Virus record (IMG/VR): IMGVR_UViG_3300046690_000329 | Span: 1 to 27,778 of that record | Strand: one strand, 5' to 3' | Length of the DNA: 27,778 bases | Source of the DNA: a virus | The notes under the pieces: model-generated | Databases searched by the model: none | What the model saw: only the letters and a program-made list of their open reading frames with translations | What the model was told of the DNA's origin: nothing | Part shown: positions 1-27,778 of the stretch, in pieces | Numbering within the stretch: position 1 is the first letter of the stretch | How the letters are laid out: each line of letters begins with the position of its first letter | Translations under genes and position numbers: made by a program

Positions 1-294
1 GGCGGTAACACGCCAATTACGGCGTCAGGGGTGCCGTACTCGGCTAGGAAAATCTCCGGATCGATTTCGCTGACAAACACCATCTCCGCAAATTCTATCT
101 GGCAGTTCTTTGCTGACGCCAATAGCACCGGAAAGGTGCAGTATTCGATCAACACAGCAGCGAGCGGTGGCAACTTGTTTGGCTATGCAAATATGCCGCT
201 CTCGGCGCCAAGGACCCTCCGAGCAACTACCTTTACCAGTACGGGCAGCAACTCCCTTGCCTACATCTTACTGTCTTCTTCCTACGAGATTTGA
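1..294 (+). CDS. C-terminal part of a structural (probably tail) protein, cut by the window edge
   Basis: The frame is open from base 1 to a TGA at 292-294, giving about 97 residues without an N-terminus. The sequence is rich in Ser, Thr, Asn, Ala and Gly, with alternating polar and hydrophobic residues as in beta-rich phage fibre or tip proteins. No catalytic motif is visible. It is followed after one base by a second small gene and then by accessory and lysis genes, the position where tail genes end in lambda-like phages. The structural role is inferred from composition and position; the exact tail component cannot be named. Confidence 0.6.
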   Translation, partial: GGNTPITASGVPYSARKISGSISLTNTISANSIWQFFADANSTGKVQYSINTAASGGNLFGYANMPLSAPRTLRATTFTSTGSNSLAYILLSSSYEI

Positions 295-295
295 T

Positions 296-490
296 ATGGC
301 GATGATCAGCGTTCGGTTTTCAGACAGCTCACAGACTATGGTCACCGGCTACGCCAGTTGCGCCCAAGACGAGTCCGCCTGGCCTCATCAGGGCGAAATA
401 TCAACGAGCGATTCGCGTTGGAAGGCGTACTACGATAGCCAAGACACATATCTCTGTCAGCCATATCTGCCCGCCCCGACGTCGGAATAG
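296..490 (+). CDS. Small protein downstream of the tail gene
   Basis: This 64-residue protein begins at the ATG one base after the preceding stop codon, a spacing that suggests translational coupling. A second ATG two codons later (302) is an alternative start. The sequence is polar and has no signal peptide or membrane segment; it ends in a proline-rich stretch (PYLPAPTSE). I do not recognise the family. Its place directly after the tail gene suggests a tail-associated or assembly role, but that is positional inference only. Confidence 0.5.
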   Translation: MAMISVRFSDSSQTMVTGYASCAQDESAWPHQGEISTSDSRWKAYYDSQDTYLCQPYLPAPTSE

Positions 491-508
491 AGCGCTCGCG
501 CTGATATA

Positions 509-537
509 CTCGTCCGCTACAAATTCCGGCGGACGAG
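509..537 (+). promoter_or_regulatory. Perfect 9-bp hairpin over the ribosome binding site of the methyltransferase
   Basis: CTCGTCCGC (509-517) and GCGGACGAG (529-537) are perfect inverted repeats around an 11-nt loop, ending four bases before the ATG at 542. The only Shine-Dalgarno-like bases (GGACGAG, 531-537) lie in the 3' arm, so the stem would hide them. No T-run follows, so it does not look like a terminator in either direction. Translation control is inferred. Confidence 0.55.
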
Positions 538-541
538 AAAA

Positions 542-1543
542 ATGAGCATTTTCCAGCGGTTTCTTGGCGACCCACTTTTTGCAAATCTTGCGCTGTTCGA
601 GCACATCACTGAAGCCACCAAAAATCTCGGCCCGGAGTCGTTCCCGGACAAGAAGCCGTACATTGTTTCAGATCAGCCCGTTCCACAAGAGGCAATAGAC
701 CGTATCGGCCCTGTGCTCGATAATGTGGACAGCCTTTCTCCCCAAGAGATCGCGGTGTCCGTTTTCTACATCGGCATTCAATGCGATTCAGACGCGCTGC
801 CCATCCTTCGAAAGATCAAGCAGCACGGCGGCACATTTGTCCCCCATCTCAATTTCGCCAAGACAGAATACCGGTTCGTCAACCGGCTCGCCCATAACGC
901 GATGGTTAAGACGTGGGATAAGGGAGACAGCGTATCTCACCTGAACACCGGCATTCACGAGAACATCTGCGAGGCGCTTGATCTGACGGCACGCCTCGAA
1001 GGAGATTATGTAGAGATCGGCGTCTACCGTGGCGGCTCGGCCCTGACGGCACTGAACTACCTGGATGAATTGGCTGCGCGAAACCCCGATTTGCCACATA
1101 AGAAAGCGTGGCTGCTAGACACCTACGAGGGGTTCAACTACGAAGAGGCGGGGCTAAGCAGCGACGCGCTATGGTCGGGAACGCACGGTCTGTACGGCAA
1201 GGACGAGACGATGACGTACATCCGCGACACGATTATGAAGGACGTGTCGTCTGAGTTCGAATTGGTCGCGTCGAACATTTGCGCCGACGATCTCCCTGAC
1301 GGCATCAAGAAGATCGCCGTCGCGAACGTGGACGTCGATATGTACGAAGCGACGCTCTCTGCCTTGCAGAAGGTTGCGCCGCTGATTGTGCGAGGCGGAA
1401 TTATCATCGCCGAAGACCCGACATCGACGCCCGGTCTTTACGGCGCGTTGCTTGCGCTTGACGAATTCATGGCGTCACCTGCCGGCGCGCCGTTCTACAA
1501 GATATTCAAGGGATCGCAATACTTTCTGATCAAGATGCAATAG
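542..1543 (+). CDS. TylF/MycF-like O-methyltransferase (accessory gene)
   Basis: This 333-residue protein has features of the SAM-dependent TylF (macrocin O-methyltransferase) group. VEIGVYRGGSA at 157-167 is the SAM-binding glycine motif. LDTYEGF follows at 192-198. VDVDMYEAT at 263-271 resembles the metal-binding Asp region of MycF/TylF, and GGIIIAEDP at 285-293 follows. Residues 1-140 form an extra N-terminal part I cannot assign. In bacteria such enzymes methylate sugars of antibiotics or polysaccharides. Here the gene sits between tail and lysis genes, where lambda-like phages carry cargo genes, so modification of host surface glycans is a reasonable inference. It ends one base before the convergent outer-membrane gene. 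Confidence 0.8.
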   Translation: MSIFQRFLGDPLFANLALFEHITEATKNLGPESFPDKKPYIVSDQPVPQEAIDRIGPVLDNVDSLSPQEIAVSVFYIGIQCDSDALPILRKIKQHGGTFVPHLNFAKTEYRFVNRLAHNAMVKTWDKGDSVSHLNTGIHENICEALDLTARLEGDYVEIGVYRGGSALTALNYLDELAARNPDLPHKKAWLLDTYEGFNYEEAGLSSDALWSGTHGLYGKDETMTYIRDTIMKDVSSEFELVASNICADDLPDGIKKIAVANVDVDMYEATLSALQKVAPLIVRGGIIIAEDPTSTPGLYGALLALDEFMASPAGAPFYKIFKGSQYFLIKMQ

Positions 1544-1544
1544 A

Positions 1545-2381
1545 TCAGAACGTGTAGTTTAGCGAAAGCATCCACTCGCCCTTAATACCCGCCGGCGTGT
1601 CCTTATCCTTGCTGTATCCGACCGGCGCATTGAGGTAGTTGAGCCGCGCCGAGAACGGCCCCTTGCTCACGGACGCGCCAACCAGCAAGCCAACCTGAAC
1701 ATGCGGCTGGTGGCTGAGCGTCTCTTGCGTGCCAGTAGGACCGAAGCGCGCCGAATCGTTCATTGCAGTAGCTACGCTTGTCCACGTGGTTCGATAGAAC
1801 GCCGGCCCGGCTTCGACGCCGAGCTGCCAGCCGCTGCCTAGATCCCAATACGGCTCGACGGTCAGTGCGATAGCTTGAATGCCGCCAGTGCTGTCGAAGC
1901 GCCTGAAGTCGCCGCAATTGCCGTCGACGCAACTCTGCGTGGCAAGGTTGTAGCCGCCGCGTTGACCGACTGATGAGAAGTCCGCCTCGTCCTGCGGATT
2001 CACGCTCGACCATTTCACCTTGCCGAAGTTGTAGTAGTCGAGGTGCGCGCGCACGCCGGGCACAAAGGAGCGCGGCGCTGCGGGTATCGCATTGAACACC
2101 AGTCCGACGCGACCGCCGTAACTGCCGTTCGGCGTGTCGTGCGAGAAGCCTTTGCTATAGAACATACCATCGCCGAGCTTAACGGCAGATGTTGCGCCCA
2201 GACCGGCTTCGATTTGAAACCACGACTGTTCAGCATGCGCGCTTTGGCATATAGCAGCGCATACCAGAACCGCGAGCACAACGGATACTTTGATAGTATC
2301 CGTGGCGCACAAATTTTTTTTAGCCGCATCACCCCTGCGGCGGCCAATAGATGTCGGAATGACGTGGGCTTTGTTTTTCAT
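1545..2381 (-). CDS. Predicted outer-membrane beta-barrel protein
   Basis: The 278-residue product has a hydrophobic segment followed by a plausible signal peptidase site (AHA-EQSW near residue 50). It then shows alternating aromatic and polar strands with Gly/Tyr turns and ends in Phe (SLNYTF), the C-terminal signature of barrels inserted by BamA. The ATG at 2381 has GGAG nine bases upstream. The resulting signal peptide carries an unusually long basic n-region of about 30 residues, so a later GTG start is possible. Two copies of the dispersed phage operator flank and enter its 5' end. Lambda carries Lom, an outer-membrane protein, in a similar place. A role in superinfection or host-surface change is inferred. 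Confidence 0.75.
   Translation of the reverse strand: MKNKAHVIPTSIGRRRGDAAKKNLCATDTIKVSVVLAVLVCAAICQSAHAEQSWFQIEAGLGATSAVKLGDGMFYSKGFSHDTPNGSYGGRVGLVFNAIPAAPRSFVPGVRAHLDYYNFGKVKWSSVNPQDEADFSSVGQRGGYNLATQSCVDGNCGDFRRFDSTGGIQAIALTVEPYWDLGSGWQLGVEAGPAFYRTTWTSVATAMNDSARFGPTGTQETLSHQPHVQVGLLVGASVSKGPFSARLNYLNAPVGYSKDKDTPAGIKGEWMLSLNYTF
2283..2321 (-). promoter_or_regulatory. Operator copy within the 5' coding part of the outer-membrane gene
   Basis: GGATACT (2283-2289), TTGAT, AGTATCC (2295-2301) is a perfect 7-bp inverted repeat with a 5-nt spacer. On the minus strand it is preceded by a run of A and TTTG (2310-2321), as in the copies at 17118 and 19217. It lies about 27 codons into the reading frame from 2381, so it is either an intragenic operator or evidence that translation really starts downstream. 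Confidence 0.65.
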
Positions 2382-2422
2382 GGCGTTTGCTCCGTTCTGC
2401 GTTCGTTGTTATGACGATATGA

Positions 2423-2451
2423 AGGATACTAATACGGTATCGCAAACGCAA
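2423..2451 (-). promoter_or_regulatory. Leftward promoter with embedded operator for the outer-membrane gene
   Basis: On the minus strand TTGCGT (2446-2451) and TATCCT (2423-2428) are spaced by exactly 17 bp. The operator GATACT-AATAC-GGTATC (2425-2441) covers the spacer and the -10 element. This organisation is shared with the sites at 13017, 19386 and 21530. Transcription would start about 35 bases before the ATG at 2381. Confidence 0.7.
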
Positions 2452-2474
2452 GAAGTTTTTTGTATCGCAACCCC

Positions 2475-2496
2475 AAGCCGCTTAGTGCGGCTTTTT
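2475..2496 (+). terminator. Rightward intrinsic terminator upstream of the holin-like gene
   Basis: AAGCCGC (2475-2481) pairs with GCGGCTT (2487-2493) across a 5-nt loop and runs into TTTTT. It ends only 13 bases before the ATG at 2510. GGCTT (2489-2493) could instead pair with AAGCC (2503-2507), giving a competing hairpin. Confidence 0.7.
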
Positions 2497-2509
2497 CTTT
2501 GGAAGCCCG

Positions 2510-2773
2510 ATGGATTCACACATTGTCAACGAGTGGACGCTATCCGCCGCAACGGCTCTTGCTGGTCTGCTTTTCTGGGCGTATCGAAGCCTCAACAAGC
2601 GATGCAGCGAAAACGAAAGGGCGAATGCCGCTCTCGCGCTGCACGTCGCCGAGGAATACGTGTCGGTGAAGCGCTTCGAGGGCTATACGACGCAGTTCAA
2701 TGAGGCGGTGAAAACCATCTTCGAAAAGCTCGACGTGGTTCGAGACAAGATCGATCACAAGGCCGACAAATGA
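2510..2773 (+). CDS. Holin-like small membrane protein with coiled coil
   Basis: The 87-residue protein has one hydrophobic segment near residues 9-25, then a charged coiled coil. Its C-terminus (IFEKLDVVRDKIDHKADK) resembles the ending common in small phage proteins beside endolysins. The ATG is preceded by GGAAG at short distance. Its stop overlaps the endolysin start by four bases, indicating coupled translation. A holin or endolysin-accessory role at the inner membrane is inferred from topology and position. The two-segment protein at 3992 is an alternative holin. Confidence 0.65.
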   Translation: MDSHIVNEWTLSAATALAGLLFWAYRSLNKRCSENERANAALALHVAEEYVSVKRFEGYTTQFNEAVKTIFEKLDVVRDKIDHKADK

Positions 2774-3420
2774 CCATCACGCCAGCACTGCTTCAGGTTG
2801 CTTGTGGTGCCAGCGCTGCCAATGCCGCCAAGTACGCGGCCCCCTTGCAAGCCGCATGCGATCGCTACTCGGTCAACACGCCGTTGCGCATCGCTGCGTT
2901 TCTCTCGCAAGTGGGCCACGAGAGCGCAGGTCTGTCGGCATCGCAGGAATCGTTCAACTACGGCGTACCGGGATTGATGGCGACGTGGCCGCGCAAGATG
3001 CCGTTCGCGCTGGCTAACACGCTCGGCCGTCAGCCGAACGAGCCGTTCGTGCCGGTCGCGCGCCAGCAGCGCATCGCGTCGATCGTGTACGCGAACCAGT
3101 ATGGCAACGGCGACAGCATGACTGGCGACGGCTGGCGATACCGCGGCTCAGGTCTGATCCAGCTAACTTTTCACGACAACTTTGCCGCGTTCGGCCATGA
3201 CATTTCGCTCGATCTGGTGACGGCGCCTGACAAGCTGCGCGCCGATCCCGCGCTGTGCGCGCTGTCGGCCGGCTGGTTTTGGGTCGAGCACGGCTGCAAC
3301 ACGCTCGCCGACGCTGGTGCGCTCGATTCGATCACGCGCCGGATCAATGGCCCCGCGATGAAAGGGAAGGGCGAGCGCGACGCCCTCTATGCGGCTGCCA
3401 AGCACGCGCTCGGCATCTGA
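2770..3420 (+). CDS. Endolysin, glycoside hydrolase family 19
   Basis: The 216-residue enzyme has the GH19 lysozyme/chitinase layout. It shows a helical start, GHESAG with a likely catalytic Glu at 51 and a second Glu at 60 (SQESFNYG), and the diagnostic RYRGSGLIQLTF at 123-134. The late WFW and ITRRINGP segments are also typical. It would cleave peptidoglycan glycan strands in the periplasm at lysis. There is no signal peptide, so release should need a holin, consistent with the upstream membrane protein whose stop overlaps its ATG. The length is typical of phage GH19 lysozymes. Confidence 0.93.
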   Translation: MTITPALLQVACGASAANAAKYAAPLQAACDRYSVNTPLRIAAFLSQVGHESAGLSASQESFNYGVPGLMATWPRKMPFALANTLGRQPNEPFVPVARQQRIASIVYANQYGNGDSMTGDGWRYRGSGLIQLTFHDNFAAFGHDISLDLVTAPDKLRADPALCALSAGWFWVEHGCNTLADAGALDSITRRINGPAMKGKGERDALYAAAKHALGI

Positions 3421-3466
3421 TCACCGGCGGCGCAGCCTCTTGCCGCCGGAATTGCTGTTCCACAAG

Positions 3467-3494
3467 CCGCCTCCGGGCGGTTTTTTTACGCCCG
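3467..3494 (+). terminator. Intrinsic terminator with a competing downstream hairpin
   Basis: CCGCC (3467-3471) pairs with GGCGG (3476-3480) and is followed by seven T (3481-3487), a strong rightward terminator after the endolysin. CGGGCG (3474-3479) can alternatively pair with CGCCCG (3489-3494). That would undo the terminator stem and end four bases before the ATG at 3498. Confidence 0.8.
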
Positions 3495-3497
3495 AAC

Positions 3498-3983
3498 ATG
3501 ACCGACGTTACCCAGATCCACGAAGAGAAAGAGACGTTGACCGTCGCGGTCAACATCCCAGGCCACGAGCCGCGCAAGACGACGGCTCTATTCGAGCGCA
3601 CGCGCAAGCAATTGATCGCGCGCGACGGCGGCCGGTGCTTCGTTTGCAACGCGACTGCGGAGCAAAGCGGCCATCCGCTCGAGGCGCATCACCATCCGAT
3701 CGAGCGCTCGTTCGCCGAAATGATCGATTGGGACCGCTTCAAGCTCGACGCGCAAGCGGGCGTATGGGGCGCTGCAATCAAGGCGTTCGATTGGGACAAC
3801 TTCACCGACTGGACGCAGTTTGTAGACGACATGACCGTCAACGGCATGTTGCTCTGTAAGAGTCATCATACGGTGAGAGATTCCGGAATTCACACTCTTC
3901 CGTTCCCGATCTTCATCGCGCAAAAGTACGGCAAGGAGGGCTACCAGTTCTCGGCCGCAGAAGTCATCCACCACGCAGCATAG
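3498..3983 (+). CDS. HNH-like zinc-binding protein of the lysis region
   Basis: This 161-residue protein pairs CFVC (Cys47, Cys50) and a triple His (64-66) with LLCKSHH (Cys120, His123, His124). This arrangement is seen in HNH/treble-clef nucleases. The spacing between the halves is longer than in compact HNH domains, so nuclease activity is uncertain. The ATG at 3498 follows a terminator by ten bases and has no clear Shine-Dalgarno, which is odd. It is followed after eight bases by a small membrane protein. A DNA-related function is inferred from the motif only. Confidence 0.65.
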   Translation: MTDVTQIHEEKETLTVAVNIPGHEPRKTTALFERTRKQLIARDGGRCFVCNATAEQSGHPLEAHHHPIERSFAEMIDWDRFKLDAQAGVWGAAIKAFDWDNFTDWTQFVDDMTVNGMLLCKSHHTVRDSGIHTLPFPIFIAQKYGKEGYQFSAAEVIHHAA

Positions 3984-3991
3984 GAGCATTC

Positions 3992-4195
3992 ATGGCTCAA
4001 AACTCAGCAGTTGTTACGGGTGGCGTCGCAATCTCGGCCACCACCCTCATGCCGGCAGTCGAGTGGGCGCTCGCCCTCGCGTTTCATGTACCAGTCCCGG
4101 TAAGCGTGTCGGCCCTTGTCGCTGGCGTGCTCGCATCCGGCGCACATGCAGCGCTCAACTACATTGCGGCGCGCACCGCCGCCAAGCAAGCCTAA
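3992..4195 (+). CDS. Small two-segment membrane protein, candidate holin
   Basis: The 67-residue product has two hydrophobic stretches (about 6-28 and 34-56), a short loop and a basic C-terminus (AARTAAKQA). This fits a class II holin, which would form the inner-membrane lesion that releases the endolysin. AGGAG (3982-3986), overlapping the preceding stop, is a good ribosome binding site five bases from the ATG. It is separated from the endolysin by the HNH-like gene, so either this or the protein at 2510 may be the true holin. Confidence 0.65.
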   Translation: MAQNSAVVTGGVAISATTLMPAVEWALALAFHVPVPVSVSALVAGVLASGAHAALNYIAARTAAKQA

Positions 4196-4249
4196 CTCCC
4201 GCGCAGTAACCATCCCCGCCGCGCTGCGGCACTCTCTGGACACAATCCC

Positions 4250-4702
4250 ATGAAGAAGATTTTCGCCGCTCTTGCGGCTGGCCTCGTCGCGCTCGCTCTC
4301 TCCGCATGCGCCGGCGCCCCGACGCTCACGTTCGCTCAGCAGGTAAGCATCGCATGCGGCGCTGCTAACGGCGAGATTGCCATCCTGAAGGGTGACGGCG
4401 TATTCACCGGCGGCGCAGAAAAGACGCTGACCGAGACCGTTCAGCCCGCAGTCGACAAGGTTTGCTCTGCCGGCGCGTCGGTCGCGAAACCGGACTTGCA
4501 GTCGGTCGTCAATGCGACGCTGCCGCTCGTCAAGTCGCTGGTGGACTCGTCGTCGCTGTCGCCTGACAAGATCAGGGCAGCGGACGCAGCGATTGATACT
4601 GGCGTGCTGGCGTTCAACATTGCCATCAGCCTCGCTCCTGCTGTCACGGCCACGGCGCCGGTTGCAGCATCGACGCCGCTCGCTGGTGCGCCGCTGCAAT
4701 GA
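4250..4702 (+). CDS. Phage lipoprotein
   Basis: The 150-residue protein starts with MKKIF, a hydrophobic core and the lipobox LSAC with Cys20, so it should be a lipoprotein processed by signal peptidase II. The rest is alanine-rich and helical, without the proline-rich composition of Rz1 spanins, so a spanin role is not supported. Its last codons overlap the next gene by four bases. Candidates are an envelope-associated lysis factor or a superinfection-exclusion lipoprotein; the sequence does not decide. Confidence 0.75.
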   Translation: MKKIFAALAAGLVALALSACAGAPTLTFAQQVSIACGAANGEIAILKGDGVFTGGAEKTLTETVQPAVDKVCSAGASVAKPDLQSVVNATLPLVKSLVDSSSLSPDKIRAADAAIDTGVLAFNIAISLAPAVTATAPVAASTPLAGAPLQ

Positions 4703-5088
4703 GCAAGTTCCTGACCGATCTGCGTGTCGAGCTTGTCAGCGACGCGACGAACAGCGGGCGAGGGACGTGGCGCCTGACTGCGCCGCTGATCTATGACTCG
4801 GACGTAGCGGGTCGCGTGTTTGTCGTGCCGACCGGCTTCGAGTCGGACTTTGCCTCGGTGCCTCGGCTGGCTATCGCGTTCGCGTTGTGCGGCGATAGCG
4901 CTCATGCTGCAAGCGTGGTGCATGACGCGATCTACTCCTATCATTGGGTCGATCGCGCAACCGCTGATGCAGTGCTTCGAGAAGCTGCGCTAGTCTCCGG
5001 TGTCCCGGCTTGGCGGGCCGCGCTTTTGTACTATGGGGTGCGGGTCGGCGGTGGTGGCTCCCACTGGAATGGCTCGATCTCGGTCTAG
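4699..5088 (+). CDS. DUF1353 family protein
   Basis: The 129-residue protein carries the hallmarks of the DUF1353 phage family: VPTGFESDFASVPR in the first half, VVHDAIYS in the middle, and GVPAWRAALLYYGVRVGG near the end. Members usually lie beside lysis genes; their biochemical role is not established. The start overlaps the lipoprotein stop by four bases. The last 99 bases are also used on the opposite strand by the gene ending at 4990. Confidence 0.85.
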   Translation: MSKFLTDLRVELVSDATNSGRGTWRLTAPLIYDSDVAGRVFVVPTGFESDFASVPRLAIAFALCGDSAHAASVVHDAIYSYHWVDRATADAVLREAALVSGVPAWRAALLYYGVRVGGGGSHWNGSISV

Positions 5089-5328
5089 CGCCTCTCGCAC
5101 AGCCTCTGGCACGCCAGCATGGATCGGCAGACCGTTCGCCTCATAGCTAACCATCTCGCCGATCTGTTCAAGTGCTCTTTGCCCCTTGATCGCCTTGTCG
5201 CGCCAGTAGTCGTGCCGCTCCTGCAATTCTTCGAGCGAGCGCACGTACTCGACTCGAGCTTCGATCAACTGGTCGTTGACCAGCTCGCAGCGCGAACTGA
5301 GCGGACATTCATGCTCGGGCGGTTTCAT
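4990..5328 (-). CDS. Coiled-coil protein overlapping the DUF1353 gene antisense
   Basis: This 112-residue protein begins at the ATG at 5328, which has GAGAGG six bases upstream; the in-frame TTG at 5334 is less likely. The N-terminal half is charged and predicted to coil (about residues 16-60). There is a Cys pair near the start (ECPLSSRC). The C-terminal third lies entirely within the opposite-strand DUF1353 gene and looks unstructured, as if the frame had extended into its neighbour. I do not recognise a family. It is the last gene of the leftward unit starting at 6631. Confidence 0.6.
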   Translation of the reverse strand: MKPPEHECPLSSRCELVNDQLIEARVEYVRSLEELQERHDYWRDKAIKGQRALEQIGEMVSYEANGLPIHAGVPEAVREALDRDRAIPVGATTADPHPIVQKRGPPSRDTGD

Positions 5329-5355
5329 TATCAACCTCTCGCCATTGGCTGATTG

Positions 5356-5550
5356 TCATTCCTGCCTTGGAAACGCTTTGCGATCAAGAAACCAGATCGC
5401 AGCAAAGATTGCCGCCAAAACTGAAACCGCACCTGTCGCCAGTAGAAAAGCCGAATTGCTTAGGTCGAGAGCCTTGCCTATCGTGCCGAACACGGCAAGG
5501 GCTACGAAAAACCAAAATGCCCCGTACTGCCAGTCATCGCTCATCGTCAT
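5356..5550 (-). CDS. Small two-segment membrane protein
   Basis: The 64-residue product has two hydrophobic segments (about 10-27 and 35-55), with the charged tail DRKAFPRQE. GGGGG lies just upstream of the ATG at 5550 and at better distance from the ATG at 5544, so the start may be either. It lies between the ligase and the coiled-coil gene in the leftward accessory unit. The function is unknown; membrane location is the only safe statement. Confidence 0.6.
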   Translation of the reverse strand: MTMSDDWQYGAFWFFVALAVFGTIGKALDLSNSAFLLATGAVSVLAAIFAAIWFLDRKAFPRQE

Positions 5551-5603
5551 AATCCCCCGCGCCTTAGCGCACTCAATCAGCCTGCCATCCGGCAGCGCGG
5601 CAG

Positions 5604-6212
5604 TTACTTCCTACCCCATCCCAAAGCCGCCGGCCGTCCATAATTCTGGTACTTGACCTTCAGCCAGTCGCGCGAGCGGCCGCGCTGATACTGCGAGTCA
5701 AGCCGCTTGGCGACCATCCCTTCCAAGCCTAGCGATTCCACCTCGCCAAATACCAACTTACCTTCGCCCTCAATGCCGCTCGCGTAAATCAGCGTGCCGG
5801 TATTGTCGAACGACTTTCGAAGCTGCACCTTGCGTTCAGTGAGCGGCAGGCCACGAATGTCGGTGCCGTCGATGGACAGCGCGTCGAACACGTACAGCCG
5901 AGCCGGGTCCGACTTTGCCGCGGCGCGGACATTCTTTGGCGTTTTCGTGACCGCGCGTTGCCGGAGTCTGTCAAAGTCCGATCTCCCTGTGTCGTCGTCG
6001 ACCGTCAGTTCCGCGTCCCAGACGAAATCACCCGGTACACTTTCGACCGCCCGCACGACCTCTGGAAACGAACCGTTGAACAGATTGCCATTGCGACTCC
6101 AAAGCTTCACGTCATCACCGGCTTTGACGACCAGGCACCTGAATCCATCGTACTTGAGTTCGAACAGCCAGTCAGGATCGGAGAACGGTCGACCGTGGAG
6201 CGTCGCAAGCAT
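5604..6212 (-). CDS. ATP-dependent DNA ligase, adenylation domain only
   Basis: The 202-residue protein matches the nucleotidyltransferase domain of ATP-dependent ligases of the LigC/LigD type. ELKYDGFR holds the adenylated Lys20, with SRNG at 39-42, DAEL at 66-69 and FDAL at 109-112. EGMVAK is at 164-169 and WLKVK at 183-187. It stops about 15 residues after WLKVK, where other ligases continue into an OB-fold domain with motif VI. The whole OB domain is therefore missing. The ATG at 6212 fits the family N-terminus (MLATL); a GTG at 6233 is possible. Nick sealing in phage DNA is the expected role, but activity without the OB fold is uncertain. Confidence 0.85.
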   Translation of the reverse strand: MLATLHGRPFSDPDWLFELKYDGFRCLVVKAGDDVKLWSRNGNLFNGSFPEVVRAVESVPGDFVWDAELTVDDDTGRSDFDRLRQRAVTKTPKNVRAAAKSDPARLYVFDALSIDGTDIRGLPLTERKVQLRKSFDNTGTLIYASGIEGEGKLVFGEVESLGLEGMVAKRLDSQYQRGRSRDWLKVKYQNYGRPAALGWGRK

Positions 6213-6225
6213 CAAATCCGACGCG

Positions 6226-6414
6226 TCAATCACGGTAGCGAGACGTCCAAGCCCACGCCAGCGCCAGCTTCGCCCACGCATCGTCTTTGGGGCAGCCCGT
6301 CACGTCGCAGAAATGGTCGAAGTCCTCCGACACAGTGTGTCCATGCTCATTCCGTTTCTCGGGATCGGGCAGTACGACTTCCAGAATCGCTTCAGGGTTG
6401 CGGTACTCGAACAT
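6226..6414 (-). CDS. Small hypothetical phage protein
   Basis: This 62-residue protein starts at the ATG at 6414, seven bases after a perfect AGGAGG (6421-6426). That decides against the longer reading from 6438. It is acidic to neutral, with an SEDFDHFCDVTG stretch and a Trp-rich C-terminus (AWAWTSRYRD). I do not recognise a family. It sits between a Cys-rich protein and the ligase in the leftward unit from 6631. Confidence 0.6.
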   Translation of the reverse strand: MFEYRNPEAILEVVLPDPEKRNEHGHTVSEDFDHFCDVTGCPKDDAWAKLALAWAWTSRYRD

Positions 6415-6418
6415 GGCG

Positions 6419-6631
6419 TCACCTCCTTGCCCGCTCACCAGCAGGAATCGGACCTTCGTCGTCGGCGCCTATGGCACGAACCCAATGGACACAACCGCGC
6501 TTAGGCATTGCCTGCACATACGGCCTGCCCTCATGCATGCAGAGGATGACTGAGCCACCCGCGCGCCACTCCGCGAAGTGCTCGCAGCCAACGCAGTGGC
6601 GATCCGTCTCCGGCGCATTGAACAGACCCAT
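6419..6631 (-). CDS. Small cysteine-rich protein, first gene of the leftward accessory unit
   Basis: The 70-residue product has CVGCEHF near residue 13 and further Cys in VILCMHEG and KRGCVHW, spaced as in a small zinc-binding fold. A similar style occurs in the protein at 9113. Upstream of the ATG at 6631 there is only a weak GGAATC ribosome site, but the promoter/operator at 6663 lies about 35 bases away. A regulatory or DNA-associated role is possible but not shown. Confidence 0.6.
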   Translation of the reverse strand: MGLFNAPETDRHCVGCEHFAEWRAGGSVILCMHEGRPYVQAMPKRGCVHWVRAIGADDEGPIPAGERARR

Positions 6632-6662
6632 TTCGACTGATTCCGATTATCGCTTCATAGCA

Positions 6663-6691
6663 ACGATACCACAGCGGTATTGCAAAGCAAA
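6663..6691 (-). promoter_or_regulatory. Leftward promoter/operator for the 6631 unit
   Basis: The operator GATACC-ACAGC-GGTATT (6665-6681) contains on the minus strand the -10 TATCGT (6663-6668). TTGCTT (6685-6690) lies 16 bp upstream as a fair -35. It follows the same plan as the early-region promoters, with one mismatch in the palindrome. Confidence 0.6.
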
Positions 6692-7000
6692 TACTAATTC
6701 TGCGATGGTATTGGTGCACTCGGCATGTACCAGGGCATTCCGGCTGAAATCCCTAGCCAGCAATGGCTTGAGGCGCATTTACTGCGCCAACTGTACCAAG
6801 TTTGAAGCGAGAGATATTGAGTGCGGAGCGATGCGCGCCCGGTGATTCGAGCGGCGTGAAAGAGGGTGCCTTTAAACTTCAGAGAGCAGATACAATTAAG
6901 CCGGCAACGGGTGCCGGCTTGCATGTTTTCCTGCTGTATTTGATGCGACTGCACCAAATTCGTACCAATCGCCTTGTGAGCCTTATTCTATAAGGCCGCT

Positions 7001-7018
7001 TGGTGCCCAGGAGAGGAC
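7001..7018 (-). other. attP core: 3' end of a tRNA gene
   Basis: The minus strand reads GTCCTCTCCTGGGCACCA, which is the end of a T-arm, an acceptor strand and the CCA of a tRNA, most like a bacterial tRNA-Leu. The bases before it do not continue as a T-loop, so only the 3' fragment is present. It lies 142 bp upstream of the integrase start, with a 7-bp inverted repeat (GCCTTAT/ATAAGGC, 6980-6996) just beyond the CCA. Confidence 0.7.
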
Positions 7019-7069
7019 GCTAATCCGGTATCCGTTCGCCCCGAAACCCTGATGTAACCGTGATTTACG

Positions 7070-7088
7070 GATACTGTCATGGTATCAT
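7070..7088 (+). promoter_or_regulatory. Operator and -10 element of the integrase gene
   Basis: GATACT-GTCAT-GGTATC (7070-7086) is the dispersed phage operator with one mismatch. Read rightward, TATCAT (7083-7088) is a good -10, though the -35 region (around 7060) is weak. A degenerate half-site, GGTATCC, lies at 7027-7033. Confidence 0.55.
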
Positions 7089-7160
7089 TTGGTCAATTTA
7101 AGAGTGCGACTGTACCAGATATGTACCAGGGCGGTCGCCATACCAAAAGGAACCGAAAAC

Positions 7161-8171
7161 GTGGCGACATACCAGAAGCGCGGCGAGAGCTGGCGTGCGA
7201 TAGTTCGCAAAGCTGGACATAAACCGATCAGCGCATCATTCAACACCAAGCCCGAGGCGGTGGCGTGGGCGACGGCGACAGAAGCCAAGCTGAACGAAGG
7301 CGGTCAGGTGGTCGACGACAACACTGTCACGCTACCAACCGTTGCCAGACTGCTGACCCGCTATGCACTCGAAGTGAGCCCGACAAAGCGGGGCGAGCGG
7401 TGGGAGGTGATGCGCCTTGAAATGCTGGCGCGCAACTTCCCGGTGTTCCAGAAGCCGCTTTCTCGGTTCTCGCCGCAAGACGTCGCCGACTGGCGCGATG
7501 ATCGCTTGCGCGTCGTTTCTGCGTCATCGGTCAATCGGGAGTTGAACCTGATCTCGGCTGTTTTCACGACTTCGATCAAAGAATGGCGCATGCCGCTCAA
7601 GGAAAACCCGGTGCATCTGATCCGCCGGCCCAAGAGCGCGCGCCCTCGTAAGCGCCGCGTCGACAATACCGAAGTGCAGACGATCTGCAACGCGCTCGGT
7701 TGGGATATGAAAGCCACGCCGGAAATCTCAAAGCATCTGATCGCGTGGTCGTTCGCATTCGCAGTCGAGACAGCCATGCGCCGCGGCGAAATCCTGAACA
7801 TCAGGCATCGCGACGTCAACATCGCAGAGCGCTATATCCATCTGCCACAGACAAAGAATGACGATGCGCGCAATGTGCCGCTGTCGTCGCGCGCGGTTGA
7901 TCTGCTGTCGTTGCTCGCAAAGGGAAAGCCCGACGACCATCTGGTGCCAGTGAATGCTGGATCGTTCGACACGCTTTTCCGCGAGGCGAAAAAAAAGGTC
8001 GGCTTGACCGACCTGCATTTCCACGACTCACGCCGCGAAGCCGCGACGCGCATGTCCAAGTTGCTGCCGAACGTTTTAGAACTGTCGGCGGTGACCGGGC
8101 ACAAGACCCTCAAGATGCTGCAAATCTACTATGAGCCGAAGGCGACGGACATCGCCGCCAAACTCGGCTAA
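7161..8171 (+). CDS. int: Tyrosine site-specific integrase
   Basis: The 336-residue protein has an N-terminal arm-binding-like segment (MATYQKRGESWRA), a core-binding domain and a catalytic domain. Catalytic residues are Arg207 (TAMRRGEI), Lys232 (PQTKND), His288 and Arg291 (HDSRR), His314 (TGHKTL) and the tyrosine nucleophile at 323 or 324 (IYYEP). I prefer the GTG at 7161, with AAAAGGA ten bases upstream, because it starts exactly where the domain begins; a TTG at 7089 would add 24 unrelated residues. It should integrate the phage at the tRNA-like core. It converges on the AlpA-like gene with a 4-base overlap and has the common operator upstream. Confidence 0.93.
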   Translation: MATYQKRGESWRAIVRKAGHKPISASFNTKPEAVAWATATEAKLNEGGQVVDDNTVTLPTVARLLTRYALEVSPTKRGERWEVMRLEMLARNFPVFQKPLSRFSPQDVADWRDDRLRVVSASSVNRELNLISAVFTTSIKEWRMPLKENPVHLIRRPKSARPRKRRVDNTEVQTICNALGWDMKATPEISKHLIAWSFAFAVETAMRRGEILNIRHRDVNIAERYIHLPQTKNDDARNVPLSSRAVDLLSLLAKGKPDDHLVPVNAGSFDTLFREAKKKVGLTDLHFHDSRREAATRMSKLLPNVLELSAVTGHKTLKMLQIYYEPKATDIAAKLG

Positions 8172-8395
8172 ACCACAGTGGGCGTCCTGCGTGGGCGCCC
8201 ACGTTGCGCAGGCGCTGCTTGCGTGCTCTGAGCTATCACCCAATCTCTCACCACAGACGGAACCCAACGCGGCCGGCCAAGACCCGCGACGCGCGGCGGC
8301 AGGCTGGCCGGCTTCTTCGTGACCATCGTCGCCACAGATGCCGGGCTGTAGCCTAAAAACTTCGCCAGTTCCTTGTGCGTCCAGAGTTCTTCCAT
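8168..8395 (-). CDS. AlpA/excisionase-like helix-turn-helix protein
   Basis: The 75-residue product has an N-terminal helix-turn-helix of the excisionase/AlpA type (ELAKFLGYSPASVATMV), followed by a basic tail containing RGRPRR. Such proteins direct phage excision or regulate integrase. The ATG at 8395 has GGGAG upstream at a rather long distance. It is the last gene of the early leftward unit that begins at 12967 and is convergent with int. It would therefore be made when early genes are on, which suits a recombination directionality factor. Confidence 0.75.
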   Translation of the reverse strand: MEELWTHKELAKFLGYSPASVATMVTKKPASLPPRVAGLGRPRWVPSVVRDWVIAQSTQAAPAQRGRPRRTPTVV

Positions 8396-8406
8396 CGCCT
8401 TTCTCC

Positions 8407-8916
8407 CTATGCCGCGGCGCGCAGCGCGAATCTTTCTGTCGCCTGGCCGCGCTTAATTTGAACTGCCTTGCCAGCGTGAAGGCGTCGCGTATATTCAGCG
8501 CACGCCCGCACATACTGACGCCGGCTAACGGTGTCGACCAGTTGCTCGAACAGTGCTATGCCGCCATTCATGGCTTGCAGCTCGTCGCCGGTCAGCACGA
8601 AGCGGCCGATCTCCTGGAATCGCTCGCATACCGCGATCATCGCGTTTTGCATGGCATACAGCGGCTCGAGCCCGACATTGCGATTGCCGGCCGTCTCGCA
8701 CAGTACAATCGCAATATTGCCAGTGACGACAAGCGTGTCCCATTCGTTCTTCGTACCTGTGCCGCGTGATAGGGCAAGCGCGGCCATATGAACGCTTGTC
8801 AGCACCTCCAATTTTTCCTCGCCTTGCATCGGCTCGTCTGCGTTGAATAGCGTCGATACGATGTCTTTGGGCGTCACTAACTTGCGAGCCTTGCGCGGTT
8901 TTCGGTTGCTTGGCAT
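8407..8916 (-). CDS. Hypothetical phage protein
   Basis: This 169-residue protein begins with a very basic stretch (SNRKPRKARKL) and continues as a mostly helical, soluble protein without Cys pairs, nucleotide motifs or membrane segments. The ATG at 8916 is preceded by TGGAAAG. I do not recognise a named family, although proteins of this style are common in betaproteobacterial prophages near the integrase. Its position beside the AlpA-like gene is the only clue to function. Confidence 0.75.
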   Translation of the reverse strand: MPSNRKPRKARKLVTPKDIVSTLFNADEPMQGEEKLEVLTSVHMAALALSRGTGTKNEWDTLVVTGNIAIVLCETAGNRNVGLEPLYAMQNAMIAVCERFQEIGRFVLTGDELQAMNGGIALFEQLVDTVSRRQYVRACAEYTRRLHAGKAVQIKRGQATERFALRAAA

Positions 8917-8996
8917 ATCAGACTTTCCAGTTTGTGCGGGTCAACTCGATGACCCGCTTTGCTGCTGCTTCAATCACTTGCTTGCTCCGGATTCCG

Positions 8997-9116
8997 TCAA
9001 TCGGTCATGCGGCCAGGGTCGGCCATGAAACCGTTAAAAAACTCGCGCTGCGCCACGTAGACCCATAACCACGAGATCGAGAGGGCAATCAATAGGTTAT
9101 ATAAGGTGTCGCTCAT
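8997..9116 (-). CDS. 39-residue membrane protein
   Basis: This gene begins at ATG 9116, overlapping the upstream stop by four bases (ATGA), and stops at 8997. The product starts MSDTLYNLLIALSISW and has one membrane-spanning stretch (about residues 5-23) followed by a short polar tail. The overlap and clear hydrophobic segment argue for a real gene despite its size. Its function is unknown. The 80 bases between it and the next gene hold a further possible 19-codon frame (8920-8979) that I do not call. Confidence 0.6.
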   Translation of the reverse strand: MSDTLYNLLIALSISWLWVYVAQREFFNGFMADPGRMTD

Positions 9117-9307
9117 CGTGCTTCTCCAAACATGTCTATCGTCCGCGTGTCGCGCTCAGGCGCGGCTTCGACTTGCAGCACAAACCTCGATGGCGACCAA
9201 TCGCAAGTCGTATTCGTCTCCGGGCATCCGAACAGGCGAAAGCAGCCATACCAGTTCGTGCAATCACCGCAGATCTTGCCGGCGGGAAGTTGCATGTCGT
9301 TTTCCAT
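9113..9307 (-). CDS. Small cysteine-rich phage protein
   Basis: The 64-residue protein has five Cys in a compact block (KICGDCTNWYGCFRLFGC, then TTCDWSP), a spacing that suggests one zinc site or a small disulfide fold. I take the ATG at 9307; a GTG one codon upstream is possible. AAAGGA and GGGGGA lie upstream. Proteins with this CGDC-x4-C pattern recur in phage early regions without known role. It overlaps the 39-residue membrane protein downstream. Confidence 0.7.
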   Translation of the reverse strand: MENDMQLPAGKICGDCTNWYGCFRLFGCPETNTTCDWSPSRFVLQVEAAPERDTRTIDMFGEAR

Positions 9308-9345
9308 CACTCCCCCGATTCCTTTTTAGATAGAGAGCGAATCGC

Positions 9346-9861
9346 CTAGGCGCATTTGTCCGCGCTGTCAGACTCGCCAGCCACATAGCTATCTGGCGGC
9401 ATGCCGTGATTGACGAACTCGCCATGAAGTTCCTCTCGCTTACGGACGGCCACGATGCTCGCCTCTTCCGGGGTATTGAACGAACCCAGGTAATACTGCT
9501 TCCTATTGAAATTCACGAATGCGCAGTACTTGCCTTTACGCTCGATAACACCCTTGTAACCGGTTGGATTGTTTCTCAGCAATCCTTTGTTGAGTCCGTT
9601 TTGTCCGCTTGTGCATACCCGTAGATTTGCGCGTCGATTGTCGAGCGTGTCCCCGTTGATATGGTCCACCTGCAATTTTTCGCCCTTATTAAGTCCGAAC
9701 AAAAATCTGTGCAGATAGAGCATGAGCCGTTTATTCGTGGCAACCGTCACTTTCCTGCACGCGTACCCCTTGTTGAAGTACCACTTCATGGCCGACAGAG
9801 CCTCAAAATCTTCGTCGTCTACGATTGCAACCTTGCCTTGGGTAAGAGGAATGCTCTTCAT
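9346..9861 (-). CDS. HNH endonuclease with AP2-like DNA-binding domain
   Basis: The 171-residue protein begins IPLTQGKVAIVDDEDFE. Its HNH core contains VDHINGDTLDNRRANLR and a following QNGLNK. The C-terminal part (GYKGV, YLGSFNTPEEA) looks like an AP2/ERF-type DNA-binding fold. This is the standard architecture of free-standing HNH homing endonucleases in phages. It starts immediately after the TAA of the upstream gene, using the GGGAGAG inside that gene as ribosome site. It has probably arrived as a selfish element in the operon. Confidence 0.88.
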   Translation of the reverse strand: MKSIPLTQGKVAIVDDEDFEALSAMKWYFNKGYACRKVTVATNKRLMLYLHRFLFGLNKGEKLQVDHINGDTLDNRRANLRVCTSGQNGLNKGLLRNNPTGYKGVIERKGKYCAFVNFNRKQYYLGSFNTPEEASIVAVRKREELHGEFVNHGMPPDSYVAGESDSADKCA

Positions 9862-10266
9862 TTATTTCTCTCCCGCTTTCTGAGACAGGGCGGCGATAGC
9901 TGCGTCATACTCAGCGTCGCCGGGCGCGTACATACGCCCGTTGTCAGCCTTCCAGCATGAAATGAGTCCGTGCTTTGCAATCCAATCGCGGAGCAAGGCC
10001 GCCAGCTCTTCTTTTTGCTCGTCGTCTACCTCGAAGGTCTCTGCGACCTCGCCGACTTCTTCATAAAGCTGCTCGCTGGCGCGTTCCAGGACTGTGTTGA
10101 CGAGCCACATGTAATTGATGTCAGGCTCGGAGACTTCGCAGATGGCTACAGGCTCATGATCGCCGCCATGAAGCGTGTCAATGGCTTCAACAATCGTCGC
10201 TTGGATGCTTTCTTGGCCGTTGGCCCAGCGTTCAGAGTCTTTGCATGTGGCAAATCCGTATTTCAT
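9862..10266 (-). CDS. Acidic hypothetical phage protein
   Basis: The 134-residue, strongly acidic protein (EEVGEVAETFEVDDEQKEEL in the middle) shows no nucleotide-binding or metal motif. The ATG at 10266 overlaps the stop of the DUF551-type gene by four bases. Its C-terminal part has the small module ADNGRMYAPGDAEYDAAIAAL. I do not recognise the family. It belongs to the accessory leftward unit from 12967. Confidence 0.7.
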   Translation of the reverse strand: MKYGFATCKDSERWANGQESIQATIVEAIDTLHGGDHEPVAICEVSEPDINYMWLVNTVLERASEQLYEEVGEVAETFEVDDEQKEELAALLRDWIAKHGLISCWKADNGRMYAPGDAEYDAAIAALSQKAGEK

Positions 10267-11186
10267 GATTGCTTCTCCTTGTCGTTAGCTGCGGCCGGTG
10301 CTGCGGGTGGCGGCATCCAGTGCGTCGGGTCAACGACGACTTCGAAAACCGGACCGTTGCTGTCATAACCAGCCTCGTAAATCCAGTGAAGACCTCCCGC
10401 GTAGGTCGGCTTCCCAAACACGCATTCGCTCTTGCGACCGTAGCGACCCCAAACGTCAATCGGTTCCCCAAACTTCGGCGCGCTCTCGATAGGCTGCCAC
10501 GCATCCCGCGGTGCGCACTCGGCTTGCGTCGTAACAGAAACGGTCGTTACCGGCGTCGCTGCGTGTGACCCATGCCATGACGGTGCGCACTCGGCTTGCG
10601 GGGCTGCGACTACGAGCGCTCGCGTCTCATGCCCGTGCTGACGCATCATTTCGGCGTGGTGAATGTCGTTTGCAAATACCCAATTCCCGAAAACCTTGTT
10701 CTTCCACTGATACGCCACATGCTCCCCCTTTCCTTCGCTGGCTTGCGGGGCGGCGTAGACGATGCGGCGCGCGCCTTCTCCGGTACTCTCATAAGTCAGC
10801 CAATCAACGTCCGACCAATCGCCATCGATGTTCTCTACCTGGTAGATCGGCTTAGTGGATGCTTCGGAATATATGCACTTCGCGGCGCACGAGTGCTCGG
10901 GCCACATGCCAACGTCTTTGCTGTACTGGCAACCATCGGCACACGTTGCCACCGGCTCTGCTGCCACCTTTTCGGCGGTGAGTGCGGCGCGGGCTTGCCA
11001 TACTTCCCATTGATCTTGCACGCTCTGGCGGCAGTAATCGCCGCGCCTCTCACAGCCCGGCTCATCGCGGCGATACAAGTAGTCTTCCCCTCGCATGCGC
11101 ATCAAAGCCTCAAACGCTTCCCGCTCCCCAACCGCCCCATTGGCGGCGTCCTCACCGCTAGGCGAAGTGTGATTTGTCGTGGTCAT
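10263..11186 (-). CDS. Modular phage protein with a C-terminal DUF551-like domain
   Basis: The 307-residue protein is a chain of short modules separated by AAPQ-like linkers. It has an N-terminal segment ending WEVWQARAAL, a PIYQ...RIVYAAPQ module (about 113-149), a HVAYQWKN...VVAAPQAECAP module, and a DUF551-like end (DAWQPIESAPKFGEPIDVWG to THWMPPP). A 20-bp direct repeat (10509-10528 and 10581-10600, 72 bp apart) encodes the repeated QAECAP joint. The PIYQ module also appears in the protein at 24156. The role is unknown; DUF551 proteins are frequent phage accessory proteins. Confidence 0.75.
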   Translation of the reverse strand: MTTTNHTSPSGEDAANGAVGEREAFEALMRMRGEDYLYRRDEPGCERRGDYCRQSVQDQWEVWQARAALTAEKVAAEPVATCADGCQYSKDVGMWPEHSCAAKCIYSEASTKPIYQVENIDGDWSDVDWLTYESTGEGARRIVYAAPQASEGKGEHVAYQWKNKVFGNWVFANDIHHAEMMRQHGHETRALVVAAPQAECAPSWHGSHAATPVTTVSVTTQAECAPRDAWQPIESAPKFGEPIDVWGRYGRKSECVFGKPTYAGGLHWIYEAGYDSNGPVFEVVVDPTHWMPPPAAPAAANDKEKQS

Positions 11187-11359
11187 TTGCTGTCCTTTGC
11201 CTTCGGAATAAGTATGGCGAGGATCTGCGCTGCCTGGTCTTTCGTGATCTCGCCGCGATACTCAACACGCGCTCCGCCAAGGGTTCCGTGCGCATAGACA
11301 ACGTGATGGTGGCCGTCTTTCGGAGCAACGCGTGGAAGTGGCACTTTCCATGCACTCAT
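11183..11359 (-). CDS. Small hypothetical phage protein
   Basis: The 58-residue protein starts at ATG 11359, which overlaps the upstream TGA (ATGA). The sequence contains DGHHHVVYAHGTLGG and a C-terminal helix (AAQILAILIPKAKDSK). No family is recognised. Its start and stop both overlap neighbouring genes by four bases, which strongly supports it as coding and translationally coupled. Confidence 0.7.
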   Translation of the reverse strand: MSAWKVPLPRVAPKDGHHHVVYAHGTLGGARVEYRGEITKDQAAQILAILIPKAKDSK

Positions 11360-11532
11360 TTCGGCTCCTTGGTGTATGCCTCGGTCCAGCCGCAAAGCCA
11401 TTCGAGGCGATCATGGGTGAAGATCATGTACGGGTTCTGATGTGCGCCTTCGCCTCGGTTGTGAGCCGCGAAGCCTTTCTCATATGGAGTCAACTGCTTT
11501 GCTGCTGCCTCAATGTCTTTAGCGGCGTTCAT
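11356..11532 (-). CDS. 58-residue protein resembling ribosome-modulation-factor-like phage proteins
   Basis: The frame runs from ATG 11532, overlapping the upstream stop, to TGA at 11356, overlapping the next start. The product has PYEKGFAAHNRGEGAHQNPY followed by a WLCGWTEAY end. This GxxAxxxGxxxNPY...W..GW pattern is reminiscent of ribosome modulation factor-like small proteins. The resemblance is from memory and short, so the name is tentative. It is helical, soluble and moderately charged. Confidence 0.65.
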   Translation of the reverse strand: MNAAKDIEAAAKQLTPYEKGFAAHNRGEGAHQNPYMIFTHDRLEWLCGWTEAYTKEPK

Positions 11533-12278
11533 TTGCTGTCCTTTGCGCGAGCATGTTCGATAGCTTCAGCGGTCGCCGCACGAATGCTGCCCGCCATTCC
11601 GCTGTCGGTGTCTTCATCGAACTCAACCGGCTTGCCATCCGGGTCGTAAAGCTCGACCCATCCCGCTCCACGCTCAAGATAAATCCGCAGGTCATAGGCG
11701 GCTGGCAATGTTGCGGCGGCGGCCTGCATGGCTTCCTCACCATCGTTTCGCTCGTCTGCTTGCTCGGCGTCACCGCACTTCACCGGCTGGTCAAGGCGCG
11801 TATCGCAGATGAAATCAACCGCCGCCGCGATCTTTTCATCGTCCGTTCGGGTGTCGCTATCGCGTGCCGCAAGTGCCTGGCGGGCCAACTCTAGAACGTG
11901 CTCGCTAGCCTGGACGGGCGCGCCGCTTATGAAGCGCTCACGCGCCGTACCGAATTCCGCTTGCCCGCACGATTGCGCGGGAGCGGTGGGGGATGCGGCG
12001 AGCATGGCGCGCGCATGCCATCCGGCCCAAACCGCATCCCGACCTTCCATCCGGCCGATAGCCTCACCTTCTTTCTTCCACGCCCAATCTAAAAATGCCT
12101 GCCATTCGGCTTTCTCGTCAACGGGCGGCGCCACGGCAGGCTTGCTTGCAAGCAGGGCGCGGGCGAAGGACAGCACCGTTGAGATGCGAGTGGCATCCAC
12201 ACAATGAGCCTTAGCCATTTCAATGATCTGTTCGTCAGTCATAGCAGCCTCGGCGATCTTGGTAGTGGTGGTATTCAT
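11529..12278 (-). CDS. Alanine-rich modular phage protein
   Basis: The 249-residue protein is built of low-complexity Ala-rich helices. It includes a module EWQAFLDWAWKKEGEAIGRMEG...AVWAGWHARAML, similar in style to the WQARAAL module at 10263, and a C-terminal acidic domain (YLERGAGWVELYDPDGKPV). The ATG at 12278 has GGAG seven bases upstream and overlaps the preceding TGA. No enzyme motif is visible. The function is unknown. It is one of the accessory genes of the leftward unit from 12967. Confidence 0.7.
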   Translation of the reverse strand: MNTTTTKIAEAAMTDEQIIEMAKAHCVDATRISTVLSFARALLASKPAVAPPVDEKAEWQAFLDWAWKKEGEAIGRMEGRDAVWAGWHARAMLAASPTAPAQSCGQAEFGTARERFISGAPVQASEHVLELARQALAARDSDTRTDDEKIAAAVDFICDTRLDQPVKCGDAEQADERNDGEEAMQAAAATLPAAYDLRIYLERGAGWVELYDPDGKPVEFDEDTDSGMAGSIRAATAEAIEHARAKDSK

Positions 12279-12616
12279 GTCTGATCTCCGGTGGATGAGG
12301 CGGCGAGAGCCTGTTTGGCGAGATGTCGAATGGCGCGTTCGATCTGGTCTACCCGCAGATCGTCATCAGCCGATACGTCCAGACGGCCCAGCAGAATGAT
12401 GGCGTTATCTGCTTCGCCATGACCCGTCCATCCCACCCGCACTGCGTCTGCCTGCTCGGCGGTGTGGACCAGAGCGGCGCGGGCATACTCCATAGCGAAG
12501 TGCTCCAAGACTAGTTGCGCGGCCGTCTCGCCTTCGCAGCGACGGATTCGACGCATCACGTGCGAGATGTTGGAAGGCATCGGCGGCATTTGAACTGCGT
12601 CTGTATCGGTATTCAT
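12275..12616 (-). CDS. Hypothetical phage protein
   Basis: The 113-residue protein has a short polar, Met/Pro-containing start (VQMPPMPSNISHV) and then amphipathic helices. The ATG at 12616 is well placed behind AAGGA (seven bases). There is no membrane or metal motif. The family is not recognised. It lies second in the unit whose promoter is at 13017 and overlaps the next gene by four bases. Confidence 0.7.
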   Translation of the reverse strand: MNTDTDAVQMPPMPSNISHVMRRIRRCEGETAAQLVLEHFAMEYARAALVHTAEQADAVRVGWTGHGEADNAIILLGRLDVSADDDLRVDQIERAIRHLAKQALAASSTGDQT

Positions 12617-12637
12617 GTCGGGTTCCTTGCGGGTGGG

Positions 12638-12967
12638 TCAGGCGGCTCGATCTAGAGGCTTACGCGTGATCGCTGGAATGCTGCCGATGCGAATGCTCAC
12701 CTGGTCGTGGTTATCGCGCGCAAGGATGGCTGCGGTTGCCGCGATCAGGTTGTGCGTCAGTTGACTTGTTGGCGTGATAGAGCGCAGGTATGCGTCTGTT
12801 GCCTGAGCGAGCGCGCGGGCAAGTTGGTCTTGTTTCACCGTGCGGGTTCCGATGTGTCGCTTTGAGGCAGCCGCCCGGCGCGCAATGACTGAGCACGCGC
12901 TTACACGAGCGGCCATGATGGCGTTCGCTGGCGAGCGTAATAATGCTGAGAATTTCGTGTAGAGCAT
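12638..12967 (-). CDS. Basic hypothetical protein, first gene of the accessory leftward unit
   Basis: The 109-residue protein is rich in Ala, Arg and Ser, with RRAAASKRHIGTRTVKQ in the middle. This basic character would suit nucleic-acid binding, though no defined domain is seen. The ATG at 12967 follows ACGGAA, and the promoter/operator at 13017-13045 lies about 50 bases upstream. Being first after the promoter suggests early expression. The function is unknown. Confidence 0.65.
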   Translation of the reverse strand: MLYTKFSALLRSPANAIMAARVSACSVIARRAAASKRHIGTRTVKQDQLARALAQATDAYLRSITPTSQLTHNLIAATAAILARDNHDQVSIRIGSIPAITRKPLDRAA

Positions 12968-13016
12968 GGTTTCCGTTCTTTTTTGTTGGTTTTGATTAAG
13001 TGCTGCTATGTTCGTA

Positions 13017-13045
13017 ACGATACCGCATCAGTATCCGTAACGCAA
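13017..13045 (-). promoter_or_regulatory. Leftward promoter/operator for the accessory unit (12967 to 8168)
   Basis: On the minus strand TTGCGT (13040-13045) and TATCGT (13017-13022) are spaced by 17 bp. The operator GATACC-GCATC-AGTATC (13019-13035) fills the space and overlaps the -10. The arrangement is the same as at 21530. Confidence 0.75.
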
Positions 13046-13048
13046 TAC

Positions 13049-13408
13049 CTAATTTCGTGCTTTCATGCAAAGTTCACGAAAACGCCGCTGTTCAGCGTCA
13101 TATCCGGCCAGGTTGGCGCGCATCCATGCTGGCGATGCACTACGTTTTGTCTTGCGTTCGATTGCCTCGCGTAACGCGTCGCCTTCGAGCAATGCATAGC
13201 GCACGCGCGATGTCGTCGCGTCGCGCCATACGATGCCCTTGGCGACGAGCGCATGCAGGGCATCGCGCACGGCTGAGCGCGGGCTGTCATGGAGTAGGGC
13301 GCACACTTCGTCTTGCGTGTAGTGATACGCTGGAACCATTGCGCCGATCAGTTCTTCGTGAGCGACGGTTTCGGCTTGGCGTGAGCTGCTGATTGCGATG
13401 TTTTTCAT
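13049..13408 (-). CDS. Winged-helix-like DNA-binding protein
   Basis: The 119-residue protein contains a probable winged helix (about residues 18-75): YTQDEVCALLHDSPRSAVRD followed by ALVAKGIVWRDATTSRVRYAL, a helix-helix-wing pattern. The C-terminal tail is basic. It is the last gene of the recombination unit and ends only four bases before the next promoter/operator at 13017-13045. This position would allow local regulation, but its target is unknown. The ATG at 13408 overlaps the upstream stop. Confidence 0.7.
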   Translation of the reverse strand: MKNIAISSSRQAETVAHEELIGAMVPAYHYTQDEVCALLHDSPRSAVRDALHALVAKGIVWRDATTSRVRYALLEGDALREAIERKTKRSASPAWMRANLAGYDAEQRRFRELCMKARN

Positions 13409-13635
13409 TTTGTGTTTCGTGCCTCGTCGATCTTGTCGAGCGCTTCTGCGATGCTGCGTGCGCTCATGTTGTCCTCGTCGCTTGTCCCTTCGTACATTGA
13501 CCGGTGATCACGAACCGCTGTTTCCAGTGCCCGCAACCGCTCGCACTCCGCCTCAAGCGCCGCATAGTCGGAATGGCGCACGTATAAGCCATTGGGGCAG
13601 GGCGCCGAACTGGTGCCGAATCGTTGAACTGTCAT
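13405..13635 (-). CDS. Small coiled-coil phage protein
   Basis: The 76-residue protein starts at ATG 13635, overlapping the upstream TGA; the longer reading from 13692 adds only non-family residues. It has an N-terminal segment CPNGLYVRHSDYAALEAECE that leads into a coiled coil (ALEAECERLRALETAV). The function is unknown. Four-base overlaps at both ends show it is part of the recombination operon. Confidence 0.65.
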   Translation of the reverse strand: MTVQRFGTSSAPCPNGLYVRHSDYAALEAECERLRALETAVRDHRSMYEGTSDEDNMSARSIAEALDKIDEARNTK

Positions 13636-14078
13636 GTCGTCTCCATCTGTGGTTGTGTGGTGCCCATCTTCACTGCGCGCGCCGGCTCCCATAGCTCATA
13701 GGCGCGATCCCATGCTGCGAACTTTTCCTCGCGGGTAGCATTACCCTGGTCGAGCCATTGATGGCACCAGTGGCATCCCGGCACAGTGCGTGTGTGGCTT
13801 GCCTTGAGGCCCATGCCCTTTCCGTCGCGTGACTGGTTGCTATGGCACGGCACAACAATGTCTGGGGATGCTTCGCCGCCACAGATGACGCGCAGATAGC
13901 AGGCTTCACCGCGGCATGCCTCCAGATACTTCGATCCCTCGGCGACGGTCGACTTCTTCCGCGCGCGCTTCTTCATCGGCTTGCGCTCCAGTTCCTTCGT
14001 CGCGCTGCGAAAGCTGCTGAACGAGCCGCCGGGCTTGCGCTTGAATGCGCTCGGCTTGAGCGGTGTTGATCGCTTCAT
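13632..14078 (-). CDS. YbcO/DUF1364-like nuclease
   Basis: The 148-residue protein has a basic N-terminus rich in Lys and Arg, then the YbcO/DUF1364 pattern: YLEACRGEACYLR, an ICGGEA Cys, PCHSNQSRDGKGMGLK, and PGCHWCHQWLDQG. These Cys and His residues form the zinc/HNH-type site of this phage recombination nuclease family. The ATG at 14078 overlaps the upstream stop and has GGGGG before it, which is better than the longer start at 14126. It lies with NinB and RusA homologues, so a role in phage recombination or DNA processing is likely. Confidence 0.85.
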   Translation of the reverse strand: MKRSTPLKPSAFKRKPGGSFSSFRSATKELERKPMKKRARKKSTVAEGSKYLEACRGEACYLRVICGGEASPDIVVPCHSNQSRDGKGMGLKASHTRTVPGCHWCHQWLDQGNATREEKFAAWDRAYELWEPARAVKMGTTQPQMETT

Positions 14079-14470
14079 CGCGCCCCCGCCAGCAATCCAG
14101 CGAACGGATGCGCCCGACCATCGCAAGCAGTCCTACGCGCCCTGTACACGCCAGCATATTTGCGGTAATGACGAGCCGATGCCTGTTTGCGTGCTTCGAC
14201 GAGATCCGGCTGCGGCTTGTCGCGCTTGTCGCCGGCCCGGTAAACCGCGCCCCACAATCCGCTCTTGCCGACCATGCGGTGCCAGTCGCAGATGTAGACC
14301 TTCTTCGGCGTCTCGGCGCGCAAGATTCGCAGATGCCGGCGCACGCCAGTCTCGGCGATGCCGACGAGCGCTTCGAGTTCCTTGGCGGTCAGCGCTTCCT
14401 GCTCGAGCAGTTCGAGGATCTTGTTGCGCGTGGCGTGGCGCATGCTGTTGGCGTTGAGCTTGCCGGTCAT
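14075..14470 (-). CDS. Winged-helix DNA-binding protein
   Basis: The 131-residue protein has a clear helix-turn-helix (RNKILELLEQEALTAKELEA, then GIAETGVRRHLRIL) typical of ArsR-like winged helices at residues 13-60. It continues with VYICDWHRM and a basic C-terminal tail (RHYRKYAGVYRARR). GGAG lies eight bases before the ATG at 14470, which overlaps the methyltransferase stop. It is probably a DNA-binding regulator or accessory protein; the target is unknown. Confidence 0.75.
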   Translation of the reverse strand: MTGKLNANSMRHATRNKILELLEQEALTAKELEALVGIAETGVRRHLRILRAETPKKVYICDWHRMVGKSGLWGAVYRAGDKRDKPQPDLVEARKQASARHYRKYAGVYRARRTACDGRAHPFAGLLAGAR

Positions 14471-15495
14471 GCTGCGATCTCCATCATTGCTTCGTCGGCC
14501 GCTCTAATGAAAGTCGCCGCCGCTTCAGCATTAATGGCGTTTCCGTAGGCGCGTAGTCGTCCCATTCTGGAGGGAGCCCCATCAACCAGCGGGAATGTGC
14601 CGGGTTCAACTGGCCGCCACTTTCCATCTCGGCATCCGATCCAGTCAGCATCTCTCCAGAAACCGTTAGTCGGGCCGGCTGATTCGTGGCGCACAATTCG
14701 ACCGTCTTGCGGCTGCTGTCCGTGTTGCCCGCGGCGTTGTATCCCTTCTGCGCTGGCGTCCCAGCCATCGGCGTTGGCCAGCCGGCGAACGTCGCTACAT
14801 GATTCAAGCTCACCGCCACCTTGCGGCCGTCGGGCGTCTTCCCCGTCACGCTCAAGCCCTCGAACGACTGCGATCCCTTGCTGTTGCCGACTGTCGGTGT
14901 CGGCCATCCCGCCAACCACGCCACGCGGCCGAGCAGTGAGTTCAGTGGCACGTTGGCGCACTCCGCGCCGTCCTTCCAGTCCCGCGTTGTCGGAGTCGGC
15001 CATCCAGTAGAGGCGATCTCTGATGTGCGGTGCGCCGACGCCCGCAGACGGGAACGGCGTCGCCCCGACCCGGTATCCCACGCCTTCCAGGTCAGTTTGT
15101 ACAAGGTCGATCCAAGGCTCTGCATCCTTGCTCGCAACTTGCTCTCCAAGGATGACTGAAGGGCGGCACTGGCTAATGAGGTGGAAAAATGCGGGCCAAA
15201 GGTGCCGCTCGTCATCAAACCCAGTTCCTTCGCCTGCCTGGCTGAAAGGTTGGCACGGACAGGAACCGGTCCAAACAGATCGATCGTCAGCCCATCCGGC
15301 TTGTCGAAGTGCGCGAGACCATACGCCAATCCCGGCGAAGAAATGGCACTGTGTGTATCCCCGAAGGTCGTCCGGTCTAACATCCTCGATACTCCGTTCG
15401 TCTACGTCGCCGGCGGCAATGTGGCCGGCCGCTATCAGATTGCGCAACCACTGCGCAGCGTATGGGTCGATCTCGTTGTAATAGGCTCCGCTCAT
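14467..15495 (-). CDS. C5-cytosine DNA methyltransferase
   Basis: The 342-residue enzyme has FAGIG (53-57, SAM site), the catalytic PCQPFS with Cys81, EQV (118-120, usual ENV), RDRLYW (159-164) and the late YGNAI (317-321). Between the last two, where a target-recognition domain is expected, it has degenerate repeats of M/L-A-D/N-x-D (MADSDN, MADTDS, LANADG) in Gly/Arg/Gln-rich sequence. GAGGA lies nine bases upstream of the ATG. It probably protects phage DNA from restriction. A second long frame runs through it on the same strand. Confidence 0.92.
   Translation of the reverse strand: MSGAYYNEIDPYAAQWLRNLIAAGHIAAGDVDERSIEDVRPDDLRGYTQCHFFAGIGVWSRALRQAGWADDRSVWTGSCPCQPFSQAGEGTGFDDERHLWPAFFHLISQCRPSVILGEQVASKDAEPWIDLVQTDLEGVGYRVGATPFPSAGVGAPHIRDRLYWMADSDNAGLEGRRGVRQRATELTARPRGVVGGMADTDSRQQQGIAVVRGLERDGEDARRPQGGGELESCSDVRRLANADGWDASAEGIQRRGQHGQQPQDGRIVRHESAGPTNGFWRDADWIGCRDGKWRPVEPGTFPLVDGAPSRMGRLRAYGNAINAEAAATFIRAADEAMMEIAA
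14484..15383 (-). CDS. Possible overlapping gene inside the cytosine methyltransferase
   Basis: A 299-codon frame starts at ATG 15383 with GGAG eight bases upstream and runs in another register through the methyltransferase gene. The product contains three regularly placed repeats of GWPTP (GWPTPTTRDWKDG, GWPTPTVGNSKG, GWPTPMAGTP) and ends with LNPAHSRWLMGLPPEWDDY. Proteins with these signatures are, to my memory, common in phage annotations, but they may all be shadows of the same methyltransferase family. I see no catalytic motif. Whether it is translated is open. Confidence 0.4.
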   Translation of the reverse strand: MLDRTTFGDTHSAISSPGLAYGLAHFDKPDGLTIDLFGPVPVRANLSARQAKELGLMTSGTFGPHFSTSLASAALQSSLESKLRARMQSLGSTLYKLTWKAWDTGSGRRRSRLRASAHRTSEIASTGWPTPTTRDWKDGAECANVPLNSLLGRVAWLAGWPTPTVGNSKGSQSFEGLSVTGKTPDGRKVAVSLNHVATFAGWPTPMAGTPAQKGYNAAGNTDSSRKTVELCATNQPARLTVSGEMLTGSDAEMESGGQLNPAHSRWLMGLPPEWDDYAPTETPLMLKRRRLSLERPTKQ

Positions 15496-15908
15496 GCTGC
15501 CAGTTCCTCATATCCGGGCGGCGCACTGAGCGGGATGCCATTCTCGACAAACCATGCTTGAACATATTCCAGAAGGCTGTTCATGCGCTTCTGGCCCATG
15601 CTTGCGCTGCTCTCCCTGACGTTTACAAATTCACCTTCCAGACCGGGGATGACGTCGGCGCCGATGCCGGCCGCAATAGCGTGACCGCTGATGAAAAGAA
15701 CCTTCCACTGTTGAGCAGTGAAGCGGCGCCCCATATACGTCGCCTCTTTTGCTGCGACTCCGAACAGGTGATGGAGATAGCTGTTTTGTGCGATGCTGCG
15801 CGTGCGCTCTTGCAGTACGAGCATGTGACCATCGGGCCTCTTGTGCACAGCATCGGCTGCCATGCGGCGATTGTGCGGCGTGAGAAAGATCGTTAATTTG
15901 TCGCTCAT
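15492..15908 (-). CDS. ninB: NinB-like recombination protein
   Basis: The 138-residue protein matches NinB of lambda-like phages: a short start (MSDKLTIFLTPHNRR), then RTRSIAQNSYLHHLFGVAA, RRFTAQQWKVLF and a C-terminal YVQAWFVENGI segment. NinB (Orf in lambda) binds ssDNA and SSB and assists recombination. The ATG at 15908 shares one base with the upstream stop and has GGGGG before it. It lies directly upstream of the methyltransferase and downstream of RusA, forming a recombination cluster. Confidence 0.88.
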   Translation of the reverse strand: MSDKLTIFLTPHNRRMAADAVHKRPDGHMLVLQERTRSIAQNSYLHHLFGVAAKEATYMGRRFTAQQWKVLFISGHAIAAGIGADVIPGLEGEFVNVRESSASMGQKRMNSLLEYVQAWFVENGIPLSAPPGYEELAA

Positions 15909-16282
15909 CACGCCCCCATCACCATGACGCCGAGCCGGCCGCCCTTGACGATCTCGCCGCGGCATACCAGCAGCTCGTCAATTTGGCTGTCGTCGTCATA
16001 TACGCCGGCATGCGTCAGCGCATCGAGCGCCGCCTTCACACGATTGTCAATATCGGCAATGCGTCGATCACGCATGCTCACATGCAGCGCCACGCATAAC
16101 CGGGCGGAACCGAACTTGATCGCGTTGCGCTCGGCGACGATCTCGGCGACACGCTTGCGGAAGTCTTTGCCTTCTGCCGTTATGTACATGCCACGCGGCG
16201 ACTTGCGCCAGTAGCAATTGATCGAGGGGGGCAGGGGAAGCGTCAGGAACTGAGCAACGCCGGATAATGGATGGTCTGTCAT
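15908..16282 (-). CDS. rusA: RusA-like Holliday junction resolvase
   Basis: The 124-residue protein has the RusA signature: TLPLPPSINCYWR, ITAEGKDFR, and the catalytic carboxylates in RRIADIDNRVKAALDAL (Asp77, Asp79) with VYDDDSQI (Asp96-98). It should cut four-way junctions during phage recombination and before packaging. The start at ATG 16282 overlaps the preceding stop and is preferred to the longer reading. It pairs functionally with NinB, the YbcO-like nuclease and the Sak4-like ATPase. Confidence 0.93.
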   Translation of the reverse strand: MTDHPLSGVAQFLTLPLPPSINCYWRKSPRGMYITAEGKDFRKRVAEIVAERNAIKFGSARLCVALHVSMRDRRIADIDNRVKAALDALTHAGVYDDDSQIDELLVCRGEIVKGGRLGVMVMGA

Positions 16283-16461
16283 GCTTTCTTCTCGGAACGG
16301 ATATACGCCCATAACTCTTTCTTCGCCCGCTCAGCCGCTGCATCGCCGGCCGCCTGCCGCACGCGCTCGACAATCGCGCTTGCTTTCGCAAACTGTCCGC
16401 TTCGCCCGTCGCGCACTGCGGCGAGGAAGCGCGCTAAACAGTCGGCTTGCGTCAGCACCAT
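16279..16461 (-). CDS. Small helical phage protein
   Basis: The 60-residue protein is helical and basic at its end (AKKELWAYIRSEKKA). It starts at ATG 16461 inside the end of the preceding short frame and overlaps RusA by four bases at its stop. The ribosome site is weak. No family is recognised. Position and overlaps support coding; the function is unknown. Confidence 0.6.
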   Translation of the reverse strand: MVLTQADCLARFLAAVRDGRSGQFAKASAIVERVRQAAGDAAAERAKKELWAYIRSEKKA

Positions 16462-16565
16462 GGAATAGCCGCGAATGAAACGGTGCGCAGGATGTACCAG
16501 CAGCCATGATCCACAGAGCCGTACTCGCTATAGGCGTCGAACTTGATGCGGATCATGGTGTGCAT
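16452..16565 (-). CDS. 37-residue possible gene
   Basis: The frame from ATG 16565 (or 16556) to TGA at 16452 encodes a peptide with FDAYSEYGSVDHGCWYILRT. The composition looks protein-like, and it fills the gap between Gp157 and the next gene, overlapping the latter by ten bases. No good ribosome site is visible and there is no recognisable family, so confidence is modest. Confidence 0.45.
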   Translation of the reverse strand: MHTMIRIKFDAYSEYGSVDHGCWYILRTVSFAAIPWC

Positions 16566-16576
16566 GGCATGCTCGG

Positions 16577-17071
16577 TTAAACGCGGATCTCGAGCCGATC
16601 CTTGACGATCAGGCGTGCGCCGGCGATTTCCTGCCCTGCTTCGAGCGCTTTCTTGATCTCGGTCTTGTTCGGCTCGGTCTTGACGCGCATGTATTGCTGC
16701 GGCACGGCGTCTGCATCGACGACTTCGACAGACTTGTCGCGGCCTTCGCGCAGGGCAATCGTCACCAGCGGGTTTTCGATGCGCAGGCGTTGCGCAGACT
16801 TCATGTTCTGTTGCAGATAGCCTTCCAGGCGCTCGGCGCGGGCTTCCCACTTGCGCGCGCGCTCGACGATCTCTGCGGCTGCGTCGCGCATCATCTTTGC
16901 GTTAGCGGCGATTTCGCGCGAGATCAGGGCGCAGCCGACAGCCTTCTTGTCGAAGTCCTCGGCGCAGCCTTCAAGCGTGTCCTCGATGGTCGTGTCGTCG
17001 AAACCTGCATCCATCAGGTCGTTGCGGATTGCCAGCAGCTCGCCGGTCAACTGGTAGAGTGGTGCGTTCAT
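16577..17071 (-). CDS. Gp157-like protein
   Basis: The 164-residue protein matches the phage Gp157 family. It starts with PLYQLTGELLAIRNDL, continues with a helical coiled-coil middle (AAEIVERARKWEARAERLEGYL), and ends with TEPNKTEIKKALEAGQEI and GARLIV. Family members lie in early replication/recombination operons; the founding streptococcal phage protein was linked to phage resistance. AAGGA precedes the ATG at 17071, excluding the much longer reading from 17233. It is the first gene of the unit driven from 17118. Confidence 0.88.
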   Translation of the reverse strand: MNAPLYQLTGELLAIRNDLMDAGFDDTTIEDTLEGCAEDFDKKAVGCALISREIAANAKMMRDAAAEIVERARKWEARAERLEGYLQQNMKSAQRLRIENPLVTIALREGRDKSVEVVDADAVPQQYMRVKTEPNKTEIKKALEAGQEIAGARLIVKDRLEIRV

Positions 17072-17117
17072 TTCGGTTCCTTTTGATTGTGTGTGCTGCG
17101 GTATCGGTGCATGCATA

Positions 17118-17156
17118 AAGATACCATGACGGTATCTGTAGCGGTCAAATTTTTTT
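17118..17156 (-). promoter_or_regulatory. Leftward promoter/operator for the recombination unit (17071 to 13049)
   Basis: GATACC-ATGAC-GGTATC (17120-17136) is a perfect operator. On the minus strand a run of A and ATTTGACC (17143-17156) precedes it. TTGACC (17143-17148) is a good -35, though 19 bp from TATCTT (17118-17123). A half-site GGTATC lies nearby around 17100. Confidence 0.65.
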
Positions 17157-17387
17157 ACGTCGCAGGCCGCGCCATTCGAAGCCGCCTTGGCGCTCTGCTT
17201 CACTGCTTGGCCGGTGCTTGCACGACTCGGCACCGTGTGGCGTCTGCGCCGTGTATGACCATCGATTGCCGGTCCAGTAGCTGAACAGGCGAAAGATGGT
17301 CTTGCCGTTCGGCTTGCGGCGCACTTCGTAGACGCCGATGTGCAGCGGCTTTATGCTCTTGTCAAACCAGTCTGTGAACTCTTGCAT
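17145..17387 (-). CDS. Small basic phage protein
   Basis: The 80-residue protein contains LHIGVYEVRRKPNGKT and FRLFSYWTGNRWSY, followed by a basic tail ending RRKKI that runs into the next operator. AGGAGA lies seven bases upstream of the ATG at 17387. Its Trp/Tyr-rich centre suggests a compact folded core, but no family is named. It is the last gene of the unit that begins at 19332. A GC-only hairpin (17406-17423, 7-bp stem) separates it from the SSB-tailed gene. Confidence 0.7.
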   Translation of the reverse strand: MQEFTDWFDKSIKPLHIGVYEVRRKPNGKTIFRLFSYWTGNRWSYTAQTPHGAESCKHRPSSEAERQGGFEWRGLRRKKI

Positions 17388-17441
17388 GTGAGGTCTCCTG
17401 GCTGACGCCGGCGCGGGCCGGCGACGCGGTTTAGTGCGTGG

Positions 17442-18077
17442 TCAGAATGGGATGTCGTCGTCCATTTCATCGAATCCGCCGCCAGCAGGCGCCGATGCAT
17501 GGCGCGTCGCTGCGGGTTGCGCTGCCGGCGCATTACGCAACGGACGATGACGCAGGCTTTGGATCATCTTCGGAAGCTGTTGCGCGTTCACCTTCTTGTC
17601 GAGGATTTCCGAAGCCATGAGTTCGCTGCTGGCTTCGAAGAAAGCGGCCGGCACGACCTTCGTTACGACTGATCCGTCGTTTTTCAGGTAGTCCTCCGTC
17701 TCGAACAGGATGCCGACCGGCTTGTCCATCAGATCAAGGAACACGTTCGCGTTGAATTCCTGAACCTGTTGCGTGTCGCGATCCCATTTCTTGACGACCG
17801 CTTCGCTCGGCGCGATGTTCTTGACGCGCAAGCACGTCATCAGCGCTTGCAGTTGCTTGAAGCCGAAGAGTTCTTTCTCTGAAGCGTTGAAAGTCCAGAG
17901 GGTGAAGTTCGCCGTCTGCTTGTCATCGGTCACGAACGCGAAGTCGATGCCGCGCGTGCCCTTGGAGCTTTGAATGTCCTCGGCGCGCGTGAATTGGCCG
18001 ACGTATTTGCCGATCTCGTTGATGCGCTCGCTACGCTGCTCAGCCTGGCGTGCTGCTTGTGCGTTCAATGCGTACAT
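17442..18077 (-). CDS. ssDNA-binding-like replication protein with an SSB-type C-terminal tail
   Basis: The 211-residue protein resembles the DUF669 group of phage proteins. It has an N-terminal GKYVGQFTRAEDIQSSKGTRG segment, a middle with TLWTFNASEKELFG, and VFLDLMDKPVGILFETEDY. It ends FDEMDDDIPF; the DDDIPF ending is identical to that of E. coli SSB, where it recruits replication and repair proteins. The Pro/Ala-rich region before it would act as a linker. It lies immediately downstream of the Sak4-like ATPase. An SSB-like role in recombination is inferred. Confidence 0.75.
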   Translation of the reverse strand: MYALNAQAARQAEQRSERINEIGKYVGQFTRAEDIQSSKGTRGIDFAFVTDDKQTANFTLWTFNASEKELFGFKQLQALMTCLRVKNIAPSEAVVKKWDRDTQQVQEFNANVFLDLMDKPVGILFETEDYLKNDGSVVTKVVPAAFFEASSELMASEILDKKVNAQQLPKMIQSLRHRPLRNAPAAQPAATRHASAPAGGGFDEMDDDIPF

Positions 18078-18142
18078 TTGATGTTGTCCTGTAGAAGTAA
18101 GGTTCGTTTGTTCTGGCTGTTCTAGGCTCAGAATTGAGGCAA

Positions 18143-18793
18143 TTAAGCGGCTTGCCGGATGCCGTAATACTCTGCAATCGCTTCGTCGACCGCACGCAGA
18201 TCGTTCGGAACTCGCTCGTCTTCGAACAGGCCCATCGGGCTTTTTACGGTGTCGCGCCCGCTGTTGCGCGTCGTGAACGTGTATTCGCCGTCGACAACGT
18301 CGGTCTTGAGTACGATCGTGAACAGGCCTTCGACCGTGATCTTCTCGTCGAGAAGGCGTCCGATAGTCTTGGCTTTAGTGTGGCCCGAATCGAGCTGTTC
18401 GCTGTGCGTCAGGATGTAGACGCGCACGTCATCAGCAAGGTTGTTCGCAGCCGTCAGCACATCCCATGCGTGCTTGCCGATCTCGGTGAACTTCTGAAAC
18501 CCGGTTTCCGAGCTGCGGCGCATGAACTCGTTCGCGAGCAGATACTGGAAGTCGTCGATGACGATCGTCTTGCGCTTTGTCTTCCCCAGTAGGTCGACGA
18601 TTCGGTTCGCGTCGTCAGTGACGATCATGTTCCCGGTCGTGTTCTCCCTGGACAGATACGACCAACCTTTAGCCCGAAAGGGCAGGGGCTTCTTAACGAC
18701 CTGAATCAAAAGGGTCTGCGAAGGGTCCAGATTGCGAAGCGAAGTGCTCTTTCCTGTCCCGCTTTGTCCGATAACCAGCGTTGCTGTGCTCAT
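18143..18793 (-). CDS. Sak4-like RecA-fold ATPase (single-strand annealing recombinase)
   Basis: The 216-residue protein has Walker A GQSGTGKS (9-16) and Walker B TIVIDD (76-81). The late LTHSEQLDSGHTKAKTIGR and KSPMGLFEDE elements are characteristic of phage AAA_24/Sak4 proteins. Sak4 proteins act as recombinases together with an ssDNA-binding protein, here probably the neighbour at 17442. AGGAG is seven bases upstream of the ATG at 18793. The start lies within another frame (18693-18878). Confidence 0.87.
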   Translation of the reverse strand: MSTATLVIGQSGTGKSTSLRNLDPSQTLLIQVVKKPLPFRAKGWSYLSRENTTGNMIVTDDANRIVDLLGKTKRKTIVIDDFQYLLANEFMRRSSETGFQKFTEIGKHAWDVLTAANNLADDVRVYILTHSEQLDSGHTKAKTIGRLLDEKITVEGLFTIVLKTDVVDGEYTFTTRNSGRDTVKSPMGLFEDERVPNDLRAVDEAIAEYYGIRQAA

Positions 18794-18878
18794 GGCATTT
18801 CTCCTGTTCTTGCAATTCGTGCTGTTCGTAAAGTTCGAGTTCTTGCTGCCACTGCCAGTCGTCGTCTGGCTCGTACAT
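18693..18878 (-). CDS. Small acidic protein overlapping the Sak4-like gene
   Basis: The 61-residue frame starts at ATG 18878, sharing a base with the upstream stop, with AAGG nearby. It encodes YEPDDDWQWQQELELYEQHE, an acidic Gln/Glu-rich helix, then a basic tail. The last 101 bases lie inside the Sak4-like gene in another register. The first half looks genuinely coding because it fills the gap and is coupled upstream; the overlapping half may be a passive extension. The function is unknown. Confidence 0.5.
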   Translation of the reverse strand: MYEPDDDWQWQQELELYEQHELQEQEKCHEHSNAGYRTKRDRKEHFASQSGPFADPFDSGR

Positions 18879-19114
18879 CACGACACCTTGCAGCGTTGGT
18901 ATTGGCGAGACACATTCGGCGGGACATACGCACCGCTGATCCGAACGCGGGGCTGAACACCGCGACGAGCGAGATCGGCTTTGGCTGCACGCTGGCGCTG
19001 CTCAGTGCGCGCGCCGAGTGCTTTGTATTGGCTGTCGATGATCTCGGCTTGCGAGAGGCGCACATTCGTCTGGACGTGGCGCAGGTCATTCAGTGACTTG
19101 GCGATCAGTTGCAT
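18878..19114 (-). CDS. Hypothetical basic helical protein
   Basis: The 78-residue product from ATG 19114 overlaps the end of the upstream gene by ten bases. It is helical and basic (LSQAEIIDSQYKALGARTEQ, then RAAKADLARRGVQPRVRISG). The longer reading from 19210 adds residues lying antisense to nothing useful and no better ribosome site. No family is recognised. It is part of the unit containing the Sak4-like recombinase. Confidence 0.6.
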   Translation of the reverse strand: MQLIAKSLNDLRHVQTNVRLSQAEIIDSQYKALGARTEQRQRAAKADLARRGVQPRVRISGAYVPPNVSRQYQRCKVS

Positions 19115-19332
19115 ACCGGGCTCGCATGGAAAGTGAGGACGATCATCACGGCGAGAGCCATTGCGCACGCGCCAGCAGAGAAAGCGAGAAACAGGTCGTT
19201 GACCTTGCAAACGCTAGCTACCACGGTATCCGTCGCGTGCAAATTTTTTTCCGCAACGTCGGCCTGACGCGGGCGGAAAATCGCTGCGGAGCATAATAAT
19301 AACGCGGACTTCAGTTGCGATGCAGTGTTCAT
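19105..19332 (-). CDS. Small membrane protein, first gene of the Sak4 unit
   Basis: The 75-residue product has a hydrophobic segment near residues 48-67 (FLAFSAGACAMALAVMIVLT). The N-terminal part, MNTASQLKSALLLCSAAIF, could be a first membrane segment or signal. The promoter at 19386 lies about 55 bases upstream of the ATG at 19332. A second operator-like sequence falls inside the frame at about codon 30, so the true start could be later. The function is unknown. Confidence 0.55.
   Translation of the reverse strand: MNTASQLKSALLLCSAAIFRPRQADVAEKNLHATDTVVASVCKVNDLFLAFSAGACAMALAVMIVLTFHASPVCN
19217..19250 (-). promoter_or_regulatory. Degenerate operator copy with A-tract
   Basis: On the minus strand an A-run and TTTGCACGCGACGGATACC (19225-19250) match the flanks at 2283 and 17118, but the second operator half is lost (GTGGTAGC). 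It lies inside the small membrane-protein frame, just as the copy at 2283 lies inside the outer-membrane gene. Confidence 0.45.
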
Positions 19333-19385
19333 GATGATTTCGTTCCGTTCGTGGTTTTGGTTTGTGTTTTGTCCTGCTGAGATGA

Positions 19386-19414
19386 AGGATACTAAAACGG
19401 TATCTGTAACGCAA
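19386..19414 (-). promoter_or_regulatory. Leftward promoter/operator for the Sak4 unit (19332 to 17145)
   Basis: TTGCGT (19409-19414) and TATCCT (19386-19391) on the minus strand are 17 bp apart. The operator GATACT-AAAAC-GGTATC (19388-19404) overlaps the -10. It closely resembles the promoter at 2423. Confidence 0.75.
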
Positions 19415-19444
19415 GTGCTTTTTGCGAGAAAAATGTGCGCGCGC

Positions 19445-19645
19445 CTACAAACGCATCCACGTCTGATAGTCGGCTTCGCTCAGTCGATCGCCTGGAAGCG
19501 CTGCCTTTGCGTCTGGCTTGTGCGCGTCGCAATACTCGCGGCCTTCGTGCTGCCAATGCGCCTTCACGCGCGGGCCTAACTTGCGGCACACGCAGCAGTA
19601 GCGCCAGCCGCCGCGCTCGATCATGTCTTTCGTGATCCGCTTCAT
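19445..19645 (-). CDS. Small zinc-finger-like protein
   Basis: The 66-residue protein from ATG 19645 overlaps the HD-hydrolase stop by four bases. It has RYCCVCRKLGP and HEGREYCDAHK, a CxxC...CxxH arrangement typical of a single zinc site. The end, LSEADYQTWMRL, is helical. It is the last gene of the unit from 21474. The likely role is nucleic-acid or protein binding; no family is named. Confidence 0.65.
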   Translation of the reverse strand: MKRITKDMIERGGWRYCCVCRKLGPRVKAHWQHEGREYCDAHKPDAKAALPGDRLSEADYQTWMRL

Positions 19646-20136
19646 GGCTGGGCCGCCTGTGAGCGAGCGAGCTGCCACAGCCGCGGATCGGCCTTGGTCA
19701 TGGCGTCCAACAGAAGCCGCTTTTCTTCGAGATAGGTGACAGCGAACTTGGGATCGTGCTTGACGATGCTCGACGTGTTGCTGATTAGGTCGGCGCACTT
19801 GATCGTCTGTATCCAAGCAGGCACCGCAGCCAGTCGGGCCCGTGACGCAGCCTTGCGCGCGGCGCGGTTCCCCGTTTCCAGGTCAGACAGCAGAATGACG
19901 CCGGCCGTCACGATCTCGCCGAACTGCTCGCGCAAGGTTTCGGCAGACACGCCCTGATCTTCGATGCAATCGTGCAGCCACGCAACGGCTACCGCGTGAT
20001 CGGTATCTAGCGCGACCGTCGCCACGATGCCCGCCACCTCGGCCAGATGGTCGACATACGGGTTGCCGGTGTACTTGCGCACCTGATCCTTGTGCGCTTC
20101 ACGCGCAAACATCATGGCTCTGTATGCGATGCTCAT
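19642..20136 (-). CDS. HD-domain hydrolase of the SpoT/MESH1 type
   Basis: The 164-residue protein has the (p)ppGpp-hydrolase HD pattern: YVDHLAEVA (His30), AWLHDCIED (His55-Asp56, Glu59-Asp60), LLSDLETGN and IKCADLISNTSSI (Asp116, Asn120). Family members hydrolyse (p)ppGpp or related nucleotides using a metal. There is no synthetase or TGS domain, as in small alarmone hydrolases. The ATG at 20136 shares a base with the upstream stop and has GGGAG upstream. A role in blunting the host stringent response is inferred. Confidence 0.82.
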   Translation of the reverse strand: MSIAYRAMMFAREAHKDQVRKYTGNPYVDHLAEVAGIVATVALDTDHAVAVAWLHDCIEDQGVSAETLREQFGEIVTAGVILLSDLETGNRAARKAASRARLAAVPAWIQTIKCADLISNTSSIVKHDPKFAVTYLEEKRLLLDAMTKADPRLWQLARSQAAQP

Positions 20137-20324
20137 CAGTGCACTCCCGTCGCGTGAAACGTGCGATGCATCTGGCCGGCGATCTGCACGGATGCTTGCA
20201 GGGCGGCAGCCGACTCCAGGCATTGCGCCGCGATCTGGTGCGCCGGGCTATCGTGGAGCGCGTCAGCAGCAGCCTTAAGCGCGGCGATGGCGTCTATAAC
20301 CTTGTCTGAACTAACTTGCATCAT
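20136..20324 (-). CDS. Small helical phage protein, paralogue of 20975-21175
   Basis: The 62-residue protein (two ATG codons, 20324 and 20321; GGAG suits the second better) begins QVSSDKVIDAIAALKAAADA and continues CLESAAALQAS. It shows the same pattern of KVI-x-A-x2-AL and SAAALxA as the protein at 20975, so the two are paralogues in the same unit. Amphipathic helices suggest a small helical bundle or dimer. The function is unknown. Confidence 0.7.
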   Translation of the reverse strand: MMQVSSDKVIDAIAALKAAADALHDSPAHQIAAQCLESAAALQASVQIAGQMHRTFHATGVH

Positions 20325-20674
20325 CTTCTCCGTCCGCGCTTCCCGCGCCAGTCTGGTTTAATAGGCCACCGCGTAGCCCATTCGAGCGCGGCCATAATCG
20401 TTCGCCAGTTCTCTTTCGAGTTCTGTATTGCCGGGCCGGCATAGTCGAAATATTTGGGCGGCACTTCGACGGCTAGTGAATCCAGAACGGAAGCCTTCAC
20501 TGCAACGTGTTCGCCTTGGTGGTAATAGGGCAAGTGCGCCTCAATGCTGCCGCGGCTGTACCTCCCCGCGCGCGGCAAGACCGGCGTATAGCCGCAGTCA
20601 TCTGGCCGCCAGAGCGTGATGTATTCGTGATCCCGGTGAGTGTGGCAGACGGCCACGACGTAGTAGTCGCTCAT
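20321..20674 (-). CDS. Hypothetical phage protein
   Basis: The 117-residue protein starts at ATG 20674 with GAGGTGG upstream. It contains YYVVAVCHTHRDHEYITLWR, a Pro/Gly-rich PDDCGYTPVLPRAGRYSRG, and a basic end (PDWRGKRGRRR). The pattern resembles small proteins frequently seen in phage early regions, with no known activity. Its start overlaps the 26-residue membrane protein by four bases. Confidence 0.7.
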   Translation of the reverse strand: MSDYYVVAVCHTHRDHEYITLWRPDDCGYTPVLPRAGRYSRGSIEAHLPYYHQGEHVAVKASVLDSLAVEVPPKYFDYAGPAIQNSKENWRTIMAALEWATRWPIKPDWRGKRGRRR

Positions 20675-20751
20675 CGTCCACCTCGATTGAGTAACACTGT
20701 GAGCAGGGCGCAGATCGCCAATCCAATAAGCAAGGCGGGTAAGGCGCTCAT
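20671..20751 (-). CDS. 26-residue membrane protein
   Basis: The frame from ATG 20751 to TGA at 20671 encodes a single hydrophobic helix (ALPALLIGLAICALLTVLL) followed by NRGGR. Both its start and its stop make ATGA overlaps with flanking genes, which is strong evidence for a real coupled gene. It is probably an inner-membrane micropeptide of unknown role. Confidence 0.6.
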   Translation of the reverse strand: MSALPALLIGLAICALLTVLLNRGGR

Positions 20752-20978
20752 GCTTCACCTCGCGCGCGGATCATTGCGTCGGCCATCTTGAAGGCATGCT
20801 GCGCGATCCGGTCATATGCTTCCGGTATGTCGTGAAGATGGCTTTGTGGCATAGGTACGGCCGCCATCGCCTTCGCTGCGAAATAGTCGCGCGTCGTGAT
20901 TCCGAGACTGATAAATGGCGTCTCGTTCAAGTCGCCGCACCAGGGAAACGCTGGTCCGCCAGTTTTGATCTCGCTCAT
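20748..20978 (-). CDS. Small phage protein with GGPAFP motif
   Basis: The 76-residue product starts at ATG 20978 (GGGAG upstream, overlap with the preceding stop). It has the recurrent phage signature IKTGGPAFPW near the N-terminus, then GITTRDYFAAKAMAAVP and a C-terminal ADAMIRAR. Proteins with this T-GGPAFP...TxRDYFAA arrangement are widespread in phages and prophages without known function. The longer reading from 21059 lacks family support. Confidence 0.75.
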   Translation of the reverse strand: MSEIKTGGPAFPWCGDLNETPFISLGITTRDYFAAKAMAAVPMPQSHLHDIPEAYDRIAQHAFKMADAMIRARGEA

Positions 20979-21175
20979 TGCAATGCTCCCGTAACTTGCG
21001 CAGCTTGAAGGTCCGCCATATGCATCGCAGCACGAAGAGCGGCAGCAGACTTGATGCATTCCGCTGCAAGCATCACTGCAACCTGATCTTCGCCATGCGT
21101 TTTAATCAGGTGATCTGCGGTCACGTTGAGCGCGGACATGGCTTCGATGACCTTGCTGAGGCTGATTTCGACCAT
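20975..21175 (-). CDS. Small helical phage protein, paralogue of 20136-20324
   Basis: The 66-residue protein (ATG 21175, sharing a base with the upstream stop; GGCGG upstream) reads VEISLSKVIEAMSALNVTAD, then CIKSAAALRAAM. It matches the protein at 20136 across most of its length, so a duplication within the operon is likely. Both are helical and Ala-rich. The function is unknown. Confidence 0.7.
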   Translation of the reverse strand: MVEISLSKVIEAMSALNVTADHLIKTHGEDQVAVMLAAECIKSAAALRAAMHMADLQAAQVTGALQ

Positions 21176-21474
21176 CACACACCGCCTGCAAGCCGGCGCT
21201 TCACGATGACTTCCTTCGCATCGGTAAGCAGCGTGTGAATCGTATGCAGGTCGTCTTTGTTGCCACGCGCCAGAGCGGTCATGAACGACTCGCGTTGCGG
21301 GCCGGTCAGCTCGACCAACAGTTCCATCAGGTCATCAAACGTGACCTCGCGCTCTACCTGCTCGCGGCGATCTTCTGCGGCCAATGTTGCGTTGTCGGCT
21401 GCTTCGAGATCCCGGTCGCACAGCCAATTGCCGTATGCTTGCGTGCGGGAAACTAACTGAGGTACGTGGCTCAT
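21175..21474 (-). CDS. Hypothetical acidic protein, first gene of its unit
   Basis: The 99-residue protein starts at ATG 21474 with AAGGA eight bases upstream; the longer reading from 21570 would cross the promoter. It contains VEREVTFDDLMELLVELTGP, an acidic helical region, and ends KRRLAGGV. No catalytic motif is visible. The first position after the promoter at 21530 suggests early, strong expression. Confidence 0.7.
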   Translation of the reverse strand: MSHVPQLVSRTQAYGNWLCDRDLEAADNATLAAEDRREQVEREVTFDDLMELLVELTGPQRESFMTALARGNKDDLHTIHTLLTDAKEVIVKRRLAGGV

Positions 21475-21529
21475 GATTCCGTCCTTGTTGTTTGGCTGCG
21501 AATACCGCGTTGGTGTGTCGATGGATTGA

Positions 21530-21558
21530 ACGATACCAAAATAGTATCCGTAACGCAA
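21530..21558 (-). promoter_or_regulatory. Leftward promoter/operator for the HD-hydrolase unit (21474 to 19445)
   Basis: TTGCGT (21553-21558) and TATCGT (21530-21535) on the minus strand are spaced by 17 bp. The operator GATACC-AAAAT-AGTATC (21532-21548) covers the spacer and -10. Confidence 0.75.
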
Positions 21559-21566
21559 GCGAAGAA

Positions 21567-22166
21567 TCACTGTTGCGTTTCTGCCTCACGCTCGATCCAA
21601 TTGCGGCGCTCGAACGCGGGCCGTAACTTCTCGTGCGCTGACTTGCGCAAATCCGCGATTGCTGGCGTCACCTTGGCGGCTGCTCGCGCGACTGTCTGCG
21701 GATGGATGCCGCACTCGCGCGCAATGCGATTCAGGCTCGGGCAATACTGGCAGCCAAAGATGAATTCCCGCGCGACCAGCATGCGAACCATCGTGCGATT
21801 GCGGTGCGCTCCTTCGAGCAGGCATACAAGCCGCTCTACGCCCGCGTGACGCTCTCCGCGCTCTCCGCCATAGGTGGCATCCAGCAGGGCGCGCTGATCG
21901 ATCGACAGGTGCGATTCAATGACGTCGTGCACGTATTGCGCCTGTGCCTTCTTCTCGTGGACCGATAGCAGTAGGGCGGCTCCGTCTGGTCCGGTGTATT
22001 CCCCAATCTGCCCGATCTTGACGCCGGGCCGCGCGCGCCATGTGTAGGCGAAGGAAAGCGCCGCGTCCATTGAGCGGAACATCGGCGCGCGACTGTCATC
22101 TTCCGGCTTAGGAGTGCGAAGGGTGAGCCGGCCAAGCGAGCTTTCGTGTGCGGTGCATACTTGCAT
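21567..22166 (-). CDS. Phage protein with C-terminal helix-turn-helix
   Basis: The 199-residue protein has an N-terminal alpha/beta part (FAYTWRARPGVKIGQIGEYTG) and a likely helix-turn-helix at about 142-165 (LNRIARECGIHPQTVARAAA). It ends with a basic/acidic helical tail. AAGGA lies five bases before ATG 22166. Proteins with this layout recur in betaproteobacterial phages. DNA binding is plausible, with antitermination or regulation as possible roles. It is the last gene of the unit from 25385, ending just before the next promoter. Confidence 0.72.
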   Translation of the reverse strand: MQVCTAHESSLGRLTLRTPKPEDDSRAPMFRSMDAALSFAYTWRARPGVKIGQIGEYTGPDGAALLLSVHEKKAQAQYVHDVIESHLSIDQRALLDATYGGERGERHAGVERLVCLLEGAHRNRTMVRMLVAREFIFGCQYCPSLNRIARECGIHPQTVARAAAKVTPAIADLRKSAHEKLRPAFERRNWIEREAETQQ

Positions 22167-22178
22167 ATCGGTCCTTGG

Positions 22179-22475
22179 TCAGTGGAGCGGGGCGGTCAAC
22201 AGATCCGGGGCGGCTTGGATTACCTTCACAGTCATGCCGGTGTGGGGGCATTTTCGCGTGCCGGGCTCGAACACACGGCCATCAGCGCGCAGCTCGGCGA
22301 TACGCGCGCAGACTGACGAGAGACGGATGCCGGTCAGGTTCGAAATGTCGAGGCGGGATAAGGCCGTCGCCGGGATCGTGCGCAGTAGGGCGAGGATCTT
22401 GGCTTGCTGGTTGGCAACTGTGCCGTCATCGCGCACGGAAACGTAGGCTAAGAAACTGGTCTCGCTCGTTATCAC
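22179..22475 (-). CDS. Winged-helix-like DNA-binding protein with GTG start
   Basis: The 98-residue product starts at GTG 22475. AAGGAG lies six bases upstream, and the GTG overlaps the preceding TGA by four bases, which decides the start. It has a probable winged helix (QQAKILALLRTIPATALSRL, LTGIRLSSVCARIAEL) and a CPHTGM segment near the end. A DNA-binding role is likely; the target is unknown. Confidence 0.72.
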   Translation of the reverse strand: MITSETSFLAYVSVRDDGTVANQQAKILALLRTIPATALSRLDISNLTGIRLSSVCARIAELRADGRVFEPGTRKCPHTGMTVKVIQAAPDLLTAPLH

Positions 22476-22786
22476 GCTGGCTCCTTGATGTCGTCGGTTA
22501 CTTCGTCGGTGACGGGAACGCCGCTGATAGGCGTCAAATGACAATCACCCGTGACCGCAACCTCAAACGAGTAAAGTTCGCCTGTGGACATGCGCCACGG
22601 AAGTGGAGAGGATGATTTCACTACCCAACTGAACCTGGTTGGCTCAACCCGGAACAACTTCCCCGAAGTTGCTGTAAAAATCTCGCCCCAGACTGCCGGC
22701 CTGATCACCTCAACGATGCGCCCGATGGTTTCGGGCGTCCTATTTGTGCCCGTTATGATCGCCAGATCACCCGGTTTGCAGTTCAT
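22472..22786 (-). CDS. Small beta-rich phage protein
   Basis: The 104-residue protein from ATG 22786 (GAGGAGG upstream) begins CKPGDLAIITGTNRTPETIG, a KOW/SH3-like beta pattern, followed by RIVEVIRPAVWGE and an acidic C-terminus. The N-terminus resembles that of the adjacent protein at 22783, which also has an SH3-like start. The function is unknown. Confidence 0.7.
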   Translation of the reverse strand: MNCKPGDLAIITGTNRTPETIGRIVEVIRPAVWGEIFTATSGKLFRVEPTRFSWVVKSSSPLPWRMSTGELYSFEVAVTGDCHLTPISGVPVTDEVTDDIKEPA

Positions 22787-23208
22787 GCTGCTTCCTCCTC
22801 GCGCATCGCCTTCCAGCGCGTCAGTGTGTCGATCGCATCCTGAATGTCGCGCCCAATGTCCTTGTGGCCACGGCCGCCGGCGACGAGCAGCTTTTTCACT
22901 GCGTGCTGAAGGCATGGATCAGTCACGCCGAAGATGCTGAGCACGCGGTAGATGTCGATGCTGTTGAACGGGCAGGGCCGGAAGTAATGCGAGTGCGCAG
23001 TGACAGGCGCAGGGAGATCGGCCGGCTCCGGGCGATGGAACATTTCGAGATCGTTCGTCATGAAGTGGAGCGGCCCGGCGCTGCCATCACGCATCACCAG
23101 CACGTATTCAGACCCGGCGACGGTGTTCGTGACGGTCCCGACAGAGCCGCGGCTGAAGTTCGCGGTCATGCGAACGCGCACGCGGTCGCCTTTCTTGAAT
23201 TCGCTCAT
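22783..23208 (-). CDS. Phage protein with SH3-like N-terminus and conserved C-terminal domain
   Basis: The 141-residue protein has an N-terminal KOW/SH3-like segment (FKKGDRVRVRMTANFSRGSV). Its C-terminal helical domain (FNSIDIYRVLSIFGVTDPC, then LLVAGGRGHKDIGRDIQDAI and TRWKAMREE) closely resembles one common in phage early proteins of unknown role. GGGAG precedes ATG 23208, and it overlaps its upstream neighbour by four bases. A nucleic-acid-related role is possible but not shown. Confidence 0.75.
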   Translation of the reverse strand: MSEFKKGDRVRVRMTANFSRGSVGTVTNTVAGSEYVLVMRDGSAGPLHFMTNDLEMFHRPEPADLPAPVTAHSHYFRPCPFNSIDIYRVLSIFGVTDPCLQHAVKKLLVAGGRGHKDIGRDIQDAIDTLTRWKAMREEEAA

Positions 23209-23579
23209 GTGCTGGCTCCCATCCGAACAATCGCGTTGACAGCGTTCAGCAGCGTCGGATCAACTTTCGGGAACCGGCGGTTGTCGCGACGGTACTTTGC
23301 GTCGACCTCGGCTTCCGTCAGCTTTGGCCGCGGCGCCGGCGTTGGTCGCAGCGGTACGTTCTCGCCCTTGCCGATCACGTACCGGACAGCGCGGCGATAG
23401 CCGTTGTTGTCGATTGCGCGGAACTCCTGGTCGCGGCCCGGAACGCGCGCGCGGCGTAAGTATTCGTTGACCACTGATAATTCGCGCCCAATGCCCTCGG
23501 ATATTTCCTGCGCAGTGCGCGGCTTGCCGTCAGCCATCAGATTGCGAATTAAGTCGGCAGTGAATACGCGTGTGGTCAT
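23205..23579 (-). CDS. Winged-helix-like phage protein
   Basis: The 124-residue product starts at ATG 23579, overlapping the membrane-protein stop; the reading from 23807 would cover most of that gene. It has FTADLIRNLMADGKPRTAQE, ISEGIGRELSVVNEYLRRAR and a basic wing-like region, suggesting a winged helix in the first 60 residues. The C-terminal part is Pro/Arg-rich. It is probably DNA-binding, target unknown. Confidence 0.7.
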   Translation of the reverse strand: MTTRVFTADLIRNLMADGKPRTAQEISEGIGRELSVVNEYLRRARVPGRDQEFRAIDNNGYRRAVRYVIGKGENVPLRPTPAPRPKLTEAEVDAKYRRDNRRFPKVDPTLLNAVNAIVRMGAST

Positions 23580-23911
23580 GCAACCTCCTGAATGCGCTCG
23601 GCCTTTTCTCGATAGCCGGCCGCAGCAATTGAACTGAATGCCCAAAACGCTGCATAGTCGAACTGGCCGTACCAGGCGAAAAGGATGACGACAGCGACGT
23701 CGCCAACCCCCGTCACCCATCGGGTGATTCTCGGAAGCGGTTCGAGATGCTTTCCTGGCTCGGCAAAGAGCGTCGCCACGCCGCAAGCCAGCGACACATA
23801 CACCCAAAACCGGATGACGTTGCGCGCTCCCTCAATGCCGAAGCCATACCACGCGACAGCGAGGCCAGCGAATAACGCGACATAGGCGATGTGTTTGATC
23901 GAGCGCATCAT
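23576..23911 (-). CDS. Multi-pass membrane protein
   Basis: The 111-residue protein has three or four hydrophobic stretches (AYVALFAGLAVAWYG, FWVYVSLACGVATLFA, VGDVAVVILFAWYG, AAFWAFSSIAAAGY) separated by short polar loops. It should be an inner-membrane protein. GGAGG is six bases upstream of ATG 23911. The early operon position, away from the lysis genes, hints at a host-takeover or exclusion function rather than lysis. This is inference. Confidence 0.72.
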   Translation of the reverse strand: MMRSIKHIAYVALFAGLAVAWYGFGIEGARNVIRFWVYVSLACGVATLFAEPGKHLEPLPRITRWVTGVGDVAVVILFAWYGQFDYAAFWAFSSIAAAGYREKAERIQEVA

Positions 23912-24159
23912 GCTTGACCTCCGCTTGCGGATTGACCGGCGGCCTTGCGTTCAGATTCGAGCGCTGCCGAAGCCATGAGGCTGACTTGCAGACCGAGCGC
24001 CACCGAGAAGCGAGCGGCATACACCAGGCTCATCTTGTAGCCCTTGTGATTTTCCAACTCCCACACGTAAGATTTTGACGAACCGGTTGCATCAGCAACG
24101 TCTTCAAGGGTCATTCCGAGCGCTTCACGCCGCGATTTAAGCAATTGTCCAAGGTTCAT
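23908..24159 (-). CDS. XRE-family (Cro/CI-type) helix-turn-helix regulator
   Basis: The 83-residue protein has a clear Cro/CI helix-turn-helix: LLKSRREALGMTLEDVADAT followed by SSKSYVWELENHKGYKMS (residues 6-45). The C-terminal part is short and Ala/Ser-rich, with no protease or dimer domain visible. Being inside an early unit, it could act like Cro on the dispersed operators, but nothing in sequence proves its target. It overlaps both neighbours by four bases. Confidence 0.85.
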   Translation of the reverse strand: MNLGQLLKSRREALGMTLEDVADATGSSKSYVWELENHKGYKMSLVYAARFSVALGLQVSLMASAALESERKAAGQSASGGQA

Positions 24160-25385
24160 TTCTTCGCCTTCCAGTGAACATACCCAGCATCGTCAATGTG
24201 GTCGATTCGATCCGTGAGAGCTTTCTGTTCTGCCTCGACACGCGAACGATGAAAGCTATCCGCGTATTCGCGCATCTGGTCCATCGTGTACCGCCTGTCA
24301 GGATTCGAGTTTTCGTACAGCACAACTACAAAGTCAGGATGCCAACTCGACGCTGATTGCGCCTCCGCACCCTGCGCCAAATTGGCGGAAGTTGATGCGG
24401 CGCGGGCCGCGAGATTCTCGATGAACTGAAGGTAATCGTCATCTTCAGTGCATCCAGCGTCGCTCAATACCAAGCCGAGCTTTTCTTGCTCGCGGTTTAG
24501 GGTGCCGACGTAGTGCAATATTTGATCGCCCCAGCATTCAGTCGAGTTGTCATCAAGGCCGACGAGCAGATATGAGTGTTCAGCGGCTTTCTGCCCCGCT
24601 GGCGAGTCTTCGCCAGCAATCCGCGGCATCCAGTAGAACAACGCCTTCTGAAGCTCGCGGATGATCTCCCGCCCGTCCTGCTCGGCAGGTTGCGCGAATC
24701 CGTTCCACGGGCGCGGGCCACTAAAGCCCTCCGAATCCGGGCCGTCAGGAAAGTCCGGGCCATTTTCAGCGGTGAGTGCTCGCTTAAGCGCTATCACACG
24801 GCCTGTGTATCCATCTCCGAGGAATGCATCGAGCAATGGCAACACGCGCCGCGCCTCAATGTGCCTACCAGGGCAGTTAGCCTTGGGGTCAGTCAGTGTT
24901 GAAATCAACTCACGCACATCTTGAAACATGGTTGCGTTTCGGGCGGCAATCATAAATTCGGCAGCTTTTTCCCTCGCCTCACGACGCTCGTCCTGCTCGG
25001 CGGATTGCTCAGGCTGTTGCGGGGCGATGAATATGACGCGCGCCCATTGCGGAAAGCGCTTCACAGTCCGCTCGTATTCATCGCGGCTAACGTCGGCCCA
25101 CGCATTGCCGACCATCTGCGTCTGATAGATCGGCTCCGCTTGCGCCGCCTTTTCGGCGTCTGGTTGCGAACCGGCGTCGGCAATAAATTCGCAATCCGCG
25201 ATGCAACTCTTCAATTCCGCCGTGGCCAGGCGAATTTCTGCGGCTGCCTGCATTGGATCGGATGCGTTTTCTAGCCATCGAGCCGTGCATTCCATCGAAA
25301 AAAGCACGCCGTCGAACGCGCGTTTTTGACGACTACTGTATGTTTGTACAGTACTCCGTTCTAATGATGCCTCGTTAGTGTTCAT
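24156..25385 (-). CDS. Large modular phage protein
   Basis: The 409-residue protein is a series of helical modules. An N-terminal KRAFDGVLFSMECTARWLEN domain is followed by a PIYQTQMVGNAWADVSRDEY...FIAPQ module shared with 10263-11186, an ARNATMFQDVRELISTL stretch, an AQPAEQDG joint with a FYWMPRIAGED module, and a C-terminal WHPDFVVVLYENSNPDRRYT segment. No enzyme motif is visible. AAGGA precedes ATG 25385 by eight bases. It is the first gene of the unit whose operator is at 25468. The function is unknown. Confidence 0.72.
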   Translation of the reverse strand: MNTNEASLERSTVQTYSSRQKRAFDGVLFSMECTARWLENASDPMQAAAEIRLATAELKSCIADCEFIADAGSQPDAEKAAQAEPIYQTQMVGNAWADVSRDEYERTVKRFPQWARVIFIAPQQPEQSAEQDERREAREKAAEFMIAARNATMFQDVRELISTLTDPKANCPGRHIEARRVLPLLDAFLGDGYTGRVIALKRALTAENGPDFPDGPDSEGFSGPRPWNGFAQPAEQDGREIIRELQKALFYWMPRIAGEDSPAGQKAAEHSYLLVGLDDNSTECWGDQILHYVGTLNREQEKLGLVLSDAGCTEDDDYLQFIENLAARAASTSANLAQGAEAQSASSWHPDFVVVLYENSNPDRRYTMDQMREYADSFHRSRVEAEQKALTDRIDHIDDAGYVHWKAKK

Positions 25386-25448
25386 TCTCAGTTCCTTTTT
25401 TTATTTGTTCATATGAAAGAGTTTTAGGCGATTTCGGACCTAAAAACC

Positions 25449-25485
25449 GATACCGTAAGTATAAACGGATACCGCGGCGGTATCC
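25449..25485 (-). promoter_or_regulatory. Operator region of the XRE unit (25385 to 21567)
   Basis: GGATACC-GCGGC-GGTATCC (25467-25485) is a perfect 7-bp inverted repeat. A second, imperfect copy with shorter spacing (GATACCGTAAGTATA, 25449-25463) follows, containing the -10-like TATACT on the minus strand. A clear -35 at 17 bp is not seen, unlike the other sites. Confidence 0.6.
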
Positions 25486-25509
25486 ATCAAATTCGCAAAA
25501 AAGATGTGC

Positions 25510-26319
25510 TTAGGCGCGAGCACGATGTGATTCCCAATCGAACGCCAGAACGCGACCGCCACCTTCCCGCAATCGATCAACGACTCGCGCTGACAGATAC
25601 TTCTCGATTCCGCCTAGATCCTCATTCGAGGCAATGATGGTCGGTCGGCGCGCGTCGTACCGCCCATTGAGTATCGCAAACAGAATCATCTGCTCGTTGT
25701 CGCCGCCGCCCTGAACGCCGACTTCATCGAGAATCAGCAGATCCGGGTCGACCATCCTTTGAATCGCTTCGCGCTCAGACATTCGCGAATCTCGGCGGTA
25801 CGCCTCGCGCACAAACTGGACCGCCTCATACGTGCGCGCAAACAGCGGCAGGGCGCCGCGGCGAGCAACGACGCGCGCAATGGAGATCGCAAGGTGCGTT
25901 TTTCCTGTTCCGAACAGCCCGCACATGATGAGGTTTCGGCCGTTCGTGCTGACGTCATCCCATTGCGCGGCGTACTCGCGGCAGGCGTCAAGCACCTGTT
26001 GCTGAGCAGGAGTTTCTGCCAGATACGTTTCGAACGATGCCGACTCGAAGCGCTTAGGGATGGCCGCGCCTTTCCACCCGCTCAGCAGAGCATCGCGCCG
26101 AGCTGTACGCGTTTGTTCTTCCTGCAACTTCAGGTTTTCTGCCTTCCGTCGATCATCGTTACACTTCTCGCAACCGGGCCAGCGCATAGCTCCTGCGAGA
26201 AATCCGCCCCTCTCTTTGTATTCTCCGTGAGTAGGGCAGATCGAGTCGCGTTCCTCGAATCTGATGTGCCCCATGAGCGCGCCGATTGATTGCGGGTGCC
26301 TAGAACGTTCCGTCTGCAT
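25510..26319 (-). CDS. DnaC-like helicase loader ATPase
   Basis: The 269-residue protein has an N-terminal zinc-ribbon-like part (CPTH at 28-31, CEKC at 50-53) and a AAA+ domain with Walker A GLFGTGKT (134-141), Walker B LLILDE (194-199) and a sensor-1 IIASNED. This fits DnaC/IstB-type loaders, which deliver the host DnaB helicase to the phage origin. GGAGGGG precedes ATG 26319 by five bases. The gene overlaps the O-like initiator by 20 bases, the usual pairing in lambdoid replication modules. Confidence 0.9.
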   Translation of the reverse strand: MQTERSRHPQSIGALMGHIRFEERDSICPTHGEYKERGGFLAGAMRWPGCEKCNDDRRKAENLKLQEEQTRTARRDALLSGWKGAAIPKRFESASFETYLAETPAQQQVLDACREYAAQWDDVSTNGRNLIMCGLFGTGKTHLAISIARVVARRGALPLFARTYEAVQFVREAYRRDSRMSEREAIQRMVDPDLLILDEVGVQGGGDNEQMILFAILNGRYDARRPTIIASNEDLGGIEKYLSARVVDRLREGGGRVLAFDWESHRARA

Positions 26320-27097
26320 TGATACCCCTCCGATAGTCGATGCCCTTGAAGTCCGCAGCCGTTACCGGCTTGCGGTATTGCGTTTTTCCGCCAGATGCTC
26401 CGCCACGCCCTGCGCCCCCTTGATTCGTCTCGTAGACGTCTTGCCAGCAATTCAGAGTCGATTTGTCTAGCAGCAGCGTCACGTCATGGCCGGCATCGCG
26501 AAGCGTTGAGAGCTTCTGGATCATCAGACCGATGGCATGGTCAGTCATCGGCTTCTTGATTTTTTTGCGCATCGCGACGAAGGCATCCCAGCTCGTCTCA
26601 TTGATCCATTCAGGTAACGATAAGGGCGCGCTCGCGCCTTTGTTTTTAAATGACGGTTCACTGATGGATATATTGACGGTTTGGGTGTCATGGGTGCTAC
26701 CCGTCTCCGCGCACCCATGCGACCCGTCTCGCGCATCCATGCGACCCCTAGCATCGGCGCTACCCCTTGCACCAGTGCCACCCGTCTCATCCTGATCGGA
26801 GATTTTCTCGGGCAGCGCTTTCAGCTTCGGAACGATTACCTTGTACTGTCGTGTTGCCCCAGGTGCTCCGCCGTTCGCGTTCCCAATGACGGCGACATAA
26901 CCGTCATTGATCAAGCCGTGCAACAGCCGGCGCGCCTGCGACTCGCTAACGCGGATCTTGGCGGCCAGCGTGGCGATGGACGGGTACAGGCTGCCCCCGT
27001 CATCAGCGCACCAGTCAGCCAGCGCAAGCATCGCCAGAAGTTCGCTCCCCGATGCCGGGAAGCGGTCCCATACGAGCGTCATTACCTTGATGCTCAT
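26300..27097 (-). CDS. O-like phage replication initiator
   Basis: The 265-residue protein starts with a winged-helix domain (ELLAMLALADWCADDGGSLY, YPSIATLAAKIRVSESQARR). A low-complexity, Gly/Asp/Arg-rich middle follows, and then a helical C-terminal domain (SWDAFVAMRKKIKKPMTDHA, LNCWQDVYE). This N-terminal HTH plus C-terminal interaction domain is typical of phage O-type initiators acting with a DnaC-like loader, which follows directly. In lambda the origin lies inside gene O; the repetitive middle (about 26690-26790) is where one could look. Confidence 0.82.
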   Translation of the reverse strand: MSIKVMTLVWDRFPASGSELLAMLALADWCADDGGSLYPSIATLAAKIRVSESQARRLLHGLINDGYVAVIGNANGGAPGATRQYKVIVPKLKALPEKISDQDETGGTGARGSADARGRMDARDGSHGCAETGSTHDTQTVNISISEPSFKNKGASAPLSLPEWINETSWDAFVAMRKKIKKPMTDHAIGLMIQKLSTLRDAGHDVTLLLDKSTLNCWQDVYETNQGGAGRGGASGGKTQYRKPVTAADFKGIDYRRGINADGTF

Positions 27098-27315
27098 GCT
27101 TTGTCGTCCACCAGGTATCCCAGGTCAAGAAGCTCACGAAAAGCCTCGCGGTTTCCACGCTCGCCGCTGAGGTCTCGCGTGAATACATCGACATCAATCT
27201 CTGGATGCGCATCGATGAAGATCATCAGCCCGCGCGCATGCCAGGACAGACGCGGGTTATCGATCAGCGATCTGCGGATCGCCGCGGTTTCATTTGTTGC
27301 CCGGATGATTGGCAT
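27094..27315 (-). CDS. Small replication-module protein
   Basis: The 73-residue protein from ATG 27315 starts MPIIRATNETAAIRRSLI and continues RLSWHARGLMIFIDAHPEID, with a helix-turn-helix-like arrangement similar to the first part of replication initiators. A TTG at 27354 would add 13 residues. It overlaps the O-like gene by four bases. DNA binding is likely by position and pattern; the exact role is unknown. A GC hairpin (CCCGCG/CGCGGG, 27358-27375) separates it from the Cro-like gene. Confidence 0.7.
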   Translation of the reverse strand: MPIIRATNETAAIRRSLIDNPRLSWHARGLMIFIDAHPEIDVDVFTRDLSGERGNREAFRELLDLGYLVDDKA

Positions 27316-27381
27316 ATCAGTTAGCCCGTTGTTCGGTTGATCGGGGAGCGGCAATGGCCCGCGCAGGTACGCGGGCGTCGC

Positions 27382-27702
27382 TCATTCTGTTTCCTGTTCG
27401 GTTTGTTCAAGCGGAACATCAGGCAGATTGGGGATCGGCTCGATCACGGCCGGCCCGCGCGCTTTGCCTACGAGCTTCGGCATTTCGTGGCGCAATCCGA
27501 TCATGTCGATGACGGTCAGGTGCGGCTTGTTCGGTCCAACTAACTGCGCGCTGACTCGAGCGAATTCGAGCGCGCGTTTTTTGCCCACCACCTTGTGACC
27601 GTTGCGGATGTTGCTCCAGTAGATCGCGCCGATTCCGATCACGTCGAGCAGCTGGTTGACGACCTTCGCCCCGTATGCATCGTGAAATTCTTGTGCGTTC
27701 AA
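27382..27702 (-). CDS. Cro-like DNA-binding protein
   Basis: The 106-residue protein probably starts at TTG 27702, because AAAGGAG lies seven bases upstream and no ATG is suitably placed. Residues 10-50 (YGAKVVNQLLDVIGIGAIYW, then SNIRNGHKVVGKKRALEFAR) suggest a helix-turn-helix. The acidic Pro-rich tail ends EQTEQETE. It is the first leftward gene at the right edge, directly behind an operator, just before replication genes: the place of Cro or CII in lambdoid phages. It is a candidate regulator of the dispersed operators. Confidence 0.65.
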   Translation of the reverse strand: MNAQEFHDAYGAKVVNQLLDVIGIGAIYWSNIRNGHKVVGKKRALEFARVSAQLVGPNKPHLTVIDMIGLRHEMPKLVGKARGPAVIEPIPNLPDVPLEQTEQETE

Positions 27703-27737
27703 GTTATGGCTCCTTTGCCGGGTTATAATTGCACTAC

Positions 27738-27766
27738 AGTATAGCATCGGATACCGTGACGGTTAG
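27738..27766 (-). promoter_or_regulatory. Leftward early promoter/operator at the right edge
   Basis: On the minus strand TATACT (27738-27743) is a good -10, with CTAACC (27761-27766) at 17 bp as a weak -35. The operator GATACC-GTGAC-GGTTAG (27750-27766, imperfect right half) fills the space. On the plus strand TATAAT (27724-27729) points toward the missing region to the right, where a repressor gene is expected. Confidence 0.55.
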
Positions 27767-27778
27767 CGAGTTACACGA

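Follow-up and report, generated by a model that had tools for sequence, protein, structure and literature searches.

The window, a stretch of 27,778 bases from a virus record in IMG/VR, carries two adjacent minus-strand genes, sak4 (18143..18793) and ssb (17442..18077), which very probably make up the core recombination machinery of a tailed phage, with the C-terminal tail of the single-strand DNA-binding protein (SSB) docking Sak4 on coated ssDNA for annealing. The upstream gene encodes a 216-aa RecA-core ATPase and single-strand annealing protein that matched the Sak4 family profile phrog_2872 over residues 1-214 (E 1.7e-88), the PHROG family into which HkaL, the Sak4 of Escherichia phage HK620, also falls; the two proteins share 51% identity over 215 aa. 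It has a Walker A motif (GQSGTGKS) and a Walker B-like motif (TIVIDD), and it is a RecA core alone, aligning end to end with the HK620 Sak4, which itself lacks the RecA C-terminal domain; by these sequence measures it is a member of the published Sak4 annealase family. The original prediction had a Sak4-like ATPase followed by the ssb gene in one unit, and this agrees with their shared strand and the stop-to-start gap of 65 bases; as we found no promoter-like site in window positions 14000-20000, the transcription unit is drawn from spacing only.

Downstream of ssb, on the same strand, there is a gene for an 80-aa small protein (17145..17387; phrog_26541, E 2e-11), followed by a Gp157-family gene (16577..17071; PF05565, E 1.2e-34; phrog_253 'Mu Gam-like end protection', E 7.4e-36), the start of which was set at the Met preceding the Pfam match, and by genes for a RusA-like Holliday junction resolvase (15908..16312; PF05866, E 9.6e-12) and a NinB/Orf recombination mediator (15492..15965; PF05772, E 2e-28; phrog_72), with a DNA methyltransferase gene beyond NinB/Orf in this series. 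Elsewhere, the window includes integrase, O-like initiator and DnaC-like loader genes.

The product of ssb, a 211-aa phage SSB and putative partner of Sak4, matched phrog_743 (single strand DNA binding protein; E 6.3e-25), which also holds the HK620 SSB. A pairwise BLASTP match between the two proteins had an E-value of 8e-8 (30% over 87 aa), and an hhalign comparison of a profile of nine sequences (the window SSB and its relatives) with a four-sequence profile of the HK620 group extended over nearly the whole length (99.9%, E 9.6e-33); on this sequence evidence, the window SSB is a member of the HK620-type phage SSB family. The HK620-type SSB is assigned to Pfam DUF669 in PMC5928155; the window SSB did not match DUF669, the HK620 SSB itself was equally unmatched, and the BFVD fold matches included DUF669 proteins. 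No solved structure related by sequence was found for either the window Sak4 or the window SSB. An AlphaFold2 model of the SSB built from 19 sequences, which replaced an earlier weak model from 5 sequences (pLDDT 57.6), had a mean pLDDT of 83.6, with blocks of about 85–97 across residues 21-180 and a core mostly above 90, and fell below 50 over residues 185-211 (17445..17525, minus strand), which include the linker and tail. The best solved fold matches of the core (residues 20-150; 17628..18020, minus strand) were to PrgE (VIA Z 9.8 and 9.6), clearly ahead of Rim1 (6.5), RPA (6.2) and PriB (5.9), these last being middling values; a VIA Z of 5-6.5 alone may reflect just a common arrangement. 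The protein is thus predicted to have an OB-type barrel and a disordered tail rather than a fold unrelated to OB proteins, and the proposal that the phage supplies its own SSB-like partner for Sak4 gains support from family, predicted fold and gene neighbourhood, as well as from what is published for HK620 (PMC5928155).

Translation of 17442-18077 (minus strand) confirmed the predicted DDDIPF end behind a Pro/Ala-rich linker, the product closing with GGGFDEMDDDIPF (PAGGGFDEMDDDIPF); PMC5928155 gives DDDIPF as the C-terminus of E. coli SSB, in agreement with the prediction. A coding pattern specifying DDDIPF followed by a stop codon was found at a single place in the window, within ssb, and was absent from all 100 shuffled windows; on this count a chance origin of the tail was rejected. 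Beyond these six residues, the tail SAPAGGGFDEMDDDIPF (residues 195-211; 17445..17495, minus strand) matches Burkholderiaceae chromosomal-type SSBs at 17/17 positions in 31 of the 56 named loci L050-L105; because the tail pattern itself served to retrieve part of these loci, this proportion is not a frequency. The exact 17-mer is common to many chromosomal SSBs of Burkholderia, Paraburkholderia and Caballeronia. In 17 genomes carrying or near the phage SSB family, whose retrieval made no use of the tail pattern for the SSB itself, the PF00436 SSB ended MDDDIPF in 17/17 and had the exact 17-mer in 5/17. Because host SSB tails match that of the phage, its host is likely a Burkholderiaceae-like bacterium.

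For HK620, the pairing of Sak4 with an SSB, the part played by the tip in docking and its resemblance to DDDIPF have all been published already. In Hutinet et al. 2018 (PMC5928155), the HK620 pair was purified, up to 80% of sak4 genes are said to adjoin such an ssb, and the SSB boosted both Sak4 annealing and recombineering; removal of its last six residues abolished binding of Sak4 to SSB-covered ssDNA, and its tip, NDYPPF, was likened to the DDDIPF of E. coli SSB. As the HK620 tip is NDYPPF and not DDDIPF, the exact host tip is dispensable for Sak4 docking. The window pair resembles HkaL-HkaK of HK620 in its two families and their order, in an acidic tail ending in Phe and in a core-only RecA ATPase; it differs in the tip, in a distant SSB core (the 30% match over 87 aa given above), in a 65-base gap where the HK620 genes overlap, and in being followed by Gp157, RusA and NinB genes where HK620 has abc2. 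We found no publication on a Burkholderia-type member of this pair in a literature search for which most subscription journals were beyond reach.

Several other phages have Sak4 directly followed by a phrog_743-type SSB, these being Acidovorax phage AP1, Pseudomonas phage phiPSA1, Acinetobacter phage PhabP_R1 and Stenotrophomonas phage S72, with SSBs 34-40% identical to that of the window and tips of DDDSIPF plus an extension, DDIPFD, DDDLPF and DDDLNF, respectively; in PhabP_R1, as in the window, a Gp157-family gene comes next after ssb. The bacterial SSB of Burkholderiaceae (PF00436) shares the general OB fold and the identical 17-residue tail, but its OB core has no detectable profile homology to the window SSB. 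An OB fold with an acidic C-terminal tail is also described for T7 gp2.5 and the Enc34 ORF6 (DUF2815) SSBs (PMC5686142); the window SSB was unmatched to this family in general profile searches, which did not target it.

By homology to the HK620 experiments, we envisage that the OB fold of the SSB, assigned from its family and model, would coat phage ssDNA, that the DNA-bound SSB would expose its acidic tail, that the last residues of this tail would dock Sak4 on the coated strand, and that docked Sak4, with ATP, would anneal complementary strands. Going by their annotations, the neighbouring Gp157, RusA and NinB/Orf proteins may serve to protect ends, resolve junctions and mediate recombination. 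Since the phage tip equals that of the host SSB, host SSB readers and the phage NinB are candidates for binding it too, and NinB/Orf may be a second reader of the window SSB; E. coli SSB binds both lambda Orf and YbcN, with the SSB tail needed for the YbcN contact alone, according to PMC4118853. In the same way, the identity of the host SSB tail makes it plausible that host PriA, RecO or exonuclease I would be recruited, as predicted. The window genes bring an annealase-SSB pairing already characterised elsewhere into phages with Burkholderia-like hosts; the tail cannot be told apart from the host's own, which raises the question of whether one peptide serves both a phage annealase and host repair proteins. 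Sak4-SSB pairs have practical value for recombineering outside E. coli.

Given this match, we weighed other accounts of the protein and its tail. That the phage simply bears a bacterial-type SSB (PF00436) is scarcely credible: an NCBIfam Burkholderia-type SSB model does match the protein, but in a manner limited to residues 183-210, and we rejected a bacterial identity as PF00436 was unmatched at E up to 1, the OB core fitting phrog_743 instead. We likewise disfavoured a recent capture of the tail through recombination with a host ssb gene, which is very improbable even though the exact peptide match to host tails is long and includes the linker residues PAGGG, because the codon differences are as large as chance would give; nucleotide identity to the 31 host tails averaged 39.6/51 (best 42), against 41.1 expected from independent synonymous codons and 45.9 between hosts. 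Moreover, close relatives vary by single residues (GGFDD, GGGFDD, GGGFDE), so an exact match can arise in small steps. Neither did phage tails lie nearer to the SSB of their own host than to that of another in 16 genomes with both proteins (113/176 identities versus a shuffled mean of 113.9), a comparison of low power as host tails are near-uniform. From the codon divergence and the lack of an own-host signal, the shared tip looks to be maintained at the protein level, neither recently captured nor tuned to each host.

The own-host comparison, within its low power, also bears on the proposal that the tail serves chiefly as an adaptor to the host, mimicking the host SSB tip for PriA, RecO, exonuclease I and others, with Sak4 docking secondary. 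This proposal draws on the 17/17 identity of the terminal residues to Burkholderiaceae host SSBs and on the lack of a PF00436 SSB in the window record, which is possibly a fragment; we nevertheless consider it unlikely, since HK620-type phages carry NDYPPF although the SSB of their E. coli host ends DDDIPF (PMC5928155), and five of the six phage copies in one bacterial genome (G051) differ at their ends from the host SSB there, which terminates in MDDDIPF. Docking of Sak4 by the SSB tail is the reading we prefer. For this SSB family, the one protein shown to read such a tail is Sak4 itself, in HK620 (PMC5928155).

To place the window pair among its relatives, we surveyed loci with a profile-found SSB, and Sak4 lay within the examined stretch in 130 of 149, a set with many near-copies, above all HK620-like; in 3 of the 130 the Sak4 match was 600 bases off. 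Phe is the last residue of 84 of the 92 distinct complete SSBs, and 61 of the 92 have Pro-Phe at the end, a count that leaves out three proteins cut by a contig end (L011, L013, L170) and one scoring below 50 (L252). A further protein (L109), which matches phrog_743 and not the SSB search profile, was uncounted; it ends LFGKK and has a remote Sak4 relative upstream. The SSB family was found in 15/398 genomes of a family-level draw and 4/369 of a class-wide draw, and full-length matches in genus draws were in 2/144, 0/58 and 0/65 genomes, with three more matches to the tail only.

A terminal Pro-Phe was present in 59 of 79 distinct SSBs with Sak4 versus 2 of 13 without it, and was mostly lost in two SSB clades in which Sak4 is replaced by other recombination genes. 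The examined neighbours at Sak4-less loci were mostly other recombination genes, e.g., RecT and a RecE/YqaJ-type exonuclease stand in place of Sak4 at one locus of the L221 type, a clade with tips of YGGDNF, YGGDSF and YGSDSF versus NDYPPF in its Sak4-bearing sisters. One of the 13 (L120) has another Sak4-like ATPase upstream (phrog_1366/phrog_124) and retains DIPF. The pattern is weakened by SSBs beside Sak4 that do not end in PF (20/79) or in F (7/79), and by some HK620-side SSBs that have Sak4 and end QDF, NDF or SDF. On a tree from which L239 was excluded for its disrupted end, there were two independent supported contrasts, toward Pro-Phe loss or neutral and none opposite, a number with which a sign test cannot reach significance.

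The genome G051 (2.8 Mb) has six phage SSB copies of this family (L259-L264), partnered by Sak4 in one case, RecT-like genes in three and others in two. Its Sak4-linked copy ends MDDDIPF, and the five others end EEAIPF, DDDISF (twice), DDDIQF and DDDILF; upstream of the copies lacking Sak4 are RecT-like genes (L124, L125, L127), phrog_3657 with a RecE-like exonuclease (L117), and an SbcC-like gene at a locus where no recombinase was seen upstream (L126). As Pro-Phe was mostly lost where sak4 is replaced, and as one ten-residue extension (APAYARAAWS) occurs on two unrelated SSB families, we offer the tentative suggestion, more doubtful than probable, that the tip of phage SSBs acts as an interchangeable address tag, dictated by partners in the gene unit and not by the OB fold that bears it. 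Loci with swapped partners are a natural series for probing selection on the tail.

The APAYARAAWS extension directly follows a DDIPF-type motif, in phage SSBs of the phrog_743 type (L107, L265-L269, L271, L273) and of the PF00436 type (L270, L272, L274), with a near-match in L028; in this position it would bury the carboxylate of the terminal Phe. Sak4 lay beside the SSB in all five of the phrog_743-type loci tested (L107, L265, L267, L271, L273), and the PF00436-type L270 has a RecT-like gene, judged by eye. DNA identity was equally low across families (32.2/42) and within the canonical one. Further phage or prophage-like SSBs also run past the IPF motif, with RDPLxYRGAHL in L041 and L155 and other extensions in L020, L111, L128, L146 and L150, a second IPF occurring downstream in L128 and L150. 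L041 belongs to Acidovorax phage AP1 (OM049504.1), where the SSB is encoded in the frame spanning 894-1589; the SSB is absent from the annotation of that record, which has instead a 421-aa protein in another frame (L041:866-2131).
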